DNA of 64,000 nt from Gemmatimonadota bacterium (GTDB taxonomy: Bacteria > Gemmatimonadota > Gemmatimonadetes > Gemmatimonadales > Gemmatimonadaceae). The notes under the pieces are model-generated. The model was not told the DNA's origin. It worked only from the letters and a program-made list of their open reading frames with translations, and ran no database searches. The DNA lies in NCBI GenBank assembly GCA_028287235.1, contig JAQBQB010000005.1:1-64000 (forward strand). The letters are read 5' to 3'. The position numbers and the translations under genes are program-made. This document shows positions 1 to 64,000 of this stretch, piece after piece (positions within the stretch are counted from its first letter, which is position 1; each line of letters opens with the position of its first letter).

Positions 1-48
1 CCAGAACCAACATCACCCTTTCCGTGCGGCCACCACCAGTCGATTATC

Positions 49-144
49 CACGCCCCACGCCCCACGCCCCACGCCCCACGCCCCACGCCCCACGCCCCAC
101 GCCCCACGCCCCACGCCCCACGCCCCACGCCCCACGCCCCACGC
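49..144. repeat. 7-bp tandem repeat (unit CCCCACG, about 13.7 copies)
   Basis: A perfect head-to-tail array of a 7-bp unit runs right up to the stop codon of the dehydrogenase gene on the minus strand. Seen directly. The unit length is not a multiple of three and the array lies outside the coding sequence, so copy number could change by slippage without altering the protein. No function is evident. Confidence 0.95.
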
Positions 145-1856
145 TACTCCTCGCCCATGAACGGATACTTGTAATCCCGCGGCGGCGAGAACGTCTCCTT
201 GATCGACCGCGCGCTGATCCACCGCACGAGGTTGAGCTTGGACCCCGCCTTGTCGTTCGTGCCCGACGCGCGCGCGCCGCCGAACGGCTGCTGGCCCACG
301 ACCGCGCCGGTGGGCTTGTCGTTGACGTAGAAATTTCCGGCGGCGTTGCGCAGCGCCATCATCGCCTCGCGCACCGCGGCGCGGTCGTTCGCGAACACCG
401 CGCCGGTAAGCGCGTACGGCGACGTCTTGTCGATGATCTCGAGCGTCTCCGCCCACTTGTCGTCGTCGTAGACGTACGCCGTGACGACCGGTCCGAAGAT
501 CTCCTCGCAGAGGAGCCGATAGCCGGGATCCTTCGCTTCGACCAGCGTGGGCTTGATGAAGTAGCCCTTGTCGCCCTTCTCGGCGCCGCCGCTGATGATC
601 GTGGCGTTGCGCTTCGCGTCGTCGAGATAGTCGCCGATCTTCTTGTGAGATTTCTCATCGATCACGGCGCCCATGAAGTTCCGGAAGTCCGTGGGGTCGC
701 CGATGCGCATGTCTTCCATCATCGACACGACGCGGTCGCGCACGTCGGTCCACATCGAGCGCGGGATGTACACGCGGCTCGCGGCCGAGCACTTCTGGCC
801 CTGATACTCGAATCCGCCGCGCGCGATGGCGACGGCGAGCGCCTGCCGGTCGGCCGACGGATGCGCAATGATGAAATCCTTACCGCCCGTCTCGCCGACG
901 ATGCGCGGATAAGTAGCATACTGCGACATATTCGAGCCGATCGTCTTCCACATGCTGTTGAACACCCCCGTGCTGCCGGTGAAGTGCACACCGGCCAGCT
1001 CGCGGTGCGACAGCAGGATGTTCGAGATCTCCGCGGCGTCGCCCGGCACGAAGTTGATCACGCCCGGCGGCAGCCCCGCCTCCTCGAGCAGTCGCATGAT
1101 GTAGTACGCCGACAGCATCGCCGTCGACGCGGGCTTCCATATCACCGTGTTGCCCATCAGCGCCGGTGCCGTCGGCAGGTTGCCGCCGATCGACGTGAAG
1201 TTGAACGGCGTCACCGCATAGACGAACCCCTCGAGCGGGCGGTAGTCGAGCTGGTTCCACATCGTGTTGTTCGACAGCGGCTGCTCGTCGTACAGCTCCT
1301 GCCCGTAGGCGGGATTGAAGCGCCAGAAGTCGATCAGCTCGCACGCGGCGTCGATCTCCGCCTGGAACGCCGTCTTCGACTGGCCGAGCATCGTCGAGGC
1401 GTTCAGCGTCTGGCGCCACGTGGTGGCGAGCAGCTCCGCGGCGCGGAGGAACACCGCCGCGCGATCTTCCCACGCCCAGTTGCTCCACTCCACGCGCGCC
1501 TTCCGCGCCGCCTCGATCGCTTCGTGCACGTGCGACGGCGACGCCTTGTGCCAGTCGGCGAGCACGTGCTTGTGGTCGTGCGGCATCACCGCCGTTGCCG
1601 TGGCGCCGCTATGGACGTCCTTTCCGCCGATGATGATCGGAATGTCGATTCGCTCGTTCGCCATCTCTTTGAGTCGCGACTTGAGCTCGGCGCGCTCCGG
1701 CGACTTCGGCGCGTAGCTCTTGATCGGCTCATTGACGGGCGGCGGAACGCGGCGGGTGCCGCTGAATCCCGCGAGCGGCGCGGAGGTCGGATGGACGGTG
1801 CGCTCGGCCTGCTCGGATTCGGCGGCGAGTTTCTCGGGGGCGGAGCGAACGGCCAT
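144..1856 (-). CDS. pruA: L-glutamate gamma-semialdehyde (1-pyrroline-5-carboxylate) dehydrogenase
   Basis: Oxidises glutamate semialdehyde to glutamate with NAD+, the second step of proline breakdown, in the cytoplasm. At 570 residues it has the length of the stand-alone, eukaryote-like P5CDH form, not the bifunctional PutA. The aldehyde dehydrogenase fold is clear: TPFNFTSIGGNL in the cofactor region, general-base Glu322 in VGETGGKDF, catalytic Cys356 in GQKCSAASR, and a late EEIFGPV motif. The ATG start gives a basic, Ala/Pro-rich leader of about 65 residues before the family core. No proline dehydrogenase gene is next to it, so the first step must be encoded elsewhere. The stop codon abuts the 7-bp repeat array. 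Confidence 0.95.
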   Translation of the reverse strand: MAVRSAPEKLAAESEQAERTVHPTSAPLAGFSGTRRVPPPVNEPIKSYAPKSPERAELKSRLKEMANERIDIPIIIGGKDVHSGATATAVMPHDHKHVLADWHKASPSHVHEAIEAARKARVEWSNWAWEDRAAVFLRAAELLATTWRQTLNASTMLGQSKTAFQAEIDAACELIDFWRFNPAYGQELYDEQPLSNNTMWNQLDYRPLEGFVYAVTPFNFTSIGGNLPTAPALMGNTVIWKPASTAMLSAYYIMRLLEEAGLPPGVINFVPGDAAEISNILLSHRELAGVHFTGSTGVFNSMWKTIGSNMSQYATYPRIVGETGGKDFIIAHPSADRQALAVAIARGGFEYQGQKCSAASRVYIPRSMWTDVRDRVVSMMEDMRIGDPTDFRNFMGAVIDEKSHKKIGDYLDDAKRNATIISGGAEKGDKGYFIKPTLVEAKDPGYRLLCEEIFGPVVTAYVYDDDKWAETLEIIDKTSPYALTGAVFANDRAAVREAMMALRNAAGNFYVNDKPTGAVVGQQPFGGARASGTNDKAGSKLNLVRWISARSIKETFSPPRDYKYPFMGEE

Positions 1857-1890
1857 GGTATCGAAGTCCTGTTGGGTGCGATGCCGGGAA

Positions 1891-1994
1891 TGTCATCCCG
1901 ACCGTGGCGAGGGATCTACTGCAACGTGATTATGGCACGCCATGCGGCTCGGACAGAAGATCCCGACCCGTCGATTCGCTCCGGGCGGGATGAC
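1891..1994. repeat. REP-like inverted pair
   Basis: TGTCATCCCGA followed by GAGGGATCT (1891-1917) is answered by AGATCCC and GGGATGAC (1958-1994) in the opposite orientation. It belongs to the same loose family as the copies at 7779 and 16947. It sits between the divergent pruA and lipoprotein genes and can fold into a long interrupted hairpin. Confidence 0.6.
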
Positions 1995-2027
1995 GACTCC
2001 GAAAGATAATTCGACTATTCTCCGCCC

Positions 2028-2804
2028 ATGCTCCGCCGACTCACCGCAGCCGCGCTCATACTTGCGACCGCCTGCGAACAGCCCCCAATCGCCTGGCGCG
2101 ATCCCGTCGCTACGCAAGATCCCCCGCCAGCCTCGCACCTGACGACCGACACCAATGGCAATGCCCGGTTCGTCGCCGATTCGGTTCGTCCCGTTACAAC
2201 GCCTGTAACTGCCGAGCTCTGCGCCACATCCCTTCGAACCGCGGTCGGTAAAGTCCACGTCTATGCGGTTTGGTGGTCCGTTCGGCCAGACAGCAGTGCC
2301 GTCCTCTACACGGCCGCGTCGGCCGATTCGGGAAAAACTTGGGGAACGGCCACAGCGGTCGATACTACAGACATAAGCTCCCGCGGATGCAGTCGCCCCC
2401 CGCCGTCGCTGACGACGGTCGGAGACGACATGCATGTCGCCTACTCGATGGTCGCGCCCGAAGGCACCGGCGTGTTCTTCGCGCACTTCATGGGTTCCAT
2501 GCTGCATTCTCCCGTGGCTGTCATCTATGGCGAACGGCTCGTCGCGACCGCGATTGCGGTCGACGGCGATCGCGTGGCCGTGGCCTACGAGGAGCCCAAC
2601 GGCAAGCGCGAGCAGGTCGACGTGGCGCTGTCGCTGACGCAGGGACACATCTTCGAAGTGCACACTACGGCGACGCGCGACGTCGACGTGGCGACGTCGC
2701 CGTCGGTGGCGCTCGCCGGACCGTCGCTTGCCGTCGCCTGGGTCGAGCGTCGGCTCGACGCCAGCGCCAGCGCGCACGTGATACGAACCGGCCGGCTCAA
2801 ATGA
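2028..2804 (+). CDS. Putative lipoprotein with a BNR/sialidase-like repeat
   Basis: 258 residues with a short hydrophobic leader ending ILATAC, a marginal lipobox that would put Cys16 at the membrane-anchored N terminus. One Asp-box-like repeat, SADSGKTW, is visible, and the alternating beta-rich pattern (VAVAYEEPNG, LAVAWVERR) suggests part of a beta-propeller. No catalytic residues are recognisable. The stop overlaps the next ATG by 4 bp (ATGA), implying translational coupling to the receiver-HisKA gene. A sensory role for that regulator is inference only. Confidence 0.6.
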   Translation: MLRRLTAAALILATACEQPPIAWRDPVATQDPPPASHLTTDTNGNARFVADSVRPVTTPVTAELCATSLRTAVGKVHVYAVWWSVRPDSSAVLYTAASADSGKTWGTATAVDTTDISSRGCSRPPPSLTTVGDDMHVAYSMVAPEGTGVFFAHFMGSMLHSPVAVIYGERLVATAIAVDGDRVAVAYEEPNGKREQVDVALSLTQGHIFEVHTTATRDVDVATSPSVALAGPSLAVAWVERRLDASASAHVIRTGRLK

Positions 2805-3508
2805 CCAGAGCCGACGCGCGGGCGACGCCGCTTCGCGTGCTGGTGGCCGACGACGATCCAATCGTGCGGCTGCTCGTCGTGGCCGTGCTCGCCGAGCTCG
2901 GGCACGACACCGAGGTGGCGAACGACGGCGCGGACGCTTGGCGCATGTTCGAGGAATGGCATCCGGATCTCGTGGTGCTCGACGTGGACATGCCCCATGT
3001 CGACGGCATCGAAGTCTGCCGCCGCATTCGCGAGCTCGACGACAAGCGCGAGGTCTTCGTCCTCTTCCTCACGGGACGCGACCATCCGGAGACGCTCGAG
3101 GCGGTGCTCGACGCCGGCGGCGACGAGTTCATCGTCAAGCCCACGACGCCGGAAGACCTGCGCGCACGCCTCATCGTCGCGCGTCGCCGCATCACGCAGG
3201 ACGCCGCCCGCCGGCGCGCCGAAGACGAGCTGTCGAAGGCGCGCTGGCTCTCCGGCATCGGCGAAGCGACGCTCGCGCTGCAGCACGAGATCAACAACCC
3301 GCTCTCGGCGCTCCTCGGCAACGCCGAGCTGATGATCATGGAGCTGGAGGACAAAGGCGAACGGAACGAGCTGCTGGACGTCATCCACGAGCAGGCGCTG
3401 CGCATCGCCGAAGTCGTCCGCCGCTTGCGACGATTGAAAAATCCGGAGAGTGTTGATTACGTTGGCGGCTCGCGCATGATCAACCTCTGGAAGGAAACCG
3501 TGGCGTGA
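2801..3508 (+). CDS. Response-regulator receiver fused to a HisKA dimerisation domain, no ATPase
   Basis: 235 residues. Residues 10-120 form a receiver domain: acidic triad Asp17-19, phospho-acceptor Asp61 in VVLDVDMP, conserved Lys113 in FIVKP. Residues 145-215 form a HisKA-type helical hairpin with His162 in LQHEINNPLSALLG. The protein stops about 20 residues later, so the HATPase_c domain needed for autophosphorylation is absent. It may act as a phosphotransfer or dimerisation partner for another kinase; the hybrid kinase at 14043 is one candidate. ATG overlaps the upstream stop, and the downstream GTG overlaps this stop, so all three genes look coupled. Confidence 0.85.
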   Translation: MTRADARATPLRVLVADDDPIVRLLVVAVLAELGHDTEVANDGADAWRMFEEWHPDLVVLDVDMPHVDGIEVCRRIRELDDKREVFVLFLTGRDHPETLEAVLDAGGDEFIVKPTTPEDLRARLIVARRRITQDAARRRAEDELSKARWLSGIGEATLALQHEINNPLSALLGNAELMIMELEDKGERNELLDVIHEQALRIAEVVRRLRRLKNPESVDYVGGSRMINLWKETVA

Positions 3509-4398
3509 CTCACTACTTCGGCGCTCACACGATCGACACCGGCGGCATTCACATGGCCGCCCGTCGGGCGGGAGCGTCGGGGATGAAGGCGCTGCAGATC
3601 TTCACGACGATCCCGAAGTTCTACGGGGACAAGAGCTCGATCAAGCCGGAGCGGGTCGACCGCTTCAAGGCGGCGCTCGCCGACACGAAGATCGATCCCA
3701 GGTTCGTCGTTGCCCACGGGGCGTACGTGCTGAACACCGCGACGCCCGACGAAGAGAAGTCCGCCCGCGCGCGCGGCGGCCTCGCCAAAGAGCTCGAGCG
3801 ATCGACGGCGCTCGGCATCGGCCAGATCTGCTTTCACCCCGGCGCGGCGACCGACGACGACCGTGAAGCCGCCGCGGAGCGTGTGGCGCTGGCGATCGTC
3901 TACGCGCTCGAGGCGGTGCCGCACGGCGACACGCGAGTGCTCGTCGAGAACACCGCCGGCGCGGGCCGCACCTTCGCCAAGACCGCGGCCGAAGTGGCCG
4001 CCATCCTGCGCCACGTCCCGAAGAAGCTGCGTCCGCGCACGGGCTACGGACTCGACACCTGCCACCTGTTCGCGTCGGGCTACGATCTCAACGCGTCGGA
4101 ACATGCCGTGACGCGCGTGCTCGACGACTTCGAGGAAGCGACGGGCGAGGCGCCGAGCTTTTTCCATCTGAACGACAGCGAAGGCACGTTGGGCTCGAAC
4201 AAGGATCGCCACATGTTGATCGGCGACGGCTTGATCGGCGTGGACCCTTTTCGGCGGCTGATCGCCGACAAGCGCTCGCAGAACATTCCGTTGATCCTGG
4301 AGACGCCGCAGCTGAACTACGAGCCGGCGGAGGATGATGAGACGCCGGACCCTTATGACATACAGATGATGGTGCTGCTCGAGTCGCTCGTGGCTTAG
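3505..4398 (+). CDS. nfo: Deoxyribonuclease IV (AP endonuclease IV)
   Basis: Cleaves abasic sites in base-excision repair through a trinuclear zinc centre on a TIM barrel. 297 residues, near the usual 280-300. Diagnostic segments: FGAHTIDTGGIHMAA at the N terminus, VVAHGAYVLN, GQICFHPGA, VLVENTAGAGRT, GYGLDTCHLFASGYD, FFHLNDSEGTLGSNKDRH and a terminal LETPQ. These supply the His, Glu and Asp metal ligands. GTG start overlaps the preceding TGA. A strong terminator follows at 4471. Confidence 0.95.
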   Translation: MTHYFGAHTIDTGGIHMAARRAGASGMKALQIFTTIPKFYGDKSSIKPERVDRFKAALADTKIDPRFVVAHGAYVLNTATPDEEKSARARGGLAKELERSTALGIGQICFHPGAATDDDREAAAERVALAIVYALEAVPHGDTRVLVENTAGAGRTFAKTAAEVAAILRHVPKKLRPRTGYGLDTCHLFASGYDLNASEHAVTRVLDDFEEATGEAPSFFHLNDSEGTLGSNKDRHMLIGDGLIGVDPFRRLIADKRSQNIPLILETPQLNYEPAEDDETPDPYDIQMMVLLESLVA

Positions 4399-4470
4399 TC
4401 GCGAGCTGATCGCTGATCTCGCACTCCTGTTGTCTGCTCTCTGGGATCAGGATGATAGGGTGGAATTCGG

Positions 4471-4499
4471 AAGGGCCGGGCTGACGCCCGGCCCTTTTC
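4471..4499 (+). terminator. Intrinsic terminator after nfo
   Basis: An 11-bp perfect stem, AAGGGCCGGGC (4471-4481) with GCCCGGCCCTT (4486-4496), TGAC loop, then a T run. It closes the 2028-4398 operon. Confidence 0.9.
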
Positions 4500-4546
4500 T
4501 GTATCCTGGTCCCAGAGCGCCGCTCACTACTGAAACTTCAACGCCG

Positions 4547-4568
4547 TACTTACGTTATTAGCTAAATA
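4547..4568. promoter_or_regulatory. Candidate operator/promoter of the SdpR-like operon
   Basis: An AT-rich patch in GC-rich surroundings contains the imperfect dyad TACTTA (4547-4552) and TAAATA (4563-4568), 10 nt apart, 18 nt before the ArsR-type gene. ArsR/SdpR repressors normally autoregulate from dyads like this; the assignment is inference. Confidence 0.35.
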
Positions 4569-4585
4569 CACAATCAGCTCCCGCG

Positions 4586-4873
4586 ATGGATCAGACCTTC
4601 AAAGCTCTTTCCGACCCCACCCGCCGCGAGATTCTGCGCCTCCTGCGCGACGGACCGCGCACGTCGGGTGAGATCGCCGCGCACTTCCCCACGGCGTGGG
4701 CGACCGTCTCGCGGCACCTCGGCCAGTTGCGCGACGCGGGACTCATTCTCTCCGAGCGCAACGGACAGCAGATCGTCTACGAGCTCAACACCACCGTGTT
4801 CGATGATCTCGTCGAGCACATACTCGACTGGGTGAAGCCTCGCGGCAAACCCGGAGGAAAACGTCATGCGTAA
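4586..4873 (+). CDS. ArsR-family (SdpR-like) transcriptional repressor
   Basis: 95 residues forming one winged helix-turn-helix: FKALSDPTRREILRLLRDG at the N terminus, recognition helix region around WATVSRHLGQLRDAGLI, and wing ERNGQQIVYELN. No metal-binding Cys motif (ELCVCDL type) is present, which fits the autorepressor SdpR subgroup better than metal sensors. The stop overlaps the start of the SdpI-like gene by 8 bp, the arrangement of sdpRI. In Bacillus subtilis SdpR is sequestered at the membrane by toxin-bound SdpI; that mechanism here is inference. Confidence 0.88.
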   Translation: MDQTFKALSDPTRREILRLLRDGPRTSGEIAAHFPTAWATVSRHLGQLRDAGLILSERNGQQIVYELNTTVFDDLVEHILDWVKPRGKPGGKRHA

Positions 4874-5501
4874 GTGGTACCCGATGGCGCTCTTCGTCGT
4901 GGCGGCGGCCGCGTCGATCTACGCGTATCCCAGGCTTCCCGATCGCGTGCCGACGCATTGGGGCGTCCACGGACAGATCGACGGCTATGGGTCGAAGTGG
5001 ATGACGCTGATCCTCATGCCGCTCATGGTGCTCGGGTTGTGGGGGCTGTTTCGCGTGCTTCCCACGATCGATCCCCGCCGCGAGAACTACGCGCGGTTCG
5101 CCGACGCGTACGACCTGATCGTGAACAGCGTGCTCTCGTTGCTGGTGGCCATGCACCTGCTCATCATCGCCGCCACGCTCGGCGTTCCGATCAACGTGAG
5201 CCGCGTCGCCGTCATCGCCGTGGGCCTGCTGCTCATCGTGATCGGCAACGTGCTGCCGCGCGCGCGGCCCACCTGGTTCGTCGGCATCAGAACGCCGTGG
5301 ACGCTGAGCAACGATCGCGTCTGGGAGCGAACGCATCGCGTGGGCGGCTACCTGATGGTGATCGCCGGCGTGCTCGCCGTGTGCTTCGCGTTCGCGCCGC
5401 CGGAAGTCGCCGGTCCGGCGGTGGGTGTGTTGGGCGCCGCCGCGGCGCTTGGTTCAGTCGTCTACTCATATGTCGCATGGAAACAGGAGACCTCCCGATG
5501 A
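4866..5501 (+). CDS. SdpI/DUF1648-family membrane protein (immunity/signal transducer type)
   Basis: 211 residues, about six membrane segments. It begins with the DUF1648 signature RLPDRVPTHWGVHGQIDGYG, giving the P-x-H-W and G-x-x-D-x-Y residues typical of SdpI, and ends with WFVGIRTPWTLSNDRVWERT, the conserved SdpI C-terminal motif. The family gives immunity to the SDP peptide toxin and signals to SdpR. No SdpC-like toxin gene lies nearby. ATG overlaps the repressor gene, and its own stop overlaps the next ATG, so the three proteins are probably made together. Confidence 0.88.
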   Translation: MRKWYPMALFVVAAAASIYAYPRLPDRVPTHWGVHGQIDGYGSKWMTLILMPLMVLGLWGLFRVLPTIDPRRENYARFADAYDLIVNSVLSLLVAMHLLIIAATLGVPINVSRVAVIAVGLLLIVIGNVLPRARPTWFVGIRTPWTLSNDRVWERTHRVGGYLMVIAGVLAVCFAFAPPEVAGPAVGVLGAAAALGSVVYSYVAWKQETSR

Positions 5502-7072
5502 ACATGATTCGATCGCTCTGCGCCGCCGCCGTGCTGCCTGCGTGCCTCGGCGCGCAGCAGGCGCCGGAGCGCGCCGGCTTCTATCTGCTGATGGGCAAAG
5601 ACACACTGTATGCCGAGCGCAGCGCCCGCACGCCGACGACGCTCGACGGCGACTTCATCGACATCGCGCATGGATCGCACGTCGCCTACGTGGCCACGCT
5701 GACGCCGGCCGGCTTGATCTCGCGCCTCGAGACACGGGTGTTCACGACGAGCGGCGACACCGTGGGACGCAAGGCGACGCTGACCTTCGACGGCGACAGC
5801 GTACGCACCGACCTCGGCGCCGGACCCGCCCGTATCCAGAGCGCGAACGGCGCATTGGCGATGCTGAACGCATCGCCGGCGTTCATGGAGCAGGCGCTGA
5901 TCCATGCCCGCGCGATCGCGAACGGACGGTCGACGGTCACCTTTCTCGCATTCGTGGTGCAGGCGGGTCAGGCCGCGCCGCTCACCGTCACGTTCGTCGG
6001 CAGCGATTCGGCAAACATCGAACTCGGCAGCGTGACGCTCGGCTTCGCCGTCTCGCCGGCCAACCGGCTGTTGCATGGCGAAGTGGCCGCGCAGCACCTG
6101 ACCATCGTGCGCGGCGGGGAGCCGCACGTCGTGGCGATGAATCGCTATCGCGCGCCGCCCGATGCGCCGTACACCGCGGAGGACGTCGAAGTGCGGACGC
6201 CCGCCGGGCTGCGCTTCACCGGAACGCTCACCATTCCGCGTGGGCGCGTCGGCGGACGTGCGCCGGCAATCGTGACGATCACGGGCTCCGGGCCCGAAGA
6301 TCGCGATGAAGAGTCGGCGCTGCTCCCGGGGATTCGTCCCTTCGCCGAGCTGGCCGATACGCTGGGCCGGCGGGGAATCGCCGTGCTGCGGCTCGACGAT
6401 CGCGGCGTGAACGGCTCCGATGCGGGCCCGCGCACCGTGACGACGGCCGACTTCGCCGACGACATTCGCGCCGGCGTGGCGTATCTGCGCACGCGTCCGG
6501 AGATCGACGGCGCGCGCATCGGGTTGGTGGGCCATAGCGAAGGCGGCGTGATCGCGCCGATGATCGCGGCCACCGATCCGCAGCTACGGGCAATCGTGTT
6601 GATGGCCGGCAGCGCGTCGACGGGCCGGGAGATCGTGCGCGAGCAGAATCGCTACGTGATCGACAGCGTGCAGCATCTGCGCGGACATGTGCGCGATTCG
6701 ACGCTCGCGTGGGCCGAGCACGTCGCCGACTCGACGGCGGCGCGGGTGCCGTGGATGCAGTATTTCTTCGACTACGATCCCGCGGTGACGGCGCGCCGGG
6801 TGAAGACGCCGGTGCTGATTCTCCAGGGAGAAACCGACACGCAGGTGCCGCCGAGCGAGGCGGCGAAGCTCGCGAATGCGTTTCGCTCGGGGGGAAACAC
6901 CCGTGTGACGGTGCGCACATTTCCCGAGACGAATCATCTCTTTCTCGCCGATCCGAGCGGCGCGTTCTACGACGCGAACGGCAAATTGCGCTATGGAACG
7001 CTGCCGTCGTTGCACGTGCGCAAGGAAGTGTTGGGGGCGATCGCCGACTGGTTGAGCGCGCAATTTCAGTGA
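5498..7072 (+). CDS. Secreted alpha/beta-hydrolase (esterase/peptidase type)
   Basis: 524 residues. N-terminal signal peptide (MNMIRSLCAAAVLPACLGAQ), then a beta-rich domain to about residue 240, then an alpha/beta-hydrolase. Catalytic triad: Ser347 in VGHSEGG, Asp447 in LQGETDTQVP, His480 in FPETNHLF. Substrate unknown; the family includes bile-acid-type esterases and dipeptidyl-peptidase-like enzymes. ATG overlaps the SdpI-like stop (ATGA), so a periplasmic enzyme is tied to an SdpRI pair. It could degrade or modify a peptide or lipid that SdpI responds to, but that is speculation from context. Confidence 0.8.
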   Translation: MNMIRSLCAAAVLPACLGAQQAPERAGFYLLMGKDTLYAERSARTPTTLDGDFIDIAHGSHVAYVATLTPAGLISRLETRVFTTSGDTVGRKATLTFDGDSVRTDLGAGPARIQSANGALAMLNASPAFMEQALIHARAIANGRSTVTFLAFVVQAGQAAPLTVTFVGSDSANIELGSVTLGFAVSPANRLLHGEVAAQHLTIVRGGEPHVVAMNRYRAPPDAPYTAEDVEVRTPAGLRFTGTLTIPRGRVGGRAPAIVTITGSGPEDRDEESALLPGIRPFAELADTLGRRGIAVLRLDDRGVNGSDAGPRTVTTADFADDIRAGVAYLRTRPEIDGARIGLVGHSEGGVIAPMIAATDPQLRAIVLMAGSASTGREIVREQNRYVIDSVQHLRGHVRDSTLAWAEHVADSTAARVPWMQYFFDYDPAVTARRVKTPVLILQGETDTQVPPSEAAKLANAFRSGGNTRVTVRTFPETNHLFLADPSGAFYDANGKLRYGTLPSLHVRKEVLGAIADWLSAQFQ

Positions 7073-7095
7073 GCGCGCACGACGAAGAACGGTGA

Positions 7096-7246
7096 TTCTC
7101 ATAGGAGAAACGGACGTTCGCGCGCCGTTTTCAGAGGGAGAAACGGTGTTTCTCATAGGGGAAAAGTGTGATTTCCCTATTGCGTCCTGCGCCGATGATT
7201 ATACCTTTCGCCGCTGAAGGTGGTCGGTTTTCATAGGGAGAATCGG
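7096..7246. promoter_or_regulatory. Four imperfect dyad repeats upstream of the SWIB gene
   Basis: Four copies of a roughly 19-bp motif, consensus TTTTCATAGGGAGAAACGG, lie at 7096-7113, 7128-7146, 7149-7168 and 7228-7246. The half sites TTCTC and GAGAA make each an imperfect palindrome. A fifth, shorter, inverted version (ATTTCCCTAT) is at 7171-7180. They fill the gap before the histone-like gene. Repeat spacing is irregular, more like multiple protein-binding sites than a minisatellite. Confidence 0.6.
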
Positions 7247-7295
7247 CGATCTTCGCGAGAACAAACCCACACCATTCCATCTACCGGGAGAGAGA

Positions 7296-7679
7296 ATGGC
7301 TGCAAAGAAGGGTGCAAAGAAGGCCGCCAAGAAAGGCGGCGCCAAGAAGAGCGGCGGCGCGAAGAAAGCCGCCAAGGGCGGCGCGAAGAAGAGCGCAGCC
7401 AAGAAGCCTGCGAAGAAGGCGGCCAAGCGCACGCCGAACGCAGCGTTCATGAAGCCGATGCAGCCGTCCGCGGCGCTGGGCGCGGTCGTCGGGAACAATC
7501 CGATGCCGCGTACGGAAGTCACCAAGAAGCTTTGGGGCTACATCAAGAAGAACAATCTGCAGGATCCGAAAGAGCGTCGCATGATCGTGGCCGACGACAA
7601 GATGAAGCCGGTGTTCGGCGGCAAGGGCCGTGTCTCGATGTTCGAGATGACCAAGCTCGTCAACAAGCACCTCAAGTAG
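7296..7679 (+). CDS. Histone H1-like, Lys/Ala-rich SWIB-domain protein
   Basis: 127 residues. Residues 1-45 are almost only Lys, Ala and Gly with repeated AAKK/GAKK units, like eukaryotic H1 tails and chlamydial Hct proteins; such tails bind DNA non-specifically. Residues 50-127 form a SWIB/MDM2 domain (LGAVVGNNPMPRTEVTKKLW, IKKNNLQDPKERR, MKPVFGGKGRVSMFEMTKLV). Likely nucleoid-associated. A purine-rich ribosome site (CGGGAGAGAGA) precedes the ATG. The dyad array at 7096-7246 occupies the upstream region and a GC-rich terminator follows. Confidence 0.92.
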   Translation: MAAKKGAKKAAKKGGAKKSGGAKKAAKGGAKKSAAKKPAKKAAKRTPNAAFMKPMQPSAALGAVVGNNPMPRTEVTKKLWGYIKKNNLQDPKERRMIVADDKMKPVFGGKGRVSMFEMTKLVNKHLK

Positions 7680-7698
7680 TCGTCGCCGGTCTGCATTC

Positions 7699-7738
7699 GG
7701 GGGGGCGTGCTTACCTGCACGTCCCCCCGCTGCATTTT
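7699..7738 (+). terminator. Intrinsic terminator after the SWIB gene
   Basis: A 12-bp stem (one G-T pair), GGGGGGGCGTGC (7699-7710) with GCACGTCCCCCC (7717-7728), 6-nt loop, followed within 6 nt by a short T run. Confidence 0.8.
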
Positions 7739-7778
7739 CTCCGGAACTCGCGGCCAGTCTCCGTCGTAGTTACTAGGT

Positions 7779-7852
7779 TGTCATCCTGAGCGAAGCGAAG
7801 GATCTTCCTACCTGGACGACGATCCTTCGGCGCTGCGCGCCTCAGGATGACA
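7779..7852. repeat. REP-like inverted repeat
   Basis: TGTCATCCTGAGCGAAGC at 7779 is matched by CTCAGGATGACA at 7841-7852, with GGATC and GATCC inner arms. It is the same element as at 16947-17076. It ends 12 nt before the signal peptidase start. Confidence 0.8.
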
Positions 7853-7864
7853 TTACCGATCCCC

Positions 7865-8704
7865 ATGGCCAAACGCACTCAGAAATCCCCGCCCGCAAAA
7901 TCCGGCAACGTCGTCGCGCAAGCGCGCACCGGCGGCGCCAAGAAGAAACCCTCGCAGCCCAAAGGCCGCTGGCTGTGGGAGAACTTCAAGTCGCTCGCCG
8001 GCGCGGTACTCATCTACCTGTTCGTGAAGACGCTGTTCGTCGAGGCGTTTCGCATTCCGTCGGGGAGCATGATTCCCACGCTGCTCGTCGGCGACTGGCT
8101 GTTCGTGAACAAGCTCGCCTATGGGCCCACGATTCCGTTCACCAACACGCACCTGCCGGGCTACACGAGCCCAAAGCACCAGGACGTGGTCGTGTTCGAG
8201 TCGCCGTACCAGGCGGACAACGCGCCGGACTTCACGCCCACGCTCGTGAAGCGGCTCATCGGTATGCCGGGCGACACGCTCTACATGCGCGACGGCGTAC
8301 TCTATCTGAACGGCCTCGCCCAGCATCAGGGGTTCGCGGCGAACAACCCGAAACGCGATCCGAACTCCATCGACCCCGACTTCGATTGGCAGCACAAGAT
8401 CGAGATCAAGGGCTCGCGCTTCGGCGCGCCCCCGGCGCAGCCCACGCACGACAACTGGGGACCGCTGCTCATCCCCGCCGATCACTATTTCATGATGGGC
8501 GACAACCGGTACTGCTCGAAAGACAGCCGCTACTGGGGCGTGGTGCCCAAGGCGAACGTTCGCGGAACGCCGCTCTTCGTGTACTACTCCTACGTTCCCG
8601 GTCCGTCGCCGAGCGACGACGAATGCAGCGGGCAGATCAGCGACCGGCCGTTGGCGCCGCTCACCGACATTCGCTGGACGAGGATCGGCCACCCGATCCG
8701 GTAA
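7865..8704 (+). CDS. lepB: Signal peptidase I
   Basis: Cleaves signal peptides of Sec and Tat substrates at the outer face of the inner membrane. 279 residues. A basic cytoplasmic tail of about 40 residues precedes one membrane helix (LAGAVLIYLFVKTLFV). Catalytic Ser68 is in FRIPSGSMIPTL and Lys129 in VKRLIGMPGD; the late MGDNRYCSKDSRYWG box is present. I use ATG 7865 because the earlier in-frame ATG at 7847 lies inside the REP-like repeat. The next gene encodes a Tat signal-peptide protein. Confidence 0.95.
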   Translation: MAKRTQKSPPAKSGNVVAQARTGGAKKKPSQPKGRWLWENFKSLAGAVLIYLFVKTLFVEAFRIPSGSMIPTLLVGDWLFVNKLAYGPTIPFTNTHLPGYTSPKHQDVVVFESPYQADNAPDFTPTLVKRLIGMPGDTLYMRDGVLYLNGLAQHQGFAANNPKRDPNSIDPDFDWQHKIEIKGSRFGAPPAQPTHDNWGPLLIPADHYFMMGDNRYCSKDSRYWGVVPKANVRGTPLFVYYSYVPGPSPSDDECSGQISDRPLAPLTDIRWTRIGHPIR

Positions 8705-8769
8705 GTCCGAGGCGCGCGCCTCGTCCCGGCGCTCTGGCGCCGCGTACGAGGCTGCGCCATCCTGAGGGC

Positions 8770-9363
8770 ATGCCCACCCTCACTCGCCGTACGTTCCTCG
8801 CTTCGCTGGCCGCTTCCGTCCCATTGGCGGTCATCGTGCGACAGGCTCACGCTGCCGCCGTCGTTCATCTTCAGGCCGACCCCGCCACGCTCGACGCGCT
8901 CGGCGACGCGGTGCTCCCGTCTTCACTCGGCAGAGCCGGCATCGCCGCCGCGGTGGCGGCCTTTCGCGATTGGGGCGCCGGCTATCGCGAACGTGCCGAG
9001 CTCAATCACGGCTACGGAACGTCGCGGCTGCGGTTCACAGGAGCCACGCCCATGACGCGCTGGGCCACGCAGCTCGACGCCCTCGACGCCGATGCGAAGA
9101 CCAAACACCAGCGCCGCTTCCGCGAGCTGAGCGTCGCGCAGCGGCAGGCCGTCGTGCGGTCAGCGCTGCAGGGCGAGCGGCTCGACCGCATCCCGGGCAT
9201 AGCCGACGCGAATCACGTCGCGGTCGCGCTCCTCGCGCACTTCTACGACAGCTCGGCGGCGAACGACCTGTGCTATGAGGCGAAGATCGGAAAGGCGACC
9301 TGCCGCCCGCTGTCCGAGTCGCGGCGCAAGCCGCTGCCCGTGGTCCGGGTGAGCGAACGATGA
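8770..9363 (+). CDS. Tat-exported small subunit of a GMC dehydrogenase (gluconate 2-dehydrogenase subunit 3 family)
   Basis: 197 residues. The N terminus LTRRTFLASLAASVPLAVIV is a twin-arginine signal peptide. The rest resembles the gamma subunit of FAD-dependent glucose/gluconate dehydrogenases, which carries the Tat signal and escorts the FAD subunit across the membrane (IPGIADANHVAVALLAHFYDS and LCYEAKIGKATCRPL are the recognisable parts). Its stop overlaps the start of the FAD subunit gene by 4 bp, supporting a complex. No cytochrome c subunit follows. Confidence 0.82.
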   Translation: MPTLTRRTFLASLAASVPLAVIVRQAHAAAVVHLQADPATLDALGDAVLPSSLGRAGIAAAVAAFRDWGAGYRERAELNHGYGTSRLRFTGATPMTRWATQLDALDADAKTKHQRRFRELSVAQRQAVVRSALQGERLDRIPGIADANHVAVALLAHFYDSSAANDLCYEAKIGKATCRPLSESRRKPLPVVRVSER

Positions 9364-10943
9364 GGCGCGCCGCGATCGAGAGCGACGTCTGCATCGTCGG
9401 CTCCGGCATCTCCGCGGCGATGGTGGCCGACCGGTTGGCGCGCACGACGCAGGCGAAGATCGTCGTGATCGAAGTGGGGGACGAGACCGTTCCACTCCCG
9501 CAACGCGCCGCGGCGCGCGAGCGGTTCCTGCGCTACGGCGAAAATCCCTGGGGGCGCGATCATCTCGAGGGCTATGAAGTCGAGGGGCCGCTCCAATCGC
9601 GATCGATGCAGGTGGGCGGTCTGGCGATGCACTGGGGCGGCGTCACGCCGCGCTTCTCGCCGGAGGATTTTCGCCAGCACAGCATGTTCGGCGTCGGCAC
9701 CGACTGGCCGATCTCGTACGACGAGCTCGATCCGTTCTATCAGGAGGCGGAAGAGATCATGGGTGTGGCGGGCGAGCAGGGACCTCCCGATCTCGACCCG
9801 CGCAAGAAGCCGTTCCCCATGCCGCCGCTGCCGCTGACGTACAATCTCGAGCTGCTGAAGGGGTGGGCGGCGAAGGCGGGGATCGCGACGTGGAGTCAGC
9901 CGTCGGCGAAGAATTCGGTGGCGTACAGAGGGCGCGCGCAGTGTTGCCGCAACGACACGTGCACGCCCGTGTGCCCGGTGGGCGCGAAGTATTCGCCCGA
10001 CTTCACGTGGACGCCGCTGCGAAAGGCGAACAAGATCCGGCTCGTGCCGCGCACGCTCGTGCGCCGTCTCGTGCTCGATCCGAAGACGAAGCGAATCTCA
10101 CATGCCGTGGCGGTGGACCGCGACCATCCGAACCAGCCGGTGGAGATCCACGCCAAGCTGTTCGTCATCGCTGCCGGCTACACCTGGAGCCCGCACCTCC
10201 TCCTGTTGTCCGACGTCGCCAACAGCTCGGGATTGGTCGGCAAATATCTCACGGGGCACCGCAACGTGCAGGGCTACGTCGACCTGCCCATGCGTCTCTA
10301 TCCCGGCATCAACGAGCAGCACAGCCTGGTGACGAAGCAGTTCATGCGGCGCGCGCCGGGCACGCCGTACATTCGCCACGATCTCCGCATCTGGGAGTCG
10401 TCGGCCGGCAAAGCGCCGCGGCTCGTCGACGACACGGGCGCGCTCATGTTGGGCGACGCGATCCTCGACGACTGGCGCGCGCGCACGAAGACGGGTTCGG
10501 CGCGTGTGCGCTCCTACTACGACGTGATTCCCGACCGGTCGAGCGAGCTGACGCTCGACACCACGCGCAAGAACGAGTGGGGCGATCCGCTTCCCAAGCT
10601 CGCCTTCCGCGACGCGCCGGAGTCGGTGGAGATGCGCGCGCAGACCGAGGACTCGATCAAGACCCTGTTCGGCGAGATGGCTCGCGCCGGCAATGGGAAG
10701 CTGCTGCGCACGTCGGTCGACAACTTTCAGGATCACCCCGCCGGCGGCTGCCGCATGGGAAGCGACGGCGCCACGAGCGTGGTCGATTCGTGGGGACGGA
10801 CGCACGATCATGAAAACATGTTCGTCGTCGGCGCGCCGACCAGCGTGAGCGGAAGCTGCGCCAATGCGACGTTGACGTTCTGCGCGCTCGCGTTGCGCGC
10901 GGCACACGAGATGGAGCGCGGGCTGGCGCGGAGGACATCATGA
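9360..10943 (+). CDS. GMC-family FAD dehydrogenase, catalytic subunit, with a predicted 3Fe-4S site
   Basis: 527 residues, no signal peptide, consistent with Tat hitch-hiking on the preceding subunit. The FAD-binding Rossmann motif is CIVGSGISAAMVAD near the N terminus. The C-terminal GMC region has His459 in FQDHPAGGCRMG and a conserved Asn in SGSCANATLT. Cys195, Cys196 and Cys201 (CC-x4-C) have the spacing of the 3Fe-4S ligands of bacterial FAD-glucose dehydrogenase alpha subunits. Substrate is probably a sugar or sugar acid. The usual electron acceptor, a multihaem cytochrome c beta subunit, is missing from this cluster. Confidence 0.88.
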   Translation: MRRAAIESDVCIVGSGISAAMVADRLARTTQAKIVVIEVGDETVPLPQRAAARERFLRYGENPWGRDHLEGYEVEGPLQSRSMQVGGLAMHWGGVTPRFSPEDFRQHSMFGVGTDWPISYDELDPFYQEAEEIMGVAGEQGPPDLDPRKKPFPMPPLPLTYNLELLKGWAAKAGIATWSQPSAKNSVAYRGRAQCCRNDTCTPVCPVGAKYSPDFTWTPLRKANKIRLVPRTLVRRLVLDPKTKRISHAVAVDRDHPNQPVEIHAKLFVIAAGYTWSPHLLLLSDVANSSGLVGKYLTGHRNVQGYVDLPMRLYPGINEQHSLVTKQFMRRAPGTPYIRHDLRIWESSAGKAPRLVDDTGALMLGDAILDDWRARTKTGSARVRSYYDVIPDRSSELTLDTTRKNEWGDPLPKLAFRDAPESVEMRAQTEDSIKTLFGEMARAGNGKLLRTSVDNFQDHPAGGCRMGSDGATSVVDSWGRTHDHENMFVVGAPTSVSGSCANATLTFCALALRAAHEMERGLARRTS

Positions 10944-12868
10944 CACGGGCACGTCGATACGTCGCGGTGGCGTCGCTCGCACTCGCTGCGTCGCGTGCTG
11001 CCCACGCCCAGGCCGGCAACGACTGGCCCGCCTACGCCGGCGACCTCGGCGCCACGAAGTACTCCACGCTCGCCGACGTCAATCGCACGAACGTGTCGAC
11101 GCTGGCGCGCGCCTGGGAATGGGCGACGGGCGAAACGCCGAATGCGGCGAATCGAACGCGCCCGGGAAACTTTCAGGCGACGCCGCTCATGATCGGCGAC
11201 ACGCTGTATCTGAGCACGTCGTACAATCGCGTGGTGGCGCTCGACGCGAACAGCGGCCGCGAGCTGTGGGCGTACGATCCCAAGGCGTACGTCATCGGCC
11301 AACCGCCCAACGGCACCGGCTTCGTGCACCGTGGCGTCGCGACGTGGAGCGACGGCACGCAGCGGCGCATCTTCATGAACAGCCGCTGGAATCTCATCGC
11401 GCTCGACGCGGCGACCGGTCGGCCCATTCGTTCGTTCGGCGACACCGGCGTCGTGGACCTGACGCGCGCGCTGGGGCGCAACGGCAAAGCGGTGAACAAG
11501 CTGCATTACACGCAGACGTCGCCGCCCGTGGTGTGGAGCAATCTCGTGATCGTGGGCAACGGCGTCGCCGACAAGCTCGTGTACCCGAACGATCCCCCGG
11601 GCGACGTGCAGGCGTTCGACGTGAAGACGGGACGGCGCGTGTGGAGCTACAGTCCGGTGCCGCTCGACAAGCGGGACGACGGCGCGAGCACCTGGGCCAA
11701 CGACTCATGGCGCACGATGGGCCACACGAACGTGTGGGCGCCGTTCAGCGTCGACGAGCGGCGCGGGCTGGTCTATCTCCCGGTGAGCACGCCGAGCAAC
11801 GACTGGTATGGCGGCGCGCGGAAGGGAAACGACCTGTATGCGGAATCGATCGTCTGTCTCGACGCGAAGAGCGGCAAGCGGGTGTGGTACTTCCAGACGG
11901 TGCACCACGGCTTGTGGGACTACGACATCCCCGCGGCGCCGGTGCTGGCCACGGTGCGTGTCGACGGCCGGCCGCGCGACATCGTCGCCGTGCCGACGAA
12001 GATGGGGTTTCTGTTCGTCTTCGACCGGCAGAACGGCGCGCCGATCTGGCCGATCGAAGAGCGCTCGGTGCCGGCGAGTGACGTGCCCGGTGAGGCCGCG
12101 GCGCAGTCGCAGCCGGTGCCGACGAGGCCCAAGCCGTTCGCCAAGCAGGGATTCGGCTTCAACGACCTGATCGACTTCACGCCCGACATTCGCGCGCGCG
12201 CGCTCGACGCGATCAAGGAGTACCGCGTCGGGCCGCTCTTCACGCCTCCGTCGACGGACGGCACGATCGTGATGCCGGGCGCCATCGGCGGCGCGGGCTG
12301 GGGCGGCGGCGCGCTCGATCCCGCGTCGGGCACGATCTACATCAAGACCACGAACCAGCCGGCGTTGTACCGGATCGTCCAGCCGTCGCGCAGCGACACG
12401 CTTGACGCCGACTACACCGTCGATCTCGCCGGCCAGAGTCTTCGCGTCACGATCCCTTCCACCGACAGCACCCAGCGCGCGACGTCGCTGCCGATCAACA
12501 AGCCGCCGTACGGCACGCTGGTGGCGATCGACCTGAACACCGGCGACGAGCGGTGGACCGTGACGCTGGGCGACACGCCGGGAATTCGTAACAATCCGTT
12601 ACTAAAAGATCTCAAATTGCCGCCCGTCGGCGTGGCCGGAGCGCCCGGACCGATCGTCACCGCCGGAGGGCTGATCTTCGTGACCGGCGGCGGATCGACG
12701 CTCTACGCGATCGACACCCGGAACGGCGCGGTCCTCTGGTCCTCCGACCTCGGCCAGTCGGCGTACGCGGTGCCGATGACCTACCGAACGAAGGCGGGCA
12801 AGCAGTTCGTCGTGATCGCGACCGGGGCGGCGAACGGAGCGAAGTTGGTCGCGTTTGCGTTGCCGTAG
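10940..12868 (+). CDS. PQQ-dependent dehydrogenase (quinoprotein, glucose/alcohol type)
   Basis: 642 residues. A cleavable signal peptide ends near AAHAQA, then WPAYAGDLGATKYSTL opens an eight-bladed quinoprotein propeller. Conserved blade motifs include FQATPLMIGDTLYLST, DLYAESIVCLDAKSGKRVWYFQ, HHGLWDYDIPAAPVL and IGGAGWGGGALDPASGTIY. There is no C-terminal haem c domain and no N-terminal membrane helices, so it is a soluble periplasmic form. Its ATG overlaps the GMC gene by 4 bp. Two different sugar/alcohol-oxidising enzymes are thus expressed from one transcript. Confidence 0.92.
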   Translation: MTRARRYVAVASLALAASRAAHAQAGNDWPAYAGDLGATKYSTLADVNRTNVSTLARAWEWATGETPNAANRTRPGNFQATPLMIGDTLYLSTSYNRVVALDANSGRELWAYDPKAYVIGQPPNGTGFVHRGVATWSDGTQRRIFMNSRWNLIALDAATGRPIRSFGDTGVVDLTRALGRNGKAVNKLHYTQTSPPVVWSNLVIVGNGVADKLVYPNDPPGDVQAFDVKTGRRVWSYSPVPLDKRDDGASTWANDSWRTMGHTNVWAPFSVDERRGLVYLPVSTPSNDWYGGARKGNDLYAESIVCLDAKSGKRVWYFQTVHHGLWDYDIPAAPVLATVRVDGRPRDIVAVPTKMGFLFVFDRQNGAPIWPIEERSVPASDVPGEAAAQSQPVPTRPKPFAKQGFGFNDLIDFTPDIRARALDAIKEYRVGPLFTPPSTDGTIVMPGAIGGAGWGGGALDPASGTIYIKTTNQPALYRIVQPSRSDTLDADYTVDLAGQSLRVTIPSTDSTQRATSLPINKPPYGTLVAIDLNTGDERWTVTLGDTPGIRNNPLLKDLKLPPVGVAGAPGPIVTAGGLIFVTGGGSTLYAIDTRNGAVLWSSDLGQSAYAVPMTYRTKAGKQFVVIATGAANGAKLVAFALP

Positions 12869-12903
12869 CTCGCTGCGCTCGCGTTTCACCGCTTCGCTGT
12901 AAC

Positions 12904-14043
12904 TTGGTGGCGTCGTTACAGCAGCCGCCGGTCCAACAGCAAGCCCAGCGAGCAGTGTCCCTCATCTTCCCGTTCGATCCCGATATTCGCCGCGCGTCGA
13001 CAGTCCCGGCGAGACTCTACACCGACCCCGTCTACCTCGAGCTCGAGCGCGAGCGGATCTTCGCGCACACCTGGCAGCTCGTCGGCCGCACGGAGCAGGT
13101 CTCGGAGAGCGGGATGTTCTTCACCGCGCAGGTGGGCAACGACTCGATCGTCGTGCTGCGCGACCGCGACACGTTGCGCTCGTTCTACAACGTCTGCCTG
13201 CATCGCGCCGGTCCCGTGGCGTACGGGTGCGGCAAGCGGCAGACGCTGCAATGCAAGTATCACGGGTGGACGTACAACCTGAACGGCGAGCTGCTGCGCG
13301 CGCCGGAGATGGAAGGCGTGGAGCGCTTCACGCCCGAGGACATGCGTCTGCGCCCAGTGGCGGTCGCGAGCTGGGGGCCGTTGATCTTCGTGAATCTCGA
13401 CGGCAAGGCTCCGCCGCTCGAGGAGATGCTGGGCACCATCCCGGGCCGCGTCGCGCACTTCGGGTGCGAGTCCATGCGCTACGTCATGCGCAAGGAGTAC
13501 GAGCTCGCGTGCAACTGGAAAGTCTACGTCGACAACTATCTCGAGGGGTACCACATTCCCGTGGTGCATCCGTCGTTGCACAAGGAGATCGACTACGACA
13601 GCTATCGCGTCGAGCCGCACCGCTATTCGTCGATCCAGCACGCGCCGCTTCGTCCCATGCCGGCCGGCGGTGGAGCGGAGCGGAAGTACGATCCCGCGAA
13701 GTCCGATGCCGGCGAGGCAGTTTATGGATGGATCTTTCCGAACATCATGTTGAACATCTACATGGGGCAGATGCAGACGAACGTCATTCTCCCCGTGTCG
13801 CACGACCGCACCGTCGTCGCCTTCGAGTGGTTCGCGGCCAATCCCCCCGCCGACCCGGCCACCGACCCCGATTGGTCGCGGCTCGTGGCCTTCAGCGACG
13901 AGATCCAGGACGAGGACATCGAGATCTGCGAGACGGTGCAACGGAATCTCCGCTCACGCGTCTATGACCGAGGGCGATACTCGGCGAAGCGGGAGAACGG
14001 GGTACACCATTTTCACTCGCTACTACACGAGTTTCTGACGTGA
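12904..14043 (+). CDS. Rieske non-haem-iron oxygenase, alpha subunit
   Basis: 379 residues. The Rieske 2Fe-2S ligands are Cys98, His100, Cys117 and His120 (CLHRAG and CKYHGW). The mononuclear iron site is His217 and His222 in NYLEGYHIPVVHPSL, with Asp336 or Asp338 in IQDEDIE as the carboxylate. The overall pattern is close to choline/carnitine monooxygenase and related aromatic-ring hydroxylases; substrate not determinable. No reductase or ferredoxin gene is adjacent. The start is uncertain: TTG 12904, GTG 12907 and GTG 12955 are possible, and none has a strong ribosome site. The stop overlaps the sensor-kinase start (TGATG). Confidence 0.9.
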   Translation: MVASLQQPPVQQQAQRAVSLIFPFDPDIRRASTVPARLYTDPVYLELERERIFAHTWQLVGRTEQVSESGMFFTAQVGNDSIVVLRDRDTLRSFYNVCLHRAGPVAYGCGKRQTLQCKYHGWTYNLNGELLRAPEMEGVERFTPEDMRLRPVAVASWGPLIFVNLDGKAPPLEEMLGTIPGRVAHFGCESMRYVMRKEYELACNWKVYVDNYLEGYHIPVVHPSLHKEIDYDSYRVEPHRYSSIQHAPLRPMPAGGGAERKYDPAKSDAGEAVYGWIFPNIMLNIYMGQMQTNVILPVSHDRTVVAFEWFAANPPADPATDPDWSRLVAFSDEIQDEDIEICETVQRNLRSRVYDRGRYSAKRENGVHHFHSLLHEFLT

Positions 14044-16349
14044 TGCAACGGCTGCGCCCATACGCTTCGCACATCACGCGCTGGATCGTCGTGGCGCAGT
14101 TGGCGTGCGTCATCGTCGGTACCGGGCTGCTGCTCGAGCTCTGGGAGGACGGGCGGAGCCGCCTCATCGTCGAGCTGCTGACGATCGCCGGGTTCGCCGC
14201 GCTGGTGACGATCATCGGGTGGACGGTGCTGGTGCAGGAGCGCCGCGTCGCGCTGGAGCTCGCGCGGTCGATGGAGCAGGAGCGCGAGCACACGGCGACC
14301 CTCGAGCTGGCCGTCGTCAGCCGCACGGGCGAGCTCGAGGACGCCCAACGCGTGCTGCAGCGGATGTGGTGGCTGGGCCAACAGATCACGCTCGAGCTCA
14401 ATCCGCAGCGCGTCCTCGAGCGGTTCCTCGAGGCGGTCACCGACATCGCGCAGGCCCAGGGCGGCATCGTGGGCCTCATCGGCGACGACGGAAAGATTCG
14501 TATCGTCGTCAGCACGGGCGCCGCGGCCGGTCTGGCCGGCATGGCGATTCCCATCAGCGGCTCGGCCATGGGTCGCGTGATTCGCACCGGCACCGCATGG
14601 ACGGCGGTCGATCTCAGCGCCCACATCGACGAAGTCGACGAGCAGCTCTACGCGCGGATCAAGGACAGCATCAAGGGCGCCGCCATCGTTCCCATCGCGC
14701 GCCGCGGGGAGCGCATCGGCGCGGTGGCCATCGGCACCGCCGGCGAGCGCGTGTTCACGTCCGCGGACCTCGAGCGCATCGAGGCCATGGGCGATCTGCT
14801 GTCCGTCTCGCTCGAGAACGCGGAGCTCGTGGAAACGCTGCGGCAGGCCGAATGGCGCTTTCGCACGCTCTTCCGCGCCGCGCCCGACGCCGTGTTTACC
14901 GTGTTGCAGAGCGGCCGCATTCGCGAAGCGAACGACGCCGTGCGCGACGTCACCGGCGCCGATCCGCTGCAGGTGGTCGGTCGTCCTGTGGTAGACCTCG
15001 TCGTCGAGGCGGACCGTGAGAAGCTGCGCGCGGCGCTCGACGCGACCTTCGCGGGGACGCCGGCGCGCATCGAAGTCGCGTTCCAGCACGATGGCCGCGG
15101 CACGCCGGTGCGCCGTGTGGTCGCACTGGCCATGAGCCGGCTGCCCGAAGCAGATCCGCCGAGCGTGCTGCTGGTGGGCCGCGACATGACGAGCGAGCGC
15201 GAGATGCGCGTGCGCCTCATGGAGTCCGACCGCCTCGCCGCCGTGGGCGAGCTCGTGGCCGGCGTGGCGCACGAGGTGAACAATCCGCTGAGCAGCATCA
15301 GCGCCTTCGCCCAGCTCCTGCTGCGCGACGGCGGGCTCACGGCGGCGCAGCGCGATTCAATCGAAGTCATCAAGTCGGAGACGCTGCGCGCGAGCCAGGT
15401 GGTGAAAGACCTGCTCGCGTTCGCGCGCCGCAGCGAGCCACAGCGCGAGCCGCTCGACCTGAACGGCGTCGTGTCGCGCACGCTGCGATTGCGCGGCTAT
15501 CAGCTCACGTCGAACAAGATCAACGTCGAGACAGACCTCTCGGCCGAGCTGCCATCGGTGGTGGGCGACGCGCGCCAGCTCCAGCAGGTATGCCTCAACC
15601 TCGTCACCAACGCCATCCAGGCCATGACGACGCTCGGCGGCGGCACGCTGTTCGTGTCGACGCGCCCCGACGGACCGCACGTCGTGCTCGACATGCGCGA
15701 CACCGGCCCGGGAATTCCCGACGTGGCGAAGGTCCACATCTTCGAGCCGTTCTTCACGACGAAGGACGAGGGTGAAGGAACGGGTCTCGGGCTGAGCGTG
15801 AGCTACGGCATCATCACGGCGCACGGCGGCACGATCGAAGTCGCGCAGTCGTCGGCGGCGGGCACCACGCTCCGCGTCACGCTGCCGGCGGCGTCGGAGA
15901 TGCCGAGCAGCGAAGCGGCGCGCGACTCGGGCGGACTGGTCCTGCGGTCGCCGCTGTCGGGCATTCGCCTCCTCTTCATCGACGACGAGGCGACGCTACG
16001 CATCGGCGTCCAGGCGTTCGGCGAGCTGCGCGGCTTCACGGTGCTCACCGCCGCCGACGGCATCGAAGGGCTCGAGGTGGTGCGCACCGGATCGGTTGAC
16101 GCGATCGTCTGCGATCTGCGCATGCCGGGCATGGACGGTCCGGCGTTTCACGAACGATTGCGCCGCGAGCGGCCCGGACTTGCCGCCCGAACCGTGTTCA
16201 TCACAGGCGACGTCGTGACCACCAGCGGACGGATGGCGCCGATCAGACAACCCGTATTGACGAAGCCGTTCGCCTTCGAGAAGCTCGAGGAAACCCTCGT
16301 GGCCTTGATGCGCGGGGCCCCGGTAGCCAGCTCCGCGGGTTGGCCGTGA
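14043..16349 (+). CDS. Hybrid sensor histidine kinase (2 TM, GAF, PAS, HisKA, HATPase, receiver)
   Basis: 768 residues. Two N-terminal membrane helices (about 12-32 and 45-65) with almost no periplasmic loop, a coiled segment, a GAF domain (110-265), a PAS domain (275-390), HisKA with His410 in GVAHEVNNPLSS, HATPase with N, G1 (DTGPGIP) and G2 (EGTGLGLSVS) boxes, and a C-terminal receiver with Asp691 in IVCDLRMPGMDG. With so little extracytoplasmic sequence, sensing is probably by GAF/PAS in the cytoplasm. ATG 14043 shares one base with the oxygenase stop; GTG 14040 is an alternative. It may control the oxidation cluster (inference from position). Confidence 0.92.
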   Translation: MQRLRPYASHITRWIVVAQLACVIVGTGLLLELWEDGRSRLIVELLTIAGFAALVTIIGWTVLVQERRVALELARSMEQEREHTATLELAVVSRTGELEDAQRVLQRMWWLGQQITLELNPQRVLERFLEAVTDIAQAQGGIVGLIGDDGKIRIVVSTGAAAGLAGMAIPISGSAMGRVIRTGTAWTAVDLSAHIDEVDEQLYARIKDSIKGAAIVPIARRGERIGAVAIGTAGERVFTSADLERIEAMGDLLSVSLENAELVETLRQAEWRFRTLFRAAPDAVFTVLQSGRIREANDAVRDVTGADPLQVVGRPVVDLVVEADREKLRAALDATFAGTPARIEVAFQHDGRGTPVRRVVALAMSRLPEADPPSVLLVGRDMTSEREMRVRLMESDRLAAVGELVAGVAHEVNNPLSSISAFAQLLLRDGGLTAAQRDSIEVIKSETLRASQVVKDLLAFARRSEPQREPLDLNGVVSRTLRLRGYQLTSNKINVETDLSAELPSVVGDARQLQQVCLNLVTNAIQAMTTLGGGTLFVSTRPDGPHVVLDMRDTGPGIPDVAKVHIFEPFFTTKDEGEGTGLGLSVSYGIITAHGGTIEVAQSSAAGTTLRVTLPAASEMPSSEAARDSGGLVLRSPLSGIRLLFIDDEATLRIGVQAFGELRGFTVLTAADGIEGLEVVRTGSVDAIVCDLRMPGMDGPAFHERLRRERPGLAARTVFITGDVVTTSGRMAPIRQPVLTKPFAFEKLEETLVALMRGAPVASSAGWP

Positions 16350-16371
16350 ACCAGGGCACATCGAGAGACAC

Positions 16372-16395
16372 CCGGGCACGTTACCGGGCACGTTA
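16372..16395. repeat. 12-bp tandem duplication
   Basis: CCGGGCACGTTA occurs twice in direct succession in the 85-bp gap between the kinase and the following membrane protein. No function evident. Confidence 0.7.
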
Positions 16396-16434
16396 CCACC
16401 CTTTCGGCGATTCGTTTGTCTAACAGGGTGAGCT

Positions 16435-16944
16435 ATGCCGACCTTCTTTCCTAGACAGACGATCGAGTGGCGGCTCGAAGAGCCGAAAGCCTTTCGACGA
16501 TTCTCGTATTCCCTCGTCGAGATGGCGGTGGTGACGGGCGTGCTCGTGCGCGTCTATCGCCTGCTGATCCTCACTCACGGCTCGAACAACTGGCTGTATC
16601 TGGGCGGTACGTTCACGCTCGGATTCATCTTTCTGTTGGGGATGCTGACGGCGCATCTCGCGAACTATCCGCTGCACCAGTATCTGTGGCGCGCGCCGAT
16701 GTTCGCGATCGTGGAGGTGGCGGCGGAGATGGCCACGAGCGCGCTGCTCATCGCGCTCGGGCGGGAGCCGAACGGCACCGTGCGCGCGCATTGGGACGAC
16801 TGGATCGGCATGGGCCTCAACGCCCTGCTCGTGCGCGGCCTGGCGATCGTGCTCTGGACGTTGGTACTCGGCGTCGTCGTCTACCTCGTGCGCCGCACCA
16901 TCGTGCACGAGGATGAAGATTCAGGCGAGATGCCGGCGGCGTAA
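16435..16944 (+). CDS. Small integral membrane protein of unknown function
   Basis: 169 residues with about four membrane segments: near 25-46, 52-74, 84-104 and 122-152. A charged, probably cytoplasmic N terminus (RQTIEWRLEEPKAFRRF) and an acidic tail (VHEDEDSGEMPAA) flank them. I recognise no family signature. It lies 85 bp after the kinase gene on the same strand. The 3' side is the REP-like cluster. Confidence 0.75.
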   Translation: MPTFFPRQTIEWRLEEPKAFRRFSYSLVEMAVVTGVLVRVYRLLILTHGSNNWLYLGGTFTLGFIFLLGMLTAHLANYPLHQYLWRAPMFAIVEVAAEMATSALLIALGREPNGTVRAHWDDWIGMGLNALLVRGLAIVLWTLVLGVVVYLVRRTIVHEDEDSGEMPAA

Positions 16945-16946
16945 TT

Positions 16947-17076
16947 TGTCATCCTGAGCAAGTACTTGTCATCCTGAGCGAAGCACCTGTCATCCTGAGC
17001 GAAGCGAAGGATCGCTTTGGGGGGCGCGGCGATCCTTCGCTTCGCTCAGGATGACAATGCTTCGCTCAGGATGACA
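16947..17076. repeat. REP-like cluster: three direct and two inverted copies
   Basis: TGTCATCCTGAGC appears at 16947-16959, 16967-16979 and 16988-17000. Inverted GCTCAGGATGACA appears at 17044-17056 and 17064-17076. The inner arms GCGAAGGATCGC and GCGATCCTTCGC let the block fold into a long hairpin. It lies between two convergent genes and could end transcription from both sides. Confidence 0.9.
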
Positions 17077-17082
17077 TTGATG

Positions 17083-17865
17083 TTACGGCTTCGCCGCCCA
17101 ATGTGGCGTCGTCGTCCATGTCGCAGGATCGAACAGCCCGGGCGCCAGGTCGATGTTCGCTTTCCACTGCGAGTAGACCTCGGTCTGCCGCGGCTTACCG
17201 CCGACCAACATCGCGATCTTCGTCGCCAGCCAGCCGCCGCCGACCGGCACGTAGCCGTCGAGACGAATGTCCATGAGCGCCGAGCCGGTCGCGCCGGAAT
17301 TCATGAGCATCCGCACGACCACTTTGCGGTCGGTGTCGATCCAGAACTGCGGCGACGTGCTATCGGCCGCCGCCGCCGCGCCGACGATCCACACCGGACG
17401 ATCCTGCCACTTGCCGGTTGAGACTTTGCTCATGTCGACGCCGAAGCCTTTGATCTGCTCGAGCGTCTTCGCGATGGGCTGCACGTACACCCCTTCGATC
17501 ATCGGCAGGAACTCGTTGCCCTGATCGCTCTGCGCCGCGAGCTTGCCGTCGCGCATCCGCCACATGGAGTCGGCGGTGTAGAGCATGCCGTTTCCCGCGG
17601 CCGGCTCCCCGACGTCGATGCGCAGCTGCGTGCCGTGCTTGTCGGTGTGCCGCAGGGCCTCGTACCACGTCGTGACGGTGGGGGCAGCGCCGCGGTACGC
17701 CGTCGTCTGCTGCACGAAGGCGAGAGTATGGTACCACTTGCCGGCGTAGGCGTCGTGCATGCGCTGCAGCACTTCGGTGCCGGTCTTGGGCGTCGACTGC
17801 GCGTGCGCGGAGGACAGCGCGGCGAAGGCGAGGGTTGCGGCGAGGGCGCGAGGGAGGCGGATCAT
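17083..17865 (-). CDS. Exported protein of unknown function, LolA-like beta pattern
   Basis: 260 residues. I choose the ATG at 17865 because it has an AGGAG ribosome site 7 bases upstream and begins a good signal peptide (IRLPRALAATLAFAALSSAHAQ); a longer reading frame upstream has neither. The mature part alternates beta strands with polar loops (TLAFVQQTTAYRG, WRMRDGKLAAQ, PQFWIDTDRKVVVRML, WLATKIAMLVGGKPRQTEVYS), like outer-membrane lipoprotein carrier-type or DUF4292-like folds. No catalytic motif. Probably periplasmic. Confidence 0.78.
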   Translation of the reverse strand: MIRLPRALAATLAFAALSSAHAQSTPKTGTEVLQRMHDAYAGKWYHTLAFVQQTTAYRGAAPTVTTWYEALRHTDKHGTQLRIDVGEPAAGNGMLYTADSMWRMRDGKLAAQSDQGNEFLPMIEGVYVQPIAKTLEQIKGFGVDMSKVSTGKWQDRPVWIVGAAAAADSTSPQFWIDTDRKVVVRMLMNSGATGSALMDIRLDGYVPVGGGWLATKIAMLVGGKPRQTEVYSQWKANIDLAPGLFDPATWTTTPHWAAKP

Positions 17866-18002
17866 CAAGGCTCCTGAGCGGATACCGCGTGGGCGCGGTG
17901 GATCGTGGCGCAGGAATACATTCGCAGCGGAGCGGCAGGCGTCAAGGAATCCGAACAACTCTCTTGCAAGTTGGACGTGAACGGCGGCTGGCAGATCACC
18001 GA

Positions 18003-18589
18003 AATAGTGGCAGTGCGATTCCGATTGGTGGCAATGACTTCGCTGATGGTGGCAGTGATGTCGGCGACGGTGGCGGTCGCCTCCGCGTTGGTGGCAGTCG
18101 TTTGCTTGTATGCGGCGATCGCGCCACCCGATGGTGGCAGTCGTTCATCCGTTGGTGGCGGTGATCTCACCGCTGGTGGCGATGCCCTCGCCGTTGGTGG
18201 CGGTCGCCTATTCGATGGTGGCGGTTGCCTGTTCCGTGGTGGCAGTCGTATGTGCGTATGTGCCGCATTGATTGCCACGATGGTGGCAGTCGTCTCGCCG
18301 ATGGTGGCAGCCGCCTACGCGACGGTGGCGGTCATCTCACCGGTGATGGCAGTCGTCTTACCGACGGTGGCAGTCGTCTTACCGATCGTGGCGGTCGTCT
18401 CACCCAGGGTGGCGGTCGACTCACCGATGGTGGCAATCATCTCGGCCATGGTGGCGGTCGCCTCATAGGATGCGCCAACCAAATTCGTGCGTTGGTGGCA
18501 GTCGTTCGCGCGGTGGTGGCAGTCGCCTCTGCGGTGGTGGCGGTCAACTCTGCGATGCGTCTGGTCGTCTCTGCGTCAATCCGAGTCAT
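18003..18589 (-). pseudogene. Decayed gene for a heptad-repeat (coiled-coil-like) protein
   Basis: Read from ATG 18589 on the minus strand, translation gives TRIDAETTRRIAELTATTAEA and then heptads of consensus T-A-T-I-G-E-T. The heptad reading continues through the whole 21-bp array but in four frame blocks, because array spacing changes by +2, +2 and +1 bp between units near 18472, 18260 and 18112. In-frame stops also occur near 18321, 18210 and 18150. The intact ancestor was probably a filamentous coiled-coil protein; I cannot name it. The downstream end is undefined. Confidence 0.5.
18006..18556. repeat. 21-bp degenerate tandem array (about 23 readable units)
   Basis: Units begin GGTGGC(A/G)GT and recur with exact 21-bp spacing: 18006, 18027, 18048, 18069, 18090; 18133 to 18238 in five steps; 18282 to 18450 in eight steps; 18494, 18515, 18536. 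The consensus on plus is GGTGGCAGTCGTCTCACCGA plus T. There are no unique spacers, so it is not CRISPR. Twenty-one bases is seven codons, which explains partial open frames on both strands. Confidence 0.95.
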
Positions 18590-18715
18590 CTCTATAGTTT
18601 TCGCGATGTACCGAGGGATCTTTTGCGAAACACGAGTTGAGGAACGCAAAAGCCAATATTAAGGTCTTTCCACGCTCGCGTAGTCGCGTACGCGTTCCGT
18701 GAACGAGCACATGAC

Positions 18716-18880
18716 ATGACGCGGGCGAAGGCGACGGCGAGTGTGCGTGACAAGCGGATCGTCGAGGCGGCGGCCGCGGGTGGCTCTGCGCTACGCCAAT
18801 AGAACGAGCTGTCGGTGTTTGGGTTGGTGAACGGCGGGGCGGACATCGCGCAGCGGGCTGCCGTGGTGATTCGCCGTTAG
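18716..18880 (+). pseudogene. Short broken reading frame, unknown
   Basis: From ATG 18716 the frame reads TRAKATASVRDKRIVEAAAA, is interrupted by an in-frame TAG at 18800, and resumes as NELSVFGLVNGGADIAQRAA to a stop at 18880. The protein-like composition on both sides of the stop suggests a decayed small gene. I recognise no family. It lies between the heptad array and the nucleotidyltransferase fragment. Confidence 0.25.
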
Positions 18881-18930
18881 AGAAACGGCTTTGGCGACGT
18901 TCCCTGGCGGCGAGCGATACCCTCAACCTC

Positions 18931-19089
18931 ATGATCAAGAATGAGGACGCGACACTATCCGAACTGACGTGAGCGCTCGTAGAACGGTTCGCGCCGGAGC
19001 GGATCGTCCTGTTCGGAAGCCGCGTCCGGGGTGACCATGGCGCGCCTCGTCGCGTGCAGGAGATCGTGAGCGCCGCCATCCCGCTGTAG
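18931..19089 (+). pseudogene. Truncated MNT-type nucleotidyltransferase remnant
   Basis: After an in-frame TGA at 18970 the frame reads LVERFAPERIVLFGSRVRGD, which is the N-terminal signature of minimal nucleotidyltransferases (GS-R-x-R-G). The rest of the domain, including the catalytic D-x-D that should follow within about 10 residues, is replaced by unrelated sequence and a stop at 19087. MNT proteins are usually antitoxins paired with HEPN toxins; no HEPN gene remains here. Confidence 0.6.
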
Positions 19090-19116
19090 ATCCGCCACTG
19101 CCCATGTCCGCCTTCT

Positions 19117-21582
19117 CTACTCCGGCCGCATAGCGATCAGCGGATCAATCTTCGCCGCCCGCCGCGCCGGCACCCATGACGCAATGCCAGCCACGCCGAG
19201 CAGCACCGCGATCGCTGCGACGTACGTCGCCGGATCCGTGGGCGCGACGCCGAACACGAGTCCGCGAATCGCTCCGCTCCCCACGAGACTCAGCGCGAGG
19301 CCGATCACAATGCCCGTGGCGACGAGCGCGATCCCGCCGCGAACCACGAGCGCCACGATGTGACCGCGCGGCGCTCCGAGCGCCACGCGGATGCCGACCT
19401 CGCGTTGCCGCGCTCGCACGGTGTAGGCGACGAGACCGTAGATCCCGAGCACGGCGAGCAGCAGCGCCGCGCCGGCGAATCCGCTCAACACGAGCGTCGC
19501 CAGACGCGCGCTCGACGCCGACGCTTCGACGTCGTCGCGCATCATGCTCATGTGATCCACTGGAAGCGTACGATCGAGCGCCGCGACCTGCGCGCGCGCA
19601 GCGGCCATCACGGTGCCCGGGTCGGCGGTCGAATGGACGAGCACCGTCATCCAGGCGATCCCTGCCTGGCTCATCGGGCTGTACATCGCCGGCTCGGGCG
19701 CGCCGCTCAGTGTCTGCGTCTTTGTGTCGCCCACCACGCCAATGACGGTTCCCTCATCCTGAAGCTCCTTGCCGAGGGGATCTACGCCGCCGAAATAGGC
19801 TTTGACCGCGCCTTCGCTCACGATGACCACCGGGCGGCCGCCGAGCCGGTCGCCGTCGTCGAAGTCGCGTCCCCGCAGCAGCGGAATTCGCAGCGTGGCG
19901 AAGTAGCCGGCCGTGACGTACTTCTGCTCGGCGATGTTCGGCCGATCGGGCGGCGGCGCGGGAAGTCCCTTGATCACGATGAAGCCCTGATTTTTCGCAA
20001 AGCTCGTGAACGGCACGCCGAAGCCCAAGGCCGCGTTTACCGTACCCGGCATGGCGCGCAGGCGGGTGAGCAGCGCGCTCCCGAAGGCCAGAGTTTGTGC
20101 CCGCGAGACGTACCGTGGATCGCGAACGCCGGCGCACGTCGAGTCCGGCGCCCACACCGTTCCGCAGGCTGGTAGCGTGACGTCGAACCGCACGACATGG
20201 TCGGTGGCGAAGCCGACGTCCTGCGACACGAGTCGCGTGAAGCTCTGCACGAGCAGCGACGCGCCGACGAGGAGCGGCACGACCAGCGCCACTTCGGCGA
20301 CGAGCATTGCGCCGCGCGCGCGTGCGGCACCGCGCGGACCGCTCGCGCCTCGGGCGCCCGACTTCAGCGCGTCGACGATGTCCGTTCGCGCCGCCTGTAG
20401 CGCGGGCGCCATGCCGAAGATGATGCCCGCCGCGGTCGTCACGAGCACGGATACGATCAGGACGCGCGGATCCAGCGAGACGTCGGCGAGGGCCGGCATG
20501 CTCTCGAAGCGTGCGACGACGATCGCGCCAATCGCCCACTGGGCCAGCGTCACGCCCAGCGCGCCGCCGGCCAGCGCGAGCATGGCGCTCTCCACGAAGA
20601 GCTGCGCGGCGATGCGCCGGCGCGCGGCGCCGAGTGCCATGCGCACGCCGATCTCCGTGGTCCGCGCGCCGGCGCGAACGAGGAGCAGCGTCGCGACGTT
20701 CGCGCACGCGATGAGGAGGAGGCAGGCAACCGCCGCGAGCAGAACGACGAGGGGCTTCCGCGTGTTGCCGACGAAGTGCTCGTGCAGCGGCTGGATGTCG
20801 TAGGCCAGACCAGTCTCTGCCTCGGGATAGCGCGTCCGCAATCGCGCCGCGACGACGCGCGCCTCATTTTGCGCCTGTGCGAATGTGGCGCCCGGCTTGA
20901 GGAGCGCGACGGGTCCATAAAAGAACCGGCATCGGCGGCAGGCGAGTCCGCCGGGCTCCATCGCGAGCGGCCGCCAGAGCTGCACGCGCTCGGGAAAGTT
21001 GAAGCTAGGCGGCGCGACGCCCACCACCGTGTAGCGCGCTCCATCCAGGAGCACGGTTCGTCCAACGACGTCGGAGTCCCCTCCGAACTGTGATCGCCAC
21101 AGCCCGTCGCTCAGCACGGCAACCTTTGGTTTGCCGATCCCCTCTTCGCCGGCGGTGAAGCCGCGCCCGAGCTTCATCGGCACGCCGAGCATCGTGAACC
21201 AGTTGTCCGTCACGTCGGCGATCGAGAGCTGCACTGGCGATCCGCCGCCGTCGAGCGCTGCGCGCGACAGCACCCAGCTCGCCGCCGCCTCGAACGACGT
21301 GACCGACGTCGTCCACTCGCGAAAGTCGGGTGGGGACATCGCGTCGTACGGCCGCTTGCCGTGATTGACCGTCCAGACGAGCCGATCGCCGTTGCGCAGC
21401 GGCAGTGGATTCAGCAGCACGCCGTGGACGATGCTGAACATCGTCGTCGAGGCGCCGATCGCGAGAGCGAGCGTGAGCACGATCGTGAGCGCGACACCCG
21501 GCGTCTTGCGAAACGACCGGAGCGCGAACACGACGTCGCCGTGGACGGCTTCGAGCAGCGGCCAGTCGTCCTTTTTCGTCAT
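19117..21582 (-). CDS. ADOP/MacB-type ABC transporter permease
   Basis: 821 residues with two FtsX-type permease halves. N-terminal helix after FRKTPGVALTIVLTLALAIGA, a periplasmic MacB-PCD domain, three helices with the motif RTTEIGVRMALGAARRRI, a second periplasmic domain (about 445-690) and a final set with RQREVGIRVALGAPRGHI. This duplicated layout is typical of the ADOP permeases abundant in Acidobacteria and Gemmatimonadota. No ATP-binding subunit is nearby. ATG 21582 is 4 bases past the clpP stop; GTG 21594 is an alternative overlapping it. Substrate unknown. Last gene of the clpP operon. Confidence 0.9.
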   Translation of the reverse strand: MTKKDDWPLLEAVHGDVVFALRSFRKTPGVALTIVLTLALAIGASTTMFSIVHGVLLNPLPLRNGDRLVWTVNHGKRPYDAMSPPDFREWTTSVTSFEAAASWVLSRAALDGGGSPVQLSIADVTDNWFTMLGVPMKLGRGFTAGEEGIGKPKVAVLSDGLWRSQFGGDSDVVGRTVLLDGARYTVVGVAPPSFNFPERVQLWRPLAMEPGGLACRRCRFFYGPVALLKPGATFAQAQNEARVVAARLRTRYPEAETGLAYDIQPLHEHFVGNTRKPLVVLLAAVACLLLIACANVATLLLVRAGARTTEIGVRMALGAARRRIAAQLFVESAMLALAGGALGVTLAQWAIGAIVVARFESMPALADVSLDPRVLIVSVLVTTAAGIIFGMAPALQAARTDIVDALKSGARGASGPRGAARARGAMLVAEVALVVPLLVGASLLVQSFTRLVSQDVGFATDHVVRFDVTLPACGTVWAPDSTCAGVRDPRYVSRAQTLAFGSALLTRLRAMPGTVNAALGFGVPFTSFAKNQGFIVIKGLPAPPPDRPNIAEQKYVTAGYFATLRIPLLRGRDFDDGDRLGGRPVVIVSEGAVKAYFGGVDPLGKELQDEGTVIGVVGDTKTQTLSGAPEPAMYSPMSQAGIAWMTVLVHSTADPGTVMAAARAQVAALDRTLPVDHMSMMRDDVEASASSARLATLVLSGFAGAALLLAVLGIYGLVAYTVRARQREVGIRVALGAPRGHIVALVVRGGIALVATGIVIGLALSLVGSGAIRGLVFGVAPTDPATYVAAIAVLLGVAGIASWVPARRAAKIDPLIAMRPE

Positions 21583-21586
21583 TGCG

Positions 21587-22198
21587 CTACACACCCGGAA
21601 CGAGCGACTGTTTGCCGTCGATGACTGCGTCGATCAACCCGTAGCGCTGCGCTTCGGGCGCCGAGAACCACGCGTCGCGCTCGAACTCGCGCTCGATGCG
21701 CTCGAGCAGCTGCCCGGTGTGCTTCCCGAGCAGCTCGAACAGCTTCGCGCGGTTGTGCACGATCTCGCGCGCCGCGATGGCGATGTCCGACGCCGTGCCG
21801 CCCGACCCGCCGACGGACGGCTGGTGCATCATGATGCGCGCGTGCGGAAGCGCCGCACGCCGGCCATTCGTGCCCGACGCGAGAAGAAAGCAGCCCATGC
21901 TCGCCGCCATTCCCACGCAGGTGGTGGCGATGGGCGACGTGAGATGCTGCATCGTGTCGTAGATCGCGAGCCCCGACGCCACGCTGCCGCCGGGCGAGTT
22001 GATGTAGAGCTGGATCTCCTTGCCCGGCGCGTCCGCCTCGAGAAAGAGCATCTGCGCGATCAGCACGTTCGCGACGTCGTCGTTCACTTCGGTGCCGAGA
22101 AAGACGATGCGGTCCATCAACAGGCGCGAGAAGACGTCGTAGCTTCGCTCGCCGCGAGGGCTGCGCTCGATGACGTACGGGACGTGGAGTGTCGACAT
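21587..22198 (-). CDS. clpP: ATP-dependent Clp protease proteolytic subunit
   Basis: 203 residues. Catalytic triad Ser100 (VGMAASMG), His125 (MMHQPSVGG) and Asp176. The chamber-forming head and handle motifs are present ([19 protein letters not shown]). It starts directly as [20 protein letters not shown] with little propeptide. No clpX or tig gene is adjacent; instead it sits 7 bases after a MerR-like gene and 4 bases before a permease gene. This context suggests a secondary, specialised ClpP copy rather than the housekeeping tig-clpP-clpX arrangement (inference). Confidence 0.95.
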
Positions 22199-22205
22199 GA
22201 TGACG

Positions 22206-22841
22206 TCAGGGCTTGTGGTTGATGCGGAGCGCGACGGCGAGTGCACGGGCCAGCTCGCCGGCGGCTTCGTGCGACCGATGCGCTTCGTGCGCCGCCGGCA
22301 CGATGCACCATACGTCGCCGGGCAGCGCGATCATGACCGGCGACGACGACGTGGCCGGAGACGCGCGACGCGACAGCGGACGCGCCGCGGGCGCCGCGCT
22401 CTTTGCGGTGCGGATCGCCGTGCGGGCTCGCGCGTCGGTCACTCGCGCGGCGAAAAAGGCGAGCAATGTCGCATCGCGCGCCGCGCGGATGGTGTCTCGC
22501 GCTTCGGCGAGCGTGACCAGCCCGAGATGTCCGGCGAGACGCGCGCCGGCGATCTGCCACAGGTGGCGCAGACCGTAGCGCGCGGCGGCCGTGCGGCCGC
22601 TCGGCGGATCGATGATGTCCTTGCGGCGATAGTAATGCACCGTGTTCACGGTGAACCCCGCGGCGATCTCCGGGTCCAACGCGAGCGCGGCGATGCAGTC
22701 GCGAAGGAGTCGCACGAGATCGTCGGCGCTCAGCGGCGCCGCGACGTCGGGCACCGTCTGCGCACGCCACGATTCGATCTCGGCGATCACGCGCTGTTCG
22801 GCGTCGCGGCGCGTCGGCTCCAACTGGCGCACGGTTGGCAT
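22206..22841 (-). CDS. MerR-like winged-helix regulator with extra N- and C-terminal regions
   Basis: 211 residues. An N-terminal helical part (residues 1-55) precedes a MerR-like DNA-binding segment: [19 protein letters not shown] followed by [20 protein letters not shown]. In ordinary MerR proteins this lies at the very N terminus. The C-terminal half is Ala/Arg-rich and ends with [20 protein letters not shown], which may sense a ligand. Spacing is 8 bases to the upstream gene and 7 bases to clpP. Likely controls this operon; HspR, a MerR-type repressor of protease/chaperone genes in actinobacteria, is a loose parallel. Confidence 0.65.
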
Positions 22842-22849
22842 GGCGGCGC

Positions 22850-23572
22850 TCAGGGCCTCGGCGCGGGACGCGCCGGCGCACGCTCGACGAGCGGGTGAGT
22901 TGTTTCTTCGGCGAGTGCTGCGTCGGTTCCGATCACGAGCCGAAGTTTGACCACGGTCGCTTCGGCCTCGAGCGGGCCGAGGTGGATGACGACGAAGCGT
23001 TGATCGGAATGGCCCGTGAGGCCCGTGCCCGCGGCGCGCTCGATGGTGTTTTCAGTATCGTGAACACCCTGAGTGGACCACGGCCGCACCGTGTCGAACG
23101 CGGAGACGACAGTCGGCGATGGATACCGCGAGGGCGGATCGGAGAAGTCGGGGATCACGCGCGTGGGCGTGCGCGGCACCGAGAGCACCGGCGGCAGGCT
23201 CGAACGCCGATCGTGTCCCGGCAGCTCGCGACGGAAGCGTGCTTCGATGAGGCCGAGCGCCGCGTTGTCGCGGCCGCCGTCGGGTCCGAATACCGATTCG
23301 TCGCCTTCGGCGATGACGGTGAACCGGCCGTCCTCCGATGCGTCGACGGGCCGCTCGAGCTCCGTGATGCCCCACGGCTCGAGCACCAGACCGCCGCCGG
23401 TCACGCAGCTGTCGTCGATGTCGACGGTCACCACGCAGTACAGCGGTCCGAAATTGCGTAGCCGCAGCCGGTACGTCTGTCCGGGGCGAGCGAGCACATG
23501 GCCCGACTCGAGCTCCCGCACCTGGCCGCGCTCGTGCGCGACGATCTCGACGGCGAAGTCACCAACCCGCAT
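22850..23572 (-). CDS. Conserved-looking protein of unknown function, first gene of the clpP operon
   Basis: 240 residues, no signal peptide or membrane helix. The N-terminal 120 residues look like a beta-sandwich: TYRLRLRNFGPLYCVVTVDI, VTGGGLVLEPWGITELERPV, GRFTVIAEGDESVFGPDGG, LGLIEARFRRELPG. The middle is Pro/Ser/Thr-rich and probably disordered, and a second beta segment (QRFVVIHLGPLEAEATVVKL) precedes a Pro/Arg-rich tail. I cannot assign a family. The possible ClpP or MerR link comes only from tight gene order. A sigma-70-like promoter lies just upstream. Confidence 0.7.
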   Translation of the reverse strand: MRVGDFAVEIVAHERGQVRELESGHVLARPGQTYRLRLRNFGPLYCVVTVDIDDSCVTGGGLVLEPWGITELERPVDASEDGRFTVIAEGDESVFGPDGGRDNAALGLIEARFRRELPGHDRRSSLPPVLSVPRTPTRVIPDFSDPPSRYPSPTVVSAFDTVRPWSTQGVHDTENTIERAAGTGLTGHSDQRFVVIHLGPLEAEATVVKLRLVIGTDAALAEETTHPLVERAPARPAPRP

Positions 23573-23599
23573 TACGACGCTCCTTAAACGCGTATCTTC

Positions 23600-23629
23600 A
23601 GTCTAAGAAGAGTACCACAATGGTGTCAA
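23600..23629 (-). promoter_or_regulatory. Sigma-70-like promoter for the clpP operon with internal dyad
   Basis: On the minus strand TTGACA (23624-23629) is a consensus -35 box, followed after 18 bases by TAGACT (23600-23605) as a -10. The spacer holds the dyad ACCA-N3-TGGT (23614-23624 on plus), placed where a repressor would block polymerase. The region is AT-rich compared with its surroundings. Confidence 0.5.
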
Positions 23630-23632
23630 TAG

Positions 23633-26152
23633 CTAGAACTTCACCTTCACGCCCGTCATGATCGACCGCCCCGGCACCACCGTGATGTTGTCCGGCTCGC
23701 CGCGCTGCCGGTTCAACAGGTTGTCGCCGCGAATCTCCACCGTGAACATCTGCCGGATGTCGCGCGACGCCGACGCGCGCAAACGCAGCCCGCCGTTGTA
23801 CTGCCGCCAGTACTGGCGCAGCTGCGCACCGAGCAGGTCCTTCGCCGGATGGGTGCCGCTCTGGAACGCCGCGGAGAGCGCGATCTCGTCGTAGTTGATC
23901 CAGTCGAACGCCTGGGAGCCGCCGAGCGACGCGAACCAACGGTCGCCAAGCCACGACAGATTGAGGCTGCCTGTACGCGCCGGCACCTGGAGCATCCGCG
24001 CACCTTCGGCGAGATCGCCCGTGTAGCCCTTTGCGAGCTGCGTCACGCGACTATCGACGAACGACAGCGTCCCCGACGCCGACAGCCGAGAGATGCTGGT
24101 CGACGATTCGATCTCCCATCCGCGGTTGGAGATCTCGCCGACGTTCTCGAGCAGATACGTCACGCGCCGCGACTGAAAGTTCGAGTCGGCCGGCACGGCG
24201 ACCTGCTGAATCAACCCCGACGCACGCTGGTCGAAGCGCGTGAGCTGCATCGAGAACGCATGCCGAACGAGCACGTCGATTCCCACTTCGGTGCCCGACT
24301 GCTCTTCGGCGCCGAGCGACGGCTGCGTGCTCGAGCCGTAGCGCGTCTGCCAGAATTCGGAGTGCCCCAGGGTGTTCGGCGGCCGAATGCCTTTGCCGTA
24401 CGCCGCGCGAAGCTTGACGGTGAGCGGACCGTAGTCGTTCACCGTCGCGGCGCCCAACATGGGCAGCGTGGCGAACTGCTGCGCGCTCACCAGCCGGCTG
24501 TCGTACTCCACGCGCAGGCCAGCCGTGAGGAAGACGGTGTTGTTGATCGCGGTGTTCGACTGCACGGCGACGCCGGTGCTGTTCTGCCATCGCACGAGCG
24601 AGCTCGTGGTCATCGGCTCGGGCACCTGCTGTGTGCCCGCCGGCGTAGGTCCGCGATCGTTGTTCGACGCCGGCTGCCGCTGTAGCGACGCCTCGCGAAG
24701 CGATGCATGCTCGGCGGAGAAGGTGTACGTCGTGCTGGCCGGAGCGCCGTCCTGCGCGTGCAGCACGCTGCTCACGCGGACCGTGCCGCGCACCGCGCTC
24801 CCCTGCGCCGCGTTCAGCGCGGAGTCGAGAATGCTCGGCACCGGCGTGAAGTTGGTCCGCACGTTGGCCAGCGAATAGCCGTCGATGCCGGCCACCACCG
24901 AGTGCGTCCAGTCGCTGTTCGCCGCGAAGGTGCCGGTGGCGCCCACTGTATACTGCCGCACGGACTGCGGAGTCGTCGTCTGAGAGGCGAACACACCGGT
25001 GTCGGGGGGAGCCGCGGTCGTCAGCAGCGGACTGCGCGCGCTGCCCGCGTCCTCCATGAAGAAGCGCGCGGTGCCGTTGAGCGTGGTGCGTGCGCCGACC
25101 ACGCGAGCGCTTCCGTTGGCGATCAGGTCGCGGCTGTAGCCGTTCGGAATGAAGTCGCCGATGCTACCGCCGGTCACGGTCAGGTCGGCCGACCGCGTGC
25201 TCGAGCCGGTGACGAGCGACACCGAGTGCTCCTGGCGCAGCACGCCGTGCGCGAACTCGCTCTGGGTCACGCCGGCCGACGAGCGCACGGCGGCGTTCTC
25301 CCCCGCGCCGTTCGCGCCCTCGTGACGCGTGACGATGTTGATCACGCCGCTGATCGCGTCGGTGCCGTACAGCGCGGAGCCCTGCGGCCCGCGAATGACC
25401 TCGATGCGATCGATGGCGTCGGGAGAGAAGCGGCTGACGAGCAGCGGGTTCGCGACTTCGATGCCGTCGATGTAAATCTTTGGATAGCTCAGCCCGAACG
25501 AGCTCGCGCCCCGAATGCTGCCATAGGACGCGAGGAGGTTCGACGGCGACTGCGACCAGCTCCACACGCCCGGCACATAGCTGTCGAGCGTCGCGGAGAG
25601 GTTCGACGTATTCTCGCGGGCAAGCTGGCGGCCGGAGACGACGTCGAGCCCCACGGTGATCTCGCGCTCGCGCGAGCCAACGGCGCTGCCGGTGACGACG
25701 ACGCGATCGAGCATGCCGAGCGAGCGGGCCATCTCCGGCGGGTTGGCGGCTTGCGCCGACGTCGGCGGTCGCGGCGTGAGCACCACCTGATCGCCGCCCG
25801 CCGCCACGGGTGCGACGTTCATGCCCACGAGCAGCTCGGCGAGCACCGCGCCCACCGGCGTCGCGTCGGCCGAGACGCACACGGCACGATCGAGCGGCAG
25901 CAGATCCGGACTGTACGAGATGCGTACTTTGGCCACCGCGGCGACGCGGTCGAGCGCATCGCGCAGCGACGTGTCGCGCATGTGAACGCTGATCACGCGG
26001 TCGAGCGGCGAGCTCCAGCGCGCGACCGGCTCGCGCTCGGCGGCGCCGGTCGACGCGCACGGGCGCGACTGTGCACCCGCGACGCGCGCGACGCATAACG
26101 CCGCAACGACGCGGACCAGCGAGCGGCTTATCCAGCCATAGGACTCAATCAC
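23633..26152 (-). CDS. TonB-dependent outer-membrane receptor with N-terminal STN domain
   Basis: 839 residues. Signal peptide ends near VARVAGAQ. Residues about 50-120 form a secretin/TonB short N-terminal (STN) domain (HMRDTSLRDALDRVAAVAKV), the part that signals to a FecR protein. The plug follows (TLDSYVPGVWSWSQ, IYIDGIEVANPLL, IDRIEVIRGPQGSALYGTDA, SGVINIVTRHEG), then the barrel, ending with RSIMTGVKVKF, an aromatic C terminus for outer-membrane insertion. ATG overlaps the fecR stop by 4 bp. Ligand unknown; siderophore or vitamin transport is typical. Confidence 0.93.
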   Translation of the reverse strand: MIESYGWISRSLVRVVAALCVARVAGAQSRPCASTGAAEREPVARWSSPLDRVISVHMRDTSLRDALDRVAAVAKVRISYSPDLLPLDRAVCVSADATPVGAVLAELLVGMNVAPVAAGGDQVVLTPRPPTSAQAANPPEMARSLGMLDRVVVTGSAVGSREREITVGLDVVSGRQLARENTSNLSATLDSYVPGVWSWSQSPSNLLASYGSIRGASSFGLSYPKIYIDGIEVANPLLVSRFSPDAIDRIEVIRGPQGSALYGTDAISGVINIVTRHEGANGAGENAAVRSSAGVTQSEFAHGVLRQEHSVSLVTGSSTRSADLTVTGGSIGDFIPNGYSRDLIANGSARVVGARTTLNGTARFFMEDAGSARSPLLTTAAPPDTGVFASQTTTPQSVRQYTVGATGTFAANSDWTHSVVAGIDGYSLANVRTNFTPVPSILDSALNAAQGSAVRGTVRVSSVLHAQDGAPASTTYTFSAEHASLREASLQRQPASNNDRGPTPAGTQQVPEPMTTSSLVRWQNSTGVAVQSNTAINNTVFLTAGLRVEYDSRLVSAQQFATLPMLGAATVNDYGPLTVKLRAAYGKGIRPPNTLGHSEFWQTRYGSSTQPSLGAEEQSGTEVGIDVLVRHAFSMQLTRFDQRASGLIQQVAVPADSNFQSRRVTYLLENVGEISNRGWEIESSTSISRLSASGTLSFVDSRVTQLAKGYTGDLAEGARMLQVPARTGSLNLSWLGDRWFASLGGSQAFDWINYDEIALSAAFQSGTHPAKDLLGAQLRQYWRQYNGGLRLRASASRDIRQMFTVEIRGDNLLNRQRGEPDNITVVPGRSIMTGVKVKF

Positions 26153-27225
26153 CGCTGGATTGCGGGGACGCGACTCGAATACACCGTCGCGCTATCGCCC
26201 TGCCGCTCGACACGCGCGCCGAGGGTGAGGCTGATGATCTTCAACACCTGATCCACCGATTCACCGTTGAACGACGCCGTCACGTGACGATCGAGCAGCG
26301 ACGAATCGGCAACGTGAACGTTCACGCCGTACCAGCGGCGAATCTCGCCGGCCACGCGGGTCAGCGACGCCTCGTGGAAGACGAGTCGTCCACTGGTCCA
26401 CGCGGCATCGTCGGCGACGCCGGCGTGCGGGAACGCATGCACCTGTCCGTCGGCCGTCAGGGCGCCGCGATCGCCGGCGGCCAGCACGGCGCCGGCGGTC
26501 GGCGATGAGCCGGCCGGCCGTAGTCGGACGCTGCCCGAGAGCACCGACACGGTCGTGGTGTCGCCGGCGTCGCTCTCCACGGTGAACGTGGTGCCGACGT
26601 CCTCGACGAGCGCGCGGCCCACATGTACGGCGAACGGCTTCGTGGGGTCGTGACGGACGTCGAAATATCCGTCGCCCTGGAGCGCGACGGTGCGCGTCGT
26701 GATCGCGTAGTCGCCTGGAACGGTCAGGCGGCTGTCGGGACCGAGGATGACGCGCGAGCCGTCGGCGAGCGTGATCGAATCGCGCTGGCCAACGGCGGTA
26801 CTGTAGGTGTGCGCCGCCGCCGACGGCTGCGGTCCGACGATTGCTGGGCCGCGGCGAACGGTGACGAATGCGACGAAGGCCGCGGCGGCGGCGGTGAGTG
26901 CTCCGACCGTGAATGCCCGGCGACCGCGCGACATGCTGCCGCCGCGCTCGAGGGTGAGCCGCGGCCGCGCATCGGACGCGCTCATTCGCGCGTGGACCGA
27001 CTGCAGCGCGCGCTCGACGTCGACGTCCGTAGCGGGCTCGACGAAGACGGCGGCGGCGCTCAAGTGCTCGACGAGCTCTCGATCCTCGGGGTGCGCCTCG
27101 AGCCACTGCCGCACGCTCGTGGCCTCCTCCGCGGGACTCTCCCCCGCGAGAAAGCGCGCGATCGCGTCCCAATCAGGGGCCGGAGCGTTCGCCGAGTTGC
27201 CGTGGTCCGAGCCGTGATTGGTCAT
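26149..27225 (-). CDS. FecR-family anti-sigma/sigma regulator
   Basis: 358 residues. An N-terminal cytoplasmic DUF4880-like helical segment (WDAIARFLAGESPAEEATSV), one membrane helix near residues 107-123, and a periplasmic FecR domain (LADGSRVILGPDSRLTVPG, GYFDVRHDPTKPFAVHVG, VEDVGTTFTVESD, VSVLSGSVRLRP). The C terminus contains a secretin-like subdomain (VNVHVADSSLLDRHVTASF) that would meet the STN domain of the receptor. It transmits receptor occupancy to the ECF sigma factor encoded divergently at 27363. Confidence 0.93.
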   Translation of the reverse strand: MTNHGSDHGNSANAPAPDWDAIARFLAGESPAEEATSVRQWLEAHPEDRELVEHLSAAAVFVEPATDVDVERALQSVHARMSASDARPRLTLERGGSMSRGRRAFTVGALTAAAAAFVAFVTVRRGPAIVGPQPSAAAHTYSTAVGQRDSITLADGSRVILGPDSRLTVPGDYAITTRTVALQGDGYFDVRHDPTKPFAVHVGRALVEDVGTTFTVESDAGDTTTVSVLSGSVRLRPAGSSPTAGAVLAAGDRGALTADGQVHAFPHAGVADDAAWTSGRLVFHEASLTRVAGEIRRWYGVNVHVADSSLLDRHVTASFNGESVDQVLKIISLTLGARVERQGDSATVYSSRVPAIQR

Positions 27226-27362
27226 GCCCTATCGACACGCGAAGAAATTGATACCCTTATGCGGATCATGTGCTGCCCCATGGAGTATACGGGAACGCCG
27301 CCGGTGGGGACAGACAGTACGCCGCCGCCGTGGACGCCCACCCGAACCCTGGCCGACACCAT

Positions 27363-27917
27363 ATGATGGACGACCGCGCGCTGCTCGAACGCCTGCGTTC
27401 GGGCGATCAGGCCGCCTTCGACTCCATCTTTCGGGCCCACTATGCGCAGCTCGTGGGGTTCGCTCAGGGGTTGCTTCGCGATCGTTCGGCGGCCGAAGAC
27501 AGCGCGCAGGAAGTGATGCTCGAGCTGTGGCGCCGGCGCGGGGAGCTCGTGATCCAGGAATCGTTGCGCGCCTATCTGTTGCGCGCGACGCGTAACAGAT
27601 CGCTCAACCAACTCCGTCATGCGAAGGTTCAGCGCAACGCCGAGCCGCAGCTGATGGGCGAGGAGTCGGTCACGGCCACGGGCGACGGAAAGCTCGTCGC
27701 CGGCGAGCTGCGCGACGCGTTGAGCGCCGCCGTCGCGGAGCTTCCGCCGGCGTGTCGCGAGGTGTTTCAGTTGAGCCGCGGCCAGGGACTGCGCTACGCC
27801 GAGATCGCGAGCGCGCTCGGCATCTCGGTGAAAACCGTGGAGTCTCAGATGGGAAAAGCGCTACGGCATCTTCGCACGCGACTCGCGGAGTGGCTGCCGG
27901 AGGGAAGCGTGCTGTAG
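27363..27917 (+). CDS. ECF-family RNA polymerase sigma factor (FecI-like)
   Basis: 184 residues. Region 2 covers DQAAFDSIFRAHYAQLVGFA and DRSAAEDSAQEVMLELWRRR; region 4 covers PPACREVFQLSRGQGLRYAE and IASALGISVKTVESQMGKAL. ATG 27363 is followed by a second ATG at 27366. A longer in-frame start at 27270 would add a Pro-rich non-conserved extension and lies in the divergent promoter region, so I do not use it. It is divergent from fecR by 137 bp, which should hold both promoters. Confidence 0.92.
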   Translation: MMDDRALLERLRSGDQAAFDSIFRAHYAQLVGFAQGLLRDRSAAEDSAQEVMLELWRRRGELVIQESLRAYLLRATRNRSLNQLRHAKVQRNAEPQLMGEESVTATGDGKLVAGELRDALSAAVAELPPACREVFQLSRGQGLRYAEIASALGISVKTVESQMGKALRHLRTRLAEWLPEGSVL

Positions 27918-28029
27918 GGCGCCTGTCAGTTCGAGCGAGCCCTGCATGCGCTCGGCGTGACGGGGTGCCAGATGAGGGTGCAACCAGTTTCGCGTGTCCT
28001 GATTGAGAACCCTCAACAGGATTCGCCCA

Positions 28030-28959
28030 GTGAACAGACTCTTCGTTTCAGGTTTGGCAGTCGCGGCGATCAGCGTGGTTGCGTGCTCGCGCGATACGAC
28101 CGCTCCCGCCAGCCAGCTCGCCATCAGCCTGGCCTCGGCGTATTCGATCACGCCGGCTGGCTTCAGCGAGCTCTCGACCAGCTACGCGGCGGACGCGTCG
28201 GCGGGCGCATTCACGTTCGGCACCGACTCGCACGGTCCTGGGGGCGGACGCCATGGTGGATTCGGCGGACCGGGCGACGGACCCGGATTTGGAATCGGAT
28301 TGATGGGCGGCGGCCTCGGCGGCGCATTCTTCGGTGACGGCATCGGCCACGACTACTTCCGGCCCGACAGCTCGTGCACCTTCTCGTCGACGACGGGTCA
28401 GGTGACGTGCGGCCCGACAACGCACAACGGCATCACCGTCACGCGCGTGTCGAAGTACACGACGACCGCCGGCGTAGCGCAGTCGAAGCGCGACAGCACG
28501 ACGAACACCGTGGCCGCGGCGATCACCGTGACGGGTACGGCGACGCGCCGCGACAGCAGCACGAGCACGGTCAGCGAGAAGAGCAATCAGACGGTGAGCG
28601 GCCTCGCCGTGGGCAGCACGCAGCGCACGGTGAACGGCACGTCGTCGGGCACGGAAGCGACGACCGGTACGTCGACGCAGGGCGCGTTCACGTCGAACCG
28701 GGTCGTCGGCGACACCGTGACGGGCGTGATCGTTCCGGTCGAGACGACGGCGAATCCGCATCCGTATCCGACCGCCGGCACGGTGATTCGCGCGATGTCG
28801 GCCACCGTGACGATCACCGGACAGGCGGCGACCACGTCGAAGCGCCGCGAGGTCGTCACCTACGACGGCACGGCGACCGCCAAGGTCGTGATCACCGTGG
28901 ACGGCACCACGCAGAGCTGCACGCTGCCGCTGCCGCACGGACGCCTCACCTGCACCTGA
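28030..28959 (+). CDS. Gly/His-rich, Thr/Ser-rich lipoprotein of unknown function
   Basis: 309 residues. GTG 28030 has an AGGA ribosome site and starts a lipoprotein signal (NRLFVSGLAVAAISVVAC). Residues about 65-110 are a Gly-rich stretch with scattered His, Asp and Phe (GPGGGRHGGFGGPGDGPGFG). The remainder is almost all Thr, Ser and Val in beta-strand-like repeats (VTVTGTATRRDSSTSTVSEK), and the last segment has two Cys (QSCTLPLPHGRLTCT) that could form a disulphide. Surface exposure is likely. Not recognised. It follows the ECF sigma gene by 112 bp. Confidence 0.75.
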   Translation: MNRLFVSGLAVAAISVVACSRDTTAPASQLAISLASAYSITPAGFSELSTSYAADASAGAFTFGTDSHGPGGGRHGGFGGPGDGPGFGIGLMGGGLGGAFFGDGIGHDYFRPDSSCTFSSTTGQVTCGPTTHNGITVTRVSKYTTTAGVAQSKRDSTTNTVAAAITVTGTATRRDSSTSTVSEKSNQTVSGLAVGSTQRTVNGTSSGTEATTGTSTQGAFTSNRVVGDTVTGVIVPVETTANPHPYPTAGTVIRAMSATVTITGQAATTSKRREVVTYDGTATAKVVITVDGTTQSCTLPLPHGRLTCT

Positions 28960-29004
28960 GCCACGTCAAGGCGATACCAACATTATAATTAGAGAGTAGT
29001 CATC

Positions 29005-30729
29005 ATGTTGTCCCGTATGATCCGCGGCGTGCTCTGCCTGGGAGCCGCGGCATCCACGGCTTGCGGCGGCGACGCCTCGAGCACCGCTTCGACCACCACC
29101 GCTCCCGTGGTGGTCAGCACGAATGCGACCTGCACGTCCACGCTCACGCTCACGGCCGGACAGGTCGTCACCGGACTCTCGGGCACCGCGGTATGCGTCG
29201 GCGCGAGCACGTCGGCCGCGGAGTACGCGCTCATTCCGTTCAACGGCGCGACGGCGGCGACGACGGCGACGTTCAACGTCACCGCGACCGGCACCACGGC
29301 GCCGAGCGCGCTGCCGAACGAGATCGCGACCACCGGCGCCACGTTCGACGTCGTCGCCGGATCGAGCCTCGGCCTTTCGGCGTCGCCGGCGTACCAGCGG
29401 TCGCGCACCTTCGAGGCGGGACTCCGAAAGATGGAGCGCGCCTCGCTGCCGCAGCTCATTCCCGGCGCGCGAATCTGGCAGCGCCAGGCGAAGTCACAGG
29501 CCTCCTTCGACGCCATCCCGAGCTCCGTGACGGTGGGGCAGATGCTCCGCCTCAACGCGAACGCCAACGTCGGCTGCAGCGCGCCCAACTATCGGACGGC
29601 ACGCGTGGTCGCGGTGAGCAATCGGGCCATCGTCGTTGCCGACACGGGGAATCCGAGCGGCGGCTACACCGACGCCGAATACGCGTCGTTCGCCACGACC
29701 TTCGACACGCTCATCGATCCGCTCGACCGGCAGGCGTTCGGCGATCCGACGGACATTGACGGCAACGGGCGCATTCTGTTGTTCTTCACGAAGACGGTGA
29801 ACGACCTCACGCCGGCCACGAGCTCGTCGTACGTCGGCGGCTTCTTCTTCGGGCGCGACCTCTTCCCCGCGACCGCGACCGTGGACTTCGACGCCTGTCC
29901 CACGAGCAACATGGGCGAGATGTTCTACATCATGGTGCCCGATCCCGCTCGCGGCGGACCGTTCACGAAGACCAATGTCCTGAGCGAAGTGACCGGCACG
30001 CTGGCGCACGAGTACCAGCATCTGATCAACGCATCGCGGCGAATGTACGTGAACACGGCCGCGACGGACTTCGAGGAGACCTGGCTCGACGAAGGGCTCG
30101 CGCACACCGCGGAAGAGCTGCTGTTCTTCCGGGTGTCGGGACTCCAGCCGCGGCAGAATCTCGACGCGACGGCCATTCGCCGCTCCACGGCAATCATCAA
30201 CGCCTTCAACAACTACGAGTCCGACAACTTCGGACGGTACAACGATTACCTGCTGTCGCCGTCGGCCTATTCGCCGTACGCGGACAACGACTCGCTGCCG
30301 ACACGCGGCGCCATCCGGGCGTTCCTCCGCTACGCGGCGGACCTGCGCGGCGCGTCGGACGGCGATACCTGGTCGAAGCTCGTGAACTCGACGACGACCG
30401 GTCTCGCCAACCTGCAGAACGTCTTCGGCACGGGCGTGATCAACGAGCTGCGCGATTGGGGCGTCTCGGTGCTGGCCGACGACATCACCGGCGTGACCTC
30501 GGCCTATCAACAGCCGAGTTGGAACTATCGCTCGATGTTCGCCGCACTCTCGTCCAGCAGCGTGTTCCCGCTGGCCAACATGTCGCTCACACCGGGGACG
30601 CAGTCGGTGAGCCTCACGCGAGGGGCGAATGCCTACCTCCGCTTCACCGTCGCCGCGGGAAGCACTGCCACGGTGCAGTGGAGCGCGGCGCCGTCGACGG
30701 TTCAATTCTCATTGGTTCGCACCAAGTAG
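29005..30729 (+). CDS. Secreted zinc metallopeptidase lipoprotein (M30/hyicolysin-like)
   Basis: 574 residues. Lipoprotein signal with Cys20 in AAASTACGG. The zinc site is His335-Glu336-x2-His339 in LAHEYQHLIN, and Glu363 in TWLDEGLAHTAEE is the likely third ligand, as in the M30/gluzincin-like proteases of the JmHyL type. An Ig-like N-terminal half (about 25-150) precedes the protease domain, and a beta-rich tail (LTRGANAYLRFTVAAGSTAT) follows. Substrate unknown, probably extracellular protein. The Rieske lipoprotein gene begins 14 bases after the stop. Confidence 0.82.
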   Translation: MLSRMIRGVLCLGAAASTACGGDASSTASTTTAPVVVSTNATCTSTLTLTAGQVVTGLSGTAVCVGASTSAAEYALIPFNGATAATTATFNVTATGTTAPSALPNEIATTGATFDVVAGSSLGLSASPAYQRSRTFEAGLRKMERASLPQLIPGARIWQRQAKSQASFDAIPSSVTVGQMLRLNANANVGCSAPNYRTARVVAVSNRAIVVADTGNPSGGYTDAEYASFATTFDTLIDPLDRQAFGDPTDIDGNGRILLFFTKTVNDLTPATSSSYVGGFFFGRDLFPATATVDFDACPTSNMGEMFYIMVPDPARGGPFTKTNVLSEVTGTLAHEYQHLINASRRMYVNTAATDFEETWLDEGLAHTAEELLFFRVSGLQPRQNLDATAIRRSTAIINAFNNYESDNFGRYNDYLLSPSAYSPYADNDSLPTRGAIRAFLRYAADLRGASDGDTWSKLVNSTTTGLANLQNVFGTGVINELRDWGVSVLADDITGVTSAYQQPSWNYRSMFAALSSSSVFPLANMSLTPGTQSVSLTRGANAYLRFTVAAGSTATVQWSAAPSTVQFSLVRTK

Positions 30730-30743
30730 GAGCAGTGATAGTA

Positions 30744-31235
30744 ATGACAAAGCATCTCACGACGATCGACGCGACGACGTGCGGCCATGCCTGTGCCTGC
30801 GGCGACGCGAGCGCGGAACCGCTGATCGGACGGCGGCAGTTCGTGGCTTTCGGCGCCGTCGCGCTGGCGGCCGCGGCGCTCGCCGCCTGTTCGGCGGGCA
30901 GCGACCTCACCTCGCCGGGAACGGTTTCAGCGACATCGTTCAAGCTCTCCGACTTTCCCACGCTCGGAACGGTGGGGGGCGTGACCACGACGACCGTGGG
31001 CGGCGTACCGCTCGCGATCGTTCGAACGGGCACGTCGAGCTTCTCGGCGTTCTCGCGCATTTGCCCGCACCAAGGCTCCACGATCAACGTGACGAGCAGC
31101 GGATTCTTGTGCCCGAACCACGGCGCCACGTTCAACGCGTCGGGGCAGTGGGTGGGCGGGCAGCGGACCTCGAATCTCACGTCGTATCCGGTCGCGTACG
31201 ACTCGGCTGCCGGCACGTTGACGGTGGGGTCCTGA
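30744..31235 (+). CDS. Rieske 2Fe-2S lipoprotein with a Cys-rich N-terminal leader
   Basis: 163 residues. The Rieske cluster ligands are Cys107, His109, Cys123 and His126 (CPHQGST and CPNHGATF). Residues 29-50 are a twin-arginine-type signal (GRRQFVAFGAVALAAAALAAC), so export is probably folded through Tat with lipid attachment at the Cys. Upstream of the signal is an unusual CGHACACG motif that would stay cytoplasmic and be removed on maturation. Electron donor or acceptor partner unknown. Co-transcribed with the peptidase gene. Confidence 0.88.
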   Translation: MTKHLTTIDATTCGHACACGDASAEPLIGRRQFVAFGAVALAAAALAACSAGSDLTSPGTVSATSFKLSDFPTLGTVGGVTTTTVGGVPLAIVRTGTSSFSAFSRICPHQGSTINVTSSGFLCPNHGATFNASGQWVGGQRTSNLTSYPVAYDSAAGTLTVGS

Positions 31236-31492
31236 GCGTAGGGGTAGTACGCGGGCCGCGTGTCTATTGAGCAAGCCTTCCTGAATGTCGCGCCGCGCCC
31301 GGGTGGGGGCAGGTTCTTCATCTTCGAAGGCCGAGTTTCAGTGGGGTGGTGCCGAAGGACCAAACGAGAGCGGCATTCACCCCACTGTTACTCACCCTCC
31401 GATTTTTCATCCCTCGACTCGCGTTCGCTACGCTCAGGGTCGTTCGAGATGACACCTAGCGAACGGGCTCGTCGCGCGCGCACACTACCGCC

Positions 31493-32821
31493 GTGACCAA
31501 GCCTCAGTCGCTCCTCAAGATCCTCGGCCTCTCGTTCGGCCTCGCCGTCACCGTCGGCAACACGATTGGTGGCGGCATTCTGCGTACGCCGGGCGACATC
31601 GCGGCGCTGCTGCCGAGCCCCTGGCTGTTCATCGGCATATGGGTCGTGGGCGGACTGTATGCGCTGCTCGGGGCGAACGCGCTGGCCGAGCTCGGGACGA
31701 TGCTGCCGCGCAGCGGCGGACAGTACGTGTTCGCGCGCCACGCCTTCGGCGACTACGCCGGCTTTCTCGTCGGCTGGATCGATTGGGTAGCGACATGCGC
31801 GGCGACGGGCGCCATCTCGCTCGTGATCGGCGAGTCGATCGCGAGCGTGTTCGGCGTCGACCACGCAACGGCGACGCCGGTCGCCATGGCCGTCGTCGTG
31901 ATCTTCACCGCGCTGCTCGTTCGCGGCACGAAGCTCGGCGACCACGCACAGCGCATCACGAGTCTGGCGAAGGCGCTGGCGCTGCTCGCGCTCGTCGCGG
32001 CGTGCTTCATCTTCTCGGGTCGCGCCCACGTCGCGCCGCCGGTCGCCGCCGTGGCGCCGACGATGACGATGTTCGCCGCGTTCATGCTCGCCGCTCAGTC
32101 GGTGATCTATGCCTACGACGGTTGGTCGGGCCCGATCTATTTCTCCGAGGAGCTCGACGATCCGGCGACGCAGATCCCGCGCTCCATGTTCTACGGACTG
32201 CTGAGCGTGGCGGTGATCTATCTGTTGATCAACATCGCGTTCATCACGGCCGTGCCGACCGCGGCGCTCGCCGGCTCGCCGCTCGCCGCCGCGACCGTGG
32301 CCCGCGCGTTGTTCGGCGATCGCGGCGAACTGCTCGTGCGCATCGTCGTGATCGTGTCGCTGCCCAGCGCGGTGAACGCGTGCCTGTTGATGGCGTCGCG
32401 CGTCTTGTACTCGGTGAGCCGCGACGGGCTCGGACTTCCGCAGGCCACACGGGTGAACGCGGGCGGCACGCCGGTGGTGTCGTTGCTCCTCAGTGGTGTC
32501 GTGGCGCTGGCGTTTCTGGCGACCGGCACCTTCGAGACGATGATCGCCATCGCGGCGTTCTTCTTCGTCGCCGACTACTCGCTGTCGTTCCTGGCGGTAT
32601 TCATGCTGCGGCGGCGCGAGCCCGAGGCGAGCCGTCCCTATCGCGCGGTCGGCCACCCGTGGACGACCGGCTTCGTCCTGTTCGGGTCGCTGGCTTTCCT
32701 GGTCAGCGCAATCGTCGCCGATCGGACGAACAGCCTTTACGCCGTCGGAATCGTCGTCGCGAGCTATCCGGTGTACCGTCTCACGCGCCGCCCACGGGTG
32801 CCGGCCCCTTCTGTCGGATAA
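31493..32821 (+). CDS. APC-superfamily amino acid permease
   Basis: 442 residues with 12 predicted membrane segments. The first helix carries GLAVTVGNTIGGGILRTPG, the unwound-helix Gly motif that binds the substrate alpha-amino and carboxyl groups. YDGWSGPIYFSEELDDPATQ is the family's conserved loop after helix 6. Likely imports or exchanges amino acids at the inner membrane; specificity not predictable. GTG start at 31493. A GroES-like gene begins 12 bases downstream. Confidence 0.9.
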   Translation: MTKPQSLLKILGLSFGLAVTVGNTIGGGILRTPGDIAALLPSPWLFIGIWVVGGLYALLGANALAELGTMLPRSGGQYVFARHAFGDYAGFLVGWIDWVATCAATGAISLVIGESIASVFGVDHATATPVAMAVVVIFTALLVRGTKLGDHAQRITSLAKALALLALVAACFIFSGRAHVAPPVAAVAPTMTMFAAFMLAAQSVIYAYDGWSGPIYFSEELDDPATQIPRSMFYGLLSVAVIYLLINIAFITAVPTAALAGSPLAAATVARALFGDRGELLVRIVVIVSLPSAVNACLLMASRVLYSVSRDGLGLPQATRVNAGGTPVVSLLLSGVVALAFLATGTFETMIAIAAFFFVADYSLSFLAVFMLRRREPEASRPYRAVGHPWTTGFVLFGSLAFLVSAIVADRTNSLYAVGIVVASYPVYRLTRRPRVPAPSVG

Positions 32822-32833
32822 TATCTTTCATCA

Positions 32834-33193
32834 ATGATCAAGCGAGACAAGGAGCTCATCGTCGTCGGCGACCGCGTGTTGGTGCGCGTCGAGGAGGGCG
32901 AGGAACGAACGAACGTCGGCCTGTATCTTCCGTCGACCGCCATCGACAATCAGGCCGTGCAGGGAGGAACGATCTTGGCTACCGGGCCGGGTCTGCCAAT
33001 GCCGAGCCCGGATACGTTGTCGGACGAGCCGTGGAGAACTCCCGAGCGGGCAACGAAGTTCGTTCCCATGCAGGCGCGGAAGGGCGACTACGCTCTCTTT
33101 TTCCGGAAGGCCGCCGTGGAGATCACGTTCGAGGGCGATCGATATCTCGTCGTGCCGCAGGCGGCAATTCTTGCACTGGTACGGGACGAGTAA
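32834..33193 (+). CDS. GroES/Cpn10-like co-chaperonin homologue with an insertion
   Basis: 119 residues. Family features are DRVLVRVEEGEERTNVGLYLP at the N terminus (the mobile-loop region), VQGGTILATGPG, and DYALFFRKAAVEITFEGDRY at the C terminus. About 20 extra residues after GPG (MPSPDTLSDEPWRTPERATK) sit where the roof loop of GroES is. Standard GroES is 95-97 residues. No groEL is adjacent, so this is likely a divergent paralogue. It is 35 bases before the bacilliredoxin gene. Confidence 0.82.
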   Translation: MIKRDKELIVVGDRVLVRVEEGEERTNVGLYLPSTAIDNQAVQGGTILATGPGLPMPSPDTLSDEPWRTPERATKFVPMQARKGDYALFFRKAAVEITFEGDRYLVVPQAAILALVRDE

Positions 33194-33227
33194 CCGAGTT
33201 TTCGAACTCATAAGCAGGGACTATCGA

Positions 33228-33668
33228 ATGCGTATTCCACAGCAGATGTACGATGAGCGCCTCGTTGCCCCCATGCGTCAGGACCTGACGCGCTTGGGCG
33301 TGAAGGAGCTTCGCACGGCGGAAGAAGTCGACGAGCAGCTCAAGAACGCGAAAGGAACGACGCTCGTGGTCGTGAACTCGGTCTGCGGCTGCTCGGCGCG
33401 CATGGCGCGGCCGGCGGTCGGGATCGCCTTGCAGAATCCGATCAAGCCCGACGAAGTGACGACCGTGTTCGCCGGTCAGGACGCCGAGGCCACCGATCGT
33501 GCGCGGAGCTATTTCACCGGATATCCACCGTCATCGCCGCAGATCGGGCTGATCAAGGACGGGCAGGTGGTGTTCATGCTCGAGCGCTGGCAGATCGAGA
33601 GCCGCGCGGCGGACGAGATCGCGCACGATCTCGTGAATGCGTTCAACAAGTACTGTACGCCGGCCTAG
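33228..33668 (+). CDS. Bacilliredoxin (BrxA/BrxB, YphP/YqiW family)
   Basis: 146 residues, the normal family length. The redox motif is Cys53-Gly-Cys55 in NSVCGCSARMARPA, and FTGYPPSSPQIGL and FMLERWQIESR are conserved. In Firmicutes these proteins remove bacillithiol from proteins; in other phyla they act with unknown thiols. The gene ends at a hairpin shared with the convergent cytochrome gene. Adjacent GroES-like protein suggests a protein-quality or redox-stress pair (inference). Confidence 0.93.
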   Translation: MRIPQQMYDERLVAPMRQDLTRLGVKELRTAEEVDEQLKNAKGTTLVVVNSVCGCSARMARPAVGIALQNPIKPDEVTTVFAGQDAEATDRARSYFTGYPPSSPQIGLIKDGQVVFMLERWQIESRAADEIAHDLVNAFNKYCTPA

Positions 33669-33672
33669 CGCG

Positions 33673-33717
33673 AAAAAAAACGCGGACGAACACCAAGAAA
33701 ACTGGGTTCGTCCGCGT
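33673..33717 (-). terminator. Intrinsic terminator for the cytochrome c gene
   Basis: A 12-bp perfect stem (33680-33691 with 33706-33717) has, on the minus strand, a run of eight T directly after it. It ends minus-strand transcription. No T run follows on plus. Confidence 0.88.
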
Positions 33718-33738
33718 CCACGCTGTCGTTGTCGTGCG

Positions 33739-34209
33739 CTACTTGTGACTCAGCGAGTAGACGTACGCCGCCACCGAGCGAATTTCCGGATCGGTCAACG
33801 GAGCCGGGCGCGGACCGCCGCGAACGGGCATCGGGAACGGATGCGTCGCGACCTTGATCGAATCCTTCGGCACGCCGTCGGTGATGATGCGGACGAAATC
33901 ATCGTACGAGCCGTTGACGTGCGTGTGCGTCGCGGTCGTCAGATCCGGTCCGTTCGTCGCGCCCTTCGCGTCCGCGCCGTGGCAACGCGCGCAGCTGCGT
34001 GCGTGATAGATCGAGTCGCCCTGCGTAACCATCGCCAACGTGACGCCGGCCGGCAGCGCATTGGACGGTCTTGCCGCCGCCGAGGATGCCGCGGGTGCGG
34101 ACGCCGGTGCGGGACTCGCGGTCGTCGTCGGCGTGCTCTTGGAGCAGGCGACGAACGTGGCGGTCGCGAGGAATGCGATGGCCGGTCGAGCGAAGGATCT
34201 GTGAGTCAT
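33739..34209 (-). CDS. Class I cytochrome c lipoprotein
   Basis: 156 residues. Lipobox TFVAC with Cys22 follows a short hydrophobic signal; a Thr/Ala/Pro/Ser-rich linker of about 35 residues follows. Haem c is attached through Cys73-x2-Cys76-His77 (CARCH), and a Met in FPMPVRGGP is the probable sixth ligand. Mono-haem electron carrier tethered to the membrane. It is first of no clear operon: the TRIC-type channel gene lies 46 bases upstream on the same strand. Confidence 0.92.
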   Translation of the reverse strand: MTHRSFARPAIAFLATATFVACSKSTPTTTASPAPASAPAASSAAARPSNALPAGVTLAMVTQGDSIYHARSCARCHGADAKGATNGPDLTTATHTHVNGSYDDFVRIITDGVPKDSIKVATHPFPMPVRGGPRPAPLTDPEIRSVAAYVYSLSHK

Positions 34210-34255
34210 ACCGTGGATGGATAGAGGAAGAGTGACCGTGCAACGGCTGCATGAA

Positions 34256-34915
34256 CTACGGGTACCGCGACTCCGACGTTCGATTCCGCGTCTGAGGCAC
34301 GCCGTCGCCCTCGATCGCGAATACCGGAAGCTGTAGCCCCCAGGTGATTGATGCCAGTCTTACGGCGGCCACGATCAGCATTCCGGTCCACGTAGCCCAC
34401 GCGCGAGGCGTGCCAAGCGCCACGAGGCCGAAATAGACGGCTGTACCGAGGATTGCCGCGCTGGCGTACAGGTTTCCGCGCCGCAGCACCAGCGGAATCT
34501 CGGCGCTGAGGACGTCGCGGACCGCGCCGCCGGCGGCACCGGTCACCGTGCCGAGGACGATTCCCGCAATGGCGGGTAACCCCGCCCGCTCGGCGATCTG
34601 CGCTCCCGCCACGCTGAACAGCGCGAGCCCGAGGGCATCGGCGTAGAGCAGTGCCGCCTCCGGGGGCGGCCGCCAACGCACGTACGCCACGGTGAGCAGC
34701 GCCGACGAGATGATGACGACCAGATACGCCGAATCGGCCAGCCAGAAGATCGGATGCCGGTCGAGCAGCAGGTCGCGAATCGTGCCGCCGCCCACGGCGG
34801 TGACCAGGCCGAGCACGATGACGCCGAGCAGATCGAGACGCTTTCGCCCCGCCGCGAGCGCGCCGCTGATGGAGAAGACCGCGACGCCGATCAGGTCGAG
34901 GGCGTGGAGGAGCAT
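34256..34915 (-). CDS. TRIC-type cation channel family protein (UPF0126/YadS)
   Basis: 219 residues with seven membrane segments in two repeats. Each repeat carries the family glycine/arginine motif: LGLVTAVGGGTIRDLLLDRHP and TGAAGGAVRDVLSAEIPLVL, the latter with the LRRGNLYASAA continuation typical of bacterial members. Bacterial homologues form trimeric monovalent-cation channels. ATG start. Weakly linked to the upstream lipoprotein gene (19 bp). Confidence 0.92.
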   Translation of the reverse strand: MLLHALDLIGVAVFSISGALAAGRKRLDLLGVIVLGLVTAVGGGTIRDLLLDRHPIFWLADSAYLVVIISSALLTVAYVRWRPPPEAALLYADALGLALFSVAGAQIAERAGLPAIAGIVLGTVTGAAGGAVRDVLSAEIPLVLRRGNLYASAAILGTAVYFGLVALGTPRAWATWTGMLIVAAVRLASITWGLQLPVFAIEGDGVPQTRNRTSESRYP

Positions 34916-34934
34916 TGGTGTTTCTGTTCTTCGG

Positions 34935-35498
34935 TCACGACGGTCCGGAGCCTGGATCTTCGCAGACGATTCCCGCCACCGGAATGATCTCGAAGCGCGC
35001 CCCGCGCAGATTGGCGCGCCATGCCTGCCGCACTTTGGCGAAGCGCGACACGTTCGGCTCGTTCACGACGACCGCGATCACGCGCGGATCGAGATGGCCG
35101 GCGGCGTCGCACGAGCTGATGAACACCCGTTCGTCGCGAGCGAGCGGCGGAATGGGCAGCTCGGCGCGCACGGTTCGAGTCCGCGCGCCGACGGTGTCCA
35201 GCCAGATCATGTCGCCGCGCGGGGTGGTGACGCGATCGAAGGCGTAATCGCCGCGCGTGTCGCCGGGGTTGGAGAGGATCGCTCCGCCCACGGACTTCAC
35301 GCCGGCCGGCAGCGTGTCGTACGTCATTCCCACGTACGATCCGGCCGAGCCAGCGCCGCCAGGCTGACCCGGCGTGGCCTGTTCGCCGGCGGGTGACGCG
35401 ATCGCCGAATCGTGCGACGGCGTGGTGCGCGTGCTTTCGCTCGAGCAGGCGGTCACGGCCACAGCCGCGGCGAGTAGATTCTGGATGGTTCTTCTCAT
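34935..35498 (-). CDS. Putative lipoprotein of unknown function
   Basis: 187 residues. Signal with lipobox AVTAC followed by a Ser/Thr/Pro/Gly-rich linker (to about residue 60). The mature domain has beta segments YAFDRVTTPRGDMIWLDTVG, RTVRAELPIPPLARDERVFI, and two Cys (SSCDAAGH and AGIVCEDPG) that may pair. No family recognised. Its start is only 12 bases from the start of the divergent Kelch gene, so promoters must lie inside the opposing coding sequences. Confidence 0.7.
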   Translation of the reverse strand: MRRTIQNLLAAAVAVTACSSESTRTTPSHDSAIASPAGEQATPGQPGGAGSAGSYVGMTYDTLPAGVKSVGGAILSNPGDTRGDYAFDRVTTPRGDMIWLDTVGARTRTVRAELPIPPLARDERVFISSCDAAGHLDPRVIAVVVNEPNVSRFAKVRQAWRANLRGARFEIIPVAGIVCEDPGSGPS

Positions 35499-35510
35499 CG
35501 AGCTCCGATC

Positions 35511-36428
35511 ATGCGTTTCATCGCTCTTGCGAGTCTGTTGCTCCTGCAGTCGTCGACGGCCGGTTCGTGGTCGACGAGCGCGCCGATTCCCGAGCGGCTC
35601 CAGGAGCATCATGGCGTGCTGTTCGGCGACAGGATCTACATCGCCGGCGGCATCGACTCGACTAATCAGACGACCAAGGTGGCGTACCGCTACGACCCGC
35701 GCCGCAACTCGTGGGAGCGAATCGCCGACATCCCGGAGCCGCGGCACCACATGCCGCTCGTCGTTCTCAACGACACACTTTACGCGATCGGCGGATTCGA
35801 CGGGCTGCGCTTCACGCCGAAGGCCGACGTCTGGATCTATCGCACCGATCGAAATGCGTGGGAAGCGCGCGCATCGCTGCCCGTTCCGCGCGGCGCCACG
35901 GCAGCTGGTGTCGTGAATGGAAAAATCGTCGTCGTGGGCGGCTACGGCGGACAGCGGGCGTTGATGGACACTACGCTCCTCTACGATCCGCGGACGAATG
36001 CGTGGACCAACCGCGCCCCGATCCCGACGAAGCGCGACCACCTCGAGGCGCAGGTGGTGAACGGCGTGTTGTATGCCATCGGCGGCCGGCCGATCAGCCC
36101 GGCCAACAACTACGACGACGTCGAGGCGTACGACCTCGCCGCCGACCGCTGGACGACGAAGGCCTCGATGCCGAGCAAGCGGGGCGGCCTCGCGTCGGCG
36201 GTGCTCGACGGAAAGATTCACACCTTCGGCGGCGAGCGCACCGACGGCGTGTTCGACAATCACGAGGTGTACGATCCGTCCACCAACGCGTGGACCGTGG
36301 AGTCACCAATGCCGACGGCGCGCCATGGCCTCTCGGCCGTCACCGCCAATGGGAAGATCTACGTCATTGGCGGTGGTCCGAAGCAGGGGCTGGCGCAGAC
36401 GAACGTCGTCGAGGTCTGGCAGCGCTGA
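35511..36428 (+). CDS. Secreted Kelch-repeat beta-propeller protein
   Basis: 305 residues. A short signal peptide (MRFIALASLLLLQSSTAG) precedes six Kelch repeats, each with the double Gly and distant Trp or Tyr: IYIAGGID, LYAIGGFDG, IVVVGGYGG, LYAIGGRP, IHTFGGERT, IYVIGGGP. No additional domain. Related proteins include N-acetylneuraminate epimerase (NanM) and ligand-binding propellers. Ribosome site weak. Confidence 0.9.
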   Translation: MRFIALASLLLLQSSTAGSWSTSAPIPERLQEHHGVLFGDRIYIAGGIDSTNQTTKVAYRYDPRRNSWERIADIPEPRHHMPLVVLNDTLYAIGGFDGLRFTPKADVWIYRTDRNAWEARASLPVPRGATAAGVVNGKIVVVGGYGGQRALMDTTLLYDPRTNAWTNRAPIPTKRDHLEAQVVNGVLYAIGGRPISPANNYDDVEAYDLAADRWTTKASMPSKRGGLASAVLDGKIHTFGGERTDGVFDNHEVYDPSTNAWTVESPMPTARHGLSAVTANGKIYVIGGGPKQGLAQTNVVEVWQR

Positions 36429-36443
36429 CGGTCAGCCCACACG

Positions 36444-37181
36444 TCAGCCGCCGTCCGGTGGGTCTGCCGTGCAGCAGCCGAACGCGCAAGCGACCCAGAT
36501 CGGAGACTCGCCGTCTGTCTGGGGCAACGCCGACGGTGAGAACGACGCCGGCCGAACAACGGGTGCGGCTTCCGCACAGGTCTTGAAGTCCGCTCGAGCA
36601 CCGCGTTTGAAGGGATGGTTGCATTCCGTCATTCGCCCGGACGTCAACGAACGGTGCGACCGCGAACCCACGGTCGTCGTCAACTCCTCCAGGCGCCAAG
36701 TCGCTACTCCGGGCTGCGCACCGGGCGAGACGATGAGGTAATACTCATACTGGTTGCCGGGTCGCATGCCGTACATGGTGTCCGCGACCTGCCCGCGGTT
36801 GAGGACACGGGCCGCGATCACTCCGTTCGGCGGCATCGCTCCCGCGCTCAAGGAGTCCTGCGTATCGACCGCATCGACGCGGAGACGAGTGGACCGCGTG
36901 GCGCGCGGGCCGCGACATTCGGCGCGCCCACGACAGCGGCGCTGGCGCTCGTTCCCGCCGGTGAAGGCAAGACCGTGTGCGAAATCAAAGAGCTCGTCGC
37001 CCGAATATTGGTCGACAGCTTTTCCGAGCGCGCCCGGCTGCGGCGCAATCGACATCACCTTCGCCGGCGCCGCGCCACTGTCTGCGGTGCGGGCATCGGG
37101 CTTCGCGCACGCGATCAGCACCGCCGTGCTCGCCGTCAGTGCGAGAATGTGCAATCCTGTACGTCCCAGAGGCTGCGTCAC
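36444..37181 (-). CDS. Putative lipoprotein of unknown function, Cys-rich C terminus
   Basis: 245 residues. GTG 37181 has a GAGGAG ribosome site 6 bases upstream and begins a lipoprotein signal with lipobox VLIAC. Recognisable segments: DSLSAGAMPPNGVIAARVLN and YGMRPGNQYEYYLIVSPGAQ, a beta-rich core. The last 60 residues carry five Cys, including CAFGCC. Residues 75-100 are Arg-rich and look unlike the rest, so a pair of compensating frameshifts is possible. Function unknown. Confidence 0.6.
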   Translation of the reverse strand: MTQPLGRTGLHILALTASTAVLIACAKPDARTADSGAAPAKVMSIAPQPGALGKAVDQYSGDELFDFAHGLAFTGGNERQRRCRGRAECRGPRATRSTRLRVDAVDTQDSLSAGAMPPNGVIAARVLNRGQVADTMYGMRPGNQYEYYLIVSPGAQPGVATWRLEELTTTVGSRSHRSLTSGRMTECNHPFKRGARADFKTCAEAAPVVRPASFSPSALPQTDGESPIWVACAFGCCTADPPDGG

Positions 37182-37249
37182 CTTGGACTCCTCAATTGGT
37201 ATTGAATGTCGGCGGCACGCGCCGACGGAAGGAAGGGAGAATGAACTGC

Positions 37250-40021
37250 CTACTTCGCGGACGACGCGAGCGTCCGCAACCGAGCGATCGACGGTGCGAG
37301 GCTGCCGTCCGCGTGTTCCAGCAGCACCAGGGCCTGCCCCGCGCGGCGCCGGGCTTCAGCCGCGTCCCCGGACCGCGCCGCCAACTCCGCGCGAAGAGTG
37401 AGCGCGAGTGGAATCGCCGCGGCCTGAGCGTCTTCGCGCACCGCCCAGACGCTCAGCGTGGGAAACGCGTTGAGCACGCGCTCGAGCTGCCGAACGGCCG
37501 ACGCCGTGTCGCCCACCGCGGCGCGGAGTGCGGCCTCTGTCACGGTGTTGTCCAACGCGACGTCACCGGGCAGGCCCACGCGTCGTACGTCGTCCAGCGA
37601 ATCGAGGATCGCGCGAACGCGGCGTACGTCGTGCGCCGCCGCGGCGCGCTGTGCACGCTCGATCGGCGTCGCCGGCGTCAATCCGGCGAACGCCTTGTCG
37701 CCGACGCACCTGAACGCGAGAATCATGGGTCGCGTGAGCAGCTCGCGGCGAATGACGTCGCGCCGCGACGGCTGGCTGTAGCTGTCGAGCAGCACATCGA
37801 TCTGCCGGCGCAGCGCGAGCAGCGAATCGTCGCAGATGCCGCTCGCGGCGCGCGCGAACAGGCGGCTCGACGTCTCGGTGAGCGCGGGCGCGATCCCGAT
37901 GTCGGCGTTCGGCGCGTTCGTGGCGATCGCACGCAACGCGGCCATCCGGTCGACGCGGCCCGTGAATGCGGCGAGACCGGAGAGCCGGCCCGCGTCGGCC
38001 GCGGACACGACGCCGGGCCACGCCGACAACAGCGAGTCGGCCAGCGCACGCGCGCCGGCGAAGTCGCTCCGCTTCACGGCGAGTCGCACCGCGATCGTCG
38101 CCAACCGAAGCGATTGTACCGGCGATCTGCTGAGCGCCCGGGCGCGCGCCAACGCGCTGCCCGCCCCCTGCTCGTCCAACCCGATGTCGCCGCGCGCCTC
38201 GTTGCCGGCCGCCAGCGCCTCGTAGGCGTCCGGATTTTTCGGAGCCGCCGCCACCCACTGCCGAGCGAACGAGACCAGCACGTCGCGGTTGCGGCGAAGC
38301 ACGTCGGGAAGCGTCGGCGACAACACGCCCTTCGCGCCGCCAATGTCGGCGAGGGAGTGCGGAACGTACGCCACGGTGTCCCCGAGGAGCGACGGGTGCG
38401 CCCCGAAGGTCGGCCGATCGTCGCCGGGCCCTCGCCCGAAGCGCAATTGCATGCTCCCGGTAGGAAGCAGCCCAGCGAGCGTCGCGTACGGCAGCCCGCG
38501 ATGCGATTGCGGATCGAGCGTCGCGGCGCGCATGTACGCGTGCGCCGCCGCGGGCCAGCTCGTGCGGAAGCTCCAGCCGGACGAGCTCTTCGTGTCGCGA
38601 ACGACGGCCGAGTCCAGCGATTGGCAGTCGCCGAGTCCATACCAGGCCAGTGCATCGAGAGAGTCGCTGGAGCGCAGCCGATCGTACTGGGCGCACGCTC
38701 GCTGATAGGCGCCTTCGCCGAGCGCGATGGTCGCTTCGGCATAGAGCGAGTCGCGCCCGTGCAATTGGTTTCGGAGCGCGGCGAGCCGCGCCGACACGAC
38801 GCGAAACCGATCGGTCGACACGCCGCGCTGCAGCTGAATCGCGCGAGCCAGTCGCAGCTGGGCAGGCGCATTCGCCGGCTCGGCGGTGGCGGCGCGTGAA
38901 AGGTCGCTGTCCGCCGCAACGAGATCCCACCGCTCGAGGGCGGCGACTCCGGTCGCATACGCGCCGTGCGCCGATTGCGGCGCGCCGTCCGTTCGTCCCG
39001 CGACGGCGTTGCGCAACGGCGACGCCGCCAGCACGCCTCCCGCGAGGAGCACCGCAGCCGCGCCGACCCACAGCAGCGGATGCCGCGGCACCGAGTCCAG
39101 CGCGCGCCGCGGTGCGGACGTCCGTCGTGGATTGGCCAGATCGCGCCGCGCGAAATCGATCGCCTCGGCGAAGTCCCGCGCGTCGTTGAAGCGATCGTGC
39201 GGCGACGGCGCGAGCGCGCGGATCAGCAGGTCTTCGACGAACTGCGGGGCATCGGGGCGGTGCTTGTGCAGCGGCTCCGACGTGCGACGCAGCCGCTGCC
39301 TGAGCAGCTCCTGGGGGGTCGATCCGGAGAACGCGTTCACCCCGGCGATCATCTCGTACAGCACGCAGGCGAGCGAGTAGACGTCGCTGCGCCCGTCAAA
39401 CCCGCCGTCCTGCAACTGCTCGGGACTCATGTACGCCGGCGTACCGACGACCATCCCGTGCCCTGTGACGCGCGGCTCGAGCTGCTCCATCACGCGCGCC
39501 ACTCCGAAGTCGGCGAGACAGGCGTGGCCGTGATAGAAGAGAATGTTCTCGGGTTTGATGTCGCGGTGCACGACGCCTTGCTCGTGCGCGAACGCGATGG
39601 CGACGGCCACGTCGTGGGCGATGCGCAGCGCTTCGGTGATCGCGAGCTGCGGTTCCGCGTCCAACCGTTGCCGCAGCGAGCCGCCGTCGACGAACGGCAT
39701 GACGAAGTACAACCGGCCGTCGGCGATGCCGGAGTCGTAGGTCGGCAGGATGTGCGGGTGCTGCATTCCGGCCGATACCTGGATCTCGCGCAGGAACCGC
39801 TCGCCGGCGGTCGTGCCCATCTCCGGCTTGAGCGACTTGATCGCGACCAGGCGGTCGTGCTTCAGGTCGCGCGCCAGATAGACCGTGGCCGAAGCGCCCT
39901 GTCCGGTCTCCCGCACGATCTCGTAGCGCTCGTGCAGCGCCGCGACGAGCGGCGCCGAGATGCGCGGCGCCGAGCTACGCGGAGAGCCGGATACGTCGTG
40001 TGTGGGGGAGTGGTCGGGCAC
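37250..40021 (-). CDS. Membrane Ser/Thr protein kinase with extracytoplasmic TPR-like region
   Basis: About 923 residues from GTG 40021. Kinase domain: Gly loop GQGASATVYLA, VAIKSLKPE lysine, catalytic HRDIKPEN, metal-binding DFGVAR, activation-end GTPAYMSPEQ. One membrane helix (LLWVGAAAVLLAGGVLAASPL) follows, then about 530 residues of Ala-rich helical repeats (DALAWYGLGDCQSLDSAV, KNPDAYEALAAGNEARGD) like TPR. This fits the Pkn-type kinases common in Gemmatimonadota. The start is uncertain; the frame is open to 40171, overlapping the divergent promoter region. Phosphorylation targets unknown. Confidence 0.92.
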   Translation of the reverse strand: MPDHSPTHDVSGSPRSSAPRISAPLVAALHERYEIVRETGQGASATVYLARDLKHDRLVAIKSLKPEMGTTAGERFLREIQVSAGMQHPHILPTYDSGIADGRLYFVMPFVDGGSLRQRLDAEPQLAITEALRIAHDVAVAIAFAHEQGVVHRDIKPENILFYHGHACLADFGVARVMEQLEPRVTGHGMVVGTPAYMSPEQLQDGGFDGRSDVYSLACVLYEMIAGVNAFSGSTPQELLRQRLRRTSEPLHKHRPDAPQFVEDLLIRALAPSPHDRFNDARDFAEAIDFARRDLANPRRTSAPRRALDSVPRHPLLWVGAAAVLLAGGVLAASPLRNAVAGRTDGAPQSAHGAYATGVAALERWDLVAADSDLSRAATAEPANAPAQLRLARAIQLQRGVSTDRFRVVSARLAALRNQLHGRDSLYAEATIALGEGAYQRACAQYDRLRSSDSLDALAWYGLGDCQSLDSAVVRDTKSSSGWSFRTSWPAAAHAYMRAATLDPQSHRGLPYATLAGLLPTGSMQLRFGRGPGDDRPTFGAHPSLLGDTVAYVPHSLADIGGAKGVLSPTLPDVLRRNRDVLVSFARQWVAAAPKNPDAYEALAAGNEARGDIGLDEQGAGSALARARALSRSPVQSLRLATIAVRLAVKRSDFAGARALADSLLSAWPGVVSAADAGRLSGLAAFTGRVDRMAALRAIATNAPNADIGIAPALTETSSRLFARAASGICDDSLLALRRQIDVLLDSYSQPSRRDVIRRELLTRPMILAFRCVGDKAFAGLTPATPIERAQRAAAAHDVRRVRAILDSLDDVRRVGLPGDVALDNTVTEAALRAAVGDTASAVRQLERVLNAFPTLSVWAVREDAQAAAIPLALTLRAELAARSGDAAEARRRAGQALVLLEHADGSLAPSIARLRTLASSAK

Positions 40022-40188
40022 AGGGGGGCTGGCGAAGGACTTCCGCCGTCCTGGCCACCGTCGGTTCGGACGCTCGTCTAACAAGACGAATGTAGGGGGC
40101 CGATGGTGACGCGAAAGGGCAACGCGCCTCGCTCCGGCCGCGTAGAGGCGGTAGAATCGGGTGCGCCACAACCTCTCGCCCCCCTGCC

Positions 40189-43100
40189 ATGCAAACCCGC
40201 CAGCTCCTCAGTCTCGCAACTTTGCTCGCCGCCGCGGCCGGCCGCCTCCTGCTCGGTCAGGCCAGCGCGCCCGTCGCCCAACAGTTCGACAAACTGCATT
40301 TCCGCTCGATCGGACCGGCGATCATGTCGGGACGCATCGCCGATGTCGCCATCTACGAAAAGAACCCGTCGATCTGGTACGCGGGTGCGGCGCACGGCGG
40401 CGTGTGGAAGACGACGAGCAACGGCGCCGTCTTCACGCCGATCTTCGAGGATCACGGGCTCATGTCGATCGGCGACGTGACCGTGTCGCAGCTCAACCCC
40501 GACCTGCTCTGGGTGGGCACCGGCGAGTCGAACAACCGGCAGAGCACCTCGTGGGGCGACGGCGTCTGGAAGTCGACCGACGGCGGCAAGACGTTCGAGA
40601 ACATGGGGCTGCGCGACTCGAAGCACATCAACCGCATTCTCATCGACCCGTCGAACAACGACGTGGTGCTCGTCGCGGCCACCGGGCCGCTGTTCGGACC
40701 CGGCGGGGAGCGCGGCATCTACAAGACGACCGACGGAGGCCGCAGTTGGAAGCGCGTGCTCTTCGTCGACGACGAGACGGGCGCGAACGATCTCGTCGCG
40801 TCCTATACCGATCCGAAAACGCTGTACGCGTCGACCTACCAACGCCGGCGCACCGCCTGCTGCGTGAACGGCGGCGGCACAGGCAGCGGCATCTGGAAGT
40901 CGGTCGACGGCGGCGACACGTGGACTCGGCTCACGAACGGAATTCCGACGGGCCCGCTGGGGCGCATCGGCCTCGATACATATCGAAAGAATGGAAACGT
41001 TCTCTACGCGTCGATCGAAGCGCCCACCGCCGGGCGCGGCGGCGCGGCGGCTGAAGGCGCCGACAGCGTGCCGGCAGGCGGCGGCCGCGGAGGCCGCGGT
41101 GGTGCAGGCGCAGCGGCAGCCGCGGGAGAAACCGGCCTCTATCGCTCCGACGACGGCGGCCAGAGCTGGCACAAAGTGAGCACGACGAATCCGCGCCCGC
41201 TCTACTTCAGCCAGGTGCGCATCGATCCAGCCAATCCCGATCGCGTGCTCATGGGCGGCGTGAAGATGCAGATGACCGTCGATGGCGGAAAGACGATGGA
41301 GACGAGCGCGTCGCTCGCCGCGCACGACGACGTGCACGCCATCTGGTTCGATCCCGCCAACTCCGATCACATCATCATCGGCGACGACGGTGGCTTGAGC
41401 ACGTCGTACGACGGCGCGAAGACCTGGAACTTCTACGGGAACGTTCCGGTCGGCCTGTTCTATCACGTCGGCTACGACATGAAGACGCCGTACAACATCT
41501 GCGGCGGCATGCAGGACAATTACGACTGGTGTGGACCGAGCCAATCGCGGCAGAGCAACGGCATCCTCAATCACGAGTGGTTCCAGATTCAGGGCGGCGA
41601 CGGCTTCGTCGCGATCCCCGATCAGCGCGACGCGCGCTGGGTCTACACCGAGACCCAGGACGGCAACATGACGCGCAAGAACGTCGTGACCGGTGAGTCG
41701 AAGAGCATTCGTCCCGCGCCCGCGGCGAACAACGTGTCGCCGGCTCCCGTCAAGGGCGAAGCCTATCGCTGGCACTGGGACACTCCACTGATGTTCTCGC
41801 CGCACGACGCCGGCACGCTGCTCGCCGCGGCGAACAAAGTGTTCGTGTCGCACGACCGCGGCGACTCGTGGACGGTGATCAGTCCCGATCTCACGTCCAA
41901 CGCCAGCCGCGACACCATCGTGACGATGGGCGTGAAGGGCGCCGACATCCATCTCTCGCGCGACGACGGTGTGTCGCAGTGGCCGGCGATCGTGGCGCTC
42001 GCCGAGTCGCCGAAGCAGGCCGGCGTGTACTACGCGGGCACCGACGACGGCATCGTGAGCGCCACGCGCGACGGCGGCAAGAGTTGGCAGCGGATCACGA
42101 GCAACCTGCCCGGGTTTCCGGCCGGCGCGTTCGTCAGCAAGATCACGCCGTCGCGCTACGACGCGGGTACGGTGTACGTGACGGTCGACAACCACCGGCT
42201 CAACGACTACGCGCCGTACATGTGGGTGAGCACGGACTACGGCAAGACGTTCCGCTCGATCGTGAACAACCTGCGCGGCGAGAACGTGCGCACGTTGACG
42301 GAAGACCAGCGCAACCGCGACGTGCTCTACATCGGCACGGAGACGGGCATCTTCCTCTCGCTCGACCGCGGCCAGTCGTGGCAGCGGTTCAAGGCGAACT
42401 TCCCGAACGTGCGGGTGGACGAGATCACGCTCCATCCGCGCGACAACGCGATGCTCGTCGCCACGCACGGGCGCGCGCTCTGGGTGCTGGACCATCTCGA
42501 GCCGATCCAGGAGTACGGCGCGGCCCAGAGCGCGCCGGCCGACGCAAAGCTCTTCACGGTACCGGCCGCGCTCGAGTGGAAGACGAAGGACGACCGGAAC
42601 GACGAGTTCTGGGGGCATCAGTATTTCGTCGGCGAGAATCCGCCGAACGAGGCCGTCGTTGAGTATTTGCTAAAGCGCCCCGTAACCGACCTCAAGCTCC
42701 GGGTGAGCGACGCGGCCGGCAAGACGGTGCGCGAGGTCGCGGTGCCCGCGGCGAAGAACGTGGCGGGCATTCAGACGATCTGCTGGGACTTCCGCGCCGA
42801 GCCGGTCGCGGCGCCCACGGCGCCCGCGGCTCCTGATTCGAGTGCGGGCGGACGTGGAGGACGCGGCGGCGGCGCTGGTGGTCGCGGCGGACGGGGCGCG
42901 GCTGCCGCGCAGGCGGTGCCGGGTGTGCCGGGACCGGTTCCCACGCCGTACACGGCGATGAATCCGTGCGCGACGGGCGACAGCACGGCTGGTCGTGGTG
43001 GCGGTGGTGGCGGTGGCTTCGGCGGAGGCGGTGCGCTTGGCGGCCCCGGACCTCTCGTCTTGCCGGGCGCGTACACCGTGGCGCTCGTGTCGAGCGGCAA

Positions 43101-43659
43101 GGTGTTGGACACGAAGCCGCTCAAGGTCATCATGGATCCCGACGTGCACTTCGCCGCCGGCGAGCACGCCGCGTACAACACGACGGTGATGGACCTGCAC
43201 GAGCTGCAGCGGCGCGGTACCGCGGCCGCGACGGCGTTGAACGCGCTCTACCCGCAGATGGCCGACGTATCGAAGAAAGTCGCCGACAACACGAGCATTC
43301 CCGCGAATGTGAAGGCGCAGTTCGACGCGGTGAACAAGGAGCTCGATGTCGTGCGCAAGAAGTTCGGCGTGCCGCTGCCCGTTCCCGCCGCCGGTGGCCG
43401 CGGCGGCGGCGGCGGCGGTCGCGGCGGTGCGGCACCGGATCCGGAGAACATTCTCGCACGCACCTCGACCCTCAAGACCGCGATCGCCGCCGTGTGGGAG
43501 GCGCCGAGTGCGTCGCTCGTGCGGCAGTACGGTCAGGCGAAGGTGGAGATGCCCAAGGCGGTGAGCGACGCGAATACGGTGCTCACTCGTGCCGCGGCAT
43601 TGAGTCAGACGCTCAAGAAGTACGACATCACGCTCACGGTTCCACCGGCGGTGAAGTAA
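40189..43659 (+). CDS. Large secreted BNR/VPS10-type beta-propeller protein
   Basis: 1156 residues. Signal peptide, then two large propellers built of Asp-box repeats: VWKTTSNGAVFTP, VWKSTDGGKTFEN, IYKTTDGGRSWKR, IWKSVDGGDTWTR, LYRSDDGGQSWHK, FVSHDRGDSWTV, VSATRDGGKSWQR, FLSLDRGQSWQRF. The C-terminal third has an Ig-like segment and a helical end. Four Gly/Arg-rich inserts interrupt the fold near residues 283-310, 884-908, 930-950 and 1066-1085. Sortilin/VPS10-type and xyloglucanase-like families share this architecture; catalytic Asp not assigned. Exported, probably involved in polymer or peptide binding or degradation. Confidence 0.88.
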   Translation: MQTRQLLSLATLLAAAAGRLLLGQASAPVAQQFDKLHFRSIGPAIMSGRIADVAIYEKNPSIWYAGAAHGGVWKTTSNGAVFTPIFEDHGLMSIGDVTVSQLNPDLLWVGTGESNNRQSTSWGDGVWKSTDGGKTFENMGLRDSKHINRILIDPSNNDVVLVAATGPLFGPGGERGIYKTTDGGRSWKRVLFVDDETGANDLVASYTDPKTLYASTYQRRRTACCVNGGGTGSGIWKSVDGGDTWTRLTNGIPTGPLGRIGLDTYRKNGNVLYASIEAPTAGRGGAAAEGADSVPAGGGRGGRGGAGAAAAAGETGLYRSDDGGQSWHKVSTTNPRPLYFSQVRIDPANPDRVLMGGVKMQMTVDGGKTMETSASLAAHDDVHAIWFDPANSDHIIIGDDGGLSTSYDGAKTWNFYGNVPVGLFYHVGYDMKTPYNICGGMQDNYDWCGPSQSRQSNGILNHEWFQIQGGDGFVAIPDQRDARWVYTETQDGNMTRKNVVTGESKSIRPAPAANNVSPAPVKGEAYRWHWDTPLMFSPHDAGTLLAAANKVFVSHDRGDSWTVISPDLTSNASRDTIVTMGVKGADIHLSRDDGVSQWPAIVALAESPKQAGVYYAGTDDGIVSATRDGGKSWQRITSNLPGFPAGAFVSKITPSRYDAGTVYVTVDNHRLNDYAPYMWVSTDYGKTFRSIVNNLRGENVRTLTEDQRNRDVLYIGTETGIFLSLDRGQSWQRFKANFPNVRVDEITLHPRDNAMLVATHGRALWVLDHLEPIQEYGAAQSAPADAKLFTVPAALEWKTKDDRNDEFWGHQYFVGENPPNEAVVEYLLKRPVTDLKLRVSDAAGKTVREVAVPAAKNVAGIQTICWDFRAEPVAAPTAPAAPDSSAGGRGGRGGGAGGRGGRGAAAAQAVPGVPGPVPTPYTAMNPCATGDSTAGRGGGGGGGFGGGGALGGPGPLVLPGAYTVALVSSGKVLDTKPLKVIMDPDVHFAAGEHAAYNTTVMDLHELQRRGTAAATALNALYPQMADVSKKVADNTSIPANVKAQFDAVNKELDVVRKKFGVPLPVPAAGGRGGGGGGRGGAAPDPENILARTSTLKTAIAAVWEAPSASLVRQYGQAKVEMPKAVSDANTVLTRAAALSQTLKKYDITLTVPPAVK

Positions 43660-43776
43660 GCATCGACATGGAAGAGCACGGAGAAGCGAACCGGTGACGG
43701 AAGTTGCTTGCAAAAAGAATTAACCGGTTGCGCCTCTCCGTGCCCGTCCGTGCGTGCCCGTGTCAGTCCGTGCTGA

Positions 43777-44313
43777 CTACTCCCGCGTCGCCACCTCGAT
43801 CTCACGAAGCTGCGCGGCATGCCGCGAGCAATGCGCACCGGCGAACGCAATCCACTCGTACATGCCCATCGCTCCAAACATCGGATGTGGCGCGGTGATC
43901 TCGCTCAACGCCAACCCGTCTCCCTGAAGCAGCGCCGCCTCGAGCGCCGCGTGCGCGGTCTCGAAATCGCTCCACTCCAGCGAATCGCCGGTGTGAATCG
44001 GATTGATCCGCTCCGGTCCCGCGATCTTCCTGCCGCGATCGACGAAGCGCGCGGTGTCGAGCGTCGGCAACACGGGCGACGCGTCCGCCTCGGCTCCGAG
44101 TCCGCGCGCACGCGCCTCCTCGACCGACTTGGCGAAGACGGTGGCGATTCGTCGTTGGACGAGCGTCAGATGCGTGATGACGTCCGTCGCCGACCATTGG
44201 TCGCTGGCCGGACGCCGGTTGCGGCGGTCGGCTGGAACGGCGTCGAACGCGCCGCGCAGCACAGCGTGATGTTCATCGAGATAGGCGAGGAGTTCGGCGG
44301 TGCGTGGATGCAT
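43777..44313 (-). CDS. DinB/YfiT-like metal-dependent protein
   Basis: 178 residues, the standard four-helix DinB length. The likely metal ligands are a His near residue 15 (YLDEHHAVLRGAF), His in VITHLTLVQRR and His in AGAHCSRHAAQLREIE. Family members act as thiol-dependent S-transferases or unknown hydrolases. Cytoplasmic. Followed by no gene on the same strand; a small unknown gene and a cyclophilin gene lie upstream on the same strand. Confidence 0.88.
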   Translation of the reverse strand: MHPRTAELLAYLDEHHAVLRGAFDAVPADRRNRRPASDQWSATDVITHLTLVQRRIATVFAKSVEEARARGLGAEADASPVLPTLDTARFVDRGRKIAGPERINPIHTGDSLEWSDFETAHAALEAALLQGDGLALSEITAPHPMFGAMGMYEWIAFAGAHCSRHAAQLREIEVATRE

Positions 44314-44328
44314 GCGTGAGCGTATCGG

Positions 44329-44538
44329 TTAGTGGTCTTGGTCATGGCCTTCCGGCAGCGGCGGCACGTCCAGGGTGGACGTCAGGTCACCAAGCGCCGT
44401 GACGAGGTCCCGCAGCTTGGCCGCCATCTGTCGCGCTTCGGGAGGCACGACGTCGCCGCTCGCGTCAGCGGCGGCAATCCGCGCCTCGAGTTGAGCGAGG
44501 GAGTCGGCGAATTCCGGGAGGCCCGGTGGCTCTTTCAT
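44329..44538 (-). CDS. Small helical protein of unknown function
   Basis: 69 residues: FADSLAQLEARIAAADASGD and MAAKLRDLVTALGDLTSTLD form two amphipathic helices joined by a short loop, with a His/Asp-rich end (EGHDQDH). It lies 19 bases after the cyclophilin gene and 15 bases before the DinB-like gene, so probably one transcript. No family recognised; could be a helical-hairpin binding protein. Confidence 0.6.
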   Translation of the reverse strand: MKEPPGLPEFADSLAQLEARIAAADASGDVVPPEARQMAAKLRDLVTALGDLTSTLDVPPLPEGHDQDH

Positions 44539-44557
44539 GTGCTGCTCCGAGATGCGA

Positions 44558-45148
44558 TCAACGCGCGGCCGCGCGATGGATACCGCGAATCGTCACCGGT
44601 GGCGTGAGCTTCTGCGCGTCCACCGGCGCGCGTTGAATCGCGCGAACCACGTCCATGCCGCGCGTCACGCGTCCAAAGGCGGCGAAGCCCTGGCCGTCGA
44701 GATTGCGGTGCCCACCGAAATCGAGCGACGGTTGATCGCCGACGCAAATGAAGAAATCGGCGGTCGCCGTGTTCGGCGCTCCGCGCGCCATCGAGAGCGT
44801 GCCGTCGAGGTGGTGCAGCGTCGTCACCGTCGTCCGTTCGAGCTCGATCGGCGGAAAGGCCTCGGCTGCGCGCGCCGGGTTCGGACCCGCCTGGATGACT
44901 TCGATTCGCACGCTGTCCCGCGGCTGATTCGACAGTGTCACGGAGCGATGAAACTGTCCGCCGGAATAAAAACCGCCGTCGACGTAGCGCAGAAAGTTGG
45001 CGACGCTCGTGGGCGCGTGTGCGCTGTCGAGGTCCACCGCGATGACGCCGCGATCCGTCTCGATCGTGACTTTGACCACGCCCGTTTGGGCGTGCAGGTT
45101 GGACGAGAGGATGGCCGCGAGGACGAACCCCAGATTCAGTGGGCGCAT
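44558..45148 (-). CDS. Periplasmic cyclophilin-type peptidyl-prolyl isomerase
   Basis: 196 residues. Signal peptide MRPLNLGFVLAAILSSNLHA; ATG 45148 chosen for it. Cyclophilin core: APTSVANFLRYVDGGFYSGG, FHRSVT, LSMARGAPNTATADFFICVG, FAAFGRVTRGMDVV. The active-site Arg is present (FHRS), and the usual QGGD segment is replaced by IQAGPNP, so isomerase activity may be reduced. Exported folding helper. Confidence 0.92.
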   Translation of the reverse strand: MRPLNLGFVLAAILSSNLHAQTGVVKVTIETDRGVIAVDLDSAHAPTSVANFLRYVDGGFYSGGQFHRSVTLSNQPRDSVRIEVIQAGPNPARAAEAFPPIELERTTVTTLHHLDGTLSMARGAPNTATADFFICVGDQPSLDFGGHRNLDGQGFAAFGRVTRGMDVVRAIQRAPVDAQKLTPPVTIRGIHRAAAR

Positions 45149-45307
45149 GCGGCGTACGAAAGTGTGGGCGGCGCATGGCCGCAATCCCCGCGAATGTTCC
45201 CATGACGTGACACAGGCTGTCCAGCGATCGGGACACCGCGGTGGCGAGGCGCGGTCGGAAAATTGCGCAAGTCAATGTGACGTAATAACTTACGATGGAA
45301 GAACCCG

Positions 45308-45336
45308 GTGGCCGCCAACCTGCGTTGAGCGGCCAC
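45308..45336 (+). promoter_or_regulatory. Hairpin in the leader of the barrel-NlpC/P60 gene
   Basis: A perfect 8-bp stem, GTGGCCGC (45308-45315) and GCGGCCAC (45329-45336), with a 13-nt loop, is followed by a small CTCC-CTGGAG hairpin that includes the ribosome site GGAG near 45349-45352. The fold could hide or expose the ribosome site of the gene starting at GTG 45359. Known c-di-AMP (ydaO) riboswitch core motifs are not present. Confidence 0.35.
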
Positions 45337-45358
45337 GAATGCCTCCCTGGAGTCCCCA

Positions 45359-46507
45359 GTGTACAGGTCGACGCCCACTCTCGCCTCCGCCGCCCTGCTC
45401 GGAGCCGCGATCGCCATGCCCGCGGCCTCCGCCGCCGCGCAGCAGTCCGATCTCTCGATCAGCCCGTTCGTGTCCTTCCTGCCGAGCGCCGGCGCCAGCC
45501 CGCTGGCAGGCCTTGCGCTCACCGTGGCCGGGAACGCCGGACTGGGGCTCCGAGCGAGCGCGCAGATGGCATTAGAGAATACGAATAACACCGCCTTCGG
45601 TGCGACGGCGAGCATCCGCCCGTGGGGCGCCGACGCCGACGCGGTTTTTTCGATCGGCGGACGCGCGTTTGGCACGTTCAACCGAACGTTCGCGCCGTTT
45701 GTCTTCGCGGGCGTCGGCACGGCTGGCAGGGACAGCCTCGGCGCGACGACGCTGCACAGCAACTGGAGCTACGGCGCCGGCGCGGTCATTCCCCTGGGCG
45801 GCGCGATCGACGTGTTCGGCGAATCGCGTTGGCGCATGTCGCGCTTCGTGCTGCCGACGGCGTCGCTCGCGCCCACGCCGACGAACGAGATCCGCGTGGG
45901 GCTCTCCTTCCATTTTGGCGGCAGCGCGAACGATTCGCGTTCCGGGCGCCAGCCGCGCGGCCGCCGCGCCGACGCGATTCCGTCGAGCCTCCCTTCCACG
46001 GCGCGCTATCCGACGACGTCGACCGCTAGCGCCACGCGCGTTCTCGGCACCGCCGACCAGTACGTCGGCGTGCCGTATCGTTGGGGCGGCACGTCGCCCA
46101 ACTCCGGGTTCGATTGCTCCGGCTTCGTGCAGTACGTCTTCGCCAAGCAGGGCGTGCAGCTTCCGCGCACGTCGCGCGACCAGGCGCAGGTGGGCATGGC
46201 GCTTTCGCCCGATTGGCGCGCCGTGTCGGCAGGCGATCTCGTGATGTTCGAAGAGAGCGGACGTATCAGCCACGTCGCGATCTACGCCGGACACAATCGC
46301 ATCATCCACTCGAGCTCGAGCGGCGGCGGCGTGCGGTACGACGATCTCTCGACGCAGCGCGGCGAGTGGTTCGTCGATCACATGGTCGCGGCGCGGCGCG
46401 TGACGCCCGACTCGCGCGGTCTGATGCTCGACCTCGCACGCGGATTCGCGACGGATGCCGCGGTGCAGCTCGACGGACCGGATCACGCACCGAAGCCGGC
46501 GCCGTGA
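45359..46507 (+). CDS. Outer-membrane-barrel/NlpC-P60 (C40) peptidase fusion
   Basis: 382 residues. Signal peptide ending ASAAAQ. Residues 30-200 look like a small outer-membrane beta-barrel (GLGLRASAQMALENTNNTAF, APFVFAGVGTAGRDS, SNWSYGAGAVIPLGGAIDVF, NEIRVGLSFHFGG). Residues 225-360 are an NlpC/P60 domain: Cys253 in GFDCSGFVQYVF, His305 in ISHVAIYAGHN, with a His/Ser cluster as third polar residue. Such peptidases cut gamma-D-Glu-diamino acid bonds in peptidoglycan. A barrel-anchored version is unusual. GTG start with a GGAG ribosome site. Confidence 0.88.
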   Translation: MYRSTPTLASAALLGAAIAMPAASAAAQQSDLSISPFVSFLPSAGASPLAGLALTVAGNAGLGLRASAQMALENTNNTAFGATASIRPWGADADAVFSIGGRAFGTFNRTFAPFVFAGVGTAGRDSLGATTLHSNWSYGAGAVIPLGGAIDVFGESRWRMSRFVLPTASLAPTPTNEIRVGLSFHFGGSANDSRSGRQPRGRRADAIPSSLPSTARYPTTSTASATRVLGTADQYVGVPYRWGGTSPNSGFDCSGFVQYVFAKQGVQLPRTSRDQAQVGMALSPDWRAVSAGDLVMFEESGRISHVAIYAGHNRIIHSSSSGGGVRYDDLSTQRGEWFVDHMVAARRVTPDSRGLMLDLARGFATDAAVQLDGPDHAPKPAP

Positions 46508-46538
46508 TCCGCGCCTCGGCCAGCGATTTGGCCAGCGC

Positions 46539-47306
46539 TCAGGGTTCCGGCGACTCCGAGATGAACGCGATCTGATCGACGAGCAGGAAATCGAGCGAGG
46601 CGACGAGCAGCCAACTGTCGTCGAACTGGCGGCGGGCCATCACGGTGAGCGGCGCCTCGCGTCCCCAACCGTCGCCGACGAACTGGATCTCGGCGTCCGA
46701 GCGTCCGGCGAGCGACGGTTCGTCGGCGCCGAGGAAGGGGCCGCGTATGGAATCGTCGCGACGATAGACGATGTGCGCGATACGATCGCCGTCGTCGACG
46801 TAGCCGAGCCCCTTGAAGTTGAACTGCTTTTCCCCCTGCGCGACGACTTCGTTGGCGGTCGCCCGCGTCATGCGCCGGAGCTCGACGTTGCGGTCGACCT
46901 GCCGGCGGATGGACTTGCCCTCGAGCCACGCCGCGAACACGGCGGCGGGCGTCATCGCCTCCAGCGCGGCGAGCGACTTGACGCTCGGCACCTGGTCGCG
47001 CAGCCGCTGCTTGGGATCGAGGCTCTCACGGAAGCGCGTGACCTGATACTCGGCGACGGCGCGCGGCATGCTCGGCACGGCCTTCATCAGCTCCGTGGCC
47101 GTGAGCTTGTGACTCTGCTCGGCGGGGGGCGACAGGCTCTCGATCAGGTTGCGCTTGAAGAAGGTGAGACTGGCGGGGTCGCAGAGGCGGGCGACGCCGT
47201 GCCAGTCGTCGCGGTTCAGCGCGTGGATGGCGGCGCCGAACAACGTGACAGGATCGGAATACGTACTCACTAACGACAGCCTCGATTCGTCGCGCATCGT
47301 ACTCAT
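46539..47306 (-). CDS. Protein of unknown function, NTF2-like pattern
   Basis: 255 residues, no signal peptide. Starts with a helix-loop (DPVTLFGAAIHALNRDDWHGVARLCDPASL), the common start of an NTF2/SnoaL-like fold, and ends with beta strands RQFDDSWLLVASLDFLLVDQ. ATG 47306 chosen; ATG 47297 also possible. Function unknown. Divergent from the M28 peptidase gene by 129 bp. Confidence 0.65.
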   Translation of the reverse strand: MSTMRDESRLSLVSTYSDPVTLFGAAIHALNRDDWHGVARLCDPASLTFFKRNLIESLSPPAEQSHKLTATELMKAVPSMPRAVAEYQVTRFRESLDPKQRLRDQVPSVKSLAALEAMTPAAVFAAWLEGKSIRRQVDRNVELRRMTRATANEVVAQGEKQFNFKGLGYVDDGDRIAHIVYRRDDSIRGPFLGADEPSLAGRSDAEIQFVGDGWGREAPLTVMARRQFDDSWLLVASLDFLLVDQIAFISESPEP

Positions 47307-47435
47307 GAATGTTCCGGAGTTCGCATCCGTGCAATCATGCACGCCGGGCCGAAATCCGCCAGGCTCGCGCGTCTTGCCGTGCGGGGTTTCCGAGGTCAGA
47401 ATCCGACATATCCACCGCCATCGTCGAGGAACTTG

Positions 47436-48641
47436 GTGCGCTCTCCATCCGTCAGCATCGCCCGCTGTGCATTCATCGCGCTCATTGCCGCGCCCGCGTC
47501 CCTGTTCGCTCAGGCGGGAGCAGCCCCGGCCGATTCCGCCGACCCGTTCATCAAGACCATGGTCGGCCGGCTGGATCTCGAGAAGTACAAGGCGACGATC
47601 AAGGGACTGACCCAGTTCGGCGATCGCCGGCAGGGCACGGACCGCAACCGCGCCGCGGTCGACTGGATCGAGGCCCAGCTCAAGAGCTATGGCTGCACCC
47701 CGACCGAGCGGATCAAGTACGACTTCCAGCCTCCGGCGCCGCGCGCCGGGGGTGGCGGTCGAGGCGGTGACGCGGCACAGGGCGGGGGACGGATGCGCGG
47801 CATTCGCGCCCGCACGGGCGTGAACACGGATTCGCTCAAGCAAACGGACCTCAAGGTGCGCGCGCTCGACATGCAGCCCACCACGCCCGGCGAGCGTGAG
47901 GAGGTTTACTGCACGAAAGTCGGGACGACGCACCCGAACGAGATGTACATCGTGGGCGGCCACATGGACGGCCACGGCTGGGGTGAGGCCGCGAACGACG
48001 ACGGCTCGGGCACGGCGCTCGTGATGGAGCTGGCGCGCATCTTCAGCAGCCCCGACGTGCAGACGGATCGCTCGATCCGGTTCGTTCTCTGGAACAACGA
48101 AGAGACGGGCACGAACGGCGCGCGCGCCTACATCGCACAGCGCGAGAAGCTTCAGGGGATCGAGCAGCCTGTTGGGTCGGGGAAATATCCGGAGCCCAAG
48201 TGGCTGGGCATGATCCAGCACGACATGATGATGTTCGATCACGGCCCTCCGCGCGCCGACGGCACGGTGAGCCCGGATCAGCGTCCTGAAGCCGACGTCA
48301 ACATTGAGTTCGCCGGCACGTCGAAGTTTGCCGACGGCGCGCAGAAGCTCGCCTGGTTCTTCCAAACGGCGAACGAGAAGTACGCGACGGACTATCCGGC
48401 GAAGGTCGGCCAGCACATGACGAACACCGACTCCGGCCCGTTCCAGGATCTCGTGCCGGCGATCAGCCTTCGCGAGAATGAGCGCGGCGAACAGATCGGC
48501 GCCGGTTGGGATCCGCACTGGCACCAGGTCACCGACATGTACTCGACGTTCAGTGACAAGGATTTCCGGCTCGGCCTGAACGCGGCGCAGACGACGTTGA
48601 GCGCGGTGGCGGCGCTCGCCGGCACCAAGTCGAAGAACTAG
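47436..48641 (+). CDS. Secreted M28-family zinc aminopeptidase
   Basis: 401 residues. GTG 47436 has a GAGGA ribosome site 5 bases upstream and starts a signal peptide (SIARCAFIALIAAPASLFAQ). Zinc ligands: His and Asp in YIVGGHMDGHGWGEAANDDGSGTA, Glu in WNNEETGTNGARA, Asp in IQHDMMMFD, and a late His in WDPHWHQVTD. A Gly/Arg-rich insert (residues 107-122) interrupts the fold between the propeptide-like start and the catalytic core. Likely extracellular aminopeptidase. Confidence 0.92.
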   Translation: MRSPSVSIARCAFIALIAAPASLFAQAGAAPADSADPFIKTMVGRLDLEKYKATIKGLTQFGDRRQGTDRNRAAVDWIEAQLKSYGCTPTERIKYDFQPPAPRAGGGGRGGDAAQGGGRMRGIRARTGVNTDSLKQTDLKVRALDMQPTTPGEREEVYCTKVGTTHPNEMYIVGGHMDGHGWGEAANDDGSGTALVMELARIFSSPDVQTDRSIRFVLWNNEETGTNGARAYIAQREKLQGIEQPVGSGKYPEPKWLGMIQHDMMMFDHGPPRADGTVSPDQRPEADVNIEFAGTSKFADGAQKLAWFFQTANEKYATDYPAKVGQHMTNTDSGPFQDLVPAISLRENERGEQIGAGWDPHWHQVTDMYSTFSDKDFRLGLNAAQTTLSAVAALAGTKSKN

Positions 48642-48688
48642 AGAACGTTGTCATCCCGAGCGACCATCGATACCGGCCGCACCACTAC

Positions 48689-51600
48689 TCACCCGCCAAA
48701 GAACCCACCGCGTCCGCCGCCCGCTCTACCCGGCCGCAGTTGGCGAATCGCCTGGTTGTCGAGGAAGAGCGCGATGTACGCGGGCAGCTTCCGGATCTGT
48801 TCATCCGTGAGAAGCTTCTTCGCCGACGGTCCGAAGATGCCCATCTGGTCGAGCGACTTGTTCTCGGCCGTGCGCACCTGCTCGTAGGCCTCGTCCAGGT
48901 TGAACTTGTCCGGCAGCGCCGCGAGATACTTCGCCACGGGCGTCCAGATCGAGTCGATCTTCTTGCCGTACACCTTGTTGAGAATGGCGATGCTGTCCGC
49001 CACGTCGTTGCTCAGGCCGAGCGAGTCGCCCTGCCGCAGCATCTGCTCGAAGGGGTTGGGGTAGCTGCGCATGTACTGCTGCTTGATCTGCGTTTCGCTC
49101 ATCTTGTTCCCCTTGCCGCCGCGTCCCGTGCGCATCCGGAGGAACAGGTCCTGCCGCTCGCGCTCGGGGCCCACGTCGAGGCGCACGTCGAGCGTGAGCT
49201 GCATCGGCGCGAGGTTGAGCGCGCTCGCCTGACGATTCGCGCCGAAGCGCGGATTGACGTCGTAGCGGTACTGCTGCGTCGTTGGATCGAAGCCGCGCAC
49301 GAAAAGCAGCGTGGGATCGGTAAAGCTCGGCGCGCCCCAGCCGTGCAGGTTGCTCGAGCCGTGGACGAGCGCGTCGATGCCCGTGAGCGGATTGGCGATG
49401 CCGAGCGAGATCGTGGCGCGATCGGGAATCTTGAGCGCCTGCGACACCAGCGACACGCGCAAGCTGAGGCTCGTCGACCACGGACCCTCACAGCTGTTCC
49501 TCCCCGCGATCGTACCGATCTGCTTGTTGAGACAGTCGCGCACCGAGCTCGGTGCGTTGCCGAGCAGATTCTGCATCGCCGACGCGAGCGCCGGGTCGGC
49601 CGTCTTCGCCGGGTTGTAGATGAACGCGCGGTCGTTGTTGTAGCCGTCGCCGTTGATATCGCCCGATACCGAGGGCGTGAAGGGATTGCCCGACTGAAAG
49701 CGCCCGAACGCCGTGACGCTCACGGCCTGATGGAACGTGTAGCCGACGTTGTACGTGATCTGGTGCCGCGCGTCGCGATCGCCGCGCGCCCACTGCGTGA
49801 GATACGGATCGCTGCCCGTGTTCCCGCCGCCGAAGCCGCGCGTCTCGTCGACGACCTTCTGCCATACGTACGTGGCGCTCCACTGGAACGCCGAATTGAA
49901 GGCGATCGGAGACACGCCGAAGGTGAGCTGCGTGCTGTGCGATTGCAGGTCCGACAGATAGTCCGTGACCTGCGCGTAGCTCTGCGTCACGCGCGCGTCG
50001 CGCGAGATGATCGCGCCGGTCGTGGGGAAGATGCTCGACGGATTCACGTACACCGGCCGCCCTTCACCGGGAAGCGTGAAGCGCGCGATGCGGTTGAAGT
50101 TGAGGTCGATCTGGCTCTGTTGATTCAGATTCAGCGAGTACGTCGCGCCGCTCGACAGCCGGAAGCGGTTGTTGAGCACCGGCGCGTTCCAGTTGAGGTT
50201 TCCGCGCCAGCTGCGCTGCGGCGTGTAGTCGGGCGCGAACAGCGACACGTTCGGCACGGTGCTCGACAGCGACGTGAGATCGCCCGCGCACGTGGTCGGA
50301 ATGCTGCCGGTGCTCTGCAGGTAATCGAGCCAGTTCGGGACCGGCACCGCGCCGCCGATGCAACTCAACTGCTGCGCCGCCGAGGGAAGACCCGTCTGAT
50401 CGACCGCGGCCGCGATGAGCTGTGAGTTCGGCAGATTCTGGAATTGGCCGATGCCGCCGCTGATCTGGCCGCGCGATCCGCGCGCCGCGCCGTCGAAGCC
50501 GCCGATCTGCGGATTGGTGCCGTACGTCCAGCTGAAGCCGAGGCGCGGGCTGACGTACACGCCGCGCGGCACGGCATCGTTGCGGGCGCCGAAGATCGAG
50601 TCGACGACGGGATTGAACGCCGGGTTTCCCTGAAAGTGCGCGGCGTCGACACGCAGGCCATAGGTGACCTGCAATCGCGGCGTGGGCCGGTAGGCATCGC
50701 CCAACCAGGCCGACGCGCCCAGATCGTCGCCGAGCCGGCGGTTGACCTGCAGGCGGCGCGAGAAGCTCGCGGGAATGCCGTTCTGGAAGTCCGCGATCGA
50801 GTTGTAGACGAAAGTGCCGTAGCGATTGGTCGTGTTGTCCTGCGAGTACCGGTTGTAGCGCAGGTCTACGCCGAACTTGTAGCGGTGCTTGTTGTCGAGG
50901 CTGATCCAGGAGATCTGGTTCTGTAGCTCGCTCGTGAAGGTGTTCGCGTTGCGCGGCAGCCCGGTGTTGCCGCCGAACAGCAGGTTCGAGACGCCGGCGG
51001 TGCCGTCGTCGAAGTTCGAGTTGACGCGCACCGTGGCCGAGGGGAGCGCGACGTACGGATCGCCACTCGACACGCTCGACGACACCGAGCCGCTGGTCTC
51101 GTTGAGGAAACTCTCGTGGAAGTAGGCGGAGTGGCGCGCCTGCACGGTCCCGCCGTAGCTGCGCGTCTCGCCGCCGTGGAGCGGCACCGCGGTCGTCGTC
51201 AGGTTGGTCGCGTCCTGACCGCTCCAGCGGCCATTCAGCGTGAGATTGAAGTTGTGCGTGCCGCTCGGCGCGAAGTCGAAGCTCGTGATGAACGAGCCGT
51301 TCTGCGTCAGCTTGCTGTTTGGAATCGCGGGCGACGTGAGCGGAATGTTTGCGCTGTTGAGCAGCGTGATGAGCCGCTGCACGGAGTCGGCCGACACGCC
51401 GACGCGCTCGAGTGCGAGTGGATCGGTATTGAGCAAATCCTGAAGATTGCTCGTGCGCCTGCCGAGCTGCCAGGAGAAGGAGTAGAACGCCTTGTCGAGC
51501 TGAATGGGGCCGGAGGCGCTGCCGCTGAGCTGCAGGTTGGTGAACTGCTGCCCGAGCTGGCGGCCCACGGCGTCGGTGTACTGCAGCGTGGGCGCGTCCA

Positions 51601-52351
51601 CCGTCTGGTGGAACGAGCGTGTCACGTAGTTCGAGCCACTGTTCGTCCGGAGCGCGATCTGGGCGCCGGAGAAGCCTCCGCGCGACGGATCGAAGCTCGA
51701 GGTCGTGACGCGCGTCTGCGACGTGGCGTCGCGCGGCAGGTCGGTGCCCGAGAAGTTCAACCCGTTGAGCGTGATGTTGTTCTGGTCCGCGCCGAGTCCG
51801 AGCACGGAGAAGCCGTTCGCCGCGCCGTCGGCGCCGGGGATCAGCGTGATGCCGGGGAGCGTCGCCGCCATCGCCGACAGGTCGCCAAGGACGTCGATCG
51901 GCACGTTGCCGGTATTGATGGACTGATCGCGGCCGCCGATGTCCTGCTGATTCCCGTTCTGGTCGGGACGCTGGCGCCCGGCCGTGACGCGTACCGCGTC
52001 GAGGCTCACGGCGTTCTTGCTCAGCGTCGCGTCGCCGATGAGCACTTCCTCGTCGACCTCACGCTTGACCTCGAAGCGCGTCGGCTGAAAGCCAATGGTG
52101 GTGAACGACATCATGTAGTCGCCGCCGCCGCCGTTGAAGATGATCGTGTAGCGGCCGTCCTTGTTCGACTTGGTGTTGCGCGAGGTCTGATCCACGAGCG
52201 ACGTGGCGGTCACGGTCACGTTCTCGACGGGCTTCTTGTCGGGCCCGAGCACGCGGCCGCGGATGATGTCGGAAGAGCCCTGCGCGTGCAGTGGAGCGAC
52301 CATTCCAAGGAAGGCGACCAGCGCGAGCAATATCGTGCGACGAGGTGACAC
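48689..52351 (-). CDS. TonB-dependent receptor with carboxypeptidase-like N-terminal domain and an extra C-terminal region
   Basis: 1220 residues. GTG 52351 has a GAGGA ribosome site; signal peptide ends PLHAQG. A carboxypeptidase-regulatory beta-sandwich (IIRGRVLGPDKKPVENVTVT, NKDGRYTIIFNGGGGDYMMS) precedes the plug and a large barrel, as in SusC/RagA-like and Gemmatimonadota OMPs. The barrel appears to end near residue 1070. About 150 more residues follow, with helical motifs (SNDVADSIAILNKVYGKK, ADKFNLDEAYEQVRTAENK-like, TDEQIRKLPAYIALFLDNQ) and a Gly-rich end. Ligand unknown. A possible attenuator lies in its leader. Confidence 0.9.
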   Translation of the reverse strand: MSPRRTILLALVAFLGMVAPLHAQGSSDIIRGRVLGPDKKPVENVTVTATSLVDQTSRNTKSNKDGRYTIIFNGGGGDYMMSFTTIGFQPTRFEVKREVDEEVLIGDATLSKNAVSLDAVRVTAGRQRPDQNGNQQDIGGRDQSINTGNVPIDVLGDLSAMAATLPGITLIPGADGAANGFSVLGLGADQNNITLNGLNFSGTDLPRDATSQTRVTTSSFDPSRGGFSGAQIALRTNSGSNYVTRSFHQTVDAPTLQYTDAVGRQLGQQFTNLQLSGSASGPIQLDKAFYSFSWQLGRRTSNLQDLLNTDPLALERVGVSADSVQRLITLLNSANIPLTSPAIPNSKLTQNGSFITSFDFAPSGTHNFNLTLNGRWSGQDATNLTTTAVPLHGGETRSYGGTVQARHSAYFHESFLNETSGSVSSSVSSGDPYVALPSATVRVNSNFDDGTAGVSNLLFGGNTGLPRNANTFTSELQNQISWISLDNKHRYKFGVDLRYNRYSQDNTTNRYGTFVYNSIADFQNGIPASFSRRLQVNRRLGDDLGASAWLGDAYRPTPRLQVTYGLRVDAAHFQGNPAFNPVVDSIFGARNDAVPRGVYVSPRLGFSWTYGTNPQIGGFDGAARGSRGQISGGIGQFQNLPNSQLIAAAVDQTGLPSAAQQLSCIGGAVPVPNWLDYLQSTGSIPTTCAGDLTSLSSTVPNVSLFAPDYTPQRSWRGNLNWNAPVLNNRFRLSSGATYSLNLNQQSQIDLNFNRIARFTLPGEGRPVYVNPSSIFPTTGAIISRDARVTQSYAQVTDYLSDLQSHSTQLTFGVSPIAFNSAFQWSATYVWQKVVDETRGFGGGNTGSDPYLTQWARGDRDARHQITYNVGYTFHQAVSVTAFGRFQSGNPFTPSVSGDINGDGYNNDRAFIYNPAKTADPALASAMQNLLGNAPSSVRDCLNKQIGTIAGRNSCEGPWSTSLSLRVSLVSQALKIPDRATISLGIANPLTGIDALVHGSSNLHGWGAPSFTDPTLLFVRGFDPTTQQYRYDVNPRFGANRQASALNLAPMQLTLDVRLDVGPERERQDLFLRMRTGRGGKGNKMSETQIKQQYMRSYPNPFEQMLRQGDSLGLSNDVADSIAILNKVYGKKIDSIWTPVAKYLAALPDKFNLDEAYEQVRTAENKSLDQMGIFGPSAKKLLTDEQIRKLPAYIALFLDNQAIRQLRPGRAGGGRGGFFGG

Positions 52352-52463
52352 GGGATCCTCGAGAAGTGAATTGCGGACTTGAATGAGACACATCTACTAC
52401 GCACGATGGGCCGTGGCCGCTGTCTGGGGGTTGGCTCACGTCTCCTCGCTCACGGCTCGCAGG

Positions 52464-52501
52464 AAAAAAACGACTGCGCCCCAGAGATCGTCGGGGGCGC
52501 A
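52464..52501 (-). promoter_or_regulatory. Possible attenuator/terminator in the TonB-receptor leader, inside a 22-codon ORF
   Basis: On the minus strand an 8-bp GC stem (52494-52501 with 52475-52482) is followed after 4 bases by seven T (52464-52470), as in an intrinsic terminator. No minus-strand gene ends here; the receptor gene starts 113 bases downstream. A small ORF, 52518 to 52450 (MYRATNAPPTISGAQSFFSC, then EP and stop), runs across the hairpin, so ribosome position could affect folding. Confidence 0.45.
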
Positions 52502-52613
52502 TTGGTTGCTCGGTACATGAAATTTTCTTTGCGGATGCCGCGAACGCGGCCAACGCCCGCGGGGTGGATGTTCCCGTATGGCTCGGACGATTGGGAGCGG
52601 AGTATAACCATGG

Positions 52614-53438
52614 ATGGGATTAGCGTCCGCTCCACACGCTGCCGTCGTCGCGCTCCTGTGCGCGGCGGCGGCGAACGCGCAAACCGACAGTAGCCGGTCC
52701 GTTCCGTGGGTCACGAAGCGCGACGTCACGGCCGTTGGCGTCGCGATTGCCGCCACCCTCGCCATCGCACCGTTCGATCACGCGATCTCGCGCGAGCTCG
52801 GCGATCCTGAAAGTCTGCGCAACAGAGGGCTCAACCGCGCCGCCGACAACATTGCGTTCCTGGGGGGAAGCGGGCCGTTCCTCGTGAGTGGACTCGTCTA
52901 CGCCGCCGGCAGCGAGAGCCACATGCAGGGATTGGCGCACGCCGCGCTGCACAACATGGAAGCCATCGCGCTCGCGTCGAGCATCACGGGGCTCGCAAAG
53001 GGGCTCACCGGACGCGCGCTGCCGAACGTCGAGGCGCGGCACCAGTTCTCGTTCGGCCGAGGGTTCCACGAGGGGAACGGTCCGTTCGTCTCTTTCCCAT
53101 CGGGGCACACCGCGGCGGCGTTCGCGATGGCCGCGACGATCGCCGGCGAAGTCGATCACGTCGATCCCCGCATCGGCCGCATTGCGGGCCCGATCGCCTA
53201 CAGCGCCGCGGCGGCGGTGGGCGTGGCGCGCGTCATCCAGCGCGTGCACTGGCCGAGCGACTTGCCGCTCGCGGTAGTGATTGGAACGTGGAGCGGCCGC
53301 GCCGTGGAGAAACACGCGTACCGGAAAGGCCGCGCCGCCGCGGCGCTACGCGGATTGAGCGTTGTGCCGGCGGCGGGGGGACGCACGACGATCGCGTGGT
53401 CGTCGCTCGCTAGCCGGTATGAGCCTTCCGTTCCTTGA
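52614..53438 (+). CDS. PAP2-family membrane/periplasmic phosphatase
   Basis: 274 residues. Signal or first helix at the N terminus, then three or four more helices. PAP2 motifs: KGLTGRALPN (motif 1, variant), SFPSGHTAAAFAMAA (motif 2), RVIQRVHWPSDL (motif 3 with His nucleophile). Family members dephosphorylate undecaprenyl pyrophosphate or lipid phosphates in the envelope. The 3' end overlaps the convergent lipoprotein gene by 29 bp. Confidence 0.88.
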   Translation: MGLASAPHAAVVALLCAAAANAQTDSSRSVPWVTKRDVTAVGVAIAATLAIAPFDHAISRELGDPESLRNRGLNRAADNIAFLGGSGPFLVSGLVYAAGSESHMQGLAHAALHNMEAIALASSITGLAKGLTGRALPNVEARHQFSFGRGFHEGNGPFVSFPSGHTAAAFAMAATIAGEVDHVDPRIGRIAGPIAYSAAAAVGVARVIQRVHWPSDLPLAVVIGTWSGRAVEKHAYRKGRAAAALRGLSVVPAAGGRTTIAWSSLASRYEPSVP

Positions 53439-53955
53439 ATGCGGAAATGAACCGCTGCGCGTCGGACTCGCTGAACGCCGTGGTGCCGTCCTTGTTTTTT
53501 CGCGAGTTCTCGAAGACGTGCATCTTCGAGCCGTTCTTGCCGTAGAACCGCAGGCCGCCGTCCTCGTACTTCACGTCGCTGATCTCGGAGACGGGCATCA
53601 ACACCTGGTGGCTCAGCGCATCGGCGACGGTGTTCTTGACCATCTTCTCGATGCCCCCCGCGAAGCCATCGCCCGCATTGGTGGTGTCGGTTTTCTCGCG
53701 GACCTTGGCGATCACCTTCTGTCCGAGCCCGGCGATGACGGTGTCGCCGACGATCGCCAGCTCCACGGCGCTGTCGGCGCTCTGGATCTGGACGTCGTTC
53801 GGTCCGATGACGCGATTGGTGTCGCGTCCGGTGAACTTCACGTGATCGGCGGAGTCTCCCTTCGAGAGCGCTACCTCGTGATCACCCCCACACGCCGCGA
53901 GAACGAGCGGCGCGATCACGATGGCGACGCTGAGCAGGCTGCGGACCTTCGACAT
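53410..53955 (-). CDS. Putative lipoprotein of unknown function
   Basis: 181 residues. ATG 53955 has a strong GGAGG ribosome site. Signal with lipobox VLAAC. Mature part: beta segments HVKFTGRDTNRVIGPNDVQI, helix GGIEKMVKNTVADALSHQVL, then ISDVKYEDGGLRFYGKNGSK and a basic Lys-rich end. No family recognised. Two bases after the DUF3108 gene, so co-expressed. Confidence 0.72.
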   Translation of the reverse strand: MSKVRSLLSVAIVIAPLVLAACGGDHEVALSKGDSADHVKFTGRDTNRVIGPNDVQIQSADSAVELAIVGDTVIAGLGQKVIAKVREKTDTTNAGDGFAGGIEKMVKNTVADALSHQVLMPVSEISDVKYEDGGLRFYGKNGSKMHVFENSRKNKDGTTAFSESDAQRFISAFKERKAHTG

Positions 53956-53957
53956 GT

Positions 53958-54752
53958 TTACCTCCGGCTGGCGTACTCTGCTTGTTTCAGCTCGAGGTAT
54001 AACGTGCCGAACGGGAGCTTGGACTTCAACCGCAACAGCGTCCGCGCGCTGTCGTCGGAGAACCAGACTTCGGCGCCTCCGTTCTCGGAAAAGAGGCCCT
54101 TCGACTTGATGGTCGGCTTCACGACGATGGCGTCGTACTCCCCCGCCGGCACCTTGATGTGCTCTTTGCGGTCGACGCGGATGATCACCGGGTTCAGCTC
54201 CGGGTGGTAATACCGGTTGAACTCGTAGGTCTTGCCCACTTCGAGCGGAATCGACCGCATGAAGTAGATGAACGACCCCTCGTCGAGCGGCTCCGACACG
54301 CTGGGGAATTCGACCCCGTTGCGGACGTATCGCTTCTGCTCGGGATAGAAGTCGTAGGTAAAGTCCCCCTGATACTTCGTCTCGTCCTGGTGCTTCACGT
54401 GGTGAATCGAGACGAGCGATGTCGTATCGAACCAGCTCTCGTAGTGATCGTTGACGTGGAAGAACAACACCTTTCCGCGCACGTCGAACGTGGTGTGATA
54501 GGTGGGGTGACCGCGGATCGTCTCGATGCCGTCGACGCTCATCGACGCCGAACCGGCGTTCACGAAGTTGAGCTTCGCTTGGTAGCTGAGCTTTTCCCCG
54601 ACGTGGAAGGGGACTTTGTAGGCAAGCTGCGGCTCCTCGCGGCGCGCGCCAGCGGGAGTAAACGCAGCGCGCGGCGAGTCCGCCGCGCTGATCAGGCCGG
54701 TTAAGGCGACAAACAAGAGTGCGATTCGCATTGGTAGCCCGATCCCATTCAT
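53958..54752 (-). CDS. DUF3108-family exported protein
   Basis: 264 residues. Signal peptide (MRIALLFVALTGLISA or from the earlier ATG 54752). The mature part has the DUF3108 layout: PFHVGEKLSYQAKLNFVNAG, VRGKVLFFHVNDHYESWFDT, FTYDFYPEQKRYVRNGVEFP, YYHPELNPVIIRVDRKEHIK, KPTIKSKGLFSENGGAEVWF. Bacterial members are periplasmic, often involved in envelope or outer-membrane processes of unknown detail. ATG 54731 is an alternative start. Confidence 0.85.
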   Translation of the reverse strand: MNGIGLPMRIALLFVALTGLISAADSPRAAFTPAGARREEPQLAYKVPFHVGEKLSYQAKLNFVNAGSASMSVDGIETIRGHPTYHTTFDVRGKVLFFHVNDHYESWFDTTSLVSIHHVKHQDETKYQGDFTYDFYPEQKRYVRNGVEFPSVSEPLDEGSFIYFMRSIPLEVGKTYEFNRYYHPELNPVIIRVDRKEHIKVPAGEYDAIVVKPTIKSKGLFSENGGAEVWFSDDSARTLLRLKSKLPFGTLYLELKQAEYASRR

Positions 54753-54871
54753 AAGGTATGCCTGATCGGAAAATGGCATCCCGAGCGACGGGAATTTGGT
54801 TGAACGAACGCTCGGGCCGATGGCAAGGCGCGCGTCCGCGTTGGCCGCAGCGCCCGCGCCCGCTGCAGTCG

Positions 54872-56683
54872 CTAGATCTTCCCGACCGCGTCCGTGGCCG
54901 CGAGTCGCGAGAAATCCTCGCCGGGGTTGATGAACTTGTCCCGCTCCGCCCCGTACTGCTTTTCGTACAGCTGCCGATAGCGACCGTTGAGCGCGATGAG
55001 CTCGCGGTGCGTGCCGCGCTCGACGATCTGGCCATTCTCGAGCACGAGGATCTGGTCGGCGCTCTCGATCGTCGACAGCCGGTGCGCAATCACGAACGTG
55101 GTACGGCCGCGGCGCAGCGAGCGCAGGCCGTCGCGGATCAGCGCTTCGCTCTCACTGTCGAGGCTCGACGTCGCCTCGTCGAGAATCAGGATGCGCGGGT
55201 CGGCGAGGACCGCGCGGGCGATCGCGACGCGCTGCCGCTGGCCGCCCGACAGCTTCACGCCGCGCTCCCCGACGATCGTGTCGTACCCCTGCTCGAAGCG
55301 GTCGACGAACTCGTCGCAGTTGGCGATACGCGCCGCCTCGCGCACCTCGGCGTCGGTCGCACCGGGCTTGCTGAAGGCGATGTTTTCGCGGATCGAGCCG
55401 TCGAACAGGAAGTTATCCTGCATCACCACGCCAACGTGCGAGCGGTAGTCGCGCACCCGCACGTTCGCGATGTCGTGTCCGTCGACGAGCACGCGGCCGT
55501 CCTTCGGATGGTTGAAGGCCATGACGAGCCCAATCAGCGTGCTCTTGCCGCCGCCGCTGGCGCCCACGAGGGCCGTCGTCGATCCGGCCGGCGCATCGAA
55601 CGACACGTGCTTGAGCACCTCGACCCCGGGCACGTACTCGAAGCTGACGTCGCGGAACTCGACGCGGCCGTCGACGTCGCGCAATGCCTGCTTGCCCGCG
55701 TCGGCCTGCGTCTCCGTCGCCATCTCGCGAATCTCGCGGATGCGATCGAGGCCGGCGAAGGCTTCGCTCACCTGCGTGCCGATCGACGCGATCTGCACGA
55801 GCGGTACCGCCATCAGCCCAACGCAAAAGGCGTAGGTCACGAAGTCACCGAGCGTCATCGTGCCATTGAGAATGGACCGGCCGCCGATGATGATCATCAG
55901 CACGCCGATGAGACCCGTGATCACCGCCGCGCCCGCGCCCACGGCCGACGTGCCCGTGATCGTTTTCGCGATGTTTCGAAACAGCTTGTGCGTTCCGCGC
56001 GCGAACACCAGCCGCTCCCGCGGCTCGGCGATGTAGACCTTGATCAACCTGATGCCGCCCAGCGTCTCGGTCAGGCGTCCCGTGACCTCGGCGTTGATCG
56101 CGCCTCGCTCGCGAAACAGTGGCCGCAGCCGCTTGAACGCGATCGTCATCATGCCGCCAAACGCCACGAGCACGAACAGCGTCGCGCTGGTGAGCTTCCA
56201 GTTGAGATACAGCAGCACGCCCAGCGCCATGAGGGCCGTCATGAAGCTGCCGAGCAGCTGGATGAGGCCCGTGCCGACGAGGTTCCGCACCCCTTCCGCG
56301 TCGGTCATGATGCGGGAGATGAGCACGCCCGTCTTCGTCGAATCGAAGTACGATATGGGCAGGCTGAGTACGTGCGCCTGCACGCGCTTCCGCATCTCGG
56401 TGATCGCGCGCTGCGCGGCGATGCTCACGACCTGCGCCAGCGAGAACGACGTCGCCGCCTGTATGAGCGTGGCGACCGCCGCGGCCGCGGCGAGCGGCAT
56501 CAACAGGTCGGCGCGATGCTTACCGATCACGTCGTCGATGAGGTACTTTGACGTCAACGGCAGCACGAAGCCCGACAGTCGGTTGACGACCATCAGCGTC
56601 AGGCCGATCGTGAGCGACACCTTGTGCTCCGAGATCAGCTGCCGCGCTTCCTTCCACGCACGCGCCTTGTCGTACTTTGCCAT
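54872..56683 (-). CDS. MsbA-like ABC exporter (half transporter, TM and ATPase in one chain)
   Basis: 603 residues. Six membrane helices (about 22-300), then an ATPase: Walker A in GASGGGKST, Q-loop in VVMQDNFLFDG, signature LSGGQRQR, Walker B ILILDEATSSLDSESEA, H-loop AHRLST. Works as a homodimer exporting lipids, lipid-linked glycans or peptides. ATG 56683 follows the protein-like MAKYDKARAWKEARQL. Earlier in-frame sequence to 57436 is antisense to the next genes and is not used. Confidence 0.93.
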   Translation of the reverse strand: MAKYDKARAWKEARQLISEHKVSLTIGLTLMVVNRLSGFVLPLTSKYLIDDVIGKHRADLLMPLAAAAAVATLIQAATSFSLAQVVSIAAQRAITEMRKRVQAHVLSLPISYFDSTKTGVLISRIMTDAEGVRNLVGTGLIQLLGSFMTALMALGVLLYLNWKLTSATLFVLVAFGGMMTIAFKRLRPLFRERGAINAEVTGRLTETLGGIRLIKVYIAEPRERLVFARGTHKLFRNIAKTITGTSAVGAGAAVITGLIGVLMIIIGGRSILNGTMTLGDFVTYAFCVGLMAVPLVQIASIGTQVSEAFAGLDRIREIREMATETQADAGKQALRDVDGRVEFRDVSFEYVPGVEVLKHVSFDAPAGSTTALVGASGGGKSTLIGLVMAFNHPKDGRVLVDGHDIANVRVRDYRSHVGVVMQDNFLFDGSIRENIAFSKPGATDAEVREAARIANCDEFVDRFEQGYDTIVGERGVKLSGGQRQRVAIARAVLADPRILILDEATSSLDSESEALIRDGLRSLRRGRTTFVIAHRLSTIESADQILVLENGQIVERGTHRELIALNGRYRQLYEKQYGAERDKFINPGEDFSRLAATDAVGKI

Positions 56684-56719
56684 GCTGAAATGTACGGCGG
56701 CGCGGCAATCCGGGTTACC

Positions 56720-57241
56720 ATGCGACTTCGGCCAATTCCGATCTTTGTGCTCGCACTCGGCGGCGCTGCCTGCGCGCGAGCGGCGAGGAATTCCAGTCCG
56801 GCTGGCGCGCCGCCCAGTCCAGCGGAAGGCGAGATCGTCGGCACCGTGAACCGCTTTTTCGCCGCGATGCGCAGTCGCGACACCGCCACGCTGCACGCGC
56901 TCATCGCGCCGGACATGGGCATTGTCGCAAGCGTCGCGAGCGTCGCGCCGGCGAAGGAAGCGGCCGCCGCGCCGACGATCCGCCGGCAGACGGGCGCGTC
57001 CTTCCTCACGGCTATCGCCACGAGCAGGGTCGAGCTGCGCGAGCGCATGTGGGCGCCCGAAGTCCGCGTCGACGGAGCGATCGCGATTCTCTGGGCGCCG
57101 TACGACTTTCACCGCGGCGCGGAGTTCAGCCACTGCGGCCACGACACCTTTCAACTCGCGCATGAGGGCGGCAGGTGGGTCGTGACCGCGCTGGCGTACA
57201 CGGTGCAATCCACCGGCTGCCCGCCGTCGCCCGTTCCGTAG
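56720..57241 (+). CDS. NTF2-like (SnoaL/DUF4440) lipoprotein
   Basis: 173 residues. ATG 56720 starts a lipoprotein signal with lipobox GGAAC. A single NTF2-like domain follows: EIVGTVNRFFAAMRSRDTAT, HALIAPDMGIVASV, VRVDGAIAILWAPYDFHRGA, HDTFQLAHEGGRWVVTALAY. Typically a ligand-binding or enzymatic scaffold; role unknown. Divergent from the ABC exporter by 36 bases; the next gene is 37 bases away on the same strand. Confidence 0.82.
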   Translation: MRLRPIPIFVLALGGAACARAARNSSPAGAPPSPAEGEIVGTVNRFFAAMRSRDTATLHALIAPDMGIVASVASVAPAKEAAAAPTIRRQTGASFLTAIATSRVELRERMWAPEVRVDGAIAILWAPYDFHRGAEFSHCGHDTFQLAHEGGRWVVTALAYTVQSTGCPPSPVP

Positions 57242-57278
57242 TTGGCGTAGCAACTGGGGGTAACGGCTATCATAGAGT

Positions 57279-58772
57279 ATGCGCCTACGCCTTTCAGCAG
57301 CTCTCGCACTCGCTCTCGCGCTGTCGTCGCCCGCCGGCGCCCAGACGTCTCCCCCACCCGTGAACCGCGAGTTCCGCGCGGTGTGGGTGGCGACTGTTGG
57401 GAACATCGACTGGCCCTCCAAGCCCGGCCTCAGCACGTGGGATCAGCAGCGCGAGCTGCTCGGCATTCTCGATCGCGTCGCCGCGCTCAACATGAACGCG
57501 GTCGTGCTGCAGGTGCGGCCCGGCGCCGACGCATTCTTCGCGTCGCCCTATGAGCCCTGGTCGCAGTACCTGACGGGCCGGCAGGGACGCGCCCCCGATC
57601 CCGCGTGGGATCCGCTCGCCTTCGCCGTTGAGCAGGCGCACAAACGCGGACTCGAGCTGCACGCCTGGTTCAATCCCTACCGCGCGCACTACACGCGCGA
57701 CTCGTTGGGCGCGGCGAACACACACATCTCGAAAACAAATCCGGAGCTCGTCCGCCGGTACGGCACCTTCCTCTGGATGGATCCGGGCGACCCGGAAGTC
57801 CGCCGCCGCTCCGTGCGCGCGATCGTCGACGTCGTGAAGCGGTACGACGTCGACGGCGTGCACATCGACGATTACTTCTATCCGTACCCGGAAAACGACT
57901 CGGCGGGCAAGCCCGCCGACTTTCCAGATTCATCGACGTATGCCCGCTATCGAGCGCGCGGCGGCACGCTTGGCAGAGACGACTGGCGGCGTGACAACGT
58001 CGACCGGCTCGTGGACACCTTGTACAAGACCGTCCACGCGACGAAGCCGTGGGTGAGAGTCGGCGTCAGCCCGTTCGGCATCTGGCGTCCGGGCAATCCG
58101 GCGCAGATCAAAGGGTTCGACGCGTACACCCAGATCTACGCCGACTCGAAGAAGTGGCTGCAGCGCGGGTCGCTCGACTACATCGCGCCGCAGCTGTACT
58201 GGCCAATCAAGCCGCCCGACCAGAGCTTCCCGGTGCTGTACGATTGGTGGCTGGCGCAGAACACCAAGAAGCGCCACGTCTGGCCGGGGCTCGCGACGTA
58301 TCGCGTGACCGAGAACAGTGCGCGGCACATCGCGGCGGAAGAGATCGTCGACGAGATCGATTCGATCCGCGCGCGCGGCGGCGACATGGGCCATATCCAT
58401 TTCAACATGACCGCGCTCATGAAGAACCCGGACAGCCTCGTCGAGAAGCTGTCCGCGCTCTACGCCGTTCCGGCGCTCGTACCCGCCTCACCCTGGCTCG
58501 GCGCGAAGCCACCTGCGCGCCCGTCCGCGTCACTTCACCGCGACGCTGCGACGAACGACTACGTCCTCGCGCTCGCGCCGAAAGCGGGAGAGGCGGTTTG
58601 GCTGTGGGCCGTGCGCACCGAGGTTGGTGGCGAGTGGAAGCAGGAAGTGCTGCCGGGATGGCTGCGCGCGCACGCGCTGCTCTATCCGGACATCGGGCGC
58701 GTCTACGTGACTGCAGTGAGCCGCACCGGAATCGCGAGCGCACCGGCGGTGATCGACAAACCGCCGCGCTAG
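57279..58772 (+). CDS. Secreted GH10-like glycoside hydrolase (YngK/DUF187 family)
   Basis: 497 residues. Signal peptide ends SPAGAQ. A TIM barrel of the GHL10/YngK type: EFRAVWVATVGNIDWPSKPG, NMNAVVLQVRPGADAFF, HAWFNPYRAHYTRDS, LWMDPGDPEVRRRSVRAIVD, YDVDGVHIDDYFYPYP (catalytic Asp/Asp), VGVSPFGIWRPG, LDYIAPQLYWPI. A short Ig-like tail follows from about residue 400. Likely acts on a glycan in the envelope or medium; linkage not known. Confidence 0.92.
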   Translation: MRLRLSAALALALALSSPAGAQTSPPPVNREFRAVWVATVGNIDWPSKPGLSTWDQQRELLGILDRVAALNMNAVVLQVRPGADAFFASPYEPWSQYLTGRQGRAPDPAWDPLAFAVEQAHKRGLELHAWFNPYRAHYTRDSLGAANTHISKTNPELVRRYGTFLWMDPGDPEVRRRSVRAIVDVVKRYDVDGVHIDDYFYPYPENDSAGKPADFPDSSTYARYRARGGTLGRDDWRRDNVDRLVDTLYKTVHATKPWVRVGVSPFGIWRPGNPAQIKGFDAYTQIYADSKKWLQRGSLDYIAPQLYWPIKPPDQSFPVLYDWWLAQNTKKRHVWPGLATYRVTENSARHIAAEEIVDEIDSIRARGGDMGHIHFNMTALMKNPDSLVEKLSALYAVPALVPASPWLGAKPPARPSASLHRDAATNDYVLALAPKAGEAVWLWAVRTEVGGEWKQEVLPGWLRAHALLYPDIGRVYVTAVSRTGIASAPAVIDKPPR

Positions 58773-58812
58773 CGGCGACGTCGTCCCCCGGCCGCTTCGC
58801 TCGCGAGGACAA

Positions 58813-60108
58813 CTAGGCTCGCGTCTTCGCCCGCTTCTGATTCTCCCCCATGACGCGCAGCACATTGCCGCCCCACAGCTTCCGGATGTCATCCTCGCTG
58901 TAGCCGCGGCGCACGAGCTCCAGTGTCACGTTGAACGTCTCGTCGGCGCCGTTCCAGCCTTTCACGCCGCCGCCGCCGTCGAAGTCCGAGCTGATGCCGA
59001 CGTGATCGATTCCCGCCACCTTCACGGCGTGATCGATGTGATTCACGAAATCCTGTACGTTGGCCGACGGCCACCGCGTCTCGATCTCCGCCATGCGGCG
59101 ATCGTACTCCGCAAGCTTCTCCGGCGCCAACGAGGCGCGCTGATTCCCGCGCCCGCCGCCACCGCCGCGCGCCGGGGCCGGTCCAAAGAACTCTTCGTTG
59201 AGCTTGCGCACCGCCGTGTCGCGCACCGCCGGCTGCACCTTCACATAGCCGGTGAACGCCACCGTCTGCATCACGCCGTTGTTCCGCTTGATTGCCGCGA
59301 GCATCTCGTCATCCATGTTGCGCGGCACGTTGGCGATGGCCGTGGTGCTCGAGTGCGAGCCGATCACCGGAGACGTCGACAGCGCGGTCGCCTGCATCAT
59401 GCACTCCTTCGACACGTGCGACACGTCGACCATCATGCCGACGCGATTCATCTCGGCCACCACCTGCTTGCCGAACGGGCTGAGGCCGTGCCACTCCGGT
59501 CCCTTCGGATCGGTCGACGAGTCGCAGATGTTGTTGTTCGACGTGTGCGCCAGCGTCATGTAGCGCGCGCCGAGGTCGTAGTACGTCTTGATCAGGCTCA
59601 AATCGTGGCCGATCACCCAGCCGTTCTCGATGCCGATGCCGGCGATCAGCTTGCCCGAATTGTGAATCCGGATCACGTCCTCCGGCGTGTACGCAATCTC
59701 GATGAGATTCGGGTACATCTGCTCGGCCATGCGGTGGATCGCCGTGAACTTGGTCATCGCCCGCTGCTTGGCCACGGCGTCGCCGCTGTCGGTGCGCGCG
59801 CCCTGGCCAACGTACACGGCGAAGAAGGCCATGTCGTAGCCGCCGGCCTTCATCTTGTCGAGATTGACCTGCGACGGCATTGTCTTGGGGTCGGCGGCGG
59901 CCGTCGCGAAGTTGTCGGGGATGTCCTTGTGCGTGTCGATCGTGATGACGCGCGAGTGGATGGCGCGGGCACGAGCCACGAGATCCGCATCGCCTCCCGT
60001 GCTCGGCGCAGCCGAAGGCGATGCGGGGGACACGGGCGACGCGGTGCCGGCGGGGTGAGAACAGGCGGCGGCTGCCGCGGCGAAAACGAACAGCATACGG
60101 TGACGCAT
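58813..60108 (-). CDS. Lipoprotein M19-family (membrane) dipeptidase
   Basis: 431 residues. ATG 60108 starts a short lipoprotein signal (MRHRMLFVFAAAAAAC). The amidohydrolase TIM barrel has the M19 metal motif H-x-D in TIDTHKDIPDN, Glu in IGIENGWVI, then VDVSHVSKECMM and VIGSHSSTTAI for the further His ligands. A Gly-rich loop (RGGGGGRGN) is inserted near residue 325. M19 enzymes cut dipeptides, including D-containing ones; exported form could recycle peptidoglycan peptides. Confidence 0.93.
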   Translation of the reverse strand: MRHRMLFVFAAAAAACSHPAGTASPVSPASPSAAPSTGGDADLVARARAIHSRVITIDTHKDIPDNFATAAADPKTMPSQVNLDKMKAGGYDMAFFAVYVGQGARTDSGDAVAKQRAMTKFTAIHRMAEQMYPNLIEIAYTPEDVIRIHNSGKLIAGIGIENGWVIGHDLSLIKTYYDLGARYMTLAHTSNNNICDSSTDPKGPEWHGLSPFGKQVVAEMNRVGMMVDVSHVSKECMMQATALSTSPVIGSHSSTTAIANVPRNMDDEMLAAIKRNNGVMQTVAFTGYVKVQPAVRDTAVRKLNEEFFGPAPARGGGGGRGNQRASLAPEKLAEYDRRMAEIETRWPSANVQDFVNHIDHAVKVAGIDHVGISSDFDGGGGVKGWNGADETFNVTLELVRRGYSEDDIRKLWGGNVLRVMGENQKRAKTRA

Positions 60109-60169
60109 GGATGATCTCAGAGGTGGGAACGCTGACAATAGATCGTCGGACCGACGGTTCGTCCAGTCG

Positions 60170-60659
60170 ATGCGGCGCATCACGCTCGAGATCGTGATCG
60201 GATTCATCGGCGTGTACGCGGCGTTCGCGCTGACGGCGTACAAGGAGCGTCGCGACCAAGTCGAGCGCCGGCATCAGATCAAGCGCGCGCTCATCGCCGA
60301 GATCAGGCCGATCACCGAAACCGCGCGCAACAACGCCGTGCTATGGAGGCAGGCCATCGCGCGCTACGACTCGTCGGTGGCGGCCGGCAAGCCAATCGTC
60401 CGTCCATTCATCGAAACGGTCGCGCTGAACGATCACGTCTGGGAAGCGACGAAGCAGGGCGGTGGCTGATTTCTCGATCAGGGAGATCCTTCCGCGTTCC
60501 GCGGCGGGGCCGAACGCGTTCTTCGTCCCCGGTACGACGAAATTGTTTCCGTCCTTCGAGCTCTACGGAAATGCGATGCGCCGGCTGGGCGCCATGGATC
60601 AGTCGACGGTGTCCAACGGTGACAGCCTGCTGGTCCGGCTCGCTCGCGATACGATCTGA
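60170..60659 (+). pseudogene. Frameshifted gene for a single-span membrane protein
   Basis: From ATG 60170: MRRITLEIVIGFIGVYAAFA and a charged helical part to TKQGGG, then a TGA at 60467. In the +1 frame, from about 60462, translation continues with protein-like sequence FSIREILPRSAAGPNAFFVP and PSFELYGNAMRRLGAMDQST to a stop at 60657. One lost or gained base near 60461 would join them to about 160 residues. Two overlapping genes are possible but less likely since only the first half has a start region. Function unknown. Confidence 0.5.
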
Positions 60660-60694
60660 CGGTAGCGAGTACGGTGATTGCACTCTGACGGTGC

Positions 60695-61642
60695 ATGAAC
60701 CGCCACCCCGCCCCGGCCCGAACTCTACAAAAGCGCTATCGAGCGCTGGCGATCGCTCTCCTGGGCCTCTCCGCGGCCTGCGGCGGCTCCACAACCGAGC
60801 CCGACGGGCATTCGCCAATGGCTGACGTCGCCGCCGGCATCGCACAAGCGGCCGCGGCGGTCACGGGGCAGAAAGCGCCGATCGCCGACGCCTATGAAAA
60901 GGGCCGTTACGTCGGCTTCGACACGCACACGTATCCGGGCACGAGCACCATGCGCGCCTGGAAAAACGCGCCGGGCGCTCCGTACTCCTGGGTCGGGTAC
61001 TACCTGCCGTCGCCCTGCCACGCTGACAAATCGTGGACGGGCAAGCGCGACACGCTGCAAGCAATGGGCTGGGGCGTCGCCGTCGTCTACGTCGGACAGC
61101 AGACGTGGGGCAAGACGCCGCGCACGCTCACGCCCGCGCAGGCCGACGCCGCGCGGAAGCAGAGCGACTGCAATCAAAATCTCATGAGCGCCGCCGAAGG
61201 CACCGCGAACGCCAACGACGCGACCGCGAAAGCGGCGGCCGAAGGTTTTCAGAAAGGCGCCGTCGTCTTTCTCGATCTCGAGCGCGTGGAGAAAGTGCCG
61301 CAGGCGATGAAGGACTACTATCGCGCCTGGACGGCACGCATGCTCGCCAACGGCCAGTACCTGCCCGGCATCTACACGCACGAGCACAACGCGGCGGAGA
61401 TCTTCGCCGACGTGCAGAACGTGTTCAAGCAGGCGGGCGACACGACGACGCCGCGCTTCTGGATCGCCGGCGGCAAGGGGTTCGACGAAGGGCGCGCGCC
61501 GCAGGACGTCGGCTTCGCGTTCGCCGGCATGTGGCAGGGCGTGATCGACGTCGCGCGCTCCGTCGCGAACATCAAGCTGCCGGTCGACGTGAACGTGGGG
61601 TCGTGGAAGTCGCCGTCGGAGTCGGGCATCTCCGTCCAGTAG
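60695..61642 (+). CDS. DUF1906 (Rv2525c-like) glycoside-hydrolase-like lipoprotein
   Basis: 315 residues. Lipoprotein signal with lipobox SAAC. The domain from about residue 70 reads GRYVGFDTHTYPGTSTMRAW, YSWVGYYLPSPCHADKSWTG, GWGVAVVYVGQQTWG, GAVVFLDLERVEKVPQAMKD, GIYTHEHNAAEIF, PRFWIAGGKG, AFAGMWQGVIDVA, the TIM-barrel pattern of DUF1906 and GH25-like proteins. The acidic residues at strand ends (D in GFDTH, D and E in LDLERVE) are candidate catalytic ones. Likely cell-wall or glycan hydrolase. Confidence 0.85.
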   Translation: MNRHPAPARTLQKRYRALAIALLGLSAACGGSTTEPDGHSPMADVAAGIAQAAAAVTGQKAPIADAYEKGRYVGFDTHTYPGTSTMRAWKNAPGAPYSWVGYYLPSPCHADKSWTGKRDTLQAMGWGVAVVYVGQQTWGKTPRTLTPAQADAARKQSDCNQNLMSAAEGTANANDATAKAAAEGFQKGAVVFLDLERVEKVPQAMKDYYRAWTARMLANGQYLPGIYTHEHNAAEIFADVQNVFKQAGDTTTPRFWIAGGKGFDEGRAPQDVGFAFAGMWQGVIDVARSVANIKLPVDVNVGSWKSPSESGISVQ

Positions 61643-61724
61643 CTCGCTCGAGCCTCACCTCGCGGGCGCGGCGAGTGCCGGGTACATTCCCCCGCGCATT
61701 TCCCTACCTGACGTGAGGATATCG

Positions 61725-62852
61725 ATGAAGCGAATTGCACTCGTTGCGCTGCTGCTGGCGGCGCCGCTCGTTGCGCAGGACTCCACCGCTGGCCGCGGCC
61801 GCGGACGTGCCGGCGGTGGTGGAGGGGGCGGATGGACCGGCCCGATGGACAGTGTCCGCGCACGCCAGCTCTACGTGAGCAAAGATCCGAAGGACCTCCG
61901 CGGTTGCGTACCCGCGGTCTGTGAGCGCGGCCTCGTCGGCAAGCGGCGCACGGACAGCGTCTATGCGGCGAAGGCCCCGGGCCTGTACGAGTTTCAGAAG
62001 ATCAAGTACAAGAGCCGCGCGGACGGCCTGGAGGTCCCCGCCTACGCCTTTTCGCCGATCGCCAAGGGTACGACGAAGCACGCGGCGCTCGTCTGGGTAC
62101 ACGGCGGCGTCCACGGCGATTGGGACACGGGGCTGTTTCCCTTCATCGTCGAGGCGGTCAAGCGCGGCTACGTGGTCGTGACGCCCGACTACCGTGGCAG
62201 CACGGGCTTCGGCGACGAATGGATGAAGAAGATCGATTACGGCGGCAAGGAAGTAGACGACGTGCGCTCCGCCGCCGACTACCTCGCCACGCTCCCCTAC
62301 GTCGACGTCAACCGGCTCGGCATCATGGGCTGGAGCCACGGCGGCTTCATCACGTCGCACATTCTCTTCCGCGACAACAACCCGTTCAAGGCGGGCGCCG
62401 CGATCGTGCCGGTGACGAACCTCGTGTTCCGCCTGTCCGACCACGGTCCGAGCTACGCGCGCGACTACGCGGCCGAGGAGGGACTGCAAGGGCTGCCGTT
62501 CGAGAGCAACTGCGGCCCGAACCACGACACACCGTGCATCGACCTGTACCTCGAGCGCTCGCCGGTCTTCCACGTCGAGAACCTCAAGGTCCCGATGCTC
62601 GTGCACGTGGCGACGAACGACTGCGACGTCTTCTTCCGCGAAGACCAGCAGATGGTCTACACCCTCCGCGCGCTCAAGCCGACGCTCGCCGAGACGAAGA
62701 TCTACAAGGACCCTCCGCCGGGACGCGCGGGTTGCGGGCACACCTTCAGCCGGCGCGTGAATCCCGAGACGCTCCAGCGCGAGGACAGCCCGGAGCAGAT
62801 CGATTCGTGGAACCTGACGTGGGCATTTTTTGCGCGGACGCTGAAGCCGTAG
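61725..62852 (+). CDS. Secreted S9-type (prolyl oligopeptidase-like) hydrolase
   Basis: 375 residues. ATG 61725 has GAGG 7 bases upstream and starts a signal peptide ending LVAQ; a Gly/Arg-rich stretch follows (residues 23-37). The alpha/beta-hydrolase has Ser in IMGWSHGGFITS, the oxyanion-type HGGVHGDWDTG, Asp in HVATNDCDVFF, and His in AGCGHTFSRR. There is no N-terminal propeller, unlike classical prolyl oligopeptidases, so it is a short S9 form. Ends at a strong terminator. Confidence 0.88.
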   Translation: MKRIALVALLLAAPLVAQDSTAGRGRGRAGGGGGGGWTGPMDSVRARQLYVSKDPKDLRGCVPAVCERGLVGKRRTDSVYAAKAPGLYEFQKIKYKSRADGLEVPAYAFSPIAKGTTKHAALVWVHGGVHGDWDTGLFPFIVEAVKRGYVVVTPDYRGSTGFGDEWMKKIDYGGKEVDDVRSAADYLATLPYVDVNRLGIMGWSHGGFITSHILFRDNNPFKAGAAIVPVTNLVFRLSDHGPSYARDYAAEEGLQGLPFESNCGPNHDTPCIDLYLERSPVFHVENLKVPMLVHVATNDCDVFFREDQQMVYTLRALKPTLAETKIYKDPPPGRAGCGHTFSRRVNPETLQREDSPEQIDSWNLTWAFFARTLKP

Positions 62853-62867
62853 CTCGAGCCCCAGTAG

Positions 62868-62907
62868 AAAAAACGGCACCCCGAGCCATGCGCGGGGTGC
62901 CGTTTTT
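62868..62907 (+). terminator. Intrinsic terminator after the S9-like gene
   Basis: A long stem, AAAAACGGCACCCCG with CGGGGTGCCGTTTTT, includes the A and T runs, so it could stop transcription on both strands. Confidence 0.92.
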
Positions 62908-62957
62908 CCATCGCCAACATCAATCCGCGAGGCAGCGCGCCGCGCCGCGTGCGCGCG

Positions 62958-63272
62958 CTATACCTTGCTGCTCTCGTCCAATTGATCTTGCAGGCTCACC
63001 GGATCAGTGTCGTGCGCCTCACCCGGCGCGAACGTATGGACGCGCAATTCCGTCTTGCGGGCCAACGCGACGAACAATCTGATGGGGAGGGTCGATCCTG
63101 GCGACGGCATCTTGCGATCTGCGCCTTCCGGCGCTGTGCTGTCGTAGACTCGCCAAAGTTCGCCGTAGCGATTGACGAGGAAGATCGACGTGAACTGCTG
63201 GATGACGCGGGGAGCGTCGTCCTTCGTGGGAATTACCGCCAAAGCAGCGGCCACACTACTCGCACTAACCAT
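62958..63272 (-). CDS. Small protein of unknown function
   Basis: 104 residues from ATG 63272. The C-terminal part is protein-like: FTSIFLVNRYGELWRVYDST, MPSPGSTLPIRLFVALARKT, ELRVHTFAPGEAHDTDPVSL. I do not recognise a family. The frame is open to 63455, but that extension has poor composition, so the start is uncertain. Confidence 0.5.
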   Translation of the reverse strand: MVSASSVAAALAVIPTKDDAPRVIQQFTSIFLVNRYGELWRVYDSTAPEGADRKMPSPGSTLPIRLFVALARKTELRVHTFAPGEAHDTDPVSLQDQLDESSKV

Positions 63273-63477
63273 GGTTGTCGACTCCGCGGGGGGCCCGTCG
63301 TCGGGCCCGTTACCGGAACTACGCGATACTGCAGTGGGGCGAATATGTGCACACCAGCAAGTTTCCACAACAGGTGCAGCAATTCTTGTATGCCGGGTCT
63401 GCATACAATTGTGGGACGCCGCTCCATCCCCGCTCGCCGAGTGACGCGTTGCCAAACAGATGAGCCGATCCGCGCCC

Positions 63478-64000
63478 CTAGCGAACGTTCTTGCCGCCGA
63501 TCGATCCGCGCCGGTCGTCGAGCACGAAATGACTCTTGGCCGGCATCTGAATCGCCGCCAGCGCCTTGGCGTCGAGCGTGGTGTTCGCCGGGATGATCCC
63601 TTCGCGCTGTAGGAGGTACGCGGTCACCGCGTACGTCTGCTCCGATGTCAACGAGCCGGGAGCGGTAAGGGGCATGGCGCGGCGGATGTAGTCGTACAAC
63701 GTCGTGGCGTACGGCCAGTAGTTGCCGATCGTGCGAGGAATCTTGTAATCGCTCGCGAAGTCGAACGTCTTCGGTCCGCCGATCAGCTGCGGATAGGCCG
63801 GCGGCTTTCCTTCGCCGTTCGCGCCGTGGCAGGAAGCACAGGCGCCCGCGAACACCGCGGCGCCCTGCTCGGGCGTTCCACTGCCTGCCGGCAACCCCGC
63901 GCCGTCGGGCGACACGTCGATGTTCACCGCCGCGATCTCCGCGGGGCTCGCCGTGTGTCCGAGGTTGAACTGCTTCGGATCCTTGTCGCCCAGGTAGTCG
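63478..64000 (-). CDS. Cytochrome c domain protein, start beyond the window
   Basis: Partial: the frame is open on the minus strand to the window edge; 174 residues are visible. Haem attachment at GACASCHGANGEGK. After the Cys motif a Gly/Pro-rich loop and a Met in RRAMPLTAPGS, the likely sixth ligand, follow. Upstream of the haem domain is GHTASPAEIAAVNIDVSPDG, a linker typical of SorB-like or sulfite/thiosulfate-oxidising cytochromes. Its partner oxidoreductase would be encoded outside. Confidence 0.85.
   Translation of the reverse strand, partial: DYLGDKDPKQFNLGHTASPAEIAAVNIDVSPDGAGLPAGSGTPEQGAAVFAGACASCHGANGEGKPPAYPQLIGGPKTFDFASDYKIPRTIGNYWPYATTLYDYIRRAMPLTAPGSLTSEQTYAVTAYLLQREGIIPANTTLDAKALAAIQMPAKSHFVLDDRRGSIGGKNVR

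Follow-up and report, generated by a model that had tools for sequence, protein, structure and literature searches.

A GMC-family FAD dehydrogenase pair without an adjoining multihaem cytochrome in Gemmatimonadota, beside a probably separate oxygenase and kinase module

Fructose and FAD-dependent glucose dehydrogenases owe their use in sensors for glucose and fructose to a cytochrome subunit that links the flavin electrically to an electrode. In the three-subunit form of these enzymes, a catalytic subunit of GMC fold carrying a C-x5-C-x3-C cysteine trio is combined with an adjacently encoded small Tat-type partner and an adjacent multihaem cytochrome. Solved examples are the fructose dehydrogenase of Gluconobacter japonicus (PDB 7w2j, 8jej, 9jqa) and the FAD-glucose dehydrogenase of Burkholderia cepacia (6a2u, 8grj); in the Burkholderia enzyme, C212, C218 and C222 hold a 3Fe-4S cluster and C213 takes part in an inter-subunit disulfide (PMC6719666). 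Among the matches listed, and judged by title and the start of the abstract, no open-licence paper on 4Fe-4S or cytochrome-free variants of these enzymes, on quinoproteins in Gemmatimonadota or on Rieske enzymes in this phylum describes the clade considered here.

We analysed a 64-kb stretch of DNA from a Gemmatimonadota genome (the window), whose list of open reading frames includes five on one strand (8770–9363, 9360–10943, 10940–12868, 12904–14043 and 14040–16349). Pfam assigns to these, in order, Gluconate_2-dh3; GMC N- and C-terminal domains; a PQQ propeller; Rieske and ring-hydroxylase alpha domains; and the GAF, PAS, HisKA, HATPase and receiver domains of a hybrid kinase. The reading that we consider best, with a probability of about 0.72, is that two modules stand side by side: module A (8770–12868), a periplasmic, Tat-exported two-subunit FAD dehydrogenase with a soluble quinoprotein dehydrogenase and the electron route proposed below, and module B (12955–16349), a Rieske oxygenase and hybrid kinase that would have been inherited independently, sharing the strand and probably not the pathway. 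The features are as follows.

7296..7679, + strand: SWIB-domain protein (Pfam), part of the same synteny as lepB; in 13/40 oxygenase loci
7847..8704, + strand: signal peptidase I (lepB) by profile match, upstream synteny anchor; in 13/40 oxygenase loci
8770..9363, + strand: small (gamma, 'hitchhiker') subunit; Gluconate_2-dh3 (PF13618), 30.6 bits, over the cut-off of 23.4
9360..10943, + strand: GMC FAD dehydrogenase catalytic subunit; Pfam GMC N and C, sequence and structure matches
9942..9974, + strand: codons 195–205 of the GMC gene; C195, C201 and C205 are predicted 3Fe-4S ligands, by alignment and invariance
10940..12868, + strand: soluble PQQ-propeller quinoprotein dehydrogenase, of the type of membrane glucose dehydrogenase minus its membrane domain; PF01011, 648 bits
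12955..14043, + strand: Rieske oxygenase alpha subunit, distantly related to CntA/GbcA; Pfam, ortholog starts and synteny; separate module
14040..16349, + strand: hybrid histidine kinase (GAF, PAS, HisKA, HATPase, receiver); Pfam and synteny; separate module with the oxygenase
16435..16944, + strand: 169-aa protein, best Pfam match below cut-off, downstream synteny anchor; in 12/40 oxygenase loci

The five genes and their coordinates agree with the original prediction; the overlap does not run through all five. The oxygenase more likely starts at GTG 12955 than at TTG 12904, the start adopted earlier, because its orthologs begin (M-x2-VFPFDP or alike) at the residue encoded there. With that start, 86 bp separate the oxygenase from the quinoprotein gene, as against 35 bp for TTG 12904, and the five genes therefore appear to form two overlapping sets. 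Genes on this strand could be co-transcribed. A scan for promoters and terminators returned nothing promoter-like and two terminator-like sites, where shuffled sequence averages 3.2; at gathering scores, Rfam had no match in the window.

The GMC protein is genuinely related to fructose dehydrogenase and to the Burkholderia FAD-glucose dehydrogenase. It matches these enzymes over residues 5–518 (E about 1e-61), and its fold model (mean pLDDT 91.4) gave VIA Z scores of 42.2 to 9jqa and 41.7 to 6a2u (29% identity), the fold being common to the catalytic subunits of both enzymes at Z 40–42. By alignment, its catalytic pair is likely His459/Asn502 and the FAD-contacting residue likely His91; these are conserved in 93/93, 92/93 and 92/93 orthologs, respectively. 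The window pair also shares with the described enzymes the ligand cysteine trio, the His/Asn pair and the upstream small Tat-type partner, and differs from them in belonging to a separate clade (on a long stem in a quick tree that flags long branches), in its diverged small subunit, and in having no multihaem cytochrome gene beside it.

The small subunit, which the original prediction called a Tat escort, is in keeping with that description: it bears a Tat-like signal (RRTFL, MPTLTRRTFLAS), with the RR motif present in 87/93 aligned small subunits. It has cysteines at 168 and 178, and an equivalent of Cys178 occurs in 93/93. A sequence comparison with the PDB gave the protein no relative (best E 0.43), and it aligns poorly with classic gamma subunits, so that Cys178 is no more than a candidate functional counterpart of Burkholderia Cys152. 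Its gene and the GMC gene share 4 bp. We compared 92 ortholog loci with flanks, from 89 of at least 114 genomes counted; the phylum counts are lower bounds because three, or up to six, first-look candidates per genome were scored, and adjacency counts come from loci that are not phylogenetically independent. Three loci (L130, L132, L149) were lost to the simple gene caller, with L149 recovered by tblastn. In 91/92 loci the gene immediately preceding the GMC gene, on the same strand, is that of the small subunit; the remaining locus (L095) drops out because the open frame of its GMC gene runs past the small subunit, and the 4-bp overlap is present there too.

The GMC protein has cysteines at 11, 195, 196, 201, 205, 464, 500 and 508. 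Given the Burkholderia ligands, the predicted 3Fe-4S ligands of the window protein are C195, C201 and C205, and C196, which aligns with Burkholderia C213, is the predicted inter-subunit disulfide cysteine (PMC6719666). The published ligands rule out CC-x4-C (195–201) as the ligand triad: the earlier reading of that spacing was right about C195 and C201, wrong about C196, and overlooked C205. The ligand cysteines have not been lost in homologues, being invariant in 57 aligned relatives, which also rules out a chance motif. We treat the cluster itself as a prediction, since it is carried over from relatives that are 29% identical.

The fourth cysteine sits at position 196 in 24 of 93 orthologs and at 198 in the other 69, with both or neither in 0/93; the window protein has N198 (with C196) where sister clades have cysteine. 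Either the disulfide has moved, or the site has changed in the direction of a 4Fe-4S-type motif. A 4Fe-4S cluster in the Cys198 clades, which would leave the window enzyme with 3Fe-4S and is compatible with the two-module reading, is possible if somewhat doubtful. All 69 Cys198 orthologs keep the three ligand cysteines, giving C-x2-C-x2-C-x2/3-C-P, the x3 form of which has the spacing of the ferredoxin motif. Against this, Cys196 is gone whenever Cys198 is present and the small-subunit Cys178 is retained in 93/93, so that a disulfide shifted by two residues fits the data equally well or better, and the quick tree places just two or three switches between the two positions. A second fold model, made with Cys198 in view, is confident as to the fold and bears on neither reading.

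As originally predicted, the enzyme has no multihaem cytochrome c beta subunit beside it: no frame of at least 80 residues with two or more CxxCH motifs occurs anywhere in the window. The lack is phylum-wide among Gemmatimonadota orthologs, with a multihaem ORF within 3 kb at 4/92 loci (80 of which have at least 2 kb of flank on both sides) versus 33/35 proteobacterial relatives under the same test. Two controls lacked such an ORF (L012 and L044, the latter a distant match at 103 bits), and one truncated match (L043) is scored positive among the 33. An adjacent cytochrome in related genomes is thus absent from 88/92 loci, and present in genus g9, where a SoxA/TsdA-like dihaem cytochrome gene lies within 4 bp downstream of the GMC gene in one genome (G083) and a 97% identical gene lies about 3.5 kb away in another (G063). 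Multihaem neighbours are found at 1/6 other GMC loci elsewhere in the phylum and at 1/2 own-genome paralogs, so their lack is not special to the ortholog clade.

Under the two-module reading, the small subunit would carry the GMC protein through the Tat pore, as its family suggests, and the FAD would oxidise a substrate of alcohol or sugar type by hydride abstraction via His459/Asn502. Judging from the invariant residues and solved relatives, electrons would then pass to a surface 3Fe-4S cluster at C195, C201 and C205. Since this clade has no gene for a dedicated trihaem subunit next to the enzyme, the cluster would most likely donate to a diffusible c-type cytochrome encoded apart from it. 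The best hint of such a carrier is the dihaem cytochrome beside the GMC gene in genus g9. A broader proposal, in which a phylum-wide fructose/glucose dehydrogenase-type clade dropped the cytochrome, came to donate through its Fe-S cluster to diffusible cytochromes, and changed between 3Fe-4S and 4Fe-4S-type clusters at least twice, is tentative and seems to us rather unlikely; if true, it would provide a naturally occurring series in which to study the effect of cluster type on flavin-to-cytochrome transfer. A large natural clade with an Fe-S exit, no adjoining cytochrome, and two arrangements of the fourth cysteine offers ready sequences for experiments on why the cytochrome and the disulfide are required.

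The adjacent dihaem gene in genus g9 and an unlinked dihaem cytochrome in the own genome (G000:C7:141635-142573), which matches residues 26–233 of a classic beta subunit at 34%, mean that 'no partner' may signify a partner encoded elsewhere. That such a partner is a fixed, specific subunit is unlikely. The unlinked cytochrome is ruled out as a conserved partner by its occurrence, at E≤1e-30, in 29/395 genomes only; it has no match at that threshold in G144, though this congener has the same five genes, and it shows no similarity to the g9 cytochrome.

It is quite improbable that the enzyme has turned into an oxidase or a direct donor to membrane quinone, with a mainly structural Fe-S site. In structure, the model comes next closest to pyranose and C-glycoside oxidases, and a lipobox-like cysteine in 34/93 small subunits could tether the complex to the membrane; yet the ligand cysteines are strictly retained, the closest fold is that of cytochrome-linked dehydrogenases, and the window's small subunit has no lipobox.

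The remaining gene of module A encodes a protein that, by its propeller and its Asp/Lys positions, appears to belong to the broad PQQ-dependent dehydrogenases. It shares the propeller and most PQQ-site positions with the membrane-bound PQQ glucose dehydrogenase (TIGR03074, E. coli Gcd) and differs in lacking the membrane domain, in scoring below cut-off (443.1 bits against 832.65, with profile positions 145–783 matched and 1–144 unmatched), and in coming from a genome without PqqC. No CxxCH haem motif is present. We take the E. coli positions, including the Asp and Lys, to have the catalytic and PQQ-site roles by which the quinoprotein is judged here: D466, K493, H262, W404 and G689 are retained, while N607 is replaced by K, H775 by A and T424 by S.

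PQQ supply is a further consideration, as PqqC was not found in the own genome and its PqqE matches fall far below cut-off. GMC orthologs and PqqC share one genome versus 12.7 expected, a naive figure that ignores relatedness and that we do not use as a test. The PQQ importer PqqU is widespread in Gemmatimonadetes (PMC12124388), and the quinoprotein is probably active only with imported PQQ. Quinoprotein glucose dehydrogenase has been recorded in over half of Gemmatimonadota genomes in a paper whose available text, by word search, nowhere mentions PQQ or GMC (PMC9426454). The predicted link between the GMC and quinoprotein genes recurs in part: the two lie within four called genes of each other at 20/92 ortholog loci, and not at the remainder.

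Module B has its own synteny. In 40 other oxygenase loci, lepB was aligned within 170 bp upstream of the oxygenase in 8, and a kinase of 52–80% identity comes next after the oxygenase in 8/40, all among the 13 loci with lepB; lepB falls outside the fetched stretch in 27/40, some of them on short contigs, so the lepB–oxygenase order is common and not universal. Neither the GMC gene nor the small subunit occurs in the fetched stretches of these 40 loci. The oxygenase shares the Rieske C-x-H...C-x2-H pattern with CntA/GbcA, has both a Rieske and a ring-hydroxylase catalytic domain, and matches the CntA bridge and iron ligands through Glu214 and His217/His222; the Rieske ligand pattern is kept in 41/41 other orthologs. 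It differs from CntA/GbcA in scoring 152.6 bits on the GbcA profile (cut-off 670), in a genome where no PF00970-type reductase was found, and in lacking the C-x-x-C pair that lies next to the mononuclear iron in some Group V quaternary-amine enzymes (PMC10952381), the window protein having EGYHI (NYLEGYHIPVVH) by its active site. The case for a quaternary-amine enzyme is weakened by the profile score and the missing pair.

Conservation of the gene order elsewhere in Gemmatimonadota, which the original prediction had proposed as a check, is seen in one congener and broken in three. G144 retains the same five-gene order; G177 has the oxygenase, kinase and quinoprotein and lacks the GMC ortholog; and G312 and G375 have the small subunit, GMC and quinoprotein genes, with neither an oxygenase in the genome at E≤1e-60 nor a kinase in the stretch fetched. 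A single five-gene pathway, in which two periplasmic oxidations and an oxygenase would serve one substrate family under control of the kinase, is therefore ruled out as the best reading and is very improbable: the common strand, the 4-bp overlaps inside each set and the order in G144 speak for it, and against it stand the separate occurrence, even within the genus, of the oxygenase (alone or together with the kinase) and of the dehydrogenase block, the kinase's lack of a Pfam DNA-binding domain, and the missing C-x-x-C pair. Gene adjacency in the window is not to be taken as one pathway.

Elsewhere, the neighbours of the GMC gene point to no common substrate, including, by Pfam in 20 representatives, amidohydrolases, M28 and S9 peptidases, sulfate-assimilation genes, kinases and others. 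One of the amidohydrolases near a GMC gene is fused to a quinoprotein.

Five ORFs occupy positions 8770-16349, all on one strand, and Pfam assigns them, in order, to these families:

8770-9363 (+): Gluconate_2-dh3 small Tat-type subunit
9360-10943 (+): GMC dehydrogenase
10940-12868 (+): PQQ-propeller dehydrogenase (quinoprotein)
12955-14043 (+): Rieske oxygenase alpha subunit
14040-16349 (+): GAF/PAS hybrid histidine kinase

Our analysis identifies the GMC dehydrogenase as a real, well-conserved variant of a known dehydrogenase type in a composite neighbourhood. Its closest named relatives come from Gemmatimonadota genomes (60-70%), and its top solved relatives are fructose dehydrogenase and a Burkholderia FAD-glucose dehydrogenase (E about 1e-61). 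A fold model built from 57 sequences (mean pLDDT 91.4) gave the same answer as the sequence search (Z 42.2 to 9jqa and 41.7 to 6a2u, 29% identity), with pyranose oxidase as the next neighbour (Z 34.4). Orthologs, divided from other GMC proteins by an identity gap, were found in 114 of 395 phylum genomes (such phylum-wide counts are lower bounds); 92 loci were fetched with flanks, giving 93 sequences with the window protein. His459 (93/93) and Asn502 (92/93) are likely the catalytic pair, and His91 is kept in 92/93.

The Burkholderia structure, as described in PMC6719666, has a 3Fe-4S cluster bound by C212, C218 and C222, while C213 forms a disulfide with small-subunit Cys152. Transferring these roles makes C195, C201 and C205 the cluster ligands in the window protein and C196 the disulfide cysteine. 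The original prediction, which read CC-x4-C (195-201) as the ligands, was thus right about C195 and C201, but its C196 corresponds to the disulfide and the third ligand to C205. Loss of the triad in homologues, sought as a refutation, was not seen: the three positions do not vary across the 57-sequence alignment. Judged by its motif, the window protein, which carries Asn198, is the predicted 3Fe-4S form.

A further cysteine changes place among the orthologs. The motif is CC-x4-C-x3-CP in 24/93, C-x2-C-x2-C-x3-CP in 33/93 and C-x2-C-x2-C-x2-CP in 36/93, so that every ortholog has a fourth cysteine at 196 or 198 (both, 0/93; neither, 0/93); small-subunit Cys178 is kept in 93/93. In a tree from which the motif columns were left out, made by a quick method with long branches flagged, the three forms require three changes, with the x3 form as a single clade adjoining the CC rows. 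Since Cys196 disappears each time while Cys178 persists, we favour a disulfide cysteine shifted by two residues, although the small-subunit cysteine does not align firmly with Burkholderia Cys152 and the independent switches are few. Alternatively, Cys198 may be a fourth iron ligand in the orthologs that carry it; the x3 form has the cysteine spacing of 4Fe-4S ferredoxins, but we consider this less probable than the shifted disulfide. In six loci (L102, L112, L122, L130, L132 and L142) the Fe-S loop reads CDTCH, an accidental CxxCH that motif scans could mistake for a haem protein.

The predicted lack of a multihaem cytochrome beside GMC was borne out. No ORF with at least two CxxCH motifs was found across the 64-kb window, and 88/92 ortholog loci lacked one within 3 kb of GMC; the remaining 4/92 compare with 33/35 relatives from Proteobacteria that the same query retrieved. 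This contrast is tempered by the phylum's other GMC loci, 1/6 of which had such an ORF, and by the genome's own paralogs (1/2). Of the four positives, two lie on the opposite strand and a third is at a distance of 2.1 kb; the fourth, in G083, is 4 bp downstream and resembles a SoxA/TsdA dihaem cytochrome. In G063, of the same genus, a gene 97% identical to it lies about 3.5 kb from GMC; an adjacent cytochrome in related genomes, which would have counted against the prediction, is thus confined to this genus. The window genome encodes one unlinked beta-like dihaem cytochrome, with matches in only 29/395 genomes (E<=1e-30).

The predicted Tat-type escort also held: by a simple test, a Tat-like small subunit lies immediately upstream of GMC in the window and 91/92 loci. 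In 34/93 small subunits, though not in the window's own, a lipobox-like cysteine stands after the Tat motif, which suggests anchoring as a lipoprotein in part of the clade. The small subunit-GMC pair would be exported by Tat with a 3Fe-4S cluster in the GMC subunit; hydride would pass from substrate to FAD, and electrons may be handed on to a diffusible c-type cytochrome. The sequences themselves show the family and fold, the retained ligands and active site, a Tat-like partner, no adjoining multihaem cytochrome and modules occurring separately. The absent cytochrome and the moving cysteine merit specialist attention.

The quinoprotein scores under the TIGR03074 cut-off and, unlike that type and E. 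coli Gcd, has no membrane domain. It shares most of the Gcd positions that we take to form the PQQ site (H262, R266, D354, W404, D466, K493 and G689), with changes at N355, T424, N607, H775 and G776. In 20/92 loci a quinoprotein gene is no more than four called genes from GMC, sharing its strand in 15 and lying opposite in five. These five are long ORFs (1047-1113 aa): at L170 (3644-6856) Pfam finds an N-terminal amidohydrolase domain fused to the quinoprotein, opposite the small subunit-GMC pair, and L099, L171, L172 and L175 are likened to it by length and similarity only.

PqqC exceeded its cut-off in 44/395 genomes, with none in the window genome or any of the 20 GMC-quinoprotein genomes; PqqE fell far under its cut-off in the window genome and likewise in all 14 control genomes. 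Quinoproteins of this type occur in 243/395 genomes, only 27 of them with PqqC, which agrees with statements that the PQQ importer PqqU is widespread in Gemmatimonadetes (PMC12124388) and that gcd occurs in over half of Gemmatimonadota genomes (PMC9426454). Given the scarcity of PqqC and the published spread of PqqU, the cofactor is probably scavenged, which at phylum level these sources already explain.

The five genes were described as overlapping or abutting. This holds for the first three (4-bp overlaps at both junctions) and for the oxygenase and kinase, which overlap, but the quinoprotein and oxygenase are separated by 86 bp from GTG 12955, the start matching ortholog starts, or 35 bp from the originally proposed TTG. 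Oxygenase orthologs (64-85% identity) were fetched with their surroundings from 40 other genomes. Signal peptidase I (lepB) and SWIB genes accompany 13/40, and a kinase (52-80% identity) lies 3' of the oxygenase in 8/40, all among those 13; lepB was not found in the other 27, some of them short stretches. It aligns within 5-165 bp of the oxygenase in eight stretches, and in some genomes different genes fill the slot between the two. Among congeners, G177 has a quinoprotein there and G144 repeats the window's small subunit-GMC-quinoprotein order; neither GMC nor small subunit was found in the 40 other oxygenase stretches. G312 and G375 carry the dehydrogenase block after lepB, with no oxygenase genome-wide (E<=1e-60) and no kinase in the fetched stretch. 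On this gene-order evidence, oxygenase and kinase form a module separate from the dehydrogenase block, and a single five-gene pathway is unsupported, the two occurring apart.

CntA and GbcA are distant relatives of the oxygenase, which lacks the C-x-x-C pair that PMC10952381 describes for certain Group V quaternary-amine enzymes. No PF00970 (FNR-type FAD domain) reductase matched in the window genome, although its completeness score is 100% and it encodes a Rieske oxygenase; six Fer2 matches were found. A 17-mer, TGTCATCCTGAGCGAAG, has five copies in the window (at most one mismatch; 0 matches in 100 shuffles): one between SWIB and lepB (7779-7795), and four, two direct and two inverted, at 16967-17004 and 17040-17076, right after a 169-aa ORF at 16435-16944 (+).
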